From Rubripirellula sp. (lineage in GTDB: Bacteria; Planctomycetota; Planctomycetia; Pirellulales; Pirellulaceae): 59,005 nt of DNA. Both the position numbers and the translations under genes were made by a program. This document shows positions 1 through 59,005 of this stretch, one piece after another; the first letter of the stretch is position 1, and every line of letters begins with the position of its first letter. Under the pieces are notes generated by a model. That model saw nothing but the letters and a program-made list of their open reading frames with translations, had not been told where the DNA came from and did no database searches. Where the stretch lies: contig JAAXJB010000106.1 in the NCBI GenBank assembly GCA_012270065.1, positions 1 through 59,005 of the forward strand. The letters are read 5' to 3'.

Positions 1-55
1 CCTCCCAGTCGCCCGACAGCCCCAAGACAGCCCCCCGCCGCTCCTCCAGAGACAT
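1..55 (-). CDS. Possible 5' end of a minus-strand gene (partial)
   Basis: Reading leftwards from an ATG at 55, the frame is open to the window edge and would encode MSLEERRGAVLGLSGDWE. No good ribosome binding site precedes it and 18 residues are too few to identify a family. It would be divergent from fabZ, leaving 56-333 as a shared upstream region. In that stretch I see no gene, only an isolated GAGGAGG at about 130-136 with no ATG at a useful distance. Confidence 0.22.
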   Translation of the reverse strand, partial: MSLEERRGAVLGLSGDWE

Positions 56-333
56 TTGAGTCAAACATAAAAATGGCTGATTCGCAGGCGTAAGACCGGA
101 CGGCAACGAAAATCCGGCAACAGGGTGCGAGGAGGATCTCATCAGCAATCAGTACGTGTTCTCCGGGGCGGGCGTTTTCGGGGAGTCTCGCAGGAGCCTC
201 GCATGGAGCTCCTTGCAGGTCCAGACTGTCACCGGAAATCTCCGCCAGTTCCGAGTTTTGTCGACCGCTGGCACGAGTCCCGAATGAAGTCACCCGCTTG
301 ACGGAAGCTGGCCAGTTATCGTCTCATACGGGG

Positions 334-804
334 ATGAATACCAATGAAATCGAGCGGTTCATCCCTCATCGCAAACCCATGCTTCTGGTGGATGAGATTT
401 TGTCGCGTACCGAGAGCGAAATTGTCTGTCGTAAAACATTTCACGAAGATGATTTTTTTGTCCAGGGTCATTTTCCGGGGCAACCCATTGTCCCGGGGGT
501 GATTCAATGTGAATGCTGCCTGCAAGCCGGAGCGATCCTGCTTTCAGCCGATGCCATGCCGTCCGGTGAGGAAACGGCTGCCAACGGCAGTGTTCCGGTT
601 GCAACACGCATGGACTCTGTAAAATTCAAACGCATGGTTCGTCCCGGTGACACAGTGGAAATCCACGTCACGCTCAATGACCAAGTCAGCAATGCTTACT
701 TCCTGACCGGAAAAATGCTCCTCAACGGAAAGCTCGCTGCCCGGCTTGATTTTGCCTGCAGCATTGCCGATCCCGCACCTCCCACCGCAGGGGAATCAAG
801 GTGA
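334..804 (+). CDS. fabZ: 3-hydroxyacyl-ACP dehydratase, FabZ-like
   Basis: Single hotdog-fold dehydratase of 156 residues that would remove water from 3-hydroxyacyl-ACP in the type II fatty acid cycle in the cytoplasm. The start [12 protein letters not shown] and the active-site segment [12 protein letters not shown] are characteristic; His46 and Glu60 sit where FabZ has its catalytic pair. An upstream in-frame TTG at 298 would add 12 residues, but the ATG at 334 begins right before the usual FabZ start, so I prefer it. The stop overlaps the start of fabI, so the two are translationally coupled and catalyse consecutive steps. A more specialised dehydratase of the same fold cannot be excluded. 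Confidence 0.87.
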
Positions 805-1643
805 CCGATAGCACCCCCACTGAGACACAAGTGTTTGACTTTCTTGGATTCCACGGCAAGACATTTCTTGTCATGGGCGTTGCCAACAAGAAGAGTGTCG
901 CATACCGGATTGCCCAGCTCATCGAAAAATCTGGTGGAACGGTTATCTACAGCGTACGCAGTGAATCACGCCGGGACAGCCTCGGCAAACTGCTGGCAGA
1001 TCGCCAGATACTGATTTGTGATGTCGAGCAGCAATCCCAAATCGATGAACTCGCTGCTGAGATTGCGAAACAGAATATCGAACTGAGCGGACTGGTTCAC
1101 TCGATCGCCTTTGCAGATTACCCCGAGGGCATCCGCCCATTTCACGAAACCACGCGTGCCCAGTTTTTACAAGCGATCGACATCTCGGCTTACTCGCTGA
1201 TCAATGTATGCAACGCGGTCAAAGACAGTTTTACCAAGGATGCCTCAGTCGTCACGATTGGGATCAGCACAACACGGATGGCGAGTGAGAGCTACGGCTT
1301 CATGGCTCCAATCAAAGCTGCTTTGGAATCATCGCTCGCGTTTCTTACCAAATCATTCAGCCGATTCAGTGAGATCCGGTTCAACGCAGTAGCTGCCGGA
1401 TTACTGAAAACAAGTGCATCGGCTGGTATCCCGGGCTACGTCGACTCCTATCTTTACGCAGAGAAAGTGATTCCACGGGGTGCAGCCTTGAAAACGGACG
1501 AAGTCGCCAACACCGCCGCTTTCCTGCTCAGCAAACGCAGCAGTGGGATCACGGCTCAATCACTCGTTGTCGATGCTGGCATGTCAATCAATTATTTTGA
1601 CACTGGTATCATCGACGCGGTAACGTCAGCAGATATCGACTGA
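801..1643 (+). CDS. fabI: Enoyl-ACP reductase (NADH), FabI
   Basis: Short-chain-dehydrogenase-type enoyl-ACP reductase, 280 residues, reducing trans-2-enoyl-ACP in the last step of fatty acid elongation. Visible features are the FabI nucleotide-binding segment [14 protein letters not shown] (residues 25-38), VHSIAFAD (99-106), and the catalytic Tyr165-x6-Lys172 in YGFMAPIK. This wider spacing separates FabI from ordinary SDR reductases, which have Tyr-x3-Lys. The start is GTG at 801, sharing GTGA with the fabZ stop. FabZ and FabI in one transcript would give a dehydratase-reductase pair. The C-terminus is slightly longer than in most FabI proteins. Confidence 0.9.
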
Positions 1644-1756
1644 ATCAAGACTCCGCCAAACCGCTCCAAAACACATCCACGGTGTTCAACGGCGACACAT
1701 TTCAAATCCGGCACCTCTCAAATCAGATACCCCCAACCCGACCAGAATCGATAACC

Positions 1757-2614
1757 ATGACCCAGCAGATCTACATCAACGGAGAGTACTACGCCAAGGA
1801 TGAGGCCAAGATCAGCGTTTATGATCACGGTCTGCTCTATGGAGATGGTGTATTTGAGGGAATGCGGATCTACGGTGGAAAAGTGTTCCGTCTGGAGCAG
1901 CATCTGATCCGCCTGTGGGAATCAGCGCTCTCGATCGGTTTGAAAATCCCGATTGCACCCGATCAATTGTCAGCTGATGTAAACGACTGTGTTTCCCGAA
2001 ACGGACTGGAAGAGGGGTACATCCGTTTGATCGTAACGCGTGGTGCAGGAGCTCTTGGCCTTGATCCCTACAAATGCTCAGAACCGCAAGTGATATGCAT
2101 CGTCGACAAAATCACTCTCTACCCAGACTCGCTTTACCAGAATGGTCTGGAACTCGTCACCGCAGCAACCATCCGCAACCATCCCGCAGCTTTGAGTCCG
2201 CGAGTCAAATCGCTGAACTACCTCAACAACATCATGGCCAAGATGGAGGGGTTGAAGGCGGGTTGCGTCGAAGCATTGATGCTCAATCACAAAGGCGAAG
2301 TCGCGGAATGCACAGGTGACAACCTTTTCATTGTCAAGAACGGTCATCTGAGGACACCGCCCGTTGAAGCGGGAATTCTGGAAGGAATTACACGCAACGC
2401 CGTATTAGAACTCGCTGAAAAGCTCGGAATCCAATCGAGTGAATCTGCGATGACGCGCCACGACATTTACACTGCAGATGAGTGTTTTCTGACAGGAAGC
2501 GCGGCAGAGGTCATTGCCGCTGTTAAACTGGACGACCGACAGATTGGCGATGGCAAACCCGGTCCGATCACCAAGCAGCTCAACGAGGCGTTCCGAGTGC
2601 TCGTTCGGGAATGA
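1757..2614 (+). CDS. ilvE: Branched-chain amino acid aminotransferase, IlvE family
   Basis: PLP-dependent class IV aminotransferase of 285 residues, transferring amino groups between glutamate and the 2-oxo acids of leucine, isoleucine and valine. The family signature is clear: YDHGLLYGDGVFEG at 22-35, the Schiff-base lysine Lys151 in SPRVKSLNYLNN, and EVAECTGDNLF from 181. The frame is open from a GTG at 1682, but the upstream 25 residues do not look like the family and the ATG at 1757 gives the standard start. D-amino acid aminotransferase and 4-amino-4-deoxychorismate lyase share the fold; the motifs fit IlvE best. It lies 113 bases after fabI. Confidence 0.85.
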   Translation: MTQQIYINGEYYAKDEAKISVYDHGLLYGDGVFEGMRIYGGKVFRLEQHLIRLWESALSIGLKIPIAPDQLSADVNDCVSRNGLEEGYIRLIVTRGAGALGLDPYKCSEPQVICIVDKITLYPDSLYQNGLELVTAATIRNHPAALSPRVKSLNYLNNIMAKMEGLKAGCVEALMLNHKGEVAECTGDNLFIVKNGHLRTPPVEAGILEGITRNAVLELAEKLGIQSSESAMTRHDIYTADECFLTGSAAEVIAAVKLDDRQIGDGKPGPITKQLNEAFRVLVRE

Positions 2615-2873
2615 CGCATGGCTCGCCTGACCCGCGTGCATCTCATTCACATCCCATCGCGTCCCTGATCCTGTCGTCAATGCAAGGACAGACAAAACCT
2701 CTGGCTCCTTTGTAAAATCGTCGCTGCTTGTTCAAGCAGAATCGACGCTGGAAAAAATATTCCTGGAACTGAATTTCAGGGTTCCCGGTGGATCGCCAAA
2801 ACAACAGACCGCAATGACTGAGAACCTTGCAAATGATCCGACACCTCCTTTCCATCCATCATGAGGCAATGAC

Positions 2874-3920
2874 TTGATCGGGGTATGTTTTGAAAACATT
2901 GGCGAAGTCAAGCTGCGTGAACTGCCGGATGCTGTCATTGAGGATGCTGGTGATGCAATCGTGGAAGTCTCCATGGCAGGATTGTGCGGAAGCGATTTGC
3001 ACCCTTTTTTCGGGCGTGAAACCGGATTGTCACCCGGAACCGTGATGGGACATGAATTCGTTGGGCGGATCACGGCAATCGGATCAGGAGTCAGCCAACT
3101 CTGCGTTGGTGACCGGGTCTGTGCACCTTTCACAACAAACTGTGGAAGCTGTTTTTTCTGCGAATCAGGTCTTACATCACGTTGCATCCATGGACAGTTG
3201 TTCGGCTGGAGGCAGGACGAAGCAGGTCTGCACGGCGGTCAGGCGAGTCTGGTTCGTGTGCCCCACGCCGATGCTACCCTGTTTAAACTGCCGGAAACCA
3301 TTGACGACGAAACGGCACTGCTGTTGGGAGACAATCTCAGCACTGGTCGTTTTGCTGCCGATATGGCTGGAATCACGAGTTCAGGAATCTACGGCGTGAT
3401 TGGGTGTGGCACCGTTGGGTTGCTTGCCATCGTGGCTGCGAAACAGCTCGGCGCTGAAAAGATCATCGCTGTCGATCCGTGTAAATCCAGACTGGAAATT
3501 GCAGAATCATTGGGTGCCATGGTGTTTACATCACCCGAGCAGGCACTGCGGGAAACACATCATTTGACTCACGGACTCGGACTCGACGGCGTCATGGAAC
3601 TGGTGGGTTTGCCTGATGCACAACGCCTTGCTTATGCGCTTGTACGCCCTGGTGGAAATCTGTCTGTCATCGGCTGCCACTGCACGCCAGATTTTGCTTT
3701 CTCACCAGCCGACGCTTATGACAAGAACCTGACTTACCGCACAGGTCGGTGCCCCGCACGCCATTACATGGACCTGTTCTCCAATTCCGGGCAACTCAAG
3801 GACCTGGACCTTTCATGGTGCATCACACATCATTTCCCGGCAACTGAAGCGGTTACTGCCTATCAGGTCTTTTCCCAAAGAAAAGATAATTGCGTCAAAG
3901 CTGTCTTGCATTTTGATTGA
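2874..3920 (+). CDS. Zinc-dependent alcohol dehydrogenase, MDR family
   Basis: Medium-chain dehydrogenase/reductase of 348 residues. Cys38 (GLCGSD) and the His60-Glu61 pair (MGHEF) are the catalytic zinc ligands; Cys90, Cys93, Cys96 and Cys104 form the structural zinc lobe. The Rossmann segment GVIGCGTVGLLAI lies near 175. The frame starts at TTG 2874, with GAGG eight bases upstream and no in-frame ATG before the body of the domain; an in-frame stop lies just upstream. The substrate cannot be told from sequence; the family includes threonine, sorbitol and glutathione-formaldehyde enzymes. It is a single gene between ilvE and the Trx/PDZ gene. Confidence 0.85.
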   Translation: MIGVCFENIGEVKLRELPDAVIEDAGDAIVEVSMAGLCGSDLHPFFGRETGLSPGTVMGHEFVGRITAIGSGVSQLCVGDRVCAPFTTNCGSCFFCESGLTSRCIHGQLFGWRQDEAGLHGGQASLVRVPHADATLFKLPETIDDETALLLGDNLSTGRFAADMAGITSSGIYGVIGCGTVGLLAIVAAKQLGAEKIIAVDPCKSRLEIAESLGAMVFTSPEQALRETHHLTHGLGLDGVMELVGLPDAQRLAYALVRPGGNLSVIGCHCTPDFAFSPADAYDKNLTYRTGRCPARHYMDLFSNSGQLKDLDLSWCITHHFPATEAVTAYQVFSQRKDNCVKAVLHFD

Positions 3921-3949
3921 CATGAAACAGGTCCTGACGCACCTTCGGC

Positions 3950-3975
3950 AGAAGAGACACCCAGAAGAGACACCC
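3950..3975. repeat. 13-base tandem duplication
   Basis: Two perfect adjacent copies of AGAAGAGACACCC, just downstream of the alcohol dehydrogenase stop. Non-coding. It is one of several short tandem duplications in the window. Confidence 0.9.
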
Positions 3976-4113
3976 AACTGGACGATGCCTCACTTTCCCA
4001 CCCAAGTGCATGACCACGCACCAAAAAACCCGTGGTACACTGGCGCCGCCAATGGGTCTGTGATCTCCTGTCGTGCGAGCCAACAATCCTGAACCTGGAA
4101 AGAAAACCGGAAC

Positions 4114-5472
4114 ATGTTCATGCGTACAACGAAATTCTCTTGCCTCGTCGTTTTTGTGTGTTCCTCTTTCGTTCTGCAACTCGTGATCTCGTTGCAGGCC
4201 ACAGCACAAACCAGAGATGAAATGGTGCAGAACGATCGCCAAAAAATCACTGAGGAGGGTTTCTGGATTTACAACGATATTCCTGAAGCGTTCAAACGTG
4301 CAAAGCAGACAGGCAAACCTGTTCTCGTGGTTCTGCGGTGCATTCCATGCCATGAGTGTGTCAAGCTGGACGATAACCTCGTTGACAATGACCCTGTCAT
4401 CCGTCCTCTGCTGAAAGAATTTGTCTGCGTCCGACAAGTCTCGACAAATGGACTCGACCTGAGCCTATTCCAATACGATACAGACCAGTCATTTGCCGTT
4501 TTCATTCTCAATGCAGATGGCACGATCTATGGACGATTCGGAACGCGTTCGCATCGGACGGATTGGCTTGGCGATGTTTCCCTTGAAGGCTTGGCTGAAG
4601 CACTCAAGGGTGGCTTGGCTTTGCACCGGGACTACCCTGCAAACCGATCCCGGATTTCCGGCAAACGTGGCGGAAAGCCGGAATTCGCATCACCAGAAAA
4701 GTACCCCAGTCTGAAAGACAAATTTACCGATCGATTGAACTATGAAGGCAGTGTGTCCAAGAGTTGCATTCATTGCCACCAGATCGGTGACGCGCAGCGT
4801 GCTTATTACTGGAACGCGGGCAATCGCATCCCCGAAAACATCCTGTTTCCCTATCCACACCCCAAAACGCTCGGCCTGATTCTGGACCCGAAGAAGAAAG
4901 CAACGGTGTCGTCGGTAAACCCGGGATCGATTGCAGCCAACAGTGGGCTTAGAGCAGGTGACATCATCGAATCCATCGGTGGACAAACACCGCTATCGAT
5001 TGCCGATGTACAGTGGGTTTTACACCAGACATCAGGCGATGAAAACAGTCTTCCCATTTCTGTCATGCGGAATGATCGCCCCGTCAATCTCGCACTGAAA
5101 CTACCGGCGGGCTGGCGCCGCGGTGGGGACCTTTCGTGGCGAGTTACTTCATGGGCGTACCGACGCATGCTGACCGGTGGCATGAAGCTTTCTGACTTGC
5201 CGAAGGAAAATCGGGAAGAACTTCGCCTCGCCCCCAATCAAATGTCGTTGCTTGTGCAGCACGTTGGGCAATACGGTGCGCATGCGGCAGCCAAGCGAGC
5301 CGGTTTGCGAAAGGGAGACATTCTGGTCTCTTATGCCGGACATGATGACCTGCAGACGGAATCCCAGCTCTTTGCTCATGCCCTCAATCACCACCGGCCG
5401 GGCGACAGGATCACAGTCGAAGTATTGCGTGAGGGCCGCAAAAAGGAATTTGTGATTCCAGTTCAACCGTAG
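4114..5472 (+). CDS. Exported thioredoxin-fold/PDZ protein (Trx7/PDZ family)
   Basis: 452 residues with an N-terminal signal peptide (hydrophobic 10-29, ATAQ cleavage region). A thioredoxin-like domain follows (about 45-165) with the redox motif Cys76-IP-Cys79, then Cys82. A second CxxCH at 218-222 (CIHCH) resembles a c-type haem site. Two PDZ domains follow: about 250-335 (GSIAANSGLRAGDIIESIGG) and 365-450 (HAAAKRAGLRKGDILVSYAG). I recall a planctomycete family described as Trx7/PDZ (seleno)protein; here the redox positions are ordinary TGC cysteine codons. A periplasmic redox or protein-quality role is an inference; no substrate is visible. Confidence 0.78.
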   Translation: MFMRTTKFSCLVVFVCSSFVLQLVISLQATAQTRDEMVQNDRQKITEEGFWIYNDIPEAFKRAKQTGKPVLVVLRCIPCHECVKLDDNLVDNDPVIRPLLKEFVCVRQVSTNGLDLSLFQYDTDQSFAVFILNADGTIYGRFGTRSHRTDWLGDVSLEGLAEALKGGLALHRDYPANRSRISGKRGGKPEFASPEKYPSLKDKFTDRLNYEGSVSKSCIHCHQIGDAQRAYYWNAGNRIPENILFPYPHPKTLGLILDPKKKATVSSVNPGSIAANSGLRAGDIIESIGGQTPLSIADVQWVLHQTSGDENSLPISVMRNDRPVNLALKLPAGWRRGGDLSWRVTSWAYRRMLTGGMKLSDLPKENREELRLAPNQMSLLVQHVGQYGAHAAAKRAGLRKGDILVSYAGHDDLQTESQLFAHALNHHRPGDRITVEVLREGRKKEFVIPVQP

Positions 5473-5596
5473 AATGGGGACCTGTTCCGATGCTGCCGTG
5501 CCTCAAATCCACGCCAAGAATTGCTGTGCAATCCAATCCGAGATTTCGCTATGCTTGGGAACGGATTGATTCAAAGCCATCGCAGCCCTTTTGCCC

Positions 5597-6481
5597 ATGT
5601 CCCGAGCCACTCGAAATTCTCTTCCGCAAGCAGCACCATCAAGTCCGTCGCCCACGACGAACTTGAGTGGGTGTCGTGCAAATCCATTTCGCGGGAAAAT
5701 TGCACCGAGAGATCGCAAGTTGCTAGGCAAACTGGCCGGTGAAGTCGCCCTGCGTACGTTTCCGGCCAGCCAGATCGCAAGCTGGCAACAGGAAATTCAC
5801 GAGCAGACACTCCGCCTCAGTCGCTCCATCGATCAGCCAAATTTTACCAAAGTGGGCCGCGACGATCTGGTTCGAATGATCCGCATGTACGACGACCTGT
5901 TTTTTGATGGAAAGATACTGCCCGTTGCAGAAGCCGAAGGACTCTCGTTCGGGATTTCATCACGCATGACACGGATTGCCGGAAAAATGGTGACACATTA
6001 TCCAACTGGCGATCACAATGCCCCGCGAAAATTTGAGTTGATCCTTTCATCGACACTGCTGTTTCAGACCTTTGAAGATGAAGGTCGGCCGGCCGAGGTG
6101 ACAGGGCGTCTTTGCCGGGATCGTCTGGAAGCAATGCAGCGTGTCGCAGAACATGAATTCGTTCATCTCATTGAAATGCTGATCTGGAATGATGGCAACT
6201 GCAGTGAAGCAAGATTTCAGTCCATTGCAAACCGTTATTTCGGACATACCGACTATCGCCATGATCTGATCACGCAGAGAGAACGGGCATTCAGTAAATT
6301 CAATATCCGAGTTGGGGACCGGGTAAGTTTTCATCACGAGCGTCGAACATTGACGGGTCGCGTCAATCGCATTACCCGCCGTGCCACGATTCTGGTACAG
6401 GACAACAACGGAGACCGTTTCAGCGATGGTCAACGCTACCTGCGTTTCTATGTACCACTGGAAAAACTCACAAAAGCTTGA
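5597..6481 (+). CDS. SprT-like zinc metalloprotein
   Basis: 294 residues from the ATG at 5597; an in-frame TTG two codons earlier is less likely. The core resembles SprT/Spartan-type domains: MIRMYDDLFFDGKI matches the family's entry helix, and HEFVH (His186, Glu187, His190) gives two zinc ligands and the catalytic Glu. His217 or a nearby His in the GHTDYRH segment may be the third ligand. The C-terminal stretch (GDRVSFHHERRTLTGRVNRI) looks like a small beta-barrel that could bind nucleic acid or protein. The first 40 residues are Ser/Pro-rich and probably disordered. SprT relatives cleave DNA-crosslinked proteins; whether this one does is unknown. Confidence 0.72.
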   Translation: MSRATRNSLPQAAPSSPSPTTNLSGCRANPFRGKIAPRDRKLLGKLAGEVALRTFPASQIASWQQEIHEQTLRLSRSIDQPNFTKVGRDDLVRMIRMYDDLFFDGKILPVAEAEGLSFGISSRMTRIAGKMVTHYPTGDHNAPRKFELILSSTLLFQTFEDEGRPAEVTGRLCRDRLEAMQRVAEHEFVHLIEMLIWNDGNCSEARFQSIANRYFGHTDYRHDLITQRERAFSKFNIRVGDRVSFHHERRTLTGRVNRITRRATILVQDNNGDRFSDGQRYLRFYVPLEKLTKA

Positions 6482-6544
6482 TTGTGAAACAGGGAATACC
6501 GTTGGTTACCAGCGCAGTCGAAACCCACTTCCACCGAAACTGAA

Positions 6545-7006
6545 ATGGCTCTGGAAGTAAAACCTGTATCCATTCGATCCAAAATGGCGGGAACTCTCAT
6601 CGCTGAATTGGAGACTGAATTGCGGCAAAGCTACCCACCTCATTACATTCACGAATTGAACTCAAGCTCTTTCGAGTCCACCGGGAGTGAATTTCTCGTT
6701 TGCATGCTTGATGGCACGCCCATTGGCTGTCTTGGCCTCCGCCCCCTCGATAGTGAAACCGCCGAACTGAAACGAATGTTCGTTCGCCCGGAACACCGCG
6801 GATGTGGAGCAGCCAAGATGATGCTGCAGGAGATTGAAAAACGGGCAACCGCCAACGGGTTCAAGAAGATTGTTCTTGAGACAGGCAACCAACAGACCGC
6901 AGCCATCCAGCTTTATCTTTCAAAAGGATACAAACCCGTTCCACCATACAACCCGTCGGTGGATGGCCCGGCAAGTGCCTGCTTCAACAAGAACCTCAAT
7001 CCCTGA
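6545..7006 (+). CDS. GNAT-family N-acetyltransferase
   Basis: 153 residues, the normal size for a single GNAT domain. Motif A, with the acetyl-CoA pyrophosphate loop, is FVRPEHRGCGAAKMML at about 79-94; motif B follows with the common ending AAIQLYLSKGYKPVPPY. Such enzymes acetylate a primary amine on a small molecule or protein; the acceptor cannot be read from the sequence. It starts 63 bases after the SprT-like gene on the same strand, so the two may be cotranscribed. It is convergent with the DUF4159 gene, with no obvious terminator in the 128 bases between them. Confidence 0.8.
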   Translation: MALEVKPVSIRSKMAGTLIAELETELRQSYPPHYIHELNSSSFESTGSEFLVCMLDGTPIGCLGLRPLDSETAELKRMFVRPEHRGCGAAKMMLQEIEKRATANGFKKIVLETGNQQTAAIQLYLSKGYKPVPPYNPSVDGPASACFNKNLNP

Positions 7007-7134
7007 ACGCCCAGCTTCCTGCGTTCCACGCGGCAACACTAAAAACACACTTGGTGGAAAACCTGATTCCAATGGCTCCCTGAAGCCTCTGACAAATCCA
7101 GCACCTTGAGGACCGCTGCGTTGAGCAGATATCC

Positions 7135-8007
7135 TCAGTGCGTCATCGCATAGGTGACGATATTGATACCCATCGGGTACGCTTTCTTGACCGAAAACTC
7201 TTCGAAGTACCATGGGTCTTCACCCTCGCGTTCCCAGCCGTCACCGAGATCCGTATTGTGGCAGATGAAGACCATGATCCGATCTTTGTCATCGGTGATG
7301 GCGCGATAGTGCGGAGTTCGCGTGTCGCTTCCATCCCATGTTTCCTGCCATGTGATCACTTGCCCATTCTGCATCCGTTGCGCCGCGTTGATCGCGGGAA
7401 CCTGTGGCTTTTCCTTCAATGGATAAACACATTGAAAAATTTCATGTGACAGAGGCACTTCAAAGGGGGCGCGTTCAGGAAAGACCCGTGCCAACTGTTG
7501 CCTCAGGTTCTCATACTGATACTCGCCCCAAAAATCATCGACCATCAAGAAGCCCCCATTGAGACAGTATCTTCTCAAAGCTTTGACTTCCGCCTCATTG
7601 AAATACAAGGCACCAGGTTCAATGATGTAGATGAACGGGTAATCGAAGAGGCGATCATCCGTCAACTCAAGAACGATGGGTTCGGGATTCACCTTCAGCG
7701 AAGTCAACTGCTGAAGCCGCAAGGAGAAGTTGAGATCGCTGTCGCGATAGTCGGTTCGCCAACCACCACCGCCACGACCACGGCCTCCAATCGACTCGTA
7801 CTTGATTCGCACAAAGGTGAATACATCACGTTCAAAATCGGCGTCGATTTCCCAGTCGGGAACTCCGTTTCTGCCAGTTTCGAGACCACGGTTCTGCCAC
7901 CAGGCTCCTCGCTGCGCAGCAACAAGCGATGTGACCAGCACCAACATCATCGGGATTCCGCACAGCCACCAGCGATGTTTTACAACTGAAATCCATCTTT
8001 TCATCAT
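7135..8007 (-). CDS. Exported DUF4159 protein
   Basis: 290 residues with an N-terminal hydrophobic segment (about 14-30) ending in VAAQ, so exported or anchored. The body matches DUF4159: FTFVRIKYES early, then YPFIYIIEPGALYFNEAEV, LRRYCLNGGFLMVDDFWG and HEIFQCVYPL. In known members this region has a glutamine-amidotransferase/ThuA-like fold, but no catalytic triad is obvious here. A Gly/Arg-rich patch (about 74-82) is probably a linker. It overlaps the upstream TPR/peptidase-MA gene by four bases (ATGA), so the two are translationally coupled and probably act together at the cell envelope. Confidence 0.75.
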   Translation of the reverse strand: MMKRWISVVKHRWWLCGIPMMLVLVTSLVAAQRGAWWQNRGLETGRNGVPDWEIDADFERDVFTFVRIKYESIGGRGRGGGGWRTDYRDSDLNFSLRLQQLTSLKVNPEPIVLELTDDRLFDYPFIYIIEPGALYFNEAEVKALRRYCLNGGFLMVDDFWGEYQYENLRQQLARVFPERAPFEVPLSHEIFQCVYPLKEKPQVPAINAAQRMQNGQVITWQETWDGSDTRTPHYRAITDDKDRIMVFICHNTDLGDGWEREGEDPWYFEEFSVKKAYPMGINIVTYAMTH

Positions 8008-10742
8008 TCCGGTTTCTCCTTGTTCAACTCATTGGCAATCGGTTGCTGCTTCTCCGCGACGCCGGCCTTCCTGACAGACTCATCTGGCACGGGATCACTC
8101 GCTTTAGGCTCAGTCCTGACGTCCAAGCTATCCTGATCACCAACCTTGACGTCATCGCCTTGAACATCCGCAACGGGCTTGCTTTCGGGGTTGGTCACAT
8201 CAGCAGAATCACGATTCCCCGAAGCTTCATCCGCAGACATCAGTTGCAGCAGGAGTTCATGAGCTTCGCGATAACGTGGAGCCTCAAGCAGTGCCCGCAA
8301 AACATGATGTTTCGCTTCAGCGTTTGAGCCAAGATTCCGGAGAGCCCGACCTGTTCGATAATCTATCGAAGCTGGATCCACAGGATCCATTTGGGCAAGA
8401 GCACGCAGAGCCCCGACTGCCTTTCCAAAGTCACCCTGTTTTTCTGCAGCTTCCGCAAGGGCGAACTGCCCTTCCTGCAACATCGGATTGACAGCGATGA
8501 TATCAGCCGCATATTTCAGCACAGCTTCCCAGTCATCCTCATTCCCAGCGATCTCGATCAGCCGCCGCAAGGCTGGCAATGCATCACTCGATTTGCCTAC
8601 GTTTTCCGTCAACACTTCGCGTTCAAGTTCTGTCTCTCCCAGCTTCCGGTACACAAGAGTCAACAGTTCAAGCGGCCCTCCACGTTCGCCAGTCAGGGTG
8701 TCCAGTTCTTTGAGCTTTTCAAGAGCCACCTTCGCCTTTTTCATTTCACCCCTGGCAACATAAGCCTCTGCAATCGCCCGCAAACCCCAGTAGCTGTCTG
8801 GTTTTTCCTGTACCCAACTTTCCCAATCATTCAACCTCGGCTCCTCTGGCATCCCCTCACGCGACCAATCGGCGTCGGGGCCGAAAGCCAACGCATGTCG
8901 GCGAGCGAAGTCTGCAAATTGCGCATCCAGTTTTTGCAGCGATCCAATGTTGCGGGCCATCGCGTCATTGATGATCAGTCCGTCACCCAAATCTTTCAAA
9001 ATGCCCTTGATGGCATCCAGTCCATGCTCCTGAACCAGAAACTCTATCACCAGCGATGACTGGTAGTACGCGAACTGCAGATGAACAGGAGATGGGGGAT
9101 TCAGGAACGCACTGCTCAAACGTGTGACAGGAGTCAAGTTTTCGTCAAGCAGCATTTCGCGATAGGTTGGGGTCATCGACTCTCCCCAGGCACCGCTTCG
9201 CTGCCTTTCTTCGTAAACCGATATTCCTTCACTGAGCCAGCGTGGCATCCTGTTCTTTGTTTTTTCGAGTGTCACCACATGACAGAACTCATGCCACAAT
9301 ACGCTTTGCCAATTCGATGGACGCTCCCCCTGTGAGGCAGGGCTGTTGGCTGTGATCACACGTCCAAAACAGACACCAAGAAAACCAGCTCCCCCCGGCA
9401 AACCGAAAGTCCGAATCGCAAAATCTTTCTGCTCGGGAAAAATCTCAACCACAACTGGTTCGCGTGGCTGGACATCATACTTTTCGCATAATGTGGCTTT
9501 TGCTTCTGACAACAATTCAAGTACGGCTGGACCGTAAATGGATGCTTCCGACGAATCCATTCGCACTTCAATCCCATTTGCTTCCAGAACCCGGAAGCCT
9601 TTGATGCGTTCGCGCAGCGTCATGAGATTGCTGGCAACCACGTTGTACTCATCCTGTTCAGCAGCCAGACGCGCCACTTCCCATCCAACGTCTTCATTCC
9701 CCAAACGCAAAAGATCCTGCGCCAATTGAAACTGTGCTGGAATATACGAAGAGTCCATTTCAAGCGACTTGCGCTGGTAAGCAGCGCCTTCTTCGAAGCG
9801 ATACTTCTGGGATAACTTTCTTCCAATCAGGTGATCCACTGCTGGATTGTCTACCCAGGTACTCAACGCTGCTGCACGTAACAGTGACTCCTGCTCAAAA
9901 CGACCCTTCAAATGTGCCAGAACTGCCATCAAAGCCCACGCCTCCTGCTGGTGGACATTGATTTGCATCACCCGTCGCAGCAGTTCTTCGGCTGCAGGAT
10001 ACAATTCGCGATCAATGGCCGCGTCGGCTTGGTACAACAGGCTGGGTACATGATTCGGATTCAACTGCAGCGCTGACTTGATCGCTTCGTTCGCTTTTTC
10101 TGCATCACTCGACTCCCAAGCCCTCGCCAAAAGGTAGGGAATTCGGGCATCCGCCTGATCGAAGCGTTTGGCCGCTGCGAGAGTTTCCGCAGCAACTTTG
10201 TAGTCACCCTTCTCAAGAGCGAGCTCAGCGGTCGCAATGTACGCCTCAACATGTTCAGGATCTGCCTCACGCACCCGGTCATAGAATGCCTCCAGGATCT
10301 TCCGTGCATCCTCACCACGCATTGCAAAAAATCGACCGGCTGCGACCAGGTTATCACGGCTGGCATATCGGGACGGCGAAGATTGCAGCAGCAACATGAT
10401 CTGGTTTTTAGCATCCACTGCCTGTTGGGTTTCAGTCGCATTTCGAAGTGCATCCAATCCCTGCAGACGGAGTGTCAAGCTTGTCGGATATCGCTGAATG
10501 GCCTCGTGGTAGGTCTTCACCGCATCCGAGTATTTCCCAAGCGTCAGCTGGCAATCGATCAGCAGACGTGGCCAACGCTCATTCCAGATTCCTTCCTGCA
10601 CCTGCTTGGCAGCAAAAGCCTCTGCCTCCTGATATTTGCCGGCCCGGAAGAGCGAACGTGCATCATCCAGATCCGAAGAAAGGCCGGTCAACGGAACAAC
10701 CGAAACCCACAGCAAACACAATAGAAAGTTACACCTGATCAT
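8004..10742 (-). CDS. Exported TPR protein with peptidase-MA (gluzincin) domain
   Basis: About 912 residues, signal peptide first (MIRCNFLLCLLW...). TPR-type helical repeats fill about 30-385, then a metallopeptidase-like domain with HEFCH near 484-488 and the downstream Glu in WLSEGISVYEE, the arrangement of peptidase-MA gluzincins. More TPR repeats follow to about 830, and the acidic/Ser/Pro-rich tail is probably disordered. The zinc site looks complete, so it may be an active peptidase. The ATG at 10742 has AGGA upstream; a GTG at 10754 would add four residues. It is followed immediately by the coupled DUF4159 gene. The substrate is unknown. Confidence 0.75.
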   Translation of the reverse strand: MIRCNFLLCLLWVSVVPLTGLSSDLDDARSLFRAGKYQEAEAFAAKQVQEGIWNERWPRLLIDCQLTLGKYSDAVKTYHEAIQRYPTSLTLRLQGLDALRNATETQQAVDAKNQIMLLLQSSPSRYASRDNLVAAGRFFAMRGEDARKILEAFYDRVREADPEHVEAYIATAELALEKGDYKVAAETLAAAKRFDQADARIPYLLARAWESSDAEKANEAIKSALQLNPNHVPSLLYQADAAIDRELYPAAEELLRRVMQINVHQQEAWALMAVLAHLKGRFEQESLLRAAALSTWVDNPAVDHLIGRKLSQKYRFEEGAAYQRKSLEMDSSYIPAQFQLAQDLLRLGNEDVGWEVARLAAEQDEYNVVASNLMTLRERIKGFRVLEANGIEVRMDSSEASIYGPAVLELLSEAKATLCEKYDVQPREPVVVEIFPEQKDFAIRTFGLPGGAGFLGVCFGRVITANSPASQGERPSNWQSVLWHEFCHVVTLEKTKNRMPRWLSEGISVYEERQRSGAWGESMTPTYREMLLDENLTPVTRLSSAFLNPPSPVHLQFAYYQSSLVIEFLVQEHGLDAIKGILKDLGDGLIINDAMARNIGSLQKLDAQFADFARRHALAFGPDADWSREGMPEEPRLNDWESWVQEKPDSYWGLRAIAEAYVARGEMKKAKVALEKLKELDTLTGERGGPLELLTLVYRKLGETELEREVLTENVGKSSDALPALRRLIEIAGNEDDWEAVLKYAADIIAVNPMLQEGQFALAEAAEKQGDFGKAVGALRALAQMDPVDPASIDYRTGRALRNLGSNAEAKHHVLRALLEAPRYREAHELLLQLMSADEASGNRDSADVTNPESKPVADVQGDDVKVGDQDSLDVRTEPKASDPVPDESVRKAGVAEKQQPIANELNKEKPE

Positions 10743-11411
10743 CGAATCTTTCACATCCTGAGCACAGCAAGAGTTCGAAGAGAATAAACGGACGCAAACC
10801 GGGGCTTGCGTCGAGTCTCCAGTTTAGCGTTCGGATGCTGAAACGGGGAACCAAACCGCCGCTCACCAACAGTTTCCACACGACTTTTACAACTCATCAA
10901 AACACCGTCGATTTCTGAATTGAACAAGTGCTGGCAGTAATCCATCACGCTGATTCCTCGCAGCTCGCCCCTGGAAATCATGGTGCACAGTGAAAACCCG
11001 CCCCGGAACGGAGCAATGACGCAGAACCGGCATTTCCCCGATGCCTAAGACACCGATTTTGGGCTCAGGTTTCAATGCTTCGTCAGATCGCCGGCTACAT
11101 GACTTGCCTGCTTAGCGGGGATTCTGGACTCTCAACCCCAAACACCCATCAGGTCGCCCCTCAACCACATGCCAATCGAGTAGGATTTAGCGAAACGCGA
11201 ACCTATGCAAGCGGTCCATTCCAGTGCATTTTCGCTCCCGTGTCTTGTGGACGTACCCGTTCCCATCGACGCACCCAATCGATGATCCCGTCAACTCACT
11301 CCCCACAACCGCTGAATCCACCCCATGTTCAGATACTCCATCTGCTCTGCCCGAGTCACACGCTTTCCAACAACGACACTCTTTCGTTCAAGTTTCGTCG
11401 AGGCACGATGG
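10743..11411. other. Divergent intergenic region without a recognisable gene
   Basis: About 670 bases separate the leftward TPR gene from the rightward oxidoreductase. Several open frames cross it but none has family-like sequence, a good ribosome binding site or a credible start. Both promoters should lie here; I could not pick a convincing -35/-10 pair. Confidence 0.5.
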
Positions 11412-12440
11412 ATGCTGGCACTCGCGTTCTTCTGGTTCTTGCTTCTGCCCACACCAGTGCCTTCAGCACAAGAGCCCCAGGAAAACGCCAAAGCCAACCT
11501 TCGCGTTGGCATCATCGGTCTGGACACTTCCCACGTCATCGCGTTCACGAAGGCTTTTCAACAAGCGGGAGAAGACGATCCAGACCTGGCAGGGTTTGAT
11601 GTGGTAACAGCCTATCCTTTCGGAAGCGCAGATATCGAATCCAGCGCCAGTCGTATTCCAAAGTACACCGAAGACATGAAGGCCCTGGGAGTTGAGATCG
11701 TTGACACCATTGATCAACTTCTGGCAAAAGTTGACTGCGTGCTTCTGGAAACAAACGATGGGCGTTTGCATCTGGAACAGGCTCTGCAGGTATTCCGAAC
11801 CGGCAAACCGGTTTTCATCGACAAACCGACTGGATCAAATCTGGCGGAAGTGGTTGCGATCTATCGCGCTGCCTCACACTTCAAAGCACCGATGTTTTCG
11901 AGTTCTTCGTTGCGTTACAGTGCGGGGGCGCAAGCCATTCGTGCCGGAAAAATCGGACGAGTACTCGGCTGCTCTACCTACAGCCCATGCTCACTTGAAA
12001 AAACACACGTTGATCTTTTCTGGTACGGCATCCACGGCGTCGAAACTCTCTACACATGCATGGGTACCGGGTGCGTATCCGTCTCACACACATCCTCCAA
12101 GGACTTTGAACTTGCAGTTGGCACATGGAATGATGGGCGGATCGGCACATTCAGGGGAATCCGGGCGGGCACGAAAGGTTACGGTGGAATTGCCTTTGGC
12201 GAAAAAGGCATTTCAGAAATCGGTCCGTATGGTGGTTATCGACCTCTCGTAGTACAAATCGCCCGTTTTTTCAAAACAGCAATCCCCCCGATCGCGGCGG
12301 AAGAAACAATCGAATTGTACGCATTCATGCAAGCAGCGCAAAAAAGCAAACAGCAGGGCGGAAAGCCCGTGATGATGAAGAACATCATGCAAGAAGCAGA
12401 AGCTGCTGCTGATAAACTGCTGTCCGGTGAACTGAAGTAG
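11412..12440 (+). CDS. Exported Gfo/Idh/MocA-type oxidoreductase
   Basis: 342 residues from the ATG at 11412, which has GAGG eight bases upstream and opens directly into a signal peptide (MLALAFFWFLLL...PSAQ). The frame is open further upstream but that part does not look coded. The Rossmann start VGIIGLDTSH and the segment VFIDKPTGSNL (the family's EKP position, with Asp for Glu) identify the superfamily. The C-terminal beta domain with GTWNDGRIGTFRG and SEIGPYGGY is also typical. These enzymes oxidise or reduce sugars with NAD(P); an exported copy would need a periplasmic cofactor, or it is a non-catalytic sugar-binding form. The phosphatase gene follows after 24 bases. Confidence 0.75.
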   Translation: MLALAFFWFLLLPTPVPSAQEPQENAKANLRVGIIGLDTSHVIAFTKAFQQAGEDDPDLAGFDVVTAYPFGSADIESSASRIPKYTEDMKALGVEIVDTIDQLLAKVDCVLLETNDGRLHLEQALQVFRTGKPVFIDKPTGSNLAEVVAIYRAASHFKAPMFSSSSLRYSAGAQAIRAGKIGRVLGCSTYSPCSLEKTHVDLFWYGIHGVETLYTCMGTGCVSVSHTSSKDFELAVGTWNDGRIGTFRGIRAGTKGYGGIAFGEKGISEIGPYGGYRPLVVQIARFFKTAIPPIAAEETIELYAFMQAAQKSKQQGGKPVMMKNIMQEAEAAADKLLSGELK

Positions 12441-12464
12441 CCAACAAACTGAGAGCAATGAACA

Positions 12465-13004
12465 ATGACCATGCCGACAATCAGGCGGGCCTATGCAAAG
12501 ACGGTGTTCTACCCAACGCTGGCTTGGAACGCTCTTCTTGGAAGGGTACTACGCGTCCGAAATTGGTGGAATCATGTGGATCCCCATGTGATCGTGGGAG
12601 CCTATCCTTTCGCGCGTGATGTACCTGCGATGCACAAAGCCGGTGTCCAGGCAGTGGTCAACACATGTGAAGAATATACGGGCCCGACTGAGCAATACTC
12701 GAAATACAAAATCGAACAGCTTCGTATCCCAACCACTGACTTCACGCATCCCAAGCTACCGGACGTGGAACGTGCGGTTGATTTTGTTCAGGAAAACGCA
12801 TCAAAGCAAAGGACGGTTTACATCCACTGCAAAGCGGGTCGCGCCCGCAGCGCTACTGTTGCCTTGTGCTGGCTCATGAAACATCGCGGCATGTCGATGG
12901 ATGAAGCACAACAGGCACTCCTGAAAGCAAGACCGCACGTCAACCCAAGGTTGACCCAACGCCCGGTAGTACGCGAGTTCGCCAAAGCGAATGGTTTGTC
13001 ATGA
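12465..13004 (+). CDS. Dual-specificity phosphatase, PTPMT1-like (candidate PGP phosphatase)
   Basis: 179 residues with the protein-tyrosine-phosphatase loop HCKAGRARSAT: nucleophile Cys122, Arg128, and probable general acid Asp92. Beyond the loop it follows eukaryotic PTPMT1 closely, with a start like HVDPHVIVGAYP, then VVNTCEEY (PTPMT1 has MNEEYE), IEQLRIPTTDFT, and the CKAGR(S/A)RSAT loop. PTPMT1 dephosphorylates phosphatidylglycerophosphate on the way to phosphatidylglycerol and cardiolipin, and I recall planctomycete homologues being described. The N-terminal 30 residues are basic and partly hydrophobic and could touch the membrane. A general protein or RNA phosphatase role remains possible. 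Confidence 0.72.
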   Translation: MTMPTIRRAYAKTVFYPTLAWNALLGRVLRVRNWWNHVDPHVIVGAYPFARDVPAMHKAGVQAVVNTCEEYTGPTEQYSKYKIEQLRIPTTDFTHPKLPDVERAVDFVQENASKQRTVYIHCKAGRARSATVALCWLMKHRGMSMDEAQQALLKARPHVNPRLTQRPVVREFAKANGLS

Positions 13005-13446
13005 TTTGATAACCGCCCCAATATCAAAACCGCTGCGTCTCTGAACGCATGGTCCATGCTCTCCACTTTCTGGTTGGTTGACGTGCACCACAGCAAAAGC
13101 AGCGAAGCCTGAGGATCCTCTGGCAAGTATGTCAGCTGGATCTTGCCTCTCTACCCTCCCCATCGGAGTGGGGTCTCCTACGCCGCACTAAAACCCTCGC
13201 GGCTGCAAAAAAGAGACAGTCATGTTTCGTTAAATCAACATGACATGCCCAAAAGCTCCGGGGTTGGCCGAAAAGGAGAACCTGCCGAAACCTTAAAAAT
13301 GCGCCGAAGTCATTTCCTGCATTTGACTTATGGAACATAGACGCAATTTCGCATCCTCATTTGGCATAAATCCTGCGGTAGGTGACGCTCATCTCATTTG
13401 TCGGTTCATCCATTCATGTCGATCTCACGTTCACCAGTACAAAACC
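13005..13446. other. Intergenic region, nothing recognised
   Basis: About 440 bases with only short, unconvincing open frames. A weak imperfect hairpin (CCCCA...TGGGG, about 13157-13177) lies within it but has no T-run. Confidence 0.45.
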
Positions 13447-14325
13447 ATGCATAGCGTTCATCTTGTTGATCTGGCCGCAGTCGTTTCTGAGCACGGTCCC
13501 GCGATCCTGTACGGCCGGGAAACCCTTTCACCAGAAGCGTTAACTCACTATTGGACAGCAACACATTCGCGGTTCAACCTCTGGCATCAAGCCATGGCAC
13601 GCTACAGCCGCGCGGAACAACTGAATCAGGAGAGTGCACTCAACGACTGGTGGGAGCAACACACACCAGTGATGGAGGAAATTCTCGTTTCGGAAATTCT
13701 GACCCGGGTCGTGGCAGCACTTGGCATTGGACTGGACTCTCAAGCCAGTGAGGAGGAAATATCGCCGGTGACGCACGCGATCCTGCTGAACCATCTTGAA
13801 GCATCCAATCGTGTCCATCAGGTAATGCTCAAGGCGAACGGCAGGAACATGGTCAAAGCTGAACAACTCAACCGTGTCCGTCGAGGGATCGAGAGCTGGA
13901 CGGATGTTCTGATTGGCCGCATGGCGTTACGGAACCGTGAACCACTTCAATACGCGATTGAACGTGAACGAGCGCTGGAATATGCCGAAGAAGCCGTCTT
14001 ACAAGGGCATGGAGTCATCCGCAAAACATCCAATGCACTGATGAACATATCCATGCACGACATGATTTCCACGCGACTTTCTGCCGAACCAGCTCTGCCA
14101 GCAGCCAACCGTGAGGTGGCTCGCAGCGTGATGCTGATGTTACGCCCGGAATTGTTCGACAGTGTTGGCACGCTGAAGTCGCTCTGGATGCATCGCCTTG
14201 AGAACTCCGCTGATCAAACCGACCGGATGCTGGAGGAACTCGCCTCCGCTGACATCCATGAAGCTGAAACATCGGATAGTCTTGAAGTCACCGCCGGCTC
14301 CTATTTTGAACGCTGGTGCTGTTGA
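13447..14325 (+). CDS. Hypothetical helical protein
   Basis: 292 residues from the ATG at 13447; the frame is open to 13330 but the added 39 residues look non-coding. I do not recognise a family. The sequence is strongly helical, rich in Glu, Arg, Leu and His, with no signal peptide or membrane segment, so probably cytoplasmic. Stretches such as YAIERERALEYAEEAVL and ADQTDRMLEELA could form amphipathic helices. The protein ends in ERWCC, and the DNA encoding that end is the first unit of a tandem repeat continuing beyond the stop codon. Confidence 0.6.
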   Translation: MHSVHLVDLAAVVSEHGPAILYGRETLSPEALTHYWTATHSRFNLWHQAMARYSRAEQLNQESALNDWWEQHTPVMEEILVSEILTRVVAALGIGLDSQASEEEISPVTHAILLNHLEASNRVHQVMLKANGRNMVKAEQLNRVRRGIESWTDVLIGRMALRNREPLQYAIERERALEYAEEAVLQGHGVIRKTSNALMNISMHDMISTRLSAEPALPAANREVARSVMLMLRPELFDSVGTLKSLWMHRLENSADQTDRMLEELASADIHEAETSDSLEVTAGSYFERWCC

Positions 14326-14399
14326 ACGCTGATGCTGTCGCATGTGGTGCTGTTGAACGTGGTGCTGTTGAACGTGGTGCTGTTGAACGTGGTGCTGTT
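14308..14399. repeat. Minisatellite of 15-16 base units spanning a stop codon
   Basis: Six adjacent units: two of 16 bases (GAACGCTGGTGCTGTT and a variant), then four of 15 bases, the last three identical (GAACGTGGTGCTGTT). The first unit contains the end of the preceding coding region; its TGA stop is formed at the junction with unit two. The rest is non-coding. Confidence 0.92.
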
Positions 14400-14589
14400 A
14401 AACCATGCCGGCTGTCACTTGAGATCAACGGCATGCAAAGCACGAGACATTCGCCAAGCGTTGATGCACCGCACAGCGAAAGGTTGATTTGAGTCATCTG
14501 TCCGCGAGGTGCAAAACCACATTCCGGTGCAGGCAACCTGCTGCTTCCAGTGGCTCATCCAAGAAAACGAAGCGATGACAACTGAGATG

Positions 14590-15216
14590 TCAGGACTCCC
14601 ACTCCAGGGCCTGTTCGATTGCCCCGTGGTACTCTGCGTCAGTGAAATCAAATAACTCCTGCATCTTTGCCAGGATGGCCAGCTGCGAAGGATCCAATGG
14701 CCCATCAGCGGAAGCAGCCAAAAACATCCCCTGTAATGCGCGTGAACGTTGCTCCTGATTCCAGTTCCTGGATACGGTGAGCACATAATTGGCAGCCTCG
14801 ATCCGGTTCTGTTGGGCGTTGGAGCAGATTTTTCCCAGCTCATCACGGCCTACATGCCTGCTCCAGAAGTGCTGAGAAATCCTTTGCAACGCGGAGATTT
14901 CGTTCTCACTGATCTGGCCATCGGCGAGAACAACGAGCATGGCAGCCCGAACTGCCTGGTCGCAAAACTGATTCTCCTCTGCCATGACTGGATTGGGATG
15001 ATTCATCTCCAGCACGGAATCATCCCAGCGAAGCTTGCAATGATCACATTGTACGAAGAATTCGAAATCACCCACGGGAATTGTCGGAATGAAATAAAGG
15101 GTGAGCCATGGCCGGGAAGCTCTCAACCGATAACCCTGAGCAACTCCGCACGCGGGACAAAGAAAATTCCCCACGTCCCGGGTTCGAGTCAGATTCATCG
15201 TGCCTATGAAGATCAT
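14590..15216 (-). CDS. Zinc-ribbon plus TerB-like domain protein
   Basis: 208 residues from the ATG at 15216. The N-terminus MIFIGTMNLTRT leads into a zinc ribbon: CPAC in FLCPACGV and CDHC in VQCDHCKLRW. The C-terminal part (about 80-205) is a helical TerB-type domain, with LVVLADGQISENEISALQRI and FLAASADGPLDPSQLAIL as the two acidic half-repeats typical of that family. TerB domains are tied to tellurite resistance and stress signalling; the zinc-ribbon form is usually a small cytoplasmic or membrane-surface adaptor. The frame is open to 15429 but a 16-base tandem duplication just upstream makes the longer form doubtful. It is divergent from flgL. Confidence 0.68.
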   Translation of the reverse strand: MIFIGTMNLTRTRDVGNFLCPACGVAQGYRLRASRPWLTLYFIPTIPVGDFEFFVQCDHCKLRWDDSVLEMNHPNPVMAEENQFCDQAVRAAMLVVLADGQISENEISALQRISQHFWSRHVGRDELGKICSNAQQNRIEAANYVLTVSRNWNQEQRSRALQGMFLAASADGPLDPSQLAILAKMQELFDFTDAEYHGAIEQALEWES

Positions 15217-15224
15217 GGATTTCC

Positions 15225-15256
15225 AGTTCCCAGCAAAATCAGTTCCCAGCAAAATG
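15225..15256. repeat. 16-base tandem duplication upstream of the TerB-like gene
   Basis: AGTTCCCAGCAAAATC followed directly by AGTTCCCAGCAAAATG. The unit is not a multiple of three, so it would shift any frame reading through it. It sits 9 bases from the chosen start of the leftward gene. Confidence 0.9.
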
Positions 15257-15422
15257 ATGTGCCAACTTGAGCCCATCTTGCTCGAAGTGTCCAAGAGGGC
15301 AAGATCGGTTCCAAATTTAGCGGTCGCAGCAGTAATTCCTGTAGCTCCATCGACATTGTTGCCGATAGCGAAAAAGGGTGCGCATGTCTGCCCAAGCCCA
15401 CCTCGCCAAAAATTCCTGCAAG

Positions 15423-17378
15423 ATGCCATTACTTCCCGTCACGACCGTGCGAACCAGTTGGCCGTTGAGCAATCAGCGTCTTCTGTTTCAACTCAACGCA
15501 GATCAGCTCGCTTTGCAAAGGCAATATGACCAGCTGAGTACTGGAAAACGGGTTTTGCGTCTTTCGGATGACCCGGCGGCCGCAAGTCGGGCAATTGGGC
15601 TGCACCGCGGCATTGACCGTGCGACGCAACTCACCCGCAACACAGCCTCCTCTCTCAATTTCTATCAGTCCACAGACACCGCGCTTGCAAGGGTAGATAA
15701 CGCCTTGATCGAAGCAAGAGCGGTCACAATCGAATCAGCCCAGAACGTGATTTCAGAGGACGAGCGGGCAGCATTTGCGACAACCATTGACGAGACCATC
15801 AACACGGTTTTTGCCGCCGGCAATGCGATGTACCGGGACCATCAGCTGATGGGCGGTTTTCTCAATGACCAGGACGCATTTTCACGAATCGACGATAAGA
15901 TCCTGTTTCAGGGTGGCCTCGCAGTTGGCCGAACGGACATGGGAGGCGGCGAAACAGATGCTATCAATCTCAATGCCCATCAGTCACTGGGAGCAGTGGC
16001 AGTTTTCCACGAGGGGAATGAGCTTCTGGCGGGTGTCAATTCGGCGACTCGACTAGTCGACATGCGGTACGGCGAAGGCATTACCCCCGGCCCGATCAGG
16101 ATTTCTGGCGGCGGGGGCTGGTACGACCTCGATCTGAGCGCGGCAACCACCATGGGCGATGTTGTCACCCTGATCTCCGGCACCGACATCGATGGTCGGA
16201 CTCTCGCTGCATCACTGACCAATGATGGAATCCGCGTCGAATATTCTGATGGCCTCGGTGGCACATTGGCAATCGCGGACGCCGAGGGATCAGAGATGGC
16301 GGATCAACTAACGATCCTCAACCCCTTAGGCTTGACCCCACCACCGCTTGTGGGGTCCGGCATCTCACCTGCTGTGACAACTCAAACCAGAATCGCGGAT
16401 CTGGACGAGGGCGATGGTATCGATATTTCCGATGGCCTCCAGATCATTCAGGACGATGAGGTGTTCGTTGTCGACCTCGCCGACGCAGAAACGATCTCAG
16501 ACGTCCTCATTGCCATCAACCGCAGCGGAGCCGATGTACGTGCAGAACTGAAAGGAACCGAGGGCAGGATCCAACTCCGGTCGCTGAAAAGTGGTTCCAA
16601 CTATTCGGTGGGTGAAAATGGAGGCAACGCGGCAACGGACTTGGGGATCCGAACTGCAACCGAAGCAACGCGAATATCAGATCTGGGGAACGGTCAAGGA
16701 ATCGCCATGAACCCCGATTCCGCAGAGTTGACCATCATCCGTCCCGATGGGGTGGAGTTGGACTTGAACCTTGAAGGCGCAACAACCGTGGGTGACGTGA
16801 TCATGCTGATCCGCGATCATCCGTTGAATCAGGATACTGCGCGTGTTTTGGTGGACCTGAACGAATTTGGCAATGGATTGCAACTCACAGCGCCTCCCGA
16901 TACGGGATCCCTCACGGTACGTCGAGTGGGCAGCAGCAACGCTGGTTTGCGACTGGGATGGTTAGGAGAAGACGGCGCTGACAACGTTGGCTCAGTGATC
17001 GGCCCCGTCGATACGATCATCGGCGCTGATTTCAATTCACGAGATGCTGGAGGCACCCTCGACACACTGCTGCGTCTCCGCAAGGCAGTCACCGAAGGGG
17101 ATATTCCGGAGATCACGAGGCTTCAAGCAACGCTGGACATTGATCTTGATCGTGCAAGCCGTGCTCGCGGCCGCGTGGGTGTATGGAGTCGCAATGCCCA
17201 GCAATTGTCCGAGGTCGCGGAAACACGCCTGATTGCCATGAAGAGTCAACTGAGCGACGAAATCGAAGCCGACATCGCCACCGTCGTCAGCGATATGAGC
17301 CAAAGACAACTCGCACTCGAAGCATCCATGCGATTGATTGGCCAGACGTCACAAATGACAGTCCTGAATTTCCTGTAG
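15423..17378 (+). CDS. flgL: Flagellar hook-filament junction protein FlgL (flagellin-like)
   Basis: 651 residues, more than twice the size of a typical 300-residue FlgL. The N-terminal D0/D1 region carries LSTGKRVLRLSDDPAAASRAIG, and the C-terminus ends LEASMRLIGQTSQMTVLNFL, the paired helices that polymerise. The middle (about 200-530) is an added surface domain with flagellin-IN-like repeats: TRIADLDEGDGIDISDG, TRISDLGNGQGIAMNPD and related TTMGDVVTLI/TISDVLIAI/TTVGDVIMLI strands. The ATG at 15423 gives the normal short leader; a GTG at 15378 would add 15 residues. A large FlgL or a flagellin are both possible; the fliW and csrA genes downstream support a flagellar job. Confidence 0.82.
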   Translation: MPLLPVTTVRTSWPLSNQRLLFQLNADQLALQRQYDQLSTGKRVLRLSDDPAAASRAIGLHRGIDRATQLTRNTASSLNFYQSTDTALARVDNALIEARAVTIESAQNVISEDERAAFATTIDETINTVFAAGNAMYRDHQLMGGFLNDQDAFSRIDDKILFQGGLAVGRTDMGGGETDAINLNAHQSLGAVAVFHEGNELLAGVNSATRLVDMRYGEGITPGPIRISGGGGWYDLDLSAATTMGDVVTLISGTDIDGRTLAASLTNDGIRVEYSDGLGGTLAIADAEGSEMADQLTILNPLGLTPPPLVGSGISPAVTTQTRIADLDEGDGIDISDGLQIIQDDEVFVVDLADAETISDVLIAINRSGADVRAELKGTEGRIQLRSLKSGSNYSVGENGGNAATDLGIRTATEATRISDLGNGQGIAMNPDSAELTIIRPDGVELDLNLEGATTVGDVIMLIRDHPLNQDTARVLVDLNEFGNGLQLTAPPDTGSLTVRRVGSSNAGLRLGWLGEDGADNVGSVIGPVDTIIGADFNSRDAGGTLDTLLRLRKAVTEGDIPEITRLQATLDIDLDRASRARGRVGVWSRNAQQLSEVAETRLIAMKSQLSDEIEADIATVVSDMSQRQLALEASMRLIGQTSQMTVLNFL

Positions 17379-17528
17379 CGATTTTGTCGATTCTGAGGCT
17401 TATCTGGTCGATACCGGAATAACGGGGTGGTCTCCTAGGGTCTGTACGGGCTGACTATGGATGCCTGCTCTGAGAGATCGAGTTCGTGAGACAAGATCGA
17501 AAAACTGTACCATCCGACGGAATCTGCG

Positions 17529-17993
17529 ATGCGAATCGAGACGCAACGATTTGGCACTTTGGAACTCAATCCAGACCAGCTTTTCCTGTTTCCCCAGGGC
17601 CTGATTGGAATGGAAAGCCTGCGTCAGTGGGCTCTACTGCCCGATCTGGATAATCCCGCCGTCGCATGGCTGCAAAGCGCCTCACGAGGTGACCGTGCCT
17701 TGGGACTCATCAGCCCTCGAGCATTCTTTTCAGATTATCGAGTCCGTGTCACGCGTCGTGATCTTGCTTGTCTCCACATGAAACCGGACGCAGAACTGTA
17801 CATTCTCACAACTGTCGCCGGTCATGTTGGCCGCTTGACGACCAACCTGCGTTCGCCACTGGTACTGAATCTGAACCGTCGTCTCGGTTGCCAGATCATC
17901 ACCGGCGACGAACAACCGATACAGCAGGCACTTCCCCTGGCACCGGCATCCAAACAGGTTTCTGTTGAAGAAGCCGCACGTCAGGCAGCCTGA
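17529..17993 (+). CDS. fliW: Flagellar assembly factor FliW
   Basis: 154 residues, the usual length. FliW binds flagellin and CsrA alternately and thereby ties flagellin synthesis to export. The family start [12 protein letters not shown], then FPQGLIGME and [23 protein letters not shown], are clearly present. A GGA seven bases before the ATG may serve as the ribosome binding site. It lies 150 bases after flgL and 200 bases before csrA, the classic order, so the flagellin-FliW-CsrA partner switch is probably encoded here. Confidence 0.92.
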
Positions 17994-18128
17994 GAAGTAT
18001 CAGAATTCACCGGACATACAGGACAAATCCGCACGACCGGTACGTACGGACCTTCTGGGCTCTCTCTCAACTCCCATCCTGGACCGGTCGATGTTCACTG
18101 TGACGCCGATGTTCGGTCGCCGCTTGGC

Positions 18129-18189
18129 GGACGGATGGATCGTCGATTAGTCACATTCAGTCAACCTCCTCAAGTGCACCACACGAGGA
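18129..18189 (+). promoter_or_regulatory. Cluster of GGA triplets in the csrA leader (candidate CsrA sites)
   Basis: Three GGA triplets at 18129-18139 (GGACGGATGGA) and a fourth at 18187-18189 inside the ribosome binding site of csrA. CsrA dimers bind paired GGA motifs, one often over the ribosome binding site. Autoregulation is an inference. Confidence 0.35.
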
Positions 18190-18193
18190 CCCC

Positions 18194-18421
18194 ATGTTAG
18201 TACTTTCCCGACACCGCGACGAAAGCATCATGATCGGCGACGATGTCGTGGTGACCATCGTTGATATTCGGGGCGACAAAGTACGCCTTGGCATTGAGGC
18301 TCCACAATCCATTCCAGTGCACCGCCAAGAGGTCTATGACGCGATTCAGCGGGAAAACCGCCGCGCAAGTCAAACAGGGTCGGGAGCGACCAAAGACATC
18401 AAACCCCCGACCGCTGACTGA
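18194..18421 (+). CDS. csrA: Carbon storage/translational regulator CsrA
   Basis: 75 residues. CsrA is a small RNA-binding dimer that blocks translation of mRNAs carrying GGA motifs near the start; in flagellated bacteria it represses flagellin and is held off by FliW. MLVLSRHRDESIMIGDD, VRLGIEAP and IPVHRQEVYDAI are near-perfect family signatures; the RNA-binding Arg in VHRQEV is present. The ribosome binding site GAGGA lies four bases before the ATG. The last 17 residues are a polar tail common in this family. Confidence 0.95.
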   Translation: MLVLSRHRDESIMIGDDVVVTIVDIRGDKVRLGIEAPQSIPVHRQEVYDAIQRENRRASQTGSGATKDIKPPTAD

Positions 18422-18474
18422 GTCCGGCCAGCCGAGTGAACGCTCAACACCACTTACCCCGTCAAATCATTTGC

Positions 18475-18496
18475 GAGTGCTAACGGAATAGCACTC
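18475..18496. other. Inverted repeat GAGTGCTA-N6-TAGCACTC
   Basis: A perfect 8-base stem with the loop ACGGAA, 53 bases after csrA. No T-run follows. The arms are those of the CIRCE operator but in reverse order, so it is not a CIRCE element. Confidence 0.6.
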
Positions 18497-18900
18497 TGAT
18501 AAGCCAGCAAGCGAAATCTTATCGCCCGTGCTCGGATTCGAATACATTGCTTGGATGCAGCTCATGGGCACACTTCCTGATCAAACCGATCCAAGCATAA
18601 GATCGCTGGCGGCGGCATTCCGCTCAAACCTTCATCGCAAGCAGGCGATACCGAGTCGCTGCCTCAGTTCCGGAAGCGGCTCGCCACTGCGAGTCCAGAG
18701 GCTTCCAGCCGAAAGTGCCCACGACCAACCCAATTCATTGGTCAGGCAGATGGAATCCTTGCTCGTTCTGGGCCCCCCTGCATCGCGGCCAGGAAGCCAA
18801 AGTCCCGAATTTCCCCCGATGCCCGCAATTTGGCTCTCTGCAAGCAGCATCATGGATGCAATCGGAACGTCAAAAAATCATTTTGCAGAATCCACCCGAT

Positions 18901-18916
18901 TGGCACAGAACTCGCA
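18901..18916 (+). promoter_or_regulatory. Sigma-54-like -24/-12 site
   Basis: TGGCACAGAACTCGCA matches the sigma-54 pattern TGGCAC-N5-TTGC with one mismatch and the required GG-N10-GC spacing. It lies about 320 bases before the VWA gene. No activator site was identified. Confidence 0.3.
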
Positions 18917-18982
18917 ACACTGTCACCACCGAGCGTCCGAAAGCCAAATCATGGCTACTCGGATGTTGCAGGATGCAGCAGT

Positions 18983-18999
18983 TGTTGCAAATTGCAACA
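18983..18999. promoter_or_regulatory. Perfect dyad TGTTGCAA-A-TTGCAACA
   Basis: Eight-base arms around one base, 67 bases downstream of the sigma-54-like site. The short spacer suggests a protein-binding operator rather than a hairpin. Confidence 0.35.
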
Positions 19000-19232
19000 C
19001 TCATAATCGGAATCGTCCGATCAGGGAGCTTAGGAAAGGCTCGTTTTTTCGTGGCAGATACCGCGGAGCGGGAATAGACTCTACGTCAGAGTCTTTTCGG
19101 ACTGCTTTTCACACAATTGATGATTTGAACTGGAGCGATGAGGCAACTGGGTTGCCGCCTGAACTTCAACGAGATCTCGGATAACCCGAGGCACGCACTG
19201 AGCGTTCAATGCTAAAAGCGGAGATATTTCAA

Positions 19233-22200
19233 ATGGGATTGCGACAAGTCGCACGCACAAATCACCTCAAGAGCCTTCGAACTCTTGCCATTTTGACCTG
19301 TGTGGTCTCGATGGGGGTGAGTACTGCTTTCGCCACAGAGGGGGCAAACGTCCGGATCTCAACCTTCGATACCGAAACCGGTGAAGGTTATTTTGCCGCC
19401 TCCATCCAGCCCGCCGCTGATTCAAATCTGCAACAGGCCACGAGTGCGCAACCGGCAGATGTTGCGGTGATCGTGGACACGTCAGCCAGCCAGGTGGGTC
19501 AGTTCCGCACCGGATCGCTGAATGCGTTGGAAAAGATCGTTGATTCGCTGCGCCCCGGAGACCGGATCCGTATCTACGCAGCGGACGTACGCTCCACAGA
19601 CCTGAGCAAAAACTTCGGTGCTGCAAGCGAGACCAATTTGGCGATTCAGAGGTTGAAGAAACGCCTTCCTCTGGGCAATACGAATATGGCTGCCGTGATG
19701 GGAACCGTTCGCTCGGCTTTGGCAGCAGAGCCTCAGAATCGCACCCGTTCGATTATCTACATTGGCGATGGTTCTTCGATTGATGGGCTGAACAATCCCG
19801 TCCGTTTCGGAGCCATGGTGGATGCCCTGCGGGCAGATCACATTTCCGTACACAGCATTGTCATCGGTCCAGCAACCGAACTGGGTGTCATGGCAATCCT
19901 CGCCAACCACACCGGCGGTACGGTTGGGATCGTTGGCAAGACAGAAGAGAAACGGCCTGCTGCCATCGCTGCTCGCGTGAGCAAGTCAGCCGTGATGTCA
20001 CCCATCTGGCTTGACAGTGCCAGCCTTTTGGCTGGCATGGAGCTTGTGCAGTCCGATCGTCTGCCACCGCTCCGGTTGGATCGCGATACCATTCTAATGG
20101 GAAGTTTTGCCAGTCATCTTTCGGAAGGTTCACTGGAGCTTTCCGGTGAAACCACGGCATCAAAAGTCCGAATTGTTGCTGATGCCAAAGTATCCGACAG
20201 CAGTGACTTCTTCAGCTTTCTTCCCGGGCTTGTCAAGCGAGCTCAATACAACGATGGATTGATGTTGCCGACTGCGGGTACACCGATGCTGGAAGAGACA
20301 GCTCGAGTGCTGGCATTGCACTCCGAATCACTCGTTGAAGCCGGCCAACTTGCTCTTCAGCAGGGCAACAAGAAGGGTGCGAAAGTCGTCGCCCAACGAG
20401 CTTTGGAAGCCGACCCCACCAATCCACAGGCACAGAGCCTTGAACGGATCAGTGCAAACCGTCTGGTTGTCGCGCAGAACCCTCAAGGTTCTGACGATCC
20501 ATTTGGCGGTAACGGCGACGATCCGTTCGCAGAAAAGCCAGCTGATAACAAGCCTGCGACTCCCGCTCCTGCTACGGACGATCCATTCGCCGAAGGGCCA
20601 GCAACCCCCAAACCCGCCGACGGGGACAAGAATCCGTTTGCCGAGGGTCCAGCAGCACCTGCCGCTGGCGGGGACGAAAATCCATTTGGTGGTGGTGGGG
20701 AAAATCCTTTCGGAGGTGATCCTGCACCCGCAAAACCTGCGGCTCCAGAAATGCCTGCAGACCCCAAGCCTGCCGACAACGGCGGCAACAACATCTTTGG
20801 TGGCGGCGACAATCCGTTCGGAGACGTCAACCCGGCGGAGCCCGTGGGTTCCACCCCAGCTCCGGCAAATCCAGCTCCGGCAAATCCTGCTCCGGCAAAT
20901 CCAGCTCCAGCAAATCCTGCTCCGGCCAACAATGCCGGTTCGTTGTTCGGTGACACCCCCGTTGGTGATGACGAACTGAAGGAAGACAACGGAGACCTGC
21001 TCAACCGTGTGCTTGAAGACATCTCCCTGGAAGAGGGTCGGATCAAGGCTTATGTTCGCGCTCAACTTCGCGCAGCTCAACGACTTTCAAAAACCAATCC
21101 TCAACGGGCTGCGAGTGATCTGAAATCAGTTCTCGCGAGTCTTGACGGGGCTTCAGCAGGCGTCAATCCAGAGACGTTGGCCCAACTTTCAGCACAACTC
21201 CGGTCGGCAATCGAAACAGCGAGTCGCGCTGCGGCACGAGCGATGTCAGGCGAACTGAACTTCCAGCAGCAGAAGCAAGCCGCAACTGCTCAGGAACAAC
21301 TTCTTGCTGCAACCTTCCGACGGGAAGACGAACTGAAGGTGCTTTCACAGCAGATGAATGCACTGATCGCCGAGGGTCGTTATGAAGAGGCCGATGGTGA
21401 GGTCACGCTGGAATTTGCCAGGATCGCTGGTGACTCGATCATTCGCGACTCTGCATCGGGACGGCACTTCACGGAATTCCCATTGAGCCTGCAAACCTAT
21501 GCACGTGCACATCGCTATCGCGAGATGCGTTGGCGTAACTTTGTCGATGCGTTCTCGTTGGTGATGAAGGCGAACATTCCGTTCGTGGATGAACCACCAG
21601 TGCAATTCCCCGATTCCGATTGGTGGCAACGCATGAGTCGTCGTCGACTCGAGAAGTACGGAGCGATTGAACTCGTCGGTGATAACGCAACCGAGAAAAG
21701 GATCCAGGCTGCTCTTGGAGATGAGACGACTCAGATTTTCACGGAAACACCTCTCCAAGAGGCGATCAACCAGATCTCCGAGGCTCACAAGATACCAATC
21801 GTGATCGACAATCAGGCGTTGGAAGACATCGGCCTGTCTGCGGACGAGCCAGTCACGATCAACCTGGAAAACGTCAGCCTCCGATCATTCCTTCGAATCA
21901 TGCTTCGTGATCTTGACCTGACCTATGTCATCAAGGATGAGGTGATGCAGATCACCAGTCAGGAAGCAGCCGAAGAAAATCTCGTGACCAAAGTCTATCC
22001 CGTAGGTGACCTTGTGGTTCCCATCATGCAGCTTGGTGGCGGCATGGGCATGGGTGGCGGCATGGGCGGCGGATTCAATGCAATCCCCGATGAACTGTCC
22101 TTGGGCGACAAGAAATCGAGCAGTCCTGTACAGACCCAGCCCACTCCACGTACCAGGAAAATCCCAGCCTCGGCTGACATTTCGGCAATTCGCCTGACTC

Positions 22201-23705
22201 CAAAGGCAGGACAAAGCCGCGAAGACGCGTGGGCAGAATACTTTGCTGGCCTCGATATCAAGACCGCCGAAGATCTCGGAATCCTCGACCAACGCATCCG
22301 CTCCACCGCACGGCTTCACACTATCCGTGCAGGAAAAGCAGAAGAAGCGGGCAACAAATCCGAAGCTGTGGAGGAGTTCGCTCAGGCACGGGACGTGATC
22401 AGTTCTGCCATTCGTGCCGGACATGTGCAGTCATGGATGTATCACGCTTACGCACTCGCACTCAAAGCGACAGACGCACCCATGGAAGACGTTGAACGGG
22501 CGTTTCTGTCGGCCGTTGACTTCGCAGCAAGTCCGGAAGAGGTATTGCACGTCGCTGCCAGACTGGAAGCGATCGGCGCCCGAGAGTCCGCAATGCGTCT
22601 TTGCCGTGATGTTTCGAATTACGATCCATACCGACGCGAACCCTACGTGATGGGTCTGCGAATTGCAAAGCATCTCGACAGCGTCCCCGATCTGACTTGG
22701 GCTTGCCAAGGTGTTCTCTCACAGGCCTGGCCGGAGAATTTCAAGCAAGTCGCTGATGAGGCACGTCTGGTTGCACGCGCGACTCATGCGAGGCTTCTGG
22801 ACGAAGGTCGAAAGCAGGAAGCTGCTGCTTTCAATGCAGCTCTTCAGAAGGCAGCTGCACACGATGTTGTTGTACGTGTTTCCTGGACTGGAAACGCAGA
22901 TATCGACCTTGCCATCGAAGAGCCTTCCGGAACCATCTGCTCAATTGACAACCTTTCGACCGCGGGTGGTGGAAACCTGCTTGGTGACGCCTACCCCGGT
23001 AGCAACGGCGACAATAACAACAAGGTTTCTGAAACCTACATTTGCCCTCAGGGGTTCACTGGACAATACCGTCTGCTGATTCGACGTGTTTGGGGAAATG
23101 TATCCACCGGCAACGTGACCGTGGAGTTGCTTACCGACGTTGGACGGAAATCCCAGCGTTTCATCCGCAAACAGATTCCATTGACTGAACAGGACGCACT
23201 GGTTGTGTTCGACGTCAAAGAAGGTCAGCGTCAGCAGGAAGTCGCCGATGCACAACTTGCTCACTTGAGAAATGTTCGCCGTGAAGTTCAGGACCAGGTT
23301 CTTGGTCAGATGATCGGTGGCGGCAACAGCGGACAGGTCCTTCAGGATCTTTACAACGACATCACCTCATTGACGGGTGGTGCGATTGATCCCGGTCGCG
23401 GATTCAACCGACGCCGCGGTGCTGTCGGATTCCAACCGGACATCACGGTGCTTCCCGAAGGTGCCTCGATGACCGGCATCGCCATCATCTCGGCAGATCG
23501 CCGCTTTGTGCGAATCACCCCTGCTCCGTTCTTCTCACAGATCGGAAAAGTATCGACCTTCAACTTCATCACCGGTGAAGATGCACCTGGTGGAGGTGCT
23601 GGCGGAGCCGGCGGCGGCGGTGCCGGTGGAGGAGGTATCGGCGGTGCTGGTGGAGGCGGCATCGGTGGTGCTGGCGGAGGTGGCATCGGCGGTGCAATCA
23701 ACTGA
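19233..23705 (+). CDS. Giant exported protein: VWA, NPF/DPF-rich linker, STN-like and DUF2135-like domains
   Basis: 1490 residues from the ATG at 19233, which has GGAG nine bases upstream; an ATG at 19209 would add eight. After a signal peptide (hydrophobic stretch near 15-33) comes a von Willebrand A domain whose metal site DTSAS begins at 82. A Pro/Ala linker with many DPF and NPF triplets and five PAPAN repeats is encoded at about 20494-20935. An STN-like domain (about 21720-21980) has PLQEAINQISEAHKIPIVI, LRSFLRIMLRDLDLTYVI and KVYPVGDLVVP. A TPR-like segment follows, then a DUF2135-like beta domain (VSWTGNADIDLAIEEPSG) and a Gly/Ala/Ile-rich tail. Probably a large envelope protein; its function is unknown. 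Confidence 0.75.
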   Translation: MGLRQVARTNHLKSLRTLAILTCVVSMGVSTAFATEGANVRISTFDTETGEGYFAASIQPAADSNLQQATSAQPADVAVIVDTSASQVGQFRTGSLNALEKIVDSLRPGDRIRIYAADVRSTDLSKNFGAASETNLAIQRLKKRLPLGNTNMAAVMGTVRSALAAEPQNRTRSIIYIGDGSSIDGLNNPVRFGAMVDALRADHISVHSIVIGPATELGVMAILANHTGGTVGIVGKTEEKRPAAIAARVSKSAVMSPIWLDSASLLAGMELVQSDRLPPLRLDRDTILMGSFASHLSEGSLELSGETTASKVRIVADAKVSDSSDFFSFLPGLVKRAQYNDGLMLPTAGTPMLEETARVLALHSESLVEAGQLALQQGNKKGAKVVAQRALEADPTNPQAQSLERISANRLVVAQNPQGSDDPFGGNGDDPFAEKPADNKPATPAPATDDPFAEGPATPKPADGDKNPFAEGPAAPAAGGDENPFGGGGENPFGGDPAPAKPAAPEMPADPKPADNGGNNIFGGGDNPFGDVNPAEPVGSTPAPANPAPANPAPANPAPANPAPANNAGSLFGDTPVGDDELKEDNGDLLNRVLEDISLEEGRIKAYVRAQLRAAQRLSKTNPQRAASDLKSVLASLDGASAGVNPETLAQLSAQLRSAIETASRAAARAMSGELNFQQQKQAATAQEQLLAATFRREDELKVLSQQMNALIAEGRYEEADGEVTLEFARIAGDSIIRDSASGRHFTEFPLSLQTYARAHRYREMRWRNFVDAFSLVMKANIPFVDEPPVQFPDSDWWQRMSRRRLEKYGAIELVGDNATEKRIQAALGDETTQIFTETPLQEAINQISEAHKIPIVIDNQALEDIGLSADEPVTINLENVSLRSFLRIMLRDLDLTYVIKDEVMQITSQEAAEENLVTKVYPVGDLVVPIMQLGGGMGMGGGMGGGFNAIPDELSLGDKKSSSPVQTQPTPRTRKIPASADISAIRLTPKAGQSREDAWAEYFAGLDIKTAEDLGILDQRIRSTARLHTIRAGKAEEAGNKSEAVEEFAQARDVISSAIRAGHVQSWMYHAYALALKATDAPMEDVERAFLSAVDFAASPEEVLHVAARLEAIGARESAMRLCRDVSNYDPYRREPYVMGLRIAKHLDSVPDLTWACQGVLSQAWPENFKQVADEARLVARATHARLLDEGRKQEAAAFNAALQKAAAHDVVVRVSWTGNADIDLAIEEPSGTICSIDNLSTAGGGNLLGDAYPGSNGDNNNKVSETYICPQGFTGQYRLLIRRVWGNVSTGNVTVELLTDVGRKSQRFIRKQIPLTEQDALVVFDVKEGQRQQEVADAQLAHLRNVRREVQDQVLGQMIGGGNSGQVLQDLYNDITSLTGGAIDPGRGFNRRRGAVGFQPDITVLPEGASMTGIAIISADRRFVRITPAPFFSQIGKVSTFNFITGEDAPGGGAGGAGGGGAGGGGIGGAGGGGIGGAGGGGIGGAIN
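20856..20930. repeat. In-frame 15-base repeat (PAPAN x5)
   Basis: Five adjacent 15-base units of the form CC(A/T)GCTCCGGCAAAT with third-position changes, encoding Pro-Ala-Pro-Ala-Asn each time, inside the linker of the giant protein. Confidence 0.9.
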
Positions 23706-23820
23706 TTCGACGGTTCGAAGCCCCATCCATTCCGATACGGTGCCTCAAACCGATCCAAGATCGATTGCTGATGCACCCGAAAGATGCTCAGTGGCATAAC
23801 AAATCCTGATGAAAACTCGT

Positions 23821-23852
23821 AACAGCCGCTGCGGTTCGCCACAGCGGCTGTT
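23821..23852 (+). terminator. Hairpin terminator after the giant VWA gene
   Basis: An 11-base perfect stem (AACAGCCGCTG / CAGCGGCTGTT) with a 10-base loop, followed by CCTTT. The T-run is short, so termination may be partial. It lies 116 bases after the stop. Confidence 0.65.
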
Positions 23853-24004
23853 CCTTTGGAATCACTGATCAGATTCTCGATCCAGTCCAAGTGCACTTTT
23901 ACCGAAAGCCAAGTCTGTTGAGCAAATGGGTTGACTTCCTGCCCCCTGACCTCGGAATTTGAAACGAAACAGACCATTCCCCGATTTCACTGATACGCAA
24001 AACG

Positions 24005-24820
24005 ATGCATCGTATTCTTCTGCTCACTCTCGCAACATTTGCCGCCTGCACGGTTCAGGGTCAACCACCTGAACCTGTTCTTGCGGTTCCTGACAAACTT
24101 GTCTTGCAGGCCGATTTCAATCAGCCAATGCAACTGCCCAAATCCATCTGGGCCACGAGACAGGGGACGAGATGGACAGTTGAAAACGGAGTGCTCCGCG
24201 GACGGCAATCTTCCCAGGAATACCAGGCATCGAGAGAACACCACTTTGGCTATGAACCTCGCCTGAGCATCCCTGTCACCCCAGCAGATTTCATTGCCAC
24301 CTTCAGGATCCGGTTCACAGGTGGCAGCATTACATCAGTGACGCCCTTCATTGAATTCGATCATCACGTCTGTCGTGTCCGTTTCGGAAACGATTCGACG
24401 ACGCTCCTCGCCGATCATGAAATTTGGAAAGTAGCAGAAGCTCAGGACTTCGTTTTGAGCAGAGATCACTGGTATGCCATCACGGCAGAACGCAAGGGCA
24501 CTGAATTTGTAATGCAGATTACAGATGGACCACTTCTTTACGCTGACCACTCTGAATTCGGAAAAACGCCCCAAACCGGAGGTCGGGGGATGGGTGTCGC
24601 CGGCCCCAAGAAGGGAGAAGTCGAAATTGACGACCTGAAAATCTGGGCGGTTCAAAAACATGTCAATCCGCGCTGGTCGACGACGCGAGCTCGTATTCCA
24701 GATTTCACACCGGTCCAGCTCAAAACGCGGAAGCCTTCAAAAACATCCAGAACACGCGGGCGAGACGGCAAAGGACCGGCAAAAGCTGGGGAAAGCAGCC
24801 AGCCCAAATCCCGGCAATAA
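24005..24820 (+). CDS. Exported hypothetical protein with LamG/DUF1080-like fold
   Basis: 271 residues with a signal peptide; FAAC at 12-15 could be a weak lipobox. The middle (about 35-215) looks like a concanavalin/LamG-type beta sandwich: SIWATRQGTRWTVENGVLRG near the start, FIATFRIRFTGGS in the middle, and MGVAGPKKGEVEIDDLKIW at the end, the same layout as planctomycete DUF1080 proteins. The C-terminal 45 residues are Lys/Arg/Ser-rich and probably disordered. DUF1080 relatives are linked to sugar polymers; no active site is seen. Confidence 0.6.
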   Translation: MHRILLLTLATFAACTVQGQPPEPVLAVPDKLVLQADFNQPMQLPKSIWATRQGTRWTVENGVLRGRQSSQEYQASREHHFGYEPRLSIPVTPADFIATFRIRFTGGSITSVTPFIEFDHHVCRVRFGNDSTTLLADHEIWKVAEAQDFVLSRDHWYAITAERKGTEFVMQITDGPLLYADHSEFGKTPQTGGRGMGVAGPKKGEVEIDDLKIWAVQKHVNPRWSTTRARIPDFTPVQLKTRKPSKTSRTRGRDGKGPAKAGESSQPKSRQ

Positions 24821-25030
24821 CGCGTTACACGGGAAGCATGCTTCATTCGATGAGCAACCGTAGCCCGGACAGGTGTTTGCCCTGCTGTGAAAATACAGGG
24901 TGGCCGTGTTATCCTGCAGTTCGCGGGGTGAATACAACGCCATGACCGGCAGACGCCAAGGTCACGAAAACCAGGTGATTTTCAGCCCCAATTGGACAAA
25001 GTACCTCTTCCATTCTCTCCTGATGGCAAC

Positions 25031-26173
25031 ATGGCAATTCAACGCAACCCTACCCGCGCTGTCCGTATCGGCAACATCACTGTCGGTGGAGGTGAAGCCA
25101 TCGCTGTTCAGAGCATGACGGCAACCAAAACCCAGAATATCGATGCTACGGTAGCCCAGGCAGAGGCTTTGCGGGAACGTGGAGCGGGTGTCGTCCGGAT
25201 CGCGGTCGACAGCCAGAAAGATGCAGCTGCACTCGCTGAAATACGTCGACAGACCAGCGCCAACCTGGCTGTCGACTTGCAGGAAAACTTCCGCTTAGCC
25301 GAGGCAGTTGCCCCCCATGTGAACAAGATTCGCTACAACCCCGGTCATCTGTACCATCACCAGCGAGACAAACCGTGGCAGGAAAAAGTCCAGTTCATCA
25401 TTCAGCAAGCACGCGAACATGATTGTGCTGTTCGAATTGGCGTCAACTGTGGAAGTGTGGATCCAGCCAAGAAAGAGAAGTACGATCCAAGTGACTCGAT
25501 CACGCCAATGCTCGAAAGTGCGTTGGAGCATTGCGATTTCGTCGATTCTCTTGACTTCACCCGTTATGTGGTGTCTTTGAAAGATTCCGATCCAGCCAAG
25601 GTCATCGAAGTCAATCAACGTTTTGCTGATCAACGACCCGATGTTCCACTCCATCTTGGGGTGACTGAGGCTGGCATGCCACCAGACGGGATCATCAAAA
25701 CGCGGATTGCCTTCGAGCAATTGATCGGACGGGGAATTGGCGACACTGTTCGAGTTTCTCTGACTTTACCGAACGACCGCAAACCGGAAGAGATTGATGC
25801 GGGCAAGGGAATCATCGAAGACATTCACGCCGGCAGAGTGCGTACCGTTGTCAACCTGAATGAGAAGGCCCTCAACATCATCAGCTGCCCCAGCTGCTCA
25901 CGAGTCGAGAACGAGGCGTTCATCGATTTGGCAGCCAATGTCAAAGAGATGACTGAATACGCAAAGGATCATGCAATCACGATTGCTGTCATGGGCTGCC
26001 GGGTGAACGGGCCAGGAGAAACAGATGATGCTGATCTCGGGCTTTGGTGCGGCCCCGCCAAGGTGAACCTCAAAAAGGGAACAGAGGCTTTGGGAGCTTT
26101 TGGCTACGACGAAATTTTGCCACGGCTGAAGCAGGAACTCGACCTGCTGATTGAGCAAAAAACTGGCGTCTGA
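25031..26173 (+). CDS. ispG: 4-hydroxy-3-methylbut-2-en-1-yl diphosphate synthase IspG
   Basis: 380 residues, the short bacterial form. IspG reduces MEcPP to HMBPP in the non-mevalonate isoprenoid pathway, using a 4Fe-4S cluster. Cluster ligands are Cys286, Cys289 (ISCPSCSR) and Cys323 ([10 protein letters not shown]), with Glu330 also conserved. The TIM-barrel part starts with the usual [20 protein letters not shown]. The frame is open to a TTG at 24992, but the ATG at 25031 gives the standard N-terminus; no clear ribosome binding site precedes it. It stands alone between two unrelated genes. Confidence 0.94.
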
Positions 26174-26399
26174 CCTCAATGTCGATGATGGGCAGCTTCT
26201 TGTTTCGGCCAGATCACCCAAGCCATGATCTTGCAACGACGCAAGTACGTTAGCCGTCATAGTTGCTCCGACCCATACAAAACAAGCGAGCAAATGCTAA
26301 TTTTTCTTGGCAAAGCTTCAAATATCAACCTAGATTCCTGATACCGGGACGGTAGGTGAGCCGGCCCGATTTGGCTTTTTGAGAACTGGGGCAACTCTC

Positions 26400-26825
26400 A
26401 TGCGTCTATGCTTTGATCTCGTTGAAGGCGGATACCTCACGGCTGCACAAGCGCTGGCTGTGTTGGATCAACACCTTGCCTCACGCACCCCCATTGGCCA
26501 GCTGGCCGTCGAACATGAGCTCATGACCATGAGTCAGGTTTTTGATGTACTGGCGCAGCAGACCATCTCAAATCGCCCATTTGGTGAATTGGCCATTGAG
26601 CTGGGTTATCTGGATCGACTCAACCTGGGCAGATTGCTGCTGATTCAAGTTGAGGGCAGCAAACCACTCGAAGCGTTGATTCAGGAGATGGAACTGATGA
26701 CTCAAATCGAACTTGAAAATGCGGTTCACGAACGAAAACTGCAAAGAAGTCGAAAGGCTTCCAAGTCGCATGCTGAAGTATTGCCACTTGCCGAACCTGA
26801 TAAGCAGGTATCTGCCGGAAGTTGA
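26400..26825 (+). CDS. Small protein of three MshEN-like repeats
   Basis: 141 residues from the ATG at 26400; a TTG seven codons earlier is possible. The protein consists mainly of repeated helical units of the kind (I/F)G(Q/E)LA(V/I)E..(L/Y)(M/L)...(Q/N): PIGQLAVEHELMTMSQVFDVL, PFGELAIELGYLDRLNLGRLL, and a third PLEALIQEMELMTQIELENAV. This resembles the N-terminal domains of type II secretion/type IV pilus ATPases (GspE/PilB/MshE), some of which bind cyclic-di-GMP, but no ATPase domain follows. The tail is charged. A regulatory adaptor is a guess. It is convergent with imuB, with one base between the stops. Confidence 0.55.
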   Translation: MRLCFDLVEGGYLTAAQALAVLDQHLASRTPIGQLAVEHELMTMSQVFDVLAQQTISNRPFGELAIELGYLDRLNLGRLLLIQVEGSKPLEALIQEMELMTQIELENAVHERKLQRSRKASKSHAEVLPLAEPDKQVSAGS

Positions 26826-26826
26826 T

Positions 26827-28710
26827 TCAACTGAATCGTCCATGCAACATCCAACGGTAAGGGGTTCGCGTTTGCTGTCGTTCCTCACGGGTTGTAAGAT
26901 TCCGGAAAATCCACCACCACTGGCCTTGATCAGTTTCAATGCGATAGTAATCCCGGCGGATTGACTTCCCTCTCCACCAGCCGCTTTCAACTCTTTCCGG
27001 CCCCCAATGCTTCATGACCCGATGGTCTTCTCCATTGAATCGAATGCTGTCTGGCAAACGAGGTGATGAAACTCGAAGTTGAAATCCGGTTTTCCCCCAC
27101 GCAACACGCAGCGGTACAGGTTCAGTGAGCAGTGACAGGGGGCGTCTCAAGGCATCACCAACTGACGTCATGACCATCGAATTATCAATTGACGCACCAA
27201 CACCACAGGCGTTGCGTCTTCTTTCCTCTTGTTTTCGCTTCCTTTGTTTTTTTTTCCTGACGGACGAAATCACATTACCTGTCAATGGCCGAATATCAAA
27301 AGCTCTTTCGGGCAAAGGATCATCCTGAAGTTCCAAATACCCAACCCGGTCCCGCCCAACTCTTCCACTCAGTGCATCGATCAAACGGCTGATTGCCAGA
27401 TCAGTCATGCCTGTAGCTGACATCTGGTGTTCATCAAGACCAAACAGTGAAGACTGGCTGCTACGGAGTTCCCCAGACAAAGTGACCATCAAACTCAGCC
27501 TCTCAACTTTTTCCTGAGCATGAATTGACTCCAACTGCCTGGTCACCAAACCACTGAGATGAACGTCATCCACAGTTGGAGCAAACAATCCCACATCCAA
27601 ACTCTTTGTTTTCCCGTCTGTTAGCCGCAAGCAACACGACAGTCGCAGGGCTCCCCGTTGCCGCAACAACAGCTGAGATGTCAATTTCAATGTCAGGCGT
27701 TTGATCCGGTCCATCAGGATTTCCTGATCATTGGTTGGATACTGCAGAGTAAGATCCACCACATACTCCGGTTCTGCCTGATGGACTTTCAAAGGTTCAT
27801 CAACTTCGGCTTTCACCTGTTCCAAACGCAGCACCAAATCACGACCAAGTCGTGTCGCCAACCCACCACGGGGCAATGCCAACAACTGCCTGACGGATCC
27901 AACACCAAGTCTTGCCAACGTCGACACGGTCTCTGCCGGAAGCCTCAATCCCTGAACAGGCAGATTTCCAATCAGGCGACTTGCTTCCTCTCCACCACAA
28001 ACAATCAGGCCTCCATGAAAAACAGGCAATGAATCACTGGACTGCTCAACTGCACACGTGACTTCACTCTCCTGGCATACGGACTCTTGTCCCAACTGGG
28101 ACCAGGTCTGCACCTTTGCTTCGTGTGCCAGGGCCCAGGCTGCAGCCAGAGAATCGGCAACCGCCATCCTGGCTCGCAAATGCTGCTGAGCCAATAATTC
28201 CTTGACTGCGATCAAAAGACCGGCTTCTCCTCCAAACAGATGACTGACCCCGGCTATATCGCACAAAAGTGATTCACATTGATGCCGAGGATGCCCCGCC
28301 CATGGTTTTTCCCCGAGTTCTTCCAAAGCAACCTTGGGAGTGATCTTGCGCTGCACTGAAACCGCAATTTGCTCAAGTGCGTGATGGTCAAGATCTCGAT
28401 CATGCCGCTGAATCAACGGACGATCCCGCAATGGACCGGAATGCATTGATCTTGAACCCACAGTTGAACGAACCAATTCGGCTGCCTCTGCAAGTTTCAT
28501 GGAAACCCGAACACCACGTTTTGATGCCGTATGACAACAGGCAACAACCAGACGTCCTCGACGAGGGTTTTCCCTCCACAGAACCATGGGAGCCTCGGCA
28601 CATGCCGGGGAATCTGGCGAATCCGATTCATGCCCTGCGGCTTGCCACAAATCGCTTCGCAGTCTTTGGATGGGCCAATTCGGAAGCCAGATGCATAGCA
28701 GCCGTTTCAT
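26827..28710 (-). CDS. imuB: ImuB-type Y-family polymerase homologue (catalytically degenerate)
   Basis: 627 residues from the ATG at 28710, which has AAGGA eight bases upstream; the frame is open to 28827. The start MKRLLCIWLPNWPIQRL is the ImuB signature. It replaces the FxDxD metal site of active DinB polymerases, and where DinB has SxDE this protein has LCDIAGVSHLFGG. It should therefore act as a scaffold joining the clamp, ImuA and a DnaE2-type polymerase in damage-induced mutagenesis. A little-finger-like region and a clamp-binding tail are expected but not precisely placed. Its first 28 codons overlap the end of imuA in another frame, so the two are coupled. No dnaE2 lies next to it here. 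Confidence 0.83.
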   Translation of the reverse strand: MKRLLCIWLPNWPIQRLRSDLWQAAGHESDSPDSPACAEAPMVLWRENPRRGRLVVACCHTASKRGVRVSMKLAEAAELVRSTVGSRSMHSGPLRDRPLIQRHDRDLDHHALEQIAVSVQRKITPKVALEELGEKPWAGHPRHQCESLLCDIAGVSHLFGGEAGLLIAVKELLAQQHLRARMAVADSLAAAWALAHEAKVQTWSQLGQESVCQESEVTCAVEQSSDSLPVFHGGLIVCGGEEASRLIGNLPVQGLRLPAETVSTLARLGVGSVRQLLALPRGGLATRLGRDLVLRLEQVKAEVDEPLKVHQAEPEYVVDLTLQYPTNDQEILMDRIKRLTLKLTSQLLLRQRGALRLSCCLRLTDGKTKSLDVGLFAPTVDDVHLSGLVTRQLESIHAQEKVERLSLMVTLSGELRSSQSSLFGLDEHQMSATGMTDLAISRLIDALSGRVGRDRVGYLELQDDPLPERAFDIRPLTGNVISSVRKKKQRKRKQEERRRNACGVGASIDNSMVMTSVGDALRRPLSLLTEPVPLRVAWGKTGFQLRVSSPRLPDSIRFNGEDHRVMKHWGPERVESGWWRGKSIRRDYYRIETDQGQWWWIFRNLTTREERQQTRTPYRWMLHGRFS

Positions 28711-29761
28711 GCCTGTTGTCCTTGTAGCAGCCTGTTGAGCCTGAAGAAACTTGACCTGCAGGCACCGTGTGCAATCTTCCCTGGTCATCAATCTGCAATG
28801 CCGTCTGTTGCCCGGAAACGCCACCACGACAACGATCCACCGTCACCTGCAATTTACGATGAGACGGAACAGCCAGACTCGGAAGACCACCATCATGCGC
28901 ATCCCTCATTTCTCCATCTCCGTCACGCTCACATGAGTCAGCCAAGTGCCTGACATGAAAACGTACTTCCGCAAAACTGGGTCTTCCCCGACTCGCTTGG
29001 GGGCGAACCAACAAGCCAGCTGTTTGCCCAGCTTCAGCTGCCAACTGAAACCGCCGTGCGTCACGATCATCCAAATGAGCACCTGCATGCGCCCAAACTG
29101 CAGCAACGGATTCACATCGCAAAGCCTGGTCAATCGACCAAACCAGATCAGCGTGACGTTTGGGCCGCACCCAGATGATTCGATCAACCGAAATGCCCAA
29201 CGCGACAACCGCAGGAGGGTAAAACACGGACTCACCACAAACGACCACCAAGGGACCCGACTTCGCTGAAACATTCATCAGATTGGCTGCAGCGATCAAC
29301 GAAAGGGCTGCGGCACCTGAACTTTCCGTTTCACCTACCCACTCAGTGATTGCATCTTGTCGCAATCCTCCTCGAGGCAATAATCCATCGAGCGAATCAC
29401 TGCCAGTTGAATAGACTGCCTGTGATCCCTCTTCAGCCTCTGATAGCACGCAACCTAAATCAACTCGCAACTTGCGAAGAACCGTTTCTCGATGCTGCTC
29501 CTGAGTCCCATCTCCCTCGACTTCAGAATCACTCCCGGAACAATCACCTGTACTTGCAGGCAATGGATCCAACACAACACTCTCAACTCCGGAATCCTGC
29601 CAATCCGTTCTTGAACGGAACTCCTGAACCGCTTCTGGAACGGACGGCGAACCATCATCCTCCTGCTGACGATTCGATTCCTTTGAACCAACCCTGCCGG
29701 TTGTCGCACAGCTCTGAGAGCAATACCCATCCAGAAAATCAAATGTTTGCTGATTCGACAT
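28628..29761 (-). CDS. imuA: ImuA-type RecA-like protein
   Basis: About 377 residues from the ATG at 29761 (MSNQQTFDFL); an ATG at 29815 would add 18 and neither has a strong ribosome binding site. RecA-like core features are SLDGLLPRGGLRQDAITEWVG, matching the RecA/ImuA entry (LD..LGGGLP.G...E..G), then AAALSLIAAANLM and IIWVRPKRHADLVWSIDQAL. The Walker A is degenerate, as in other ImuA proteins. ImuA interacts with RecA filaments and ImuB during translesion synthesis. The first 110 residues are polar and likely disordered. A LexA-like site lies upstream, suggesting SOS control. Confidence 0.75.
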   Translation of the reverse strand: MSNQQTFDFLDGYCSQSCATTGRVGSKESNRQQEDDGSPSVPEAVQEFRSRTDWQDSGVESVVLDPLPASTGDCSGSDSEVEGDGTQEQHRETVLRKLRVDLGCVLSEAEEGSQAVYSTGSDSLDGLLPRGGLRQDAITEWVGETESSGAAALSLIAAANLMNVSAKSGPLVVVCGESVFYPPAVVALGISVDRIIWVRPKRHADLVWSIDQALRCESVAAVWAHAGAHLDDRDARRFQLAAEAGQTAGLLVRPQASRGRPSFAEVRFHVRHLADSCERDGDGEMRDAHDGGLPSLAVPSHRKLQVTVDRCRGGVSGQQTALQIDDQGRLHTVPAGQVSSGSTGCYKDNRHETAAMHLASELAHPKTAKRFVASRRA

Positions 29762-29859
29762 CGTAGAACGACATACACGTGAGAAAGAATTTGATGGAAA
29801 ATGAAAATCGGGCATGCAAGAGTGAACCTGGCTGAGGCTCCACTCAAAATGCTATCAAC

Positions 29860-29879
29860 TAATGTATTTTTGTACAGTA
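29860..29879. promoter_or_regulatory. LexA-box-like palindrome upstream of imuA
   Basis: TAATGTATTTTTGTACAGTA matches the proteobacterial LexA consensus (TACTGT-N8-ACAGTA) at 16 of 20 positions, with one half-site perfect and the other changed from CTGT to ATGT. It lies about 100 bases before imuA and 20 before lapA, so it could control either. The LexA motif of this lineage is not known to me. Confidence 0.42.
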
Positions 29880-29900
29880 CTATTCGGCAGTTGTTCACTG

Positions 29901-30230
29901 ATGATGCATAAAATCCGCTGGTTATTCCTGATCTTGATCGCAGTCTTCACGCTGATTCTGGTGTTTCAAAATCAGGCTCCGACAGAAATTCAGCTGATTT
30001 TCTGGAAGCATTCACTGCCCCTTTCGCTCCTTTTGATTTCAACCACAACCATTGGTTTTCTGCTTGGTGCGTTGCTGACAGCGTCCATGCTTCGCCAACG
30101 GAAGAAAAAAGAGCTGAAATCAAGAAAACAGTCGCCAAAACCAGCGATCGGCAAAGAAAAAGCCACCAATCCGTCCATGAAAGCCACCGCTGAGGAGCAG
30201 CCAGCTGAGGAGCAGCCATTCAGGTCCTGA
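29901..30230 (+). CDS. LapA-domain inner-membrane protein
   Basis: 109 residues from the first of two adjacent ATGs. Two membrane helices, about 5-22 (WLFLILIAVFTLILVFQNQ) and 39-62, are joined by a short loop (APTEIQLIFW). That two-helix layout, with the conserved FQN after helix 1, is the LapA (DUF1049) family, whose E. coli member acts with LapB on lipopolysaccharide assembly. After the second helix comes a strongly basic stretch (RQRKKKELKSRK) and an acidic tail with a 15-base tandem duplication. No ribosome binding site is evident. Confidence 0.72.
   Translation: MMHKIRWLFLILIAVFTLILVFQNQAPTEIQLIFWKHSLPLSLLLISTTTIGFLLGALLTASMLRQRKKKELKSRKQSPKPAIGKEKATNPSMKATAEEQPAEEQPFRS
30189..30218. 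repeat. 15-base tandem duplication in the lapA-like gene
   Basis: Two perfect copies of GCTGAGGAGCAGCCA, read in frame as the repeated AEEQP near the C-terminus of the protein. Confidence 0.92.
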
Positions 30231-30265
30231 TGTTCGCGAACTGCCGGGGAATTGACTCTCGTTGA

Positions 30266-30284
30266 TATCACGCTCTCAGTGATA
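30266..30284 (+). terminator. Weak hairpin after the lapA-like gene
   Basis: TATCAC-gctctca-GTGATA, a six-base stem 36 bases after the stop. The next bases include a second small palindrome (ACTCAGTGAGT) and then TTTCCC. A weak terminator is possible. Confidence 0.3.
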
Positions 30285-30315
30285 ACTCAGTGAGTTTCCC
30301 ATCAGCAGCGAAAAT

Positions 30316-30561
30316 CTAGCGAGCGACTCTACGGGCAGCCATCGCTGCACGCCTCTTGGCAACGATGTCATAACGCAGCAAAACCAGACGCGCTAAATCA
30401 CCCATGTGGTGAACACCACTTTCCTGAGCGGTTTGAGCCGCCACTCTGTCACGTTTCACAACAGGTTTCCGTTCAACGACTGCGGTCTCAGCTTGAAACG
30501 ATTCTGCAACAGGAAGAATCGCGGCATCGGCAGGAGCATCAAAAAGCAGCATTTGTGTCAT
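30316..30561 (-). CDS. Small hypothetical protein
   Basis: 81 residues. The first 45 are acidic/Ala-rich; the C-terminal part (GVHHMGDLARLVLLRYDIVAKRRAAMAARRVAR) is a basic amphipathic helix. I do not recognise a family, but the clean helix and codon pattern favour a real gene. The ATG at 30561 is preceded by GGGAAA about 12 bases upstream. The basic helix might bind nucleic acid. It is convergent with lapA, and a strong hairpin sits in its own leader. Confidence 0.5.
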   Translation of the reverse strand: MTQMLLFDAPADAAILPVAESFQAETAVVERKPVVKRDRVAAQTAQESGVHHMGDLARLVLLRYDIVAKRRAAMAARRVAR

Positions 30562-30586
30562 CGTTCATTTTCCCGCAAAGGGTGTT

Positions 30587-30622
30587 GTTCTGTCTCTCGA
30601 GCATTCATTTGCTCGACAGAAC
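30587..30622 (+). terminator. Bulged hairpin with T-run, terminator-like on the plus strand
   Basis: GTTCTGT and CGAGC pair with GCTCG and ACAGAAC around an 8-base loop; a CTCT bulge interrupts the 5' arm. TTTTT follows at 30625-30629. On the plus strand it would end a transcript reading through from lapA, antisense to the small gene; on the minus strand it is a leader hairpin preceded by A residues. Confidence 0.42.
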
Positions 30623-31482
30623 GATTTTTCGCGATGCCGATGACACGTCAGGTCACGCAGGAAAAGAAAATATTTCCCAAGCCAAAAAACCGCTTCTTCT
30701 CCACCAACACAAAAGGCAGCCGAACACCATAAAAACCGGCAAATCGCTTCATTTTCCGCGTCAGATTCCGCTCATGAATGTTGTCGAATCAGCTCACTGA
30801 GGGCCTCGATCAATCAATCCACTCTTTGAAAATGAACCAGCCAAACAGTCCAAAACAGGTTTCTGCTGCTCCGTATTGCATGAAAGTCAACAATGACGGC
30901 TCGCCGCTCAAATCATGTTCATCGCCTTCAAGCTGCATTCCCTCAAACACGATTTTCTCAACAACTGGCCTACGGTCTCACAGATTCAATGCCACAGGCT
31001 CGGGCACGAACCTGGTTGCAGCCTTTGGTGTCTTCGATACTGGAACCAATGGCAAGAGCCGGACAATTCCTTGACACGACTCGCCCCCGTGAGAGTCGAT
31101 CACACGAATTGCCCCCCCGGGCCATTCCATCCCGCATTTACATCAAACAGCTCACGTTCTTGTCTCCAACTGAAGTGCGAACCGTGTTTCATGATGAGCT
31201 TTGCGTTGTCGCATGTATTTTGATGCGATCAGTCGCTCGTGTGAAAGCAACATTCTGGACATTGGCAACACCGCTCAACCGAGGAACCGTCCCAGCCTGA
31301 CCGGTGTCTTTTGGCACCATGTCCAAGCCGACTATACTATGATGCGGAACATGGAGGCGTTTGACTTTTCTGTTCAACGTGCTGTCAAAGCATGACCTAC
31401 CTGCTTTTCTGCCAACTCGTTACCAATTCATTCTAACAACTTCGACGCTTCACTACTGGAAGGAGGAGGATACCCCTCAATC
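30623..31482. other. Region upstream of hflX without a recognised gene
   Basis: About 860 bases. Frames of 60-135 codons cross it but none resembles a family or has a good start. It ends with a strong AGGAGGAGG at 31461-31469 that serves hflX, and holds a promoter candidate at 31311-31338. Confidence 0.45.
31311..31338 (+). promoter_or_regulatory. Sigma-70-type promoter candidate for hflX
   Basis: TTGGCA, a 16-base spacer, then TATACT: five of six matches at each box. It lies about 145 bases before the hflX start and is the best -35/-10 pair I found in the window. Confidence 0.45.
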
Positions 31483-32877
31483 GTGCGTGAATTACATCAG
31501 GTACAGGATGATTCGCCAGAGCGTAGTATTCTGGCGAGACTGATTTTATCAAACCAACAAGTTGAAGCTGACCCGCTGGAAGAACTACACGGCTTGGCCA
31601 CCACAGCTGGTACCGAGGTGATGGATGAGCTGGTGCAGCGTCGTGAAACGGCCGATCACTCAACCTATCTGGGCAAGGGTAAAGTCGAGGAATTAAGGCT
31701 CATGGTGGAACGTCACGATGCTGACCTTGTTATTTTCGACAACGATTTAACTCCAGCACAAACACGGAATCTGGAGAAAGCTGTCGGCGCAAAGGTTCTG
31801 GATCGCACTGAGCTGATTCTCGATATTTTTGCAGCCGGCGCCCGCACGTACGAGTCACGTCTTGCGGTAGAGCTGGCACAGCTTGAATACTCTTTGCCGC
31901 GTCTCAAACGGATGTGGACCCACCTTTCACGTCAAGCCATGGGTGTCGGCATGAGAGGACCGGGTGAGAAGCAACTGGAGGTCGACCGCCGCCTTGCGCA
32001 AAAACGCATCCATGATCTCAAGCAGGAGCTTGCCAAGGTAGAGCAGCGACGGGAACGTCAAGTCAAAGCACGCAAAGAAGCACCTACTGTTTCACTGGTT
32101 GGCTACACCAATGCTGGCAAGAGTACGTTGATGAATGCTTTGACGCAGGCTGAAGTCCTGGCACAGGACAAGCTTTTTGCAACCTTGGACACCCGCACCC
32201 GGCGTTGGCAGCTACCGGGCTGGGGAACCGTTCTACTCAGCGACACAGTTGGCTTCATTCGTGATTTGCCTCACTCTTTGGTGGCAAGCTTCAAATCAAC
32301 ACTGGAAGAAACACGTCAGGCCGAGTTACTGCTTCACGTTGCAGATGCCAGCAGCCCCACGGTTTTCAATCAAATCAGCGCGGTATACAACGTCCTGACC
32401 GAGCTGGGAATTGAGGAGAAAGACACTCTTCTGGTCCTGAACAAAATTGACGCCATTCGTGACCCCGCCACACTGAATCGAGTTCTTGACCGGTACCCCA
32501 ACGCGATTCCCGTCAGCGCACGCGGTTCGAAGGGGCTCTCGCTGCTCACCGAAGCGGTGGGACAGGCACTTGGTCGGGAATTCCTTGACCTTGAAATTGA
32601 TGTCGATGCGACCGATGGCCGGTTACTTGCATTTCTGGCAGCCAAAGGCGAAATGGTGTCGCAAACCTGTCAGGACACGACAATCACCGTCCGTGCGCGG
32701 ATGCCAGCCGGAGCCATGGGCCCCGTGCACCGCACGGCATTAGCAATCCGACCTGCCGATGGCGAACTCATGTTGCCAGATGAATCAACAGCTTCACCGT
32801 CTGTTTCGCCCACGCAAGCCGATTCGCCGCCTCAAACTGAACCCCCAGTCAACGACAGTTCAACCGAAGTGGCGTGA
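31483..32877 (+). CDS. hflX: GTPase HflX
   Basis: 464 residues. HflX is a ribosome-associated GTPase that splits stalled or inactive 70S ribosomes under heat stress. The N-terminal domain (about 20-195) contains GKGKVEEL and the conserved RGPGEKQLEVDRR. The GTP-binding domain has GYTNAGKS (207-214), DTVGF (254-258) and NKID. The start is GTG at 31483, 13 bases after AGGAGGAGG, which is long, but no other in-frame start fits. The tail of about 30 residues is Pro/Ser/Thr-rich. The SDR gene follows after 34 bases. Confidence 0.92.
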   Translation: MRELHQVQDDSPERSILARLILSNQQVEADPLEELHGLATTAGTEVMDELVQRRETADHSTYLGKGKVEELRLMVERHDADLVIFDNDLTPAQTRNLEKAVGAKVLDRTELILDIFAAGARTYESRLAVELAQLEYSLPRLKRMWTHLSRQAMGVGMRGPGEKQLEVDRRLAQKRIHDLKQELAKVEQRRERQVKARKEAPTVSLVGYTNAGKSTLMNALTQAEVLAQDKLFATLDTRTRRWQLPGWGTVLLSDTVGFIRDLPHSLVASFKSTLEETRQAELLLHVADASSPTVFNQISAVYNVLTELGIEEKDTLLVLNKIDAIRDPATLNRVLDRYPNAIPVSARGSKGLSLLTEAVGQALGREFLDLEIDVDATDGRLLAFLAAKGEMVSQTCQDTTITVRARMPAGAMGPVHRTALAIRPADGELMLPDESTASPSVSPTQADSPPQTEPPVNDSSTEVA

Positions 32878-32911
32878 AGATAACTTCGCCAAGCCGTACA
32901 GGTACAAGCAC

Positions 32912-33724
32912 ATGCAATGGAAAGCCAGGGATTCGGTCGCGGTTGTCACCGGTGCCAGTAGCGGGATCGGTAAATGTCTGACCCAACTGCTCGCCGATAA
33001 TGGCTGCCATGTCATCGCAATCGCACGACGTGCCGAAAAAATCAATCATTGGTCAGCATCAGACGGATCAGCCAACTTCGGAGCGGTGACACCCTTGGCT
33101 GGTGACATCACAGATGAAAATGTACGGAACAGAGTGCGTTCCGTGATTGACGCCAACCATTCCGGAAAACTCGATCTGTTGGTCAACAACGCGGGCGTTG
33201 GCGGAATCGGGAAGTTCGCTGAAGCGACAACCGACCGCTTGCGCAAGATCATGGAAGTCAACTTTTTCGCACCGGCTGAACTGACAAGAAACCTGCTACC
33301 ATGCCTGATGCTTGGAAAATCTCCAGTGATCTGCAACATCGGCAGTGTTCTGGGACACCGCGCCGTTCCTGACAAGAGTGAGTACTGCGCAAGCAAGTTT
33401 GCCATGCATGGCTGGAGTGATGCCCTACGGGCAGAACTTTTTTCGACCGGAATTCAGGTAACGCTTGTGAGCCCGAGCACTACCAGGAGTGAATTTTTTG
33501 ACTCCTTGATCGACACAGCGCCTAACCAGTCTTCACGCAGCTTGGGGCACTGGTCAGCCGAACGCGTTGCCGACAGCGCGTATTCTGCGATTCGCAAACG
33601 CCGCAGCGAGGTGATTTTGAGTCTTGGTGGGAAAGCACTTGTCTACGGGGATCGTGTCGCTCCCCCATTGCTCAATGCCATTCTGGCGCAGCGTTCTCCC
33701 AAAACAACTGACGCGTCTGATTGA
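32912..33724 (+). CDS. Short-chain dehydrogenase/reductase
   Basis: 270 residues from the ATG at 32912 (MQWKARDSVAVVTGASSGIG). The classical SDR elements are all present: the NAD(P) loop GASSGIG, NNAGVGG, and the catalytic Tyr and Lys in YCASK. Basic residues after the second strand (IARRAEK) suggest NADPH. The C-terminal part resembles reductases that act on long or hydrophobic substrates, but the actual substrate is not predictable. It lies 34 bases after hflX and 11 before the pseudouridine synthase, so a four-gene operon from hflX to the MoCo-carrier-like gene is likely. Confidence 0.82.
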   Translation: MQWKARDSVAVVTGASSGIGKCLTQLLADNGCHVIAIARRAEKINHWSASDGSANFGAVTPLAGDITDENVRNRVRSVIDANHSGKLDLLVNNAGVGGIGKFAEATTDRLRKIMEVNFFAPAELTRNLLPCLMLGKSPVICNIGSVLGHRAVPDKSEYCASKFAMHGWSDALRAELFSTGIQVTLVSPSTTRSEFFDSLIDTAPNQSSRSLGHWSAERVADSAYSAIRKRRSEVILSLGGKALVYGDRVAPPLLNAILAQRSPKTTDASD

Positions 33725-33735
33725 GGTAATCGCAG

Positions 33736-34527
33736 ATGCCGAAACTGCAAATCCTGTTCGAAGACAATCACCTGCTTGTGATCAATAAGCAGGCAGGCCT
33801 CCCGACCATGGGCACGGATTCTGGACCAACGGTACATTCTCTGGCAGCACAGTACATCAAGCACAGCTGTGGAAAACCAGGACGAGTTTTCCTCGGTATC
33901 GTGAGCAGGCTCGACGCCATGACAAGTGGTGTGCTGGTATTGGCACGGACCAGCAAGGCTGCATCACGACTGGCAGCACAATTCGCCAGCAAGTCATTAC
34001 CAACAAGCCCTGCTAATCGCCCCAAGAAAAAGAAAGGGGCAGCCAAGGCACCCCGGAAAATCTATCTCGCCATCGCACAAGGTGCGGTGGATACCGAGGC
34101 GGCACAATGGTCAGACCTGATCTACAAAGATGAATCGGCACATCGCATGCGACTCAGCCCGGAACCGCAGCCCGAGGCACAACATGCTGCACTTCGTTAT
34201 CAAAGAATCGCAGAGCCAGGTTCGGATTCCATCCATGCAGTGGAGCTAATCACTGGCAGAAAGCACCAGATACGAACACAATTCGCGGATCGTGGCCATC
34301 CGATACTTGGAGACCGCAAATACGGCTCAAAGCGTTCGTTCGATTCGGGTATCGCATTGCACAGCTGGCGTCTCCAGATAGAACATCCGACAAAACGCGT
34401 ACCGATGTGGTTTGAAGCGCCGCTGCCTTCAAGCTGGTCAAAATTCCAAACTGCCATGCCAACCCCGTCAGCGCTCCGTTCGCAGATCGAATCCTGCTTT
34501 CCACCGCCAAGTCCGGAGCCAGATTGA
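33736..34527 (+). CDS. RluA-family pseudouridine synthase
   Basis: 263 residues. The catalytic Asp60 is in SRLDAMTSGVLVLA; most relatives have HRLD, so Ser replaces His here. The other family blocks, VINKQAGLPTM near the start and LITGRKHQIRTQFADRGHPILGDRKYG near the end, are intact. An insert rich in Pro and Lys (about 92-111, PANRPKKKKGAAKAP) lies in the middle. It isomerises uridine to pseudouridine in rRNA or tRNA; which site cannot be told. The stop overlaps the start of the next gene by one base. Confidence 0.85.
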   Translation: MPKLQILFEDNHLLVINKQAGLPTMGTDSGPTVHSLAAQYIKHSCGKPGRVFLGIVSRLDAMTSGVLVLARTSKAASRLAAQFASKSLPTSPANRPKKKKGAAKAPRKIYLAIAQGAVDTEAAQWSDLIYKDESAHRMRLSPEPQPEAQHAALRYQRIAEPGSDSIHAVELITGRKHQIRTQFADRGHPILGDRKYGSKRSFDSGIALHSWRLQIEHPTKRVPMWFEAPLPSSWSKFQTAMPTPSALRSQIESCFPPPSPEPD

Positions 34528-35012
34528 TGTCCGATCTCTTCGGTGCTGCGTCAACATTTCAGCCCAAACGAATCGTCTCAGGAGGACAAACGGGAGTGGA
34601 TCGCGCCGCTTTGGACACAGCAATGGAGCTGGACATAGAGCATGGCGGATGGTGTCCAGCAGGGAGACTGGCAGAAGACGGCATCATTCCAGTCCGCTAC
34701 AAACTCGCAGAAACCCAATCATCTGAATATCCGGTTCGCACCGAACAGAACATCGTCGACAGTTCAGCCACGCTCATCTTGCACGAGGGAAAAATCAGAG
34801 GAGGAACACGACTCACAAGACGCCTCTGCAAAAAGCTTGAAAAGCCGTTCTTCACCGTAAAAATCAGCCTCAACGAAGTGGTTTCAGTCCGTCGCTGGCT
34901 GGATCTGCAGGCACCTGAAACGCTCAACATCGCTGGCCCGAGAGAAAGTTCATCACCAGGAATCTATTCGCGCAGCCTGGTATTTCTCGCACGCACTTTT
35001 TCGGTTGACTAG
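34527..35012 (+). CDS. YpsA/SLOG-type putative molybdenum carrier protein
   Basis: 161 residues from the ATG at 34527 (TGATG overlap with the gene before). The start IVSGGQTGVDRAALDTAME and the following GWCPAGRLAEDGIIP match the family named 'putative molybdenum carrier' (SLOG superfamily, Rossmann-like). TEQNIVDSSATLIL is the next conserved block. The family name rests on limited evidence; SLOG proteins bind nucleotides or their derivatives, so a nucleotide-sensing role is equally possible. It is the last gene of the hflX operon. Confidence 0.75.
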   Translation: MSDLFGAASTFQPKRIVSGGQTGVDRAALDTAMELDIEHGGWCPAGRLAEDGIIPVRYKLAETQSSEYPVRTEQNIVDSSATLILHEGKIRGGTRLTRRLCKKLEKPFFTVKISLNEVVSVRRWLDLQAPETLNIAGPRESSSPGIYSRSLVFLARTFSVD

Positions 35013-35303
35013 TTCCAACCGGTACAACACACGGTGCCATGATTATTCGGCGCAACCTGAACACTGATTGAAAATCGCCATCACTTTCCTGCGCCGCAAA
35101 GCAAGCCTGACCAGCAATCACGCCGATAGGTTGTTTTGTCACCCCAGTCGCCAAAGTCAGCCACGCCCGATCGGCAAGCGATTCACAGCGACTTCGGACA
35201 TGCCTGCCCTTCACTCGCAACTGGCGAGTGCGTTTTCCCTAGCCGACCTTTGGGAAATTACCTCACGGACGCGTCCTTCGGTACCCAGGAGTTCCACCGA
35301 ACC

Positions 35304-36749
35304 ATGAACGTGCAATGCACCTCCAAACTGCAACGTTTCTGCCTTTCCCTGATCTTCACCCTCACCATCGCAATGACCGCACCATCGGTACTCGCGAAAA
35401 AATTCGACGCCACAAACGACATTCTTCCGCTTCGTTCCACCCCCCAACACGCGTTTTTCCCCTCCACCTCCGCCAGCTCAAATCCATGGCTTGCCGGGGG
35501 AACTCAGGACTTGGGTGCCCTTCCAACCCTTGCCCCTCCCGTCCTGATTGCGAAAGCAAACAATCGTCAACCTGATCATGAAATGGCCAGCACCAAAATC
35601 GTGGTCAGCCAGAAAACTGAGCCTTGCATCAAAATCAACATCGCTTCGTTGACTGGCAAATCGTTCAGCACGCTGTCGATCAGTCACGATTGGCACGTCC
35701 AGCTTGGGAAAGATCAGATGGTCCCCATCAAGGCTGCAAAGCCACCACTGAAATTGCAGCTCAGTGAATTGGCATCCGAGGAACCACTTGACGTCGAAAG
35801 CCTTGGTCCCAGCGTCCTGGTGCCGGAAGAACGCATAAGAATCGCTCCCATCAATCCACTCATAGGAAGCTCGCCGATCATTGCAACGATCGAAGAATCC
35901 TACATGCCTTACGACCTTTCTGCACAAGATCTCGAGCGATGGAATTCACTGCCGCTTGACTCATCACCGTTTGCCGCAGGAGAGGATCTTCAGGACGCGG
36001 AAACCGCAAAACTCTGGAATGATTTTGATACTGCCATGGCCTTGTCAAAAAGCCTGGACCCAGCTGAACTGAACGGAATCGCGAAAGCAAAGATGGGTTT
36101 GGCAAATGCACTCGAAAACTCACCTGCGTCACCGAGTGATTTGAGAAACGCAATCACGGCAAACTCGACATCCAACCGGTATCAAGCCTCACAGCACGAT
36201 ACCAACGCCAGCGTCGAAGCACTGCCCGACATCGTCGAGGAAGTTGCTGAAATCAAACCCGACGAAGCATTGGAGATCGTGCCCCTGGCAGAAAGCCTTG
36301 CACTCTCCCCGGCTCCTGAACACAAGGAAGCAATAGAAGAGCCATTTGCCGACGACGCGTCAGGCGTTCAGCCCTCTGCGGCCGAAGTGGCACTGCGGGC
36401 AATCCTGCAGAGAATCCCGGATGGAAGTTCCGTGCCGTCCTTCGAGGCACATGAGGGTCTGGGCACCGCCGCAGGCCAACTGCTGGGTTCCTCACACGAC
36501 CGTGTCCGACAATGGCTCAGTTCACGAATCGCCTTGATTGCAATTCACTGGCCAGAGCAGGATGACTTTGATCAGCCAAGTCGTGCCGGCGCGAGACTGC
36601 TGGGACGTGCCAATGCTCTGGATTCCGGCAACATTGAAGACCAGATGGTCAGCTCTTACATTCCCATTGAACGACTGGATGGAGTTGACTGTGGAGGTGG
36701 AGCCGTTCACTCTCTCGCCGACGCAGTGGAAAACACAAAAGCAAGGTAG
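35304..36749 (+). CDS. Exported hypothetical protein
   Basis: 481 residues from the ATG at 35304, which opens into a clear signal peptide (SLIFTLTIAMTAPSVLAKK). The frame is open to 35136 but the extra 56 residues look non-coding. I recognise no family. The middle (about 70-300) is rich in Pro, Ser, Glu and Leu, and the acidic stretch at about 300-370 is probably disordered. The C-terminal 90 residues look folded (AHEGLGTAAGQLLGSSHDRV) and contain one Cys. Periplasmic or surface location is the only inference I can make. Confidence 0.62.
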   Translation: MNVQCTSKLQRFCLSLIFTLTIAMTAPSVLAKKFDATNDILPLRSTPQHAFFPSTSASSNPWLAGGTQDLGALPTLAPPVLIAKANNRQPDHEMASTKIVVSQKTEPCIKINIASLTGKSFSTLSISHDWHVQLGKDQMVPIKAAKPPLKLQLSELASEEPLDVESLGPSVLVPEERIRIAPINPLIGSSPIIATIEESYMPYDLSAQDLERWNSLPLDSSPFAAGEDLQDAETAKLWNDFDTAMALSKSLDPAELNGIAKAKMGLANALENSPASPSDLRNAITANSTSNRYQASQHDTNASVEALPDIVEEVAEIKPDEALEIVPLAESLALSPAPEHKEAIEEPFADDASGVQPSAAEVALRAILQRIPDGSSVPSFEAHEGLGTAAGQLLGSSHDRVRQWLSSRIALIAIHWPEQDDFDQPSRAGARLLGRANALDSGNIEDQMVSSYIPIERLDGVDCGGGAVHSLADAVENTKAR

Positions 36750-37090
36750 GAAGCTCCACACCTTGGCCAGACCGGTTCAAGCTCCAAGTGCAGGTTCCTT
36801 TTTTCTGCTCGGATTTTCTGCTTGGAGAATCTGAGCAACGGGGCAACGCTGAATCGTCAACAGACAATCAACACGATTCGGGTAGCCAACTGACGACTAG
36901 CGGATTGACCATCGCTTCGAGTGGCAAGAGAAACAGGACTTTGAGCTGTTTTCAAACGGCAACGTCTGATTTCATGCAGAAAATTCGTGCAGAAACGCGG
37001 AGTCCTGTTGAATTTCGGCAGTGGCATGACGGCAGTGGCATCTCGACCTCCGCTGTCAGCAAACGGCAACCTTGCCGGCGGTTGCCATGC
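36750..37090. other. Intergenic region, nothing recognised
   Basis: About 340 bases between convergent genes, with no clear terminator hairpin and no credible open frame. Confidence 0.45.
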
Positions 37091-37462
37091 TCAGGAATCA
37101 GAATCGATCGCATGCTCCTGAAGTTGCTCTAACGACGCGAACTCGAGCGTCGACATGTGACAGGCCGCCAGATGCACTGGCGGCGCAACCCCGGCATCGT
37201 ATGCTTCTTTCCATCTTGCTGCGCAAAGGCACCAGCGATCCCCAGGGACAAGGCCGGGGAATTGATACATTGGATTCGCGGTCGTCAGATCATTCCCGCG
37301 ACTCTTGCTGAATTCAAGAAATTCGGCCGTGACCTCAACGCACACAACGTGCAAGCCTGCGTCCTGCGCCCCTGTATTACAGCAACCATCCCGATAGAAG
37401 CCGGTCATGGGGTCCGTGCTGCAAACCACCAAATCCGTACCGAGTACATTTTTACCTGCCAT
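37091..37462 (-). CDS. DUF2237 family protein
   Basis: 123 residues, the normal size. The sequence follows the family closely: KNVLGTDLVVCSTDPMTGFY, RDGCCNTGAQDAGLHVVC, EFLEFSKSRGNDL, FPGLVPGDRWCLCAARWKEA and the PPVHLAACH ending. The conserved cysteines suggest metal binding. The function of DUF2237 is not established; it is widespread in bacteria and some eukaryotes. It is divergent from pcrA. Confidence 0.88.
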   Translation of the reverse strand: MAGKNVLGTDLVVCSTDPMTGFYRDGCCNTGAQDAGLHVVCVEVTAEFLEFSKSRGNDLTTANPMYQFPGLVPGDRWCLCAARWKEAYDAGVAPPVHLAACHMSTLEFASLEQLQEHAIDSDS

Positions 37463-37876
37463 AAAAAACCTCTGCAGACTCTCGCATCAATTGTCAGCTG
37501 ACATTTTCACACAGCAACGCATGATTTGGCAATCGCCCACAGAAAAGTGCCTTCAGGGATGACGGGACGTTTTGTCGACGGATGCCTTCTTTCAAGGGAG
37601 TACCCGGGAAACGACTCAGGAAAAACACAGTACGGTGCAGACAGGCCTGCCGTGCGACCTAATCAGAACGACAGAGTCATTGAAACCTTACAATTCTCAC
37701 GAATTCGCTATATTGGCCTTCGCAGGGATGTCGTTTTGAATGGTCCGAGTTCGACGTATCCCACTGCCCAAGCCTTTACTGAAGTGGACAACGCTTCGGT
37801 TTGACGAGAGTTTCGCCGCACAATCCTGTCATCGCCGGGCAACCCACCGCCCGACGTAAAAATCGAGACGCACGCA
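37463..37876. other. Region upstream of pcrA
   Basis: About 410 bases. No convincing gene; a 92-codon frame at 37526-37804 has no recognisable features. CTTACA (37687-37692), 16 bases, then TATATT (37709-37714) is a weak promoter candidate for the helicase gene. Confidence 0.35.
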
Positions 37877-40258
37877 ATGGATGCAATTTTCCGCGATTTG
37901 ACCGAATCTCAACGTGACGCTGTAGGTCACGTGCATGGCCCGATGCTGATTCTCGCCGGCCCGGGTTCAGGAAAAACCCGCGTCGTCACCCATCGGATTG
38001 CCAACATGCTTCAACAGGGAGTACGTCCCTGGCAGATTGCGGCTTTGACTTTCACCAACAAAGCCGCTGATGAGATGCGTCAGCGAGTTGATGAACTGGC
38101 CCCTGGCCAGCCTGTATGGATGGGTACATTCCACCGATTCTGCGCCCAGTTGTTGCGTCGCCACGCCTCAATGGTCGGATTGTCTGAAAACTACTCGATC
38201 TACGACACTTCTGATTCAAAACAGGCGATGAAACGTGCCATCGCTGCGGCGGGTGTCTCAACCACACACGCTTCCCCCGATCAAATAGCTTCGTCGATCA
38301 GTCATGCCAAGAACCGCCTGACGACTCCGGAGATGATGGAGGGTTATGCTTTGAGCCCTCGTGATACGATTGCAGCGCGTGTCTATCCCATTTATCAGAA
38401 GCAACTGCTAACAGCCAATGCTGTTGACTTTGACGACCTGCTTCTACACATCGCAAAGCTGCTCCGAGAAAATCCGGAACTCCGTTCTGAACTGGACCGG
38501 AAATACAAGTACATTCTGGTTGACGAATACCAGGACACAAATCTGGCCCAGTATGCCATCGTGCGGGCCCTGTCCATTGACGAACCCAATCTTGCCGTGA
38601 CGGGTGACCCGGACCAATCCATTTATGGATGGCGGGGAGCAGACCTGAATAACATTCTGGACTTTGAGAAGGACTACCCGAATGTCAAAACGGTCCGACT
38701 CGAGCAGAATTACCGGAGCACCCCCAATGTTCTGCGTGTCGCGGATCAGTTGATCCGGCACAATCGCCGACGAAAGCCCAAAAAACTGTTCACAGAGAAT
38801 CACGAAGGCTCCGAGGTGATTCTGCGTTTCTATGAAGATGGTTATGAAGAAGCCGACTCGATCGTTGACGAGATTTCCAATGCGATGATGACAAATGGCC
38901 TGAAGGCAAGTGACTTCGCGATTTTCTGTCGCATGAATGCGATGACCCGCTCACTGGAACACGCGTTCCGCAGTCGAAGTCTGCCCTATCAGATTGTCAA
39001 TGGCCTTGAATTCTACCAGCGTCGGGAAATCAAGGATCTGCTGGCGTACCTGCACCTTATCAACAACCCCAACCATGATGTAGCGCTGACGCGGATCATC
39101 AATGTGCCAACCCGTGGCATCGGTGCCAAGACTGTGGAACGGATCCGAAATCATGCAGACCGGCATGGCATCACCATGCTTGAAGCTGCGCGGCAGGCCT
39201 CACAAATCGAGGGACTGGCAAAACGGTCGCAGACCATGGTCAACAAGTTCATTCATCTGTTTGATAATCTGACGGTCAAAGCAACCGCCCCTCTGGAGGA
39301 CCTGCTGAGATTTCTCGTCGACGAAATAGACTTTGAAGAGTATCTGGAAAAAACAGCAGTTGACCAAAACGATGGAAACTCATTAGCCAACGTCGATGAA
39401 CTCATTTCGGCAGCGGTTGAATTTGACCGCCAGCATCCCGACGATGGATCCCTGGAAGCGTTTCTGGAACAGGTCGCACTCGTGGCAGATACAGATGCGT
39501 TTGACGGAACAACGGAGCGGGTCACATTGATGACCCTGCACGCTGCGAAAGGACTTGAATTCCCACACGTCTTCATCATTGGCGTGGAGGATGACATGCT
39601 GCCTCATAAGCGATCAAAGGAGAGTGAGTCCGAACTCGAAGAGGAACGACGTCTTCTCTTCGTCGGAATCACAAGAGCCAAAGAGTGGCTGCAACTGAGT
39701 TGCTGCAAACGTCGGGCGATGCGAGGTGATGTGCGTCCCGTGATTCCAAGTCCTTTCCTGAATGAGCTGCCTCTCGAAGAAATGCGGCGAGTCGAAAGTG
39801 CACGTGAGCAGGACTGGTTTGATGAGGACCCTTACGGAAGCGATGATTCTTTTGGTGATTCCTATCCGGAATCATGGGACGAACTGGATGAATCAGACCC
39901 GCAGAACAAAAACGAGCCGGGCAATGGGCTTGGTTCGGAATCAGAAAGTGGAATTCCCGACGAAACCTCACAATTATCGGAGGAGGAATTGGCAGAAACG
40001 CTGCCACACAGGAAACAGCCGAAAGTTGCAAATTCCATTTCATCAAGCTTGAAAACAGCTGCAGACCTGCTTTCCAGTCAAGCCACGCCGCTTCGTGCAT
40101 TCAGCGAAGGCATGCGGGTTCGACACGCGGAACACGGCGATGGAAAAATCATGTCCATCACAGGGCGTGGCCCAAAACGTATTGCACGGATCCAGTTCCA
40201 GGACGAAGAACGCAGCTTCCGGCTTGCGTTTGCAGATCTGCAGGTTCTGGATGATTAG
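37877..40258 (+). CDS. pcrA: ATP-dependent DNA helicase, UvrD/PcrA type
   Basis: 793 residues, superfamily 1A helicase moving 3' to 5' in repair and replication-transcription conflict. Walker A AGPGSGKT (27-34), Walker B VDEYQDTN, the Q-motif LTESQRDAV, GDPDQSIYGWRGA, VRLEQNYRS, LMTLHAAKGLEF and LLFVGITRAKE are all present. A long acidic linker (about 640-720, many Asp/Glu/Ser) precedes a C-terminal beta domain (GMRVRHAEHGDGKIMSITGRG), the part that binds RNA polymerase in PcrA. PcrA versus UvrD cannot be decided from sequence alone; the C-terminal domain suits PcrA. Confidence 0.92.
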   Translation: MDAIFRDLTESQRDAVGHVHGPMLILAGPGSGKTRVVTHRIANMLQQGVRPWQIAALTFTNKAADEMRQRVDELAPGQPVWMGTFHRFCAQLLRRHASMVGLSENYSIYDTSDSKQAMKRAIAAAGVSTTHASPDQIASSISHAKNRLTTPEMMEGYALSPRDTIAARVYPIYQKQLLTANAVDFDDLLLHIAKLLRENPELRSELDRKYKYILVDEYQDTNLAQYAIVRALSIDEPNLAVTGDPDQSIYGWRGADLNNILDFEKDYPNVKTVRLEQNYRSTPNVLRVADQLIRHNRRRKPKKLFTENHEGSEVILRFYEDGYEEADSIVDEISNAMMTNGLKASDFAIFCRMNAMTRSLEHAFRSRSLPYQIVNGLEFYQRREIKDLLAYLHLINNPNHDVALTRIINVPTRGIGAKTVERIRNHADRHGITMLEAARQASQIEGLAKRSQTMVNKFIHLFDNLTVKATAPLEDLLRFLVDEIDFEEYLEKTAVDQNDGNSLANVDELISAAVEFDRQHPDDGSLEAFLEQVALVADTDAFDGTTERVTLMTLHAAKGLEFPHVFIIGVEDDMLPHKRSKESESELEEERRLLFVGITRAKEWLQLSCCKRRAMRGDVRPVIPSPFLNELPLEEMRRVESAREQDWFDEDPYGSDDSFGDSYPESWDELDESDPQNKNEPGNGLGSESESGIPDETSQLSEEELAETLPHRKQPKVANSISSSLKTAADLLSSQATPLRAFSEGMRVRHAEHGDGKIMSITGRGPKRIARIQFQDEERSFRLAFADLQVLDD

Positions 40259-40447
40259 ACCAGAAAAACGGTTTGGAGCGATGAAAGAAATCCTCGCAAC
40301 CGGCAACACCACCTGGAAATGGTGTTTTCACAGCAATGGCGTTTTGTAGAACTGGAAACAACACTGGTCGGCTTCTCAAGACAACCAATTATCTTTACGA
40401 TTTCAAGTTCAGTCCGACCGTGTACCATCCCCGCTGACGAGGCCAAG

Positions 40448-40954
40448 ATGTCCGGCACCGAATTCGAGTCAACCGACGCCCAAGTGGGCGTAATCATGGG
40501 CAGTCGCAATGACTGGGAGACCATGAAACACGCTGCTGAAGTTCTTGATAGCCTTGGGATCAGAAACGAGCGTCTGGTTGTTTCTGCTCACCGAACCCCT
40601 GCACGCATGTTTGCTTATGCCCAAAAAGCAGAACAGCGTGGCATCAAAGTCATCATTGCCGGTGCCGGCGGCGCGGCCCATCTGCCTGGAATGGTGGCAT
40701 CGGAAACCAACCTGCCGGTGATTGGCGTGCCGGTTCAAAGCCGTGCACTTCAGGGCCTTGATTCTCTGCTGTCCATTGTCCAGATGCCAGGTGGCATTCC
40801 CGTGGCAACCATGGCAATAGGAACCGCCGGAGCCAAGAATGCAGGCATCATGGCAGCTCGCATTCTCGCTTTGTCGGATGAGGATTTGAAATCCCGCCTG
40901 GCCGAAATGATACAGCAGCAAACCGATACCGTGCTTCAATCAGCCGAACTGTAA
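40448..40954 (+). CDS. purE: 5-(carboxyamino)imidazole ribonucleotide mutase PurE
   Basis: 168 residues from the ATG at 40448; an in-frame GTG/TTG region upstream adds nothing family-like. PurE converts N5-CAIR to CAIR in purine synthesis. [33 protein letters not shown] and [20 protein letters not shown] are the class I signatures. The partner gene purK follows after 65 bases, so the two consecutive steps are encoded together. Confidence 0.94.
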
Positions 40955-41019
40955 ACATCCTGCCTCGCAACAACGACAAACCCCGCAATAACATTAGACC
41001 GACAAACGACAGTACAGCG

Positions 41020-42276
41020 ATGGAATCCCGAACAGACAACGCACAACAGCCAGCAACAAAATCGAATCCTGTCGCAACCAGTACTCAGGCAACCAGTACT
41101 CAGGCAACCAGTACTCAGGCAACCAGTACCCAGGCACCAGGGGCTACCATCGGGATGGTGGGTGGTGGACAACTCGGACGGATGTTTGCCGTTGCTGCAG
41201 CAGCCATGGGATACCGTGTGGTCATTTTCACCGACGCCGAGAACTCACCTGCTTCCCATGTTGCTGCGCAAACAATTGTGGGCGATCTCAATGATCCCGA
41301 TGCAATTGACCGTTTTGCAGAGCAATGTGATGTGATCACTCTTGAATTCGAAAACATTCCAGCTTCTACGATCGCCCGTTGCCGCCAATTTGCACCGACC
41401 TATCCCTCCGCCTCAGTGCTTGCAACAGCCCAGAATCGTTTGATTGAAAAAACAACATTCCGGGAAGCAGGACTACCAGTCACCCCATTCCAGAGGGTGC
41501 ATGACGTGAAATCCATGATCGCCGCCGGAGACGAACTTGGATGGCCGTTGATCATCAAAACTGCCCGCAGTGGCTACGACGGCAAAGGGCAGCATCGCAT
41601 TGATTCATCCGAGGCAGCTGATCAGGTCGACTGGGCATCGACTGACGAGTGGATTGCTGAGAAGTGCATTGCGTTTGACAAGGAAGTTTCGGTCATCGTT
41701 GCACGAACACCCGATGGCCGGTGCGAAACATTCCCGATTTTCGAGAATACACACCGCAATCACATCCTCGATATCTCCGTTGCCCCCGCTGAACTGTCCG
41801 ATGCCCTCTCCGTTGAAGCCCGCAGGATCGCGGTAGCCGCTGCTGAGGCCATTGACGTGATCGGACTGTTGTGTGTCGAGTTCTTCGTTTCCGGGGACCA
41901 GGTCATGATCAATGAAGTCGCTCCCCGACCTCACAATTCGGGCCATCTGACCATCGAGGGATGCGAAACGAGCCAGTTTGAACAACATGTCCGGGCTGTC
42001 TGCAACCTGCCACTCGGCAGCACGGAGCAGCGTACCCAATTCGCCACCATGGCGAATCTGCTGGGAGACCTGTGGACCGCAGAAGGAGAAGCACCAAACT
42101 GGTTGCAAGCGTTGGCAGATTCAGGTGTCAGCCTCCACTTGTACGGGAAAGCAGAAGCCAGACCAGGTAGAAAAATGGGCCATTTGACCATGACTGGTGG
42201 AAACAGAGATGAACTGGTCAAACGGGTTTCCGAGGCACGCACCAAACTTCAAGGCTCCTCCGAGCCATCAAGGTGA
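41020..42276 (+). CDS. purK: N5-carboxyaminoimidazole ribonucleotide synthetase PurK
   Basis: 418 residues. PurK uses ATP and bicarbonate to make N5-CAIR, which PurE then rearranges. The catalytic ATP-grasp body starts at about residue 44 (TIGMVGGGQLGRMFAVAAAAMG) and contains IIKTARSGYDGKGQ, EKCIAFDKEVSVIVAR and INEVAPRPHNSGHLTIEGC. The first 43 residues are not found in ordinary PurK. They are polar and hold four perfect or near-perfect ATSTQ repeats, so they are likely disordered. An internal start is possible: an ATG 45 codons in (about 41155) lies within IGMVGG and would clip the first strand, so the extended form is kept. Confidence 0.9.
   Translation: MESRTDNAQQPATKSNPVATSTQATSTQATSTQATSTQAPGATIGMVGGGQLGRMFAVAAAAMGYRVVIFTDAENSPASHVAAQTIVGDLNDPDAIDRFAEQCDVITLEFENIPASTIARCRQFAPTYPSASVLATAQNRLIEKTTFREAGLPVTPFQRVHDVKSMIAAGDELGWPLIIKTARSGYDGKGQHRIDSSEAADQVDWASTDEWIAEKCIAFDKEVSVIVARTPDGRCETFPIFENTHRNHILDISVAPAELSDALSVEARRIAVAAAEAIDVIGLLCVEFFVSGDQVMINEVAPRPHNSGHLTIEGCETSQFEQHVRAVCNLPLGSTEQRTQFATMANLLGDLWTAEGEAPNWLQALADSGVSLHLYGKAEARPGRKMGHLTMTGGNRDELVKRVSEARTKLQGSSEPSR
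41074..41133. repeat. In-frame 15-base repeat (ATSTQ x4) in purK
   Basis: Four adjacent units of GCAACCAGTACTCAG, three identical and the last with one T to C change, in the extra N-terminus of purK. Confidence 0.95.
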
Positions 42277-42284
42277 CGTTCGGC

Positions 42285-42722
42285 TCAAGTGACTGATTCA
42301 CTTTGCGGCATTCTGCGGAAACTGGCATGAATGCCCTTGGCGGCAACATAAACAACAATCGCCGTCCACAATCCGGCTGCATCGGCAGCAAAGTCAAGCA
42401 CATCCGGATACCGACCGGGAATGAAGCTTTGCGTGATCTCATCGATCGCAGCGTAGATCATTCCGACCAGACCTATCAGCGAAAAACGCAGCAACCATTT
42501 CTGCGAGTTGGTGACGTAGCACAGAAGTCCGCCGAGAAGAAAGAATGCTGAAAAATGCTTGACCTTGTCATTTACCTTCAGACGCAAATCCGTGATTTCA
42601 CCTATATTTGGAAGATGAGTGCCGACAAATATGCAGATCCAGTAAAACGCGAGCACGATGATCGCCAAACGGAACCCAAAAATCGTTATTTTGGTGACCG
42701 GACGCATGTCTGCACGCTCCAT
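42285..42722 (-). CDS. VanZ-like membrane protein
   Basis: About 146 residues from the ATG at 42722 (another at 42707). Four predicted membrane helices: about 12-30, 55-68, 73-92 and 107-125. The motif NDKVKHFSAFFLLG and the later EITQSFIPGRYPDVLDFAADAAG match VanZ-family membrane proteins. VanZ gives low-level teicoplanin resistance, but most family members have no known function, and resistance should not be assumed here. It is convergent with purK, with nine bases between stops. Confidence 0.75.
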   Translation of the reverse strand: MERADMRPVTKITIFGFRLAIIVLAFYWICIFVGTHLPNIGEITDLRLKVNDKVKHFSAFFLLGGLLCYVTNSQKWLLRFSLIGLVGMIYAAIDEITQSFIPGRYPDVLDFAADAAGLWTAIVVYVAAKGIHASFRRMPQSESVT

Positions 42723-42865
42723 CGGGTAGGCTGGCAATCCAAATGCCAAGAAGGTGTTTCTGACCGAATTCCGGAGGCCCATCCCGGCTACAGGTCGCTG
42801 GGATCTGTCTTTACTATGCACTCCGTACTCTCCCAATCCCAGCCCATCAACACTCCTCTGTTTCA

Positions 42866-43741
42866 ATGAAGGTATGCATCGTGATTCTCAAGCTGCTCGG
42901 CCAGTCAAATTTTCCACGATTTGTTTCATTCGCACTGATAATGCTGATTTGGATGGCAAACTGCACAGCGAATGCAATTGCAGACGATACATCCGGCTCG
43001 ATCCCGGATGGTGACCCCAACACTGAGAAAAAAACGATCGCCGAAAAAGCTGCGTCACGGCCCCTGTTTCGAGATCGACGACAGAGACTACTACCGAGGC
43101 TGCGAGCCAGACTCAATGCCCCCGCCAAACGGGATAGCGGCAAGAACACACCGGGCCCGAACTGGAAACCTCTCAAAGATAAATGGGTAGTAAGCCAATT
43201 CGGTGGTGATGGTGAAGTGGTCATCAAAGATAACCTCATCACCATGGATTTCGGTGATCCACTGACAGGTATTCGCTGGGAGAACGAACTGCCCAAGGAA
43301 AACTACGAAGTGGAGCTTGAAGCCCGTCGTCGTGAAGGATTTGATTTCTTCTGTGCCCTGACATTCCCAGTTGGCGAGAAACATGTCAGTTTCATCCTCG
43401 GCGGCTGGGGCGGCGGTGTCGTCGGTATCAGCAGTGTGGACGGATTTGACGCCAGCGAGAATGAAACCACGTCTTTTCGAAACTTCGATATGGACCGCTG
43501 GTACAAGGTCCGTGCCCGCGTCGACGCGAATCAGATTCAGTGTTGGATCGATGACAAGCCCGCAGCCGAACAGATCCGTAAAGGTCACGAATTCGACATT
43601 CGCTACGAAATGGACCAATGTGTCCCATTTGGTGTTGCGGCTTTTCAATGCAAATCGGAATTACGAAACATCCGGATCCGCAAGCTGACTGGCGAAGAAA
43701 TCAAAGCTGCTGAAAAAGAAGCAGCAAAACCAGAGGAATGA
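42866..43741 (+). CDS. Exported hypothetical protein with LamG/DUF1080-like domain
   Basis: 291 residues. A long N-terminus with one hydrophobic segment (about 20-40) acts as signal or anchor, followed by a basic stretch (FRDRRQRLLPRLRARL). The rest (about 100-275) looks like a beta-sandwich of the DUF1080 type: IRWENELPKENYEVELEARR, FDFFCALTFPVGEKHVSFIL, WYKVRARVDANQIQCWIDD and LRNIRIRKLTGEEIK. A highly charged tail ends it. The start at 42866 lies 143 bases from the divergent vanZ-like start; no in-frame later ATG precedes the hydrophobic segment. Nine bases separate it from tadA. Confidence 0.65.
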   Translation: MKVCIVILKLLGQSNFPRFVSFALIMLIWMANCTANAIADDTSGSIPDGDPNTEKKTIAEKAASRPLFRDRRQRLLPRLRARLNAPAKRDSGKNTPGPNWKPLKDKWVVSQFGGDGEVVIKDNLITMDFGDPLTGIRWENELPKENYEVELEARRREGFDFFCALTFPVGEKHVSFILGGWGGGVVGISSVDGFDASENETTSFRNFDMDRWYKVRARVDANQIQCWIDDKPAAEQIRKGHEFDIRYEMDQCVPFGVAAFQCKSELRNIRIRKLTGEEIKAAEKEAAKPEE

Positions 43742-43750
43742 GAAAGAAGA

Positions 43751-44242
43751 ATGAGCCAGGGACCTGCTGGAGAACCATTTGACGCTGATCACCACTGGAT
43801 GATGCGGGCCTTTGAGCAAGCCAACGAAGCATTGACCGCGGATGAGGTTCCCGTCGGTGCGGTGATTGTCCGCGATCACGAGATCATCGCAGCAGCGTCG
43901 AATCAACGGGAGTCGCTGCACGACCCCACAGCGCATGCCGAAATGATAGCGATCACACAAGCTGCGGCCGCAATCTCGGACTGGAGACTTGAACACACCA
44001 CCCTCTATGTGACCCTTGAACCGTGCGTGATGTGTGCTGGTGCGATCCTTCAAAGTCGAATCCCCCGAGTGGTCTTTGGAGCAACTGACCCCAAAGCGGG
44101 AGCCGTCTGCAGCTTGTATGAACTGCTGGCCGATCAACGGATGAATCACCAATGCCTCGTCACCGGCGGTGTTTTGGCGGAACCCTGCGGGCAGATTCTG
44201 ACAGACTTCTTCAGAGCCAAGCGGGCTCTAAAACGCAAATGA
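43751..44242 (+). CDS. tadA: tRNA adenosine deaminase TadA
   Basis: 163 residues. TadA converts the wobble adenosine of tRNA-Arg(ACG) to inosine. Zinc ligands His62, Cys92 and Cys95 are in HAEM and PCVMCAGAI; Glu64 is the proton shuttle. The motif VPVGAVIV and SRIPRVVFGATDPKAGAV are typical. It follows the DUF1080-like gene after nine bases on the same strand, probably cotranscribed. No terminator is obvious in the following 270 bases. Confidence 0.93.
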   Translation: MSQGPAGEPFDADHHWMMRAFEQANEALTADEVPVGAVIVRDHEIIAAASNQRESLHDPTAHAEMIAITQAAAAISDWRLEHTTLYVTLEPCVMCAGAILQSRIPRVVFGATDPKAGAVCSLYELLADQRMNHQCLVTGGVLAEPCGQILTDFFRAKRALKRK

Positions 44243-44523
44243 AAGCATTTCGTTGGGTGTAAAACTATGCCGGTCCTGCAGATTCTCGGACTTTTACTGC
44301 TGCAGTCCCCAAAGAAGCTAACCCTCACCGGTAAAACCGTCCGATACTATCCGCACAACCCGAAGTAGGCAGACTGGGGCGCGAGGTATTTTCCCTCTCT
44401 CCAGACGAGCCTTGATCCGGGGCACACGGAAATCGCCCACGCTGGCGATGTGTGTAGGGAGGTAGAACTCGGCAGCACGCCGGACTCTACCGCAAAATTA
44501 ACTGCAAGACGGTGGAACAAACG

Positions 44524-45693
44524 ATGTCGGTAAGGAAGCTGGCTTCAAGCGTGCTCGCGGCGATCGCTCTTTTGGGCGGTGCTGCGGTTGCAGACGCCAA
44601 AGACCCTGTAAACGTGGTCGACCCCTTCGAATTTGATCCGGATTTTCGCTGGTTCGAACCAGTGTATGATCTGGACCTTGTTGATATGAAGCCTGAAAAG
44701 AGGGCCCATACCGGCTGGTTCGCTACCTATGACCGGCTGAACCTGTACGCCGGCAGACCCGAACTGTTCAAGCCCGATACGGGCGAGAACAGACTCGATG
44801 GCGGATGGGGTAACCGCTACGAGATCGGTTTCATGCTACCGGGCGACAAACACGGCTGGATGTTCAACTGGACCAAGCTGAATGTATTCGCAGCCGACAC
44901 AGTGAAGCAGGAACGGTTGAATCGTTTCATTCCTCCAGATGAGGAAGACTACCCGCCGCCATCGCCACCATTCGGCTTTCCAGTTCGTATCCAAGAGACC
45001 AACAACCTCGGGTACAACTTCCGTTTCTACAACGTTGGCGAAACCCAGAACGTCTTCAAATACCAGGGATACGAACTCAACAAAACATGGCGAATGACGC
45101 CTTACCACTATGGCGGGATTCTGGAGCCACTGGTTGGCCTGCGGTACATGAAGCTGCGTGACGTCAACGCATTCAACAACTACACCAGTAGCATCTACCC
45201 ACCACCACCACCAGATCCACCAATTGAGCCACCGTTCGAGCAGTTGACGACTCAGAAGAACATCACACTCAATGACATGTTTGGCGGCCAAATCGGCTTC
45301 CGGTACTTCAAACCACATGACCGTTATGTACTGTCCACTGACTTCCGGGCCTTCTTCGGAGGTAACTGGCAATCCTCCAAGTCCCAGACTATCACGGATT
45401 ACACAGAATACGATGGAACGGACCCTGGCAGTGAAGTCGTCTCGATGCAGACCGTCGCAACGCCAGCACTCTTCACCAAGAACAGCGAGTTTTACGTCGG
45501 ATACGACGTGCGGGCAGAAATCAGTTATCAGCTCACACGTATGCTCTCGGTACGCACTGGCATGCAAGCGATCCATATCGGACGCGGCATCTGGCGAGGC
45601 GGAGAAGACCGGCCTGGTACTTTCAATGGCGGGTCAAAGGATCAAGGACTCTTCATGTTCGGTGCGACATTCGGTCTGAACTTCAACCACTGA
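44524..45693 (+). CDS. Exported outer-membrane-like beta-barrel protein
   Basis: 389 residues from the ATG at 44524 (a GTG four codons earlier is in frame). Signal peptide: basic start, then VLAAIALLGGAAVADAKD. The rest is rich in aromatic and alternating polar residues in short strands (WFATYDRLNLYAGRP, YGGILEPLVGLRYMKL, FGGQIGFRYFKPHDRYVL), ending FMFGATFGLNFNH, a C-terminal aromatic strand typical of outer-membrane barrels. It resembles planctomycete barrel proteins of the BBP7 type. Two Pro-rich loops (YPPPSPPF, YPPPPPDPPIEPPFE) may be surface-exposed. It is followed by a strong terminator. Confidence 0.65.
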   Translation: MSVRKLASSVLAAIALLGGAAVADAKDPVNVVDPFEFDPDFRWFEPVYDLDLVDMKPEKRAHTGWFATYDRLNLYAGRPELFKPDTGENRLDGGWGNRYEIGFMLPGDKHGWMFNWTKLNVFAADTVKQERLNRFIPPDEEDYPPPSPPFGFPVRIQETNNLGYNFRFYNVGETQNVFKYQGYELNKTWRMTPYHYGGILEPLVGLRYMKLRDVNAFNNYTSSIYPPPPPDPPIEPPFEQLTTQKNITLNDMFGGQIGFRYFKPHDRYVLSTDFRAFFGGNWQSSKSQTITDYTEYDGTDPGSEVVSMQTVATPALFTKNSEFYVGYDVRAEISYQLTRMLSVRTGMQAIHIGRGIWRGGEDRPGTFNGGSKDQGLFMFGATFGLNFNH

Positions 45694-45733
45694 TAGCACG
45701 AGTGTCTCCTGAATAGGACACGCCAGCTGTACA

Positions 45734-45776
45734 AAAAAACGGCCCCAGAGTTTCACTCTTTGGGGCCGTTTTTTTT
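45734..45776. terminator. Strong bidirectional rho-independent terminator
   Basis: AAAAAACGGCCCCAGAG pairs with CTCTTTGGGGCCGTTTTTT around a short loop; one mismatch interrupts the stem. The A-tract upstream and T-tract downstream let it end both the rightward barrel gene (stop 45693) and the leftward small gene (stop 45807). Confidence 0.92.
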
Positions 45777-45806
45777 GTATTGAAAGAGACTTTCAATCCT
45801 ACTGAG

Positions 45807-45989
45807 CTAGCTCTTTGCGAGCAGATTTCGCAATTCTTCCAGTTCGACGCTCAAGCGATGTCGGAGAGGGCTTTCAGGTCGCAGCTCTTCCTCAAGGAGT
45901 TCCTCTGCCTTATCGAAGGTTTCTTCGTCCCGTTTGGGATTGTTCAGCAGTTCACGGAACATGCTCTCAACAGTTGACTCAGTAAGCAA
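45807..45989 (-). CDS. Small hypothetical acidic helical protein
   Basis: About 60 residues. A TTG at 45989 has AAGGAG six bases upstream and is the best start; the frame is open to a TTG at 46004. Sequence LTESTVESMFRELLNN and ...EELLEEELRPESPLRHRL is amphipathic and acidic; no family is recognised. A bidirectional terminator after its stop supports a real transcript. Confidence 0.55.
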   Translation of the reverse strand: MLTESTVESMFRELLNNPKRDEETFDKAEELLEEELRPESPLRHRLSVELEELRNLLAKS

Positions 45990-46164
45990 AACATTCTCCT
46001 TCAATGAATAAAGACTGATTTAAATATCTCACTCGATGGGCAGTCCACACAACAATTTGAAAAAACAAAAAAGCAACAATCACCCATCGCTGCCGTTGCG
46101 ATTCTACGGCAGTCGCCAGAACTCGCAAGGTCTATCATGACTCAAGACGGCCAACTTGGCAAAT

Positions 46165-49100
46165 TCATTGTGCGGAAACTGCACGGGATTCAAAACCAAG
46201 TTCTGCAAGATGGTTGGCCGTACGTTCCACAGTGAACCGAATTTCATCATCGCTGTGTTCACTTGTGATGAAAAAACGCAACCTTGCTGCGGATTCATCC
46301 ACGGCTGGATAGAGAATCGGCTGAACGTTAATTCCGTCCCCTTTGAGCCTGTGCGAGAGTCTCAGAGCAACCATGGAATTGCCGGTAATGACCGGTATCA
46401 CAGGAGTTCCGCCGCTGTCACCCGTATCAAGCCCGGCATCCTTGCACAAACTGAGAAACAACTCGCTCTTGGCTCGAAGCGTGGCCACGCGTTCAGGCTC
46501 GGCATCCAAGGTCCGCAGCGCAGCCAAAGCCGCACCGACCTGCCCGGGCGGCATGCCAACACTGAATACAAACCCCGGAGCCGTGTAACGCAACAGCTCA
46601 ATCAATTCCTTGCATCCGGCGATATAGCCTCCACAGGACGCTGCTGACTTGCTCAGCGTCCCCATCCAGATATCGACATCTTTGGCGTCGATTCCAAAAT
46701 GCTCAGCCATACCGCGTCCCGTTTCCCCCATGGTCCCGAAACTGTGAGCTTCATCAACCATCAACAGGCACCGATGTCGCTTTTTGACTTCAATGAACTT
46801 GGGAACATCCGAAAAATCACCATCCATGCTGTAAACACCTTCGATGGCGATCAGGACTCTCCGGTATTGCGATCGAATCTCGGTCAACATCCGATCAAGC
46901 GCTTCATAATCGTTGTGCGGAAATGGCCGTCGACGGGCGCCCGAAAGCAATGCACCCTGAACAATGCTGTTGTGAGCCAGTGAATCGTGAATGATCAGAT
47001 CGCCGGGCCCCACCAGATGTCCAATGGTGGTTTCATTGGTCGCATGCCCACCAACCATCAGAATGGAACTTTCCACCCCGACCCAATCAGCAATCATCTG
47101 CTCCAACTCACCATGAATCGGCTTTTCCCCGGACACCAGACGGCTTGCCGAGACGCTGGTCCCGAATTCGTGGATCGCATCGGCCGCGGAGTTCATCACT
47201 GCGGGATGCCCACTGAGGCCCAGATAGTTGTAACTCGCAAAACTGATCAGCTCATTACCATCGACCACCGTATGATCTCGCACGATCCCATCATGCACGG
47301 TGAAGTACGGGTTAGGCACTCCTGTCATCAGCATTTGCTGCATCGTTGTTTTCAAACGACGGTACTCTGCAAACTGTTCGAAACTATCCTCCGGTTCGAC
47401 ATTGGCCGCTGCACCGACAGCAGCCTCGTCATCGGATGAGATGACTTCGTCAGGGTCGACGACTTCTCCACGTAGCAACGCAGCCGCACGCTCTGCTCCA
47501 CCAGGGGGCAGATAACGTTCAATTGCCAGTGCGGTCTGCCCAATCGTTTCGATGTCATCAAGAACCTGTTCCGGGAATCTGCCACCAAACGTTTTTTCGA
47601 GTTTACGGGCGATTTCAAGACGCTCGAGACTGTCCAGCCCAAGATCCAGAACGATATTTGTTCCAGCTTCCAGAGTCCCAGCCCTTTCACCTGCCACACG
47701 CCGGACATGATGTTTGATGGCCTCAATCACAACAGGATTGACATTGCTGACATCGACCTCTGCTGTACGTCCACCCGCAGCGGCAGCCTGCATCATCGGC
47801 GCCGCATCAAAATTCATCCGGGCTCCACTGTTTTCTTCCCAGCGGACCCATTTCGCAACCAGTTTCAAATCACCATCGCGTACAGCATGCAGACACGCGT
47901 GCCGCTGGATTTTCCCGCTGCTGGTTTTGGGAACACTACTGTTACGAACGAGGTAAACTGCATCGGGCGGCAGATCATGCTCGGCAGTCACCGCACGGCG
48001 GATTCGTTGCAGATTCCCATCTCCATCAAGATTACGCAGGCGAAGCGTCTCTGCAACGATGACCAACTGCTCACGACCGTCATGATCCATGGCAAACGCG
48101 GCAACGGAACCGGCCTGGACTGCATCACAGGATTGTTCCACTGTCTCCTCAATGTCTTGAGGATAGCGATTCACCCCGCGGACAATGATCATGTCTTTCA
48201 CGCGCCCGGAAATGTAAATCTGGCCTTCGTACAGAAAACCCAGGTCGCCTGTCCGCAGATAAGGTCCATCACCATCCATGGTCGTGGCGTGGAAAGTTCG
48301 CTGAGTCGCGTCCTTTCGTTGGTAATATCCCTGCCCAACCGACGGACTTTGCACCCAGATTTCCCCGATGCTGTCAGCGGGCAGAATTTTTCGCGTCGAA
48401 GGATCAACAATGATCACCTTCTCCTCGGGCAGCACAGTCCCACAGCCAACCAGTGTTCGGGCATTCTTGTGATCCGCTGGCACGGGCCGCACGGTTTTCT
48501 CGTCCAAGCCTCCACGATCAAAGGTTCTCAACACAGGTCTCGTTTCGGCAGGTCCTCCCGTAACGATCAGCGTGGTTTCCGCCATGCCGTAACAGGGCAG
48601 GAATGCCGACCGGCTGAAACCACAACGTTCAAACTTCTCCGTGAACGCATTGAGAGTCGTCGCACGAATCGGCTCAGCTCCGTTGAACGCGATTTCCCAG
48701 GTTGAAAGATCGAGTCCCTCGAGTTCATGCTCGTGAATCTTGTCGACACACAGTTGGTAGGCGAAATTCGGACCGCCGCTGATCGTGACACCGTATTTGG
48801 TGATTCCCTGCAACCAGCGCACAGGCCGCTGCAAAAAAGTCATCGGGCTGGTCAAGACATTCTTCCGACCAATGTACAGGGGCATCAGGAGACCACCGAC
48901 AAGTCCCATGTCATGATAAGTCGGTAACCAACTCATCCCGCAAATCTCGACCTTGGGCTCAAAACCATGCAGAATCAATCCGCTGTTGGCAATCAGGTTG
49001 GCATGATTGAGCATGACGCCCTTGGGTGAACCAGTCGACCCCGACGTGTACTGCAACACTGCCAACGTTTCAGGCGTGATTTTCGGTGCTCGCCACGCGT

Positions 49101-49593
49101 CGGCATCTCGAGTTGCCGGCCCATCCGTTCCCACCACCTGCACGCCAATCAGATCGTCATGAGGTCGGTCCCCTGTCAATTGCTCGGCGAGGGCCTGCGT
49201 GGTCAATGCCCAACGCGCGTCGGCGTCCACGACGATTGAACGGATTCTGGAAGCCTTCCGGTTTCGTCGCGGCGGGTAAGCTGGAACTGCAATCGCGCCA
49301 GCGGCGTGGCACGCATAAAACCCAATCACAAAATCGAGCCCGGGCGGGTAAACCAGCAGGACGCGGTCGCCGCTTCGTATCCGACATCGCCCCTGCAGAT
49401 ACCCGGCGAGCGCGCGTACCTCGTCCCACAATTGGGAATACGTCAATTGCTGCTCCACCGACTCAACATCGGTGAAGATATAAGCTGTTTCGTTTGGTCT
49501 TTGCTCAGCCCAGTACCGCAAAACCGAGACAAAATTGTCCTGGGGAGGCATCTGGGAACCGAAATAATTGTGCAAATCCACGGTGGATGTCAC
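46165..49593 (-). CDS. FAAL-ACP-alpha-oxoamine synthase fusion
   Basis: 1142 residues in three parts. (1) Fatty acyl-AMP ligase (about 1-590): VYPPGLDFVIGFYACHAAGAIAVPAYPPR is a FAAL signature; ATP loop YTSGSTGSPKG (182-192), RTGDLG (447-452), and Lys561 in KTSSGKIQR. (2) Acyl carrier domain (about 620-700) with phosphopantetheine Ser655 in LGLDSLERLE. (3) PLP alpha-oxoamine synthase (about 765-1135) with DEAHSFG (947-953) and Lys982 in GTLSKSAASCGGY. It should activate a fatty acid, load it on its carrier and condense it with an amino acid with loss of CO2. Serine would give a sphingoid base. No ketosynthase or thioesterase is present. Divergent from the amide-synthetase gene. Confidence 0.88.
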   Translation of the reverse strand: MTSTVDLHNYFGSQMPPQDNFVSVLRYWAEQRPNETAYIFTDVESVEQQLTYSQLWDEVRALAGYLQGRCRIRSGDRVLLVYPPGLDFVIGFYACHAAGAIAVPAYPPRRNRKASRIRSIVVDADARWALTTQALAEQLTGDRPHDDLIGVQVVGTDGPATRDADAWRAPKITPETLAVLQYTSGSTGSPKGVMLNHANLIANSGLILHGFEPKVEICGMSWLPTYHDMGLVGGLLMPLYIGRKNVLTSPMTFLQRPVRWLQGITKYGVTISGGPNFAYQLCVDKIHEHELEGLDLSTWEIAFNGAEPIRATTLNAFTEKFERCGFSRSAFLPCYGMAETTLIVTGGPAETRPVLRTFDRGGLDEKTVRPVPADHKNARTLVGCGTVLPEEKVIIVDPSTRKILPADSIGEIWVQSPSVGQGYYQRKDATQRTFHATTMDGDGPYLRTGDLGFLYEGQIYISGRVKDMIIVRGVNRYPQDIEETVEQSCDAVQAGSVAAFAMDHDGREQLVIVAETLRLRNLDGDGNLQRIRRAVTAEHDLPPDAVYLVRNSSVPKTSSGKIQRHACLHAVRDGDLKLVAKWVRWEENSGARMNFDAAPMMQAAAAGGRTAEVDVSNVNPVVIEAIKHHVRRVAGERAGTLEAGTNIVLDLGLDSLERLEIARKLEKTFGGRFPEQVLDDIETIGQTALAIERYLPPGGAERAAALLRGEVVDPDEVISSDDEAAVGAAANVEPEDSFEQFAEYRRLKTTMQQMLMTGVPNPYFTVHDGIVRDHTVVDGNELISFASYNYLGLSGHPAVMNSAADAIHEFGTSVSASRLVSGEKPIHGELEQMIADWVGVESSILMVGGHATNETTIGHLVGPGDLIIHDSLAHNSIVQGALLSGARRRPFPHNDYEALDRMLTEIRSQYRRVLIAIEGVYSMDGDFSDVPKFIEVKKRHRCLLMVDEAHSFGTMGETGRGMAEHFGIDAKDVDIWMGTLSKSAASCGGYIAGCKELIELLRYTAPGFVFSVGMPPGQVGAALAALRTLDAEPERVATLRAKSELFLSLCKDAGLDTGDSGGTPVIPVITGNSMVALRLSHRLKGDGINVQPILYPAVDESAARLRFFITSEHSDDEIRFTVERTANHLAELGFESRAVSAQ

Positions 49594-49833
49594 CGCCTGG
49601 AATCAAGGGGGGAGGAATACGGAGCAACAGGTTGAGTTTTTACGCTCATCCCGACTTCTAGTCGCCGCTCGGAAAATGTAAGCTCATGATGCAAATTCAT
49701 GGTTGGTTCAACTTGAGTTCGGATAGTGTATACCCAAGACCTCGCATTGTAATTTCGGTATCCTTTCGCTGCTCTGTTGAATTGATGCTGCTCGCGTCAA
49801 CCAATCCGAACAACTCGTTTTACCAGACGATTC

Positions 49834-51270
49834 ATGACAAAAAACCCCAAGCCCGATTCATCTTCGGAGCAACGCCCTGTTTCGCCCTGGTCTGCCCCGG
49901 ATAAACCGCAAAGCTTCCAAGGGCAACCACAAAGATTGATTGATCGAGTGGTGAATCTGCTGGACCCTGCTGGTAATATTTTACTCGGAACCAGCCTTGA
50001 GCAAGCCACTGCATCGGTGAAACGAGGAGATGTTGAGGCAGTACGTCGCATTGGCGGACAATATGCATTATGCGAACAATCGGGAAAAACCATCCGGATG
50101 GCGCGTTCCATTGGCCGCCCAATGCGGTATTTCCTTGCCAAAAGAGCTGAGGGCCCTGCTCTCATCATAGCTGAACGAATTGATGAAATCGCTCAGCAGT
50201 TGGAGAGCGAGGGTCTCGGCGATCAGTTCAACCCATCCTACACTCGAATGGTACCCGCACACCACCTGCTTGAACTCCAACTGGTGGGCTGCCCGGACCC
50301 CAACCCCGTCCTGACGAGATTTTTTGCTCCAAAACGCAATCGTCTGCCGGCTGACATTGACCAGATCGGTCTGCAATACATCGAAAAACTCGCCGAAGTC
50401 TGTGATCGATGGATTGAGACGATCCCGCAAAGCGAGCCCATTGGCGTGATGTTCAGCGGTGGAATCGACAGCGGGGCCGTCCTCGTCGTGCTCGACTACC
50501 TGCTCAGACGCCGCGGTCAATCCCCGTCGCGTCTCAAAGCGTTCACTCTCGCGGTCGACGGAAATCCCAGCGACAGTGTGCAAGCCCGTGAGTTCCTTCA
50601 AAAAATTGAACGCGAAATCTATCTTGAAGTCGTCGATGTGCCACGCGAAGACCTCTCATGGCGTGACGCAATCCGCGTCATTGAGGACTACAAGCCGCTT
50701 GACGTCCAATCAGCAACCATGGGCCTCGCGTTGCTGAAAGCTCTCCGCAAACGCTATCCCGACTGGAAGTACCTGATCGATGGTGATGGAGGAGACGAGA
50801 ACCTGAAGGACTATCCCATCGAAGAGAACCCGGAACTGACCATTCGCAGCGTACTCGGGAATCGGATGCTGTATCAGGAAGGTTGGGGCGTCGATGCAGT
50901 CAAGCACTCACTCGTTTACAGCGGCGGTCAAAGCCGAGGTCACGTGCGCACCAGCGCTCCCGCTGCCCTTCTCGGCTTCTCGGGATTCAGCCCATTCGCC
51001 GTCCCTGACGTCATCGAGATTGCCGAAGAGATCCCATTTGTCGCCTTGACCGATTGGGACCATGAAAAACTCTACGCGCTCAAAGGCAGCATCGTATCCT
51101 CGGGTGTACGTCAACTGACAGGCGTAGACATGCCAACCTATCCGAAGCAGAGATTTCAAAGGGGCGCGGCCGACTCGGCCACCTTTGAATCCGTCTTCCC
51201 TTCCGATGACCAGGATTATCGAGACGCTTTCAAAGAAGCCTTTGTCAATCAGCCAATTTCGCCACATTGA
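49834..51270 (+). CDS. Asparagine-synthetase-like protein without glutaminase Cys
   Basis: 478 residues. The C-terminal half (about 175-478) is the ATP-pyrophosphatase domain of the asparagine synthetase/beta-lactam synthetase family: SGGIDS at 208-213 and YLIDGDGGDENLKDYP later. The N-terminal part (about 35-170) resembles the remainder of a class II glutaminase domain (RRIGGQYALCEQSGKTIRMARS) but lacks the strand that carries the N-terminal Cys, so glutamine-dependent ammonia supply is unlikely. It could use free ammonia or another amine, or close a ring as beta-lactam synthetase does. The first 30 residues are polar. It is divergent from the megasynthase. Confidence 0.75.
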   Translation: MTKNPKPDSSSEQRPVSPWSAPDKPQSFQGQPQRLIDRVVNLLDPAGNILLGTSLEQATASVKRGDVEAVRRIGGQYALCEQSGKTIRMARSIGRPMRYFLAKRAEGPALIIAERIDEIAQQLESEGLGDQFNPSYTRMVPAHHLLELQLVGCPDPNPVLTRFFAPKRNRLPADIDQIGLQYIEKLAEVCDRWIETIPQSEPIGVMFSGGIDSGAVLVVLDYLLRRRGQSPSRLKAFTLAVDGNPSDSVQAREFLQKIEREIYLEVVDVPREDLSWRDAIRVIEDYKPLDVQSATMGLALLKALRKRYPDWKYLIDGDGGDENLKDYPIEENPELTIRSVLGNRMLYQEGWGVDAVKHSLVYSGGQSRGHVRTSAPAALLGFSGFSPFAVPDVIEIAEEIPFVALTDWDHEKLYALKGSIVSSGVRQLTGVDMPTYPKQRFQRGAADSATFESVFPSDDQDYRDAFKEAFVNQPISPH

Positions 51271-51459
51271 TACGATGCGGGCACGGCTGCCGTGAATACC
51301 GGCACAAGGAAAGAACGAACACGGAGACATCGGGAACCGCTTCGAAATCGTCTCCGTTGATCCCTGTTCCATCAAACTCGTGGCAGAGGTTTGTTCCTCT
51401 CTGCTCGATGACGTTCATGCTTGATGTGGTTTCCCACCGTCTTCACGTCAACGCCAACC

Positions 51460-52815
51460 TCAAACCTTCCAGCTCCAAGGCGATCGGTAGGCGATCTCCC
51501 TGAGTTTCTGGTCCGCCTCTGCATCATCAACCACACGCTCGCGTGCCGCATCCCATTTCAGCGGTCGCCTCAGCCTGCTGGAAACATAACCCAGATGCCC
51601 AGGGGTGATTGAACGATGCCCCGTTTCAGCCGGGGCAATCGTTGCTTGCCGACTTCTGACGCAGGCCAGAAAATTTCCCATGTGGTCATCAGAAGAATAA
51701 ACCTTGATTGGCCCGGGATCAAAATCAGGTTTTGCCCAGCGCGAATCGGAAGTTTGAATTTTACCCCGATTCACAAAGACTGCTCCCTCGCTCCCAATCA
51801 ACTCCAAGCCGGGACGGTTTTGGCTCGAAATTGTCCCGATCACATCGCCTGGATACTGGCAGCGAATGGTATACCGCACGGGCGTGTCATAGACCTCCGT
51901 TTCCGGGAACGTCCAGTCAATGGCTTCCACTTTCTCCGGCCCCGATTTGTCTAGCCCAAGCGCCCAGTGTGCGATGTCATTGTGATGCCCGATCCAGTCC
52001 ATCAGTACACCGCCGCCATAAGCACTGTGACCACGCCACCAGCGATGGTGTCTGGCCCGCATGTAAGGCAGAACCGGCGATGGCCCACACCAGAAATCGT
52101 AATCAAGTTGTTCAGGCGGTGTGGTTGTGTCAAATTCACCCATGGGCTGCGAATACCCAGGTTGCTGCCCGACTTTGATGGTGTGAAGCTCGCCCAATAC
52201 ACCATTTCTTGCCAACTCAACGGCACGACGGAAAAGCCGGTCACTGCGTTGCTGTGATCCAGTCTGAAAAATGGCCCCCTGCTTTTCCACTTCACGGTAA
52301 ACTGCCTGCCCCTCGGCAAAAAGATGCGTCACGGGTTTTTCACAATACACATCCTTGCCTGCAGCAATCGCATCCAACGTACATTTGGCATGCCAGTGAT
52401 CCGGCGTGGCAACAATCACAGCGTCGACATTTTCGCGTCCAAGCAATTCCCGATAGTCGCGATGCTGCGTGATACCACCGGATGACCTCCGTATTCCGTG
52501 CTTGGCATAGGCAGCGTCAATTTTCTGTGCTCCTGAGAGCAGACCGTACGCAGTACCTGTTCCCCACGCACGATCACGATGATGCTTCTGGTCAACGTCA
52601 CAGACGGCGACAATGCGTACGTGCGCATGGTGCCGTACCAGAGAATCAATCAGGTTGAAACCACGCGACCCCAGCCCAATCACACCTATTTCCAGACGCT
52701 CATTTGCCTGCATGCCTTTGGCGATTGGCAAACAGCTTGTCTGAGCCAGGCAGACACCACTTGCCGCCAGAAATTCACGTCTTCCGATAGCCGCCGCTGC
52801 GGATTTGCTGCTCAT
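51460..52815 (-). CDS. Tat-exported Gfo/Idh/MocA oxidoreductase
   Basis: 451 residues from the ATG at 52815. A Tat signal (GRREFLAASGVCLAQ) leads into a Rossmann domain (LEIGVIGLGSRGFNLID) and CEKPVTHLF, the canonical EKP motif; the C-terminal domain has MDWIGHHNDIAHWALG and IRCQYPGDVIG. Many planctomycetes carry large sets of such Tat-exported members beside sulfatases, where they probably act on sugars freed from polymers; cofactor would be bound before export. It starts 19 bases after the esterase stop in a likely three-gene operon. The frame is open to 52869 but overlaps the esterase. Confidence 0.85.
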   Translation of the reverse strand: MSSKSAAAAIGRREFLAASGVCLAQTSCLPIAKGMQANERLEIGVIGLGSRGFNLIDSLVRHHAHVRIVAVCDVDQKHHRDRAWGTGTAYGLLSGAQKIDAAYAKHGIRRSSGGITQHRDYRELLGRENVDAVIVATPDHWHAKCTLDAIAAGKDVYCEKPVTHLFAEGQAVYREVEKQGAIFQTGSQQRSDRLFRRAVELARNGVLGELHTIKVGQQPGYSQPMGEFDTTTPPEQLDYDFWCGPSPVLPYMRARHHRWWRGHSAYGGGVLMDWIGHHNDIAHWALGLDKSGPEKVEAIDWTFPETEVYDTPVRYTIRCQYPGDVIGTISSQNRPGLELIGSEGAVFVNRGKIQTSDSRWAKPDFDPGPIKVYSSDDHMGNFLACVRSRQATIAPAETGHRSITPGHLGYVSSRLRRPLKWDAARERVVDDAEADQKLREIAYRSPWSWKV

Positions 52816-52834
52816 TGACCAGTCTCCAATGCAC

Positions 52835-53830
52835 TCATCTGGATGTTGCCTGCCTGAAATTCCCATCATGGAACTTCATGATACGCTCAGCAGCGATGTC
52901 ATAAATCCCCATGGCAGAGTGCGGAACTCCCGGAACAATGACTTTCTGATAATTCACACCCAGTGACGTGAGAAAATCCATGTACTCAAGGTTGTTTTGG
53001 TAATTGAAGCCTTTAGTGCCGACATAAATCATCCAGTTCACCGCCGGCCCCTCGCGTCGGGCAGCATAACTACGGGCGAGGTCCCACGCGTTATCGCCCT
53101 CGGCGAATCTCAGATCAGGAGACTCCACGCCACCTGATTCGCTGATCCGCTTTTCCGTCGCGTAACCACCTCCTCCTGCAGCAGCGCTACAAAACAGATC
53201 CGGATGTCTCAGAGCCAGTCGCATCGTACCCCGCCCGCCCTGAGAAAAACCCTCCAACCCGCGACCTTCGCGGCTGGCGATCGTGCGATAGGTAGCATCG
53301 ATGTGTGGAATCAGTTCGTTGATGAACACACTGGCGCCCTGTGCCTTTTCATTCTCCGGCATGTTGTAGTGGCTCACCGGCCCACCATTGACGAAGACGT
53401 AAATCATGGGGAGAACGCCGCCCTCTTTCATGATCCTGTCGATGGGTTCAGCAAGACGATGACTCTTGCACTCGTTTCCAGGACGCCCACCATGCAGATA
53501 GTAAACCACTGGATAACGCTGCCGGGTCTTTCCGTAGTCCTTTGGCACCAAAACCAGATACCCAACATCCATACCAAGACTGGGACTCCGAAACGTCTCA
53601 TGCCGCAGTGTCTTCAAAGCACTGCCGGGCACAGGGTTGACCCACCTGAACGGTGGCGAAGCCTTTCGTGGTTTCTTTGCCGCCTTGGCTTGTTTCTGTT
53701 TACCTGAAGCCTGCGTGCCAGAACGTTGCGTCCTGAATTCATCAGCCTGATTTCGACTGGAATCCTGAGCATGCGCGATCAAGCCAAACAGAAACAACAG
53801 AAATACACCATGAAGTACTCTCATCATCAT
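52835..53830 (-). CDS. Exported esterase (alpha/beta hydrolase)
   Basis: 331 residues with a signal peptide (FLLFLFGLIAHAQ), then a Lys/Ala-rich linker (about 25-60). The hydrolase domain begins near 70 with RHETFRSPSLGMDVGYLVLVP and has YYLHGGRPG, the nucleophile Ser196 in GFSQGG, and a late His in PGVPHSAMG. This is the esterase D/feruloyl-esterase-like group. It could remove acetyl or aryl esters from a polysaccharide. It starts four bases after the sulfatase stop, so they are cotranscribed. Confidence 0.83.
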   Translation of the reverse strand: MMMRVLHGVFLLFLFGLIAHAQDSSRNQADEFRTQRSGTQASGKQKQAKAAKKPRKASPPFRWVNPVPGSALKTLRHETFRSPSLGMDVGYLVLVPKDYGKTRQRYPVVYYLHGGRPGNECKSHRLAEPIDRIMKEGGVLPMIYVFVNGGPVSHYNMPENEKAQGASVFINELIPHIDATYRTIASREGRGLEGFSQGGRGTMRLALRHPDLFCSAAAGGGGYATEKRISESGGVESPDLRFAEGDNAWDLARSYAARREGPAVNWMIYVGTKGFNYQNNLEYMDFLTSLGVNYQKVIVPGVPHSAMGIYDIAAERIMKFHDGNFRQATSR

Positions 53831-53833
53831 GCC

Positions 53834-55381
53834 TCACTTTGCCTGCCGATTGAGAGGCTCTTCGACAACGATCGATTTGGGGAAATCAGCAGCCTGTGCC
53901 CCACCGCGTTTCGCCCAACGCTTGTTCTGTGAGCTACCACGCGGCTGATTCATCGGTATGTCCATTCCTCCCGAATCGCCAAGCATCGCGTACAGACGAT
54001 TCTCCATCTCTTTTACGATCGAACGGTAATCCGGCTGGTTGATCAGGTTGTTGGTTTCGCCCGGATCGGTTTTCAAATCATACAGTTCATCAACATCCCA
54101 CAACCCGTAATACGTGATGTACTTGAACCGGTCTCCACGAAGGGCAAACTGGGTGGGTGACTGCGGGAAGTTCTTCTCCCAGTAGTAGACGTAAAGAAAG
54201 TAGTCCCGCCAGTCCATGTCCGGCTGATTCGGAAGATCAAGAAAACTGACCCCGTCCATGTACTCCGGTGTTCCCAAACCAGCGGCATGCAAGATCGTTG
54301 GTCCGATGTCGATGTTGCCGATGACATTCTCCACAACCTTCCCGCCTTCATAAAGATCAGGACACTGCATCATCATCGGCACTCGAATGGAAGCCTCATA
54401 CGACACACGCTTGTCAATCAAACCGTGCTCACCCCACATGAAACCGTTATCTCCCATGTAGATCACCAGAGTCTCATCATGTATGCCCATTTCCTTCAGT
54501 TTTTCCAGAACACGTCCAACGCTATCGTCAACAGCCAGCACTGATTCACAATAGCGGCGATACAGATAATCGAGTCCTTTATCACTGTGATAACTGAAAT
54601 CAATTCCATGCCAACTGTTCAGTTGATCTCGCACCCAGCGGGGTGCATCATTGTCCGCGCTGATCTCCTTGCCGCGGGGTAGAAAACTCAGATCTTCGTC
54701 CTTGTAGCGATCTTCATGTCGCTTCGCCGGAGTAAAATTCGCATGCACAGCCTTGTGCGACAGGTACAAAAAGAATGGTTGTTCAGAGTTCTTTTGCTGC
54801 TCGAGCCAATCGACAGCGTAATCCGTCAATTCATCAGTGATGTAACCCTTCTGCTTGACCCGCTGGCCGTTCACGTTCAGTGTGTATCGGGGTCCCGGCG
54901 GCAAGTAGTTTCCCTGACCACGAAAACTGATCCAATGATCAAAGCCGGGTCGCGGCCCATCGTGGGCACCGCCCATGTGCCACTTTCCAATGAAACCGGT
55001 TTTGTACCCCGCTTGCTGAAGGTATTGCGGAAAAAACAAGGTTCCTTCCGGCACAAGCCGGTTGTTATCAATCACACGGTGCTTGTGTGTATACAGCCCA
55101 GTGAGAATCGAAGCCCGACTCGGTGAACAGAGTGAGGTGGTTACGAATGCGTTCTTGAGGTGAACTCCGTTTGCCGCCAGAGAATCCAGATGCGGCGTCT
55201 CAAGGAATGGATGCCCCATGAATCCCATCGCGTCATATCGATGATCATCCGTGAGGACAAAAACGACATTGCGAGGTTGGATTCCCTCCCGCTTGCCCGT
55301 GTCAGGAAGTTCATCGGCCAACAATGGGCAACTGACAAGGAACCCGACAAGTGACACAGCAGCAAAAATTACTGAACGCAT
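53834..55381 (-). CDS. Exported type I sulfatase
   Basis: 515 residues with a signal peptide (AAVSLVGFLVSCPLLA). NVVFVLTDDHRYDAMG gives the metal ligands Asp45 and Asp46, and Cys85 in CSPSRASILTG is the residue converted to formylglycine. Later motifs GFIGKWHMGG, VIYMGDNGFMWGEHG and ELYDLKTDPGETNNL are typical of the family. It cleaves sulfate esters from a sugar or phenol outside the cytoplasm; the group is abundant in marine planctomycetes that grow on sulfated polysaccharides. It is first in the sulfatase-esterase-oxidoreductase operon. No modifying enzyme is in the window. Confidence 0.93.
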   Translation of the reverse strand: MRSVIFAAVSLVGFLVSCPLLADELPDTGKREGIQPRNVVFVLTDDHRYDAMGFMGHPFLETPHLDSLAANGVHLKNAFVTTSLCSPSRASILTGLYTHKHRVIDNNRLVPEGTLFFPQYLQQAGYKTGFIGKWHMGGAHDGPRPGFDHWISFRGQGNYLPPGPRYTLNVNGQRVKQKGYITDELTDYAVDWLEQQKNSEQPFFLYLSHKAVHANFTPAKRHEDRYKDEDLSFLPRGKEISADNDAPRWVRDQLNSWHGIDFSYHSDKGLDYLYRRYCESVLAVDDSVGRVLEKLKEMGIHDETLVIYMGDNGFMWGEHGLIDKRVSYEASIRVPMMMQCPDLYEGGKVVENVIGNIDIGPTILHAAGLGTPEYMDGVSFLDLPNQPDMDWRDYFLYVYYWEKNFPQSPTQFALRGDRFKYITYYGLWDVDELYDLKTDPGETNNLINQPDYRSIVKEMENRLYAMLGDSGGMDIPMNQPRGSSQNKRWAKRGGAQAADFPKSIVVEEPLNRQAK

Positions 55382-55638
55382 TCAAAAAACTCCGTTGATG
55401 CAATTACATGGATGGATGCCCCCATGCTAACCGAACGAACCGTTTAGCCGGAGCTATTGACGGTGTTTTTTTCTGAGACACCGGCGAACAGCATGAAATG
55501 GGCGTCTGACGGAAGGAGCACATGCCGGAATTCCAGCGATATTGCCAACGAGCACGGGTATGCGTGCGCAACCACAGACCGACACCTTTCGATCAGCTTC
55601 ACCCGGCTTTCAGCAGCAGAACACGACCAGAACAGTGA

Positions 55639-57405
55639 TCAAGGCGTGATCATTGTTGATATCACCGTGATCATTTCGACCATCTCCCGCTGATCCTGCA
55701 ACAGATTCCTGCCACGTGGAGGAGTTAGACCATGCTGCTGAATCTGACTCAGACTCCCATGCAAACGACTCCACTTGGTCTGCAGCCCGGAAGCCATTTG
55801 GCTGATCGTTGCCGAGTTCATCCGGGTATCAACGGCCTGATGGAACAGCTTGGCAGACTGCATGAAATCCGATGCCGCATACAGCACCGTTTCACGGTAT
55901 GTCTGCGGAAACAGCTGGCTGCTGAAACGGTTCAAATCTGCACTGATAAACTCGGCTGTACTCTCAATTGCCGCTGCCGTACGCAGCACTTTGTCCCTTG
56001 ACACCAGCTGTACTTCGTCACCTTGCAGCTCCAAATGACCACGCAACTGAGCCAGCTCTCCATCAATCGCAGCAAGCATGTGCCGTTCGACCAGCTTGGT
56101 GGTTTCCAACTGCGAACGGAATTCAACCCAACCATTCTGGAACCGGACCAATGCCGCCTGCTGCTGTGAGCGACTCGCCCCCATGGAAATCTGCTCGGCA
56201 AGTGCTTTACCATCGACGAGCAGATTGCCCGCTGCCAGCTTGATGCGTTCTGAATCGGTCAACCCATCAGCATTCGCAAGTTTTTCGTCCACGCGAAGCT
56301 GCAAACTCTGGCAGTACGCCAACAAACGACTCGTCGCCCCTGACAAAGCGTCAACATCCGGAGCCACGGACAGCCAAAGTAAACCATGGATCCGGTGAAA
56401 CTCCTCGTTCAGGTTTCGAACCAGAAACTGAATATGAATGTCTGCGGTCGTCCGCAACCAACCCTCAACCTGTTGCCAACGGGCGTTCAGGTTTTTCAGT
56501 CCCTCGGCAACCATGCTTTGATCAAAGTCTGCAATCCGATCGCCAAAATTGAGGACATCCTGCCGCAGAACCCGGATCGAGCGAGACCAAACCTGACGTT
56601 GTGCAGACGACATATCAACAAGCTTCAGGTTCTGCTCCAGGATTTTCAACTGAGCTGCAATGACGATCAAGTTGTCCCGCATTCCCCGCCGGTCGATCTG
56701 CGGGTCGACGCCAAGTTGCCTCGACATACGATTGACAATCAATTCACACTGATGGATCGCTTCAATGGACTCACCACTGACACCAGTAAGATCACGCAAT
56801 TTGAATTCCAGTTTTCGCCAACCCTGATCGAGCCGTTGATAGGACTCAATTCCACCAGAGATTCCAAATCTGCTGCTACTATCCTGAAGCATCCTCCTCA
56901 CTTCCGACGACAGCCTTATCGCTGATGGCAATGCCTCACCAATCAGCGGATTTCGAACGGCATCATCGCGAAGCAACTGCGCGAGACTCGCGCATCGAGA
57001 ATCCAGGCTCTTCAGTTCCTGCTGGAATCCGATGCTTCGCAACACGATGGACGCGCGAACCTGCTGCGGATCTGCGGGATAAGTGCCTGGGTAAGGGGAC
57101 AATTCACGCAAATTGTCCGATGGAAATCGTCCGGTAAATGGCGTTCGGGGAGCAAACAGATTCTCGGGCGGCCCTCCGGCATCAGGAAACCCCGAGCTCC
57201 GGGCTCCTTCCTGCCCCACACCGGCATCACCTTTGTTACGTTCGGCCTTTGCTCTGGCCACGTTATTGAACATATCTTCGACGGACTGCCTCTGCTTCTG
57301 CGGGCGTGAAGAAGACGGGCCATTGGTAGAGCGTGGAACCGGCTGCGCTGCTGCGAGGACTGCCCACGATAAAAATCCAGCTAAGGCGAGAAATGATCTG
57401 GCCAC
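55639..57405 (-). CDS. Exported helical hypothetical protein
   Basis: 588 residues with a signal peptide (FLALAGFLSWAVLAAAQ). The first 110 residues are Pro/Gly/Asn-rich and probably disordered. The rest is almost all helical, with heptad-like Leu/Glu/Arg spacing (for example VDEKLANADGLTDSERIKLAAG and MLAAIDGELAQLRGHLELQG). I recognise no family. A long coiled-coil-like envelope protein is the most I can infer. No neighbour points to a role. Confidence 0.62.
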   Translation of the reverse strand: MARSFLALAGFLSWAVLAAAQPVPRSTNGPSSSRPQKQRQSVEDMFNNVARAKAERNKGDAGVGQEGARSSGFPDAGGPPENLFAPRTPFTGRFPSDNLRELSPYPGTYPADPQQVRASIVLRSIGFQQELKSLDSRCASLAQLLRDDAVRNPLIGEALPSAIRLSSEVRRMLQDSSSRFGISGGIESYQRLDQGWRKLEFKLRDLTGVSGESIEAIHQCELIVNRMSRQLGVDPQIDRRGMRDNLIVIAAQLKILEQNLKLVDMSSAQRQVWSRSIRVLRQDVLNFGDRIADFDQSMVAEGLKNLNARWQQVEGWLRTTADIHIQFLVRNLNEEFHRIHGLLWLSVAPDVDALSGATSRLLAYCQSLQLRVDEKLANADGLTDSERIKLAAGNLLVDGKALAEQISMGASRSQQQAALVRFQNGWVEFRSQLETTKLVERHMLAAIDGELAQLRGHLELQGDEVQLVSRDKVLRTAAAIESTAEFISADLNRFSSQLFPQTYRETVLYAASDFMQSAKLFHQAVDTRMNSATISQMASGLQTKWSRLHGSLSQIQQHGLTPPRGRNLLQDQREMVEMITVISTMITP

Positions 57406-57583
57406 GAAAAGATGCTCCGAAGAATCTCAGTTACTTTTTACCGTCCTACCGTCGGCGGGGCAGACACAACGGGGTCGGAATGCGGGGTCCTGCCAACCCA
57501 GCTAGAACGCACATTTTGAATCCTTTGGCGAAGAAAGATACAGGAAGATACAGTACTAACCTGCTGTTAGCCGCTGCGATCCC

Positions 57584-58069
57584 CTACAACCCTTCCAAAG
57601 CGTTCAAAAGCACCAGACTGGTAGCCTCCCGCTGCCTGATCAGACGATCCTGCGTCTTGAGAGAGTGCTGACTGACCTCGGTTGCCAGCTCGCCGGACTC
57701 ACCGCGAACTGCACGCCCGATAAAGACAAGTCCATCCAGCAGAACTGGTGCACCGGGTCCCAGGTGCCCCGTGATGGAAAGAGCAAGATCTGCCTCTGGT
57801 GTCTTTTCCAGAACGCCAACGGCCATTTGTCGTGCAACCTCACCACAAACTGCTGTGTGCTTGTCAATCTGCTGTGCATCCACCTGCAGCCACGCAATTT
57901 TGGTCGCAGACCGATAGGTAACTGCGGACCCGCAAAGCCATTCAGAAATGCCTGGAATCCCGGCCAACACCGCAGACACAAGGCCACCGGTGCAACTCTC
58001 AGCAAAGACAATTTTCAAACGTTTTTCGGCCAGTTGACTTGCCAGCCCCGTTACCAATTCCTCAGTCAT
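57584..58069 (-). CDS. pncC: CinA C-terminal-type nicotinamide-nucleotide amidohydrolase
   Basis: 161 residues, a free-standing CinA C-terminal domain. FAESCTGGLVSAVLAGIPGIS and CGSAVTYRSATKIAWLQV are the family's start and second block; AVCGEVARQMAVGVLE and ADLALSITGHLGPG follow. The enzyme deamidates nicotinamide mononucleotide to nicotinic acid mononucleotide, recycling NAD. The N-terminal CinA domain is absent, which is common. It lies 62 bases after the DUF1080 gene on the same strand. Confidence 0.88.
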   Translation of the reverse strand: MTEELVTGLASQLAEKRLKIVFAESCTGGLVSAVLAGIPGISEWLCGSAVTYRSATKIAWLQVDAQQIDKHTAVCGEVARQMAVGVLEKTPEADLALSITGHLGPGAPVLLDGLVFIGRAVRGESGELATEVSQHSLKTQDRLIRQREATSLVLLNALEGL

Positions 58070-58131
58070 GCTCCACCGCCAACGTGTTCAGCTCGCACAT
58101 CAAAAGCCATCGAAATCGCACTCAGACCAAC

Positions 58132-58896
58132 TCATGGGTCCAGTGACTTGATCCAGATGTTACGGAATTGCACGAGACTCGAGGCAGGTCGCAATTTCCC
58201 TTTCCCATCGGGACCACCATGATGCTGCAAGACAATCGGTCCCCGTTCCGGAATCTCCGGCAACAGGGCATTTTCCAGAATCATGTGATCATTCAAATAA
58301 ACCGTGACCCTGTTCTTGATCAAAATGATGACGAATTTATTCCACTCACCAACAGGCTTGTCCGCATTGATTCTGGGTGTCACACCAGCCCGGATCTCCG
58401 GAGGCGTGGAATCCTTGTGACGAACACCGTAAACCTCACCGGAACCGACAGGCCAACACCATATATTCAGCTGCGCTTTTGATTCTCCCCGCAAGTAAAT
58501 GCCAGAATCTGCATTGGGTGTTTTGATCGTTACCTTTTTTCCAGCTGCATCCTTCAAATAACTGCCATCACTCAATACCACGGGAACATCATAAGACCCA
58601 CTTGTCTGCTTGATGCGCCAATCAATCTTGAGAATGAAATCTCCAAACTCATCACGTGTCTGCAGGTGTTTGCTTCCCGGTGCCTCGCTCCTGGCATCGT
58701 AGTCAATCACGCCGTCCAGAACCTTCCAATGCCCTCCATCGCCCTCGGGAATCACCCACTGCCCAAGGTCTTTACCATTGAACAGCGAACGATATCCATC
58801 TTCGATTTCGAGTTGAGCGTTCGCCTGATTAAAAACACTGACATGCAACAAAACGGCGACCAACACGCCGGAGACTCTCAATGCAATTCCCATCAC
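58132..58896 (-). CDS. Exported DUF1080 protein
   Basis: 254 residues, signal peptide at 1-27 (VSGVLVAVLLHVSVFNQANA). The DUF1080 pattern is complete: GYRSLFNGKDLGQWVIPEGD, WKVLDGVIDYDA, LQTRDEFGDFILKIDWRI, SGIYLRGESKAQLNIW, and GPIVLQHHGGPDGKG near the end. The fold is a concanavalin-like sandwich; planctomycetes hold many copies, probably acting on sugar polymers, with some members hydrolysing unusual glycosides. No precise substrate can be assigned. It is the first gene of a minus-strand run with pncC; nothing is recognised between it and the window end. Confidence 0.88.
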   Translation of the reverse strand: MMGIALRVSGVLVAVLLHVSVFNQANAQLEIEDGYRSLFNGKDLGQWVIPEGDGGHWKVLDGVIDYDARSEAPGSKHLQTRDEFGDFILKIDWRIKQTSGSYDVPVVLSDGSYLKDAAGKKVTIKTPNADSGIYLRGESKAQLNIWCWPVGSGEVYGVRHKDSTPPEIRAGVTPRINADKPVGEWNKFVIILIKNRVTVYLNDHMILENALLPEIPERGPIVLQHHGGPDGKGKLRPASSLVQFRNIWIKSLDP

Positions 58897-59005
58897 TTCT
58901 CCACATCGAATGAATTATGAATATCTGTACATAAGCAGGACGAAAGCCCTGAATCAAAACCGGCTCGCAACAAGTTCACACGCCGACGAGCGGCCCGCAG
59001 TTACG

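Follow-up and report, generated by a model that had tools for sequence, protein, structure and literature searches.

A fatty acyl-AMP ligase-carrier-oxoamine synthase fusion of the Pirellulaceae as a candidate serine palmitoyltransferase-type enzyme, and its asparagine-synthetase-like neighbor

A contig of Rubripirellula sp. (GCA_012270065.1, JAAXJB010000106.1; the window analyzed here is its whole stretch of 59,005 nucleotides) carries a three-domain fusion gene back to back with an asparagine-synthetase-like gene, which raises the question of what the fusion makes and whether its neighbor takes part. The original prediction was that one chain carries the whole opening step of a sphingolipid-like or aminoketone pathway and has the synthetase-like enzyme as its partner. 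The locus is laid out as follows.

44512..45693, plus strand: gene with a sub-threshold BBP7-porin match (Pfam search), convergent with the fusion
46165..49593, minus strand: fatty acyl-AMP ligase (FAAL)-ACP-alpha-oxoamine synthase fusion (P0001), 1142 aa, GTG start
46204..47361, minus strand: PLP alpha-oxoamine synthase domain, about residues 745-1130 (Pfam and solved-structure matches, tree)
46648-46650, minus strand: Schiff-base lysine K982 of the PLP domain
47524..47730, minus strand: acyl carrier domain, about residues 622-690 (PF00550)
47629-47631, minus strand: phosphopantetheine serine S655 of the carrier domain
47854..49536, minus strand: FAAL domain, about residues 20-580
49594..49833, no strand: intergenic region, 240 bases between the divergent starts (ORF coordinates)
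49834..51270, plus strand: asparagine-synthetase-like protein (P0002), 478 aa (PF00733 and predicted fold)
49945..50328, plus strand: N-terminal glutaminase-like domain of P0002, about residues 38-165 (alignments, model)
50356..51243, plus strand: ATP-pyrophosphatase amide-synthetase domain of P0002, about residues 175-470 (SGGIDS 208-213, DGDGGDE 316-322, K438)

Domains, conservation, and spread of the fusion

The predicted make-up of the 1142-residue protein held. Pfam returned, in order, AMP-binding (8.6e-70), a DIP2-like AMP C-terminal domain (1.2e-8), PP-binding (2.7e-9), and Aminotran_1_2 (1.5e-39), and each of the three domains had its main catalytic residues intact in the 44 copies examined: the FAAL core residues K191, E339, D450, R464, and K561, the carrier serine S655, and the PLP lysine K982 were each kept in 44/44. 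The N-terminal domain had the adenylation core motifs, and among solved structures it best matched two FAALs, 7r7f at 540 bits and 3kxw at 404 bits. Solved FAALs covered residues 20 to 582, nearly full length; as regards the FAAL-specific CoA-blocking insertion, the alignment with 7r7f and 3kxw showed small gaps only. In NCBIfam, the fatty-acid--AMP ligase model PRK05850 scored 426 bits, versus 332 and 202 for the CoA ligases PRK07768 and PRK06187; the top score for this region came from a nonribosomal peptide/polyketide synthase model (544 bits), and none of the 25 models listed for the fusion reached its curated cut-off.

The fusion was matched at E<=1e-100 in 233 of 241 genomes of the Pirellulaceae, a family of which Blastopirellula is a member, among the best three candidates per genome, a scope that makes misses possible. 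Because such a match can be the FAAL part alone, the carrier-PLP half was searched separately and was found at E<=1e-90 in 226/241; a single match spanning the FAAL and PLP domains was present in at least 149 of the 241, among the matches listed. Since homologues occur across the whole family, a chance match is ruled out. In the phylum sample, the fusion was matched in 7 of 294 genomes (best two candidates per genome, again with possible misses).

Contrary to the original prediction, the synthetase-like gene was not the only adjoining gene, since the gene with the sub-threshold BBP7-porin match faces the fusion's other side. A gene related to that one was near the fusion at 15 of 43 fusion loci (44 regions were fetched, and L106, which had no fusion ORF, was left out), and we do not think a functional tie to the fusion likely. 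A scan of the window for tRNA genes and Rfam families found none.

As to novelty, the architecture is already in print: Table 2 of PMC3870968 lists A-CP-PLP2 (alpha-oxoamine synthase) proteins from Blastopirellula marina (A3ZWL3) and Microscilla marina (A1ZVW4), likened to the fusion here by their shared order of AMP-binding, carrier, and Aminotran_1_2 domains, and that source marks their cluster type and product as unknown. A characterized product of the fusion, which would have counted against the original prediction, did not turn up in our literature search, and the available portions of PMC10896814, PMC12619533, PMC8895605, and PMC9386255 say nothing on the fusion. What is added here to the published architecture is its near-universality in the family, the conservation of its catalytic residues, and its serine palmitoyltransferase (SPT)-like grouping.

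The PLP domain and its likely amino acid substrate

The PLP domain appears to group, with moderate support, with serine palmitoyltransferases rather than with KBL or BioF. In an alignment it kept the equivalents of SmSPT S81, H138, S185, D210, A212, H213, T241, K244, and the C-terminal Arg, so that the PLP lysine, stacking His, Asp/His pair, and substrate Arg of SPTs are all present. The DEAHS motif was found in 43 of the 44 proteins, and the SPT-like Ser after the PLP lysine in just 36. The oxoamine-synthase tree joined the domain to plant LCB2 with support of 99/96, in a wider branch with SmSPT (87/79) that left KBL and BioF outside; the tree has long branches, and its two SPT references did not form one group. 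Family models leaned the other way: the best oxoamine-synthase model in NCBIfam was bioF (343 bits, versus 293 for SPT), and the SPT cut-offs were missed (293 bits against 640 for NF047600, and 263 against 500 for NF047599). The other two oxoamine synthases in the genome (E<=1e-20) are one KBL and one BioF-like protein; the KBL gene adjoins what appears, by eye, to be a threonine dehydrogenase gene.

L-serine would be the most likely substrate. It is rather unlikely that the fusion instead uses glycine or alanine, in which case the product would be a long-chain aminoketone or a base of the 1-deoxy type and might serve as a signal. Close to the substrate, the fusion departs from SmSPT at two positions, the serine-contacting Asn52 being Tyr in the fusion and Met271 being Val; plant LCB2, however, is an SPT subunit and also has Tyr at the Asn52 position. 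SmSPT itself is reported to take Ala and Gly, poorly, in the portion of PMC10196870 available, and the top solved match to the domain by bits was ThAOS (222, versus 220 for SmSPT), described in the available part of PMC10230504 as acting on various amino acids. The DEAHS motif and the tree are nevertheless SPT-like, the CqsA chains scored far lower (84 bits), and the near-universal presence of the fusion in the family suits a lipid better than a signal. Gene context speaks for the glycine or alanine reading insofar as no sphingolipid gene family, ceramide synthase (bCerS) and ceramide reductase (CerR) included, was recognized among the recurrent neighbors of the fusion at the 43 loci; the ketoreductase or acyltransferase that the original prediction suggested looking for nearby likewise did not stand out among the recurrent neighbors there.

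The asparagine-synthetase-like gene and its companions

The divergent neighbor was as predicted, with 240 bases between the starts and an Asn_synthase match of 9.6e-13, and it has the SGGxDS ATP-pyrophosphatase loop of asparagine synthetases. Its predicted fold (mean pLDDT 80) was nearest to asparagine synthetase and beta-lactam synthetase in Foldseek, with 431 to 475 aligned columns, a TM-score by query length of 0.53 to 0.60, and 14 to 17% identity; residues 342 to 369 are very conserved and unresolved in the model. No glutaminase cysteine was conserved in the first 100 positions of alignments of 41 and 24 P0002-type sequences, the starts of which were ORF-chosen. Rows interrupted by a stop within the match were excluded from one further alignment, A5.

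The synthetase as a partner of the fusion was not supported. Across the 241 family genomes, the two genes showed almost no correlation in presence (phi 0.09). In the phylum sample, 11 of the 13 genomes that carry the synthetase had no fusion match at E<=1e-150 (best two candidates per genome); all 11 have the radical SAM gene described below. Two MAGs, labeled Rhodothermales and Bacteroidetes, carried the synthetase and a sole oxoamine-synthase match, with no fusion match. The conserved pairing was not general: the divergent pair occurred in at least 24 family genomes from five genera, and all 18 tree rows that had it fell within one 30-row group (duplicate synthetase rows and those with short matches were excluded from this tree). 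It is accordingly improbable that the two enzymes jointly make an amidated lipid or signal, although the divergent adjacency counts for it and, in Roseimaritima sediminicola and K23_9, the fusion, synthetase, and radical SAM genes lie side by side; because of these two observations, a link within the Roseimaritima branch may exist. When the 240-base gap was aligned with 5 close relatives, a conserved block was strong in the 6 sequences; we rejected it as a shared regulatory element, as just 1 of the 43 upstream regions from the wider set contained it when up to 2 mismatches were allowed. Co-transfer of both genes to Rhodothermia was also rejected: the fusion match of Roseithermus was 39% identical and had an oxoamine-synthase domain that fell outside the clade, and the two MAGs had no fusion match.

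It appears that the synthetase gene is part of a distinct set of three enzymes, the other two being a RaSEA-like radical SAM protein and a halogenase-like flavoenzyme, whose genes are often its operon mates. Among 40 synthetase loci, the radical SAM gene adjoined in 21 and the flavoenzyme gene in 18 (36 synthetase-only regions were fetched, and L127, L129, L131, and L134, with no synthetase ORF at the settings used, were left out); the former was nearby in 37 of 80 named synthetase loci. Synthetase and radical SAM occurred together in 139 of the 241 family genomes, the former alone in nine and the latter alone in four (phi 0.89, kinship ignored), after seven weak synthetase matches (E 1.5e-7 to 4.1e-4) were dropped (155 to 148). 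In the phylum sample, both were in the same 13 of 294 genomes and adjoined in 10; the two genes thereby extend to a second family of the class, with 11 genomes of that sample. The source genome has its radical SAM and flavoenzyme genes together on a separate contig (G000:C47), and Roseithermus has all three genes. A Zn-ribbon/ACP-like ORF of K23_9 was rejected as a fourth conserved gene, being confined, among the loci examined, to that genome's two loci and one chance-level match. The stieleriacine pathway was set aside as well, the main text of PMC12479983 containing neither "asparagine synth-" nor "radical SAM". A literature search found no description of the three-gene set.

A further reading, which concerns the neighbor only, is that this set acts on a peptide, a protein, or a tRNA and not on a small molecule; we regard it as possible, at less than even odds. 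The best named match of the radical SAM protein was the tRNA enzyme RaSEA, its predicted model was nearest to Elp3, and QhpG, GoxB, and LodB, all of them protein maturases, were among the matches of the flavoenzyme; every named match, however, fell far under its curated cut-off. The 587 short ORFs lying no more than 900 bases from the gene set at 22 loci gave no inter-locus match at E<=0.01, leading us to reject an adjacent RiPP precursor, a result that counts against an adjacent precursor peptide only.

Proposed roles and relation to known systems

We consider it probable (roughly 60%) that the fusion is a self-loading SPT-type enzyme and that the synthetase forms a separate system with the radical SAM protein and the flavoenzyme. 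By analogy with its family, the FAAL domain would adenylate a free fatty acid, and the acyl group would pass to Ser655 on the carrier domain of the same chain. The PLP domain would then condense this acyl group with an amino acid, L-serine being the likeliest, and release CO2; the product would be a 3-keto long-chain base or a close aminoketone. The claim of the first step in one chain thus stands on domains, residues, and tree, the substrate and product being our inference. As a conserved family gene, the fusion probably supplies a membrane lipid, not a species-specific signal. The synthetase would act jointly with its two companions and, because it lacks the glutaminase cysteine, probably uses an amine as the nucleophile for amide formation, in the manner of beta-lactam synthetase. 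Very improbably, the three proteins represent an undescribed pathway joined to the fusion in the Rubripirellula-Roseimaritima branch, in which the synthetase would couple its own carboxylic product to the aminoketone amine, so that amidated long-chain bases of a new class would result.

Should the fusion produce sphingoid bases, nearly the entire family would make sphingolipids through a one-protein, CoA-bypassing entry step. This would bear on the metagenomic suggestion of sphingolipid synthesis in Planctomycetota, for which the available part of PMC11334938 gives 138 MAGs with Spt-like proteins. The three-enzyme set offers a compact target for study.

Among known systems, the companion radical SAM protein has RaSEA of archaeosine synthesis as its best named match and shares the CxxxCxxC cluster motif, but its scores of 94 and 65 bits do not reach the 212-bit cut-off of TIGR01210. 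P0002 shares the SGGxDS loop with glutamine-dependent asparagine synthetases but has no conserved N-terminal catalytic cysteine, and has DGDGGDE where asparagine synthetase B has the GEGxDE loop; with beta-lactam synthetase it shares, as predicted by the model, the two-domain asparagine-synthetase fold without that cysteine. For the fusion, BioWF, as described in the portion of PMC9544090 at hand, is likewise an acyl-activating enzyme naturally joined to an alpha-oxoamine synthase, but this di-domain protein has no carrier domain and works through pimeloyl-CoA for biotin. Bacterial SPT (SmSPT, 3a2b) would share the same first step with an ACP-bound acyl donor, and most of its active-site residues are kept in the fusion, which differs at two substrate-pocket positions and has no recognized ceramide gene family beside it at the 43 loci. 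Whereas the ACP and acyl-CoA synthetase of the bacterial SPT system are separate genes, according to the available part of PMC9386255, the fusion carries all three activities in one chain.

The fusion protein and its distribution

Two divergent genes, with 240 bases between their starts, were read from the window as follows:

46165-49593, minus strand: fusion ORF of 1142 residues (FAAL-ACP-alpha-oxoamine synthase, P0001)
49834-51270, plus strand: synthetase ORF of 478 residues with a Pfam Asn_synthase match (P0002)

The original observation holds and is not due to chance. Along the chain, Pfam placed AMP-binding, a DIP2-like AMP C-terminal domain, PP-binding, and Aminotran_1_2, in this order, and residues 20-579 aligned with solved fatty acyl-AMP ligases (7r7f, 540 bits; 3kxw, 404 bits). 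An NCBIfam fatty-acid--AMP ligase model scored 426 bits, against 332 and 202 bits for two models that bear the name CoA ligase; none of the 25 NCBIfam models shown for the fusion reached its own cut-off. In a set of 44 fusion proteins (the window and 43 loci), K191, E339, D450, R464, K561, and Ser655 were kept in 44/44, and so were S817, H874, D947, H950, T979, K982, and R1106, with Ser655 and Lys982 found exactly where they had been predicted.

Some part of the fusion was matched at E ≤ 1e-100 in 233 of the 241 Pirellulaceae genomes, and its carrier-PLP half by itself at E ≤ 1e-90 in 226 (65 of 68 genera), far more strongly than the KBL and BioF paralogues, which scored only about 1e-48 to 1e-64. 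Among the matches listed, at least 149 family genomes had one that ran across both the FAAL and the PLP domain. The phylum sample gave matches at E ≤ 1e-150 in 7 of 294 genomes, four of them from the same family and one of the other three (G243) restricted to the FAAL part. On these counts, the fusion belongs to the core genes of a single family. Its commonest neighbor was a gene with a sub-threshold BBP7-porin match (15 of 43 loci); the ketoreductase or acyltransferase envisaged near its homologs was not recognized among the recurrent, annotated neighbors in these 43 loci.

Separately, an oxoamine-synthase domain related to that of the fusion lies inside a 2586-residue open frame at another locus (L068, G034:C37:389204-390706). 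Elsewhere in the window, Gfo/Idh/MocA oxidoreductase, esterase, and sulfatase genes stand in a row by Pfam (51460-55381, minus strand), and an ORF matching impB/mucB/samB below threshold lies beside a same-strand 395-residue ORF (26827-29815), a pair that we take to be possibly an ImuA/ImuB-type mutasome cassette.

Affinity of the PLP domain

Alignment with the bacterial serine palmitoyltransferase SmSPT (3a2b) showed S81, H138, S185, D210, A212, H213, T241, K244, and the C-terminal Arg to be kept in the fusion; according to portions of PMC10196870 and PMC3870968, such residues hold PLP and the substrate carboxylate. Two SmSPT residues differ, Asn52 being replaced by Tyr, as also in the plant SPT subunit LCB2, and Met271 by Val. 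Across the fusion proteins, the S185 equivalent and the motif DEAHS were each found in 43/44 and an SPT-like Ser after the lysine in 36/44. At the motif position, the two SPTs compared have DDAHS or DEAHS, the solved oxoamine synthase ThAOS and BioF have DDAHG or DEAHG, and KBL has DDSHA or DDSHS.

In a 27-row domain tree with two SPT references, the fusion PLP domains grouped with LCB2 (support 99/96), and this branch also included SmSPT (87/79), with KBL and BioF apart. Support for the SPT grouping is moderate, since LCB2 and SmSPT form no single group and several branches are long. Counting against it, bioF was the top-scoring NCBIfam oxoamine-synthase model for the fusion. A search at E ≤ 1e-20 gave two further oxoamine synthases in the window's genome: a KBL, which scores 574 bits against a solved KBL, and a BioF-like protein (238 bits); the gene next to the KBL resembles, by eye, a threonine dehydrogenase. 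Our best guess from these residues and the tree is that the fusion PLP domain would perform a serine-type condensation.

The synthetase and its companions

The predicted model of the synthetase (mean pLDDT 80, pTM 0.81) is a two-domain asparagine-synthetase fold, matching asparagine synthetases and beta-lactam synthetase over 431 to 475 columns (TM by query length, 0.53 to 0.60). S208, G209, G210, D212, S213, and K438 were invariant in sets of 24 and of 28 sequences, and where asparagine synthetase B has the loop GEGxDE, this protein has DGDGGDE. Alignments of homologs showed no conserved cysteine in the first 100 positions, and therefore the enzyme should not hydrolyze glutamine. Residues 342-369 (window 50857-50940; EGWG and SGGQSRG) are nearly invariant in the family and have no resolved structure in the model. 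The window comes from a planctomycete, and the closest named relatives of the synthetase gene include several MAGs labeled Rhodopirellula or Rubripirellula.

At 40 synthetase loci, a radical SAM gene was present in 21 (directly downstream on the same strand in 20), a halogenase-like flavoenzyme gene in 18 (second downstream in 17), and the fusion in 8; the synthetase, radical SAM, and flavoenzyme genes often overlap. Among 80 named synthetase loci of the genome collection, where several contigs stop too soon to show neighbors, the corresponding counts were 37, 27, and 10. In the family (148 strong synthetase matches; 143 radical SAM matches at E ≤ 1e-30), 139 genomes have both, 9 the synthetase alone, 4 the radical SAM alone, and 89 neither (phi 0.89 in 241 genomes, kinship ignored). 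The two genes occur in the identical 13 of 294 phylum-sample genomes, adjoining in 10, and 11 of these 13 are without a fusion match at E ≤ 1e-150.

The radical SAM protein best matched RaSEA (94 bits, under the cut-off of 212), and its model (mean pLDDT 95) was closest to Elp3 among generic radical SAM enzymes; the flavoenzyme best matched CmlS, QhpG, and GoxB, all under cut-off. In the window's genome, these two genes lie together at G000:C47:35678-38051 (L165:7676-10100), apart from the synthetase gene. The C-terminal cysteines of the operon radical SAM copies are missing from copies L165-L170, to which they were aligned. Two genomes, G148 (L115, L116) and G166 (L072, L119), each contain a second copy of the synthetase; of the two in G166, one lies next to the fusion and one next to the radical SAM operon.

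Fusion-synthetase adjacency and known systems

The pairing is not generally conserved: divergent adjacency of the two genes was seen in at least 24 genomes of the family, from five genera (locus L181 included), and their presence is nearly uncorrelated (phi 0.09; both in 145, synthetase alone in 3, fusion alone in 88, neither in 5). All 18 fusion-adjacent rows of a 115-row synthetase tree (quick method, midpoint root) fall in one 30-row group (support 84), which also contains Stieleria and Rhodopirellula rows without adjacency. Most simply, the adjacency arose by one local joining and was lost later in places, and the joining may have brought a gain of function in the branch bearing it. Fusion, synthetase, and radical SAM genes stand together in Roseimaritima sediminicola and in K23_9, the latter with a 110-residue Zn-ribbon and acyl-carrier-like ORF between synthetase and radical SAM (L070:5879-6211, minus strand); the other loci compared showed no copy of this ORF.

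In the literature within reach, which excluded most subscription papers, we found neither a characterized product of a FAAL-ACP-oxoamine-synthase fusion nor a description of the synthetase, radical SAM, and flavoenzyme set. An A-CP-PLP architecture is noted for Blastopirellula marina and Microscilla marina in a portion of PMC3870968, which gives cluster type and product as unknown, and Spt-like proteins are reported from 138 Planctomycetota MAGs in part of PMC11334938. Excerpts of other sources describe SPT with ACP and acyl-CoA synthetase as separate genes (PMC9386255), BioWF as a characterized fusion of an activating enzyme and an oxoamine synthase (PMC9544090), and an asparagine-synthetase-like enzyme that forms a nitrile via the amide (PMC13060819).
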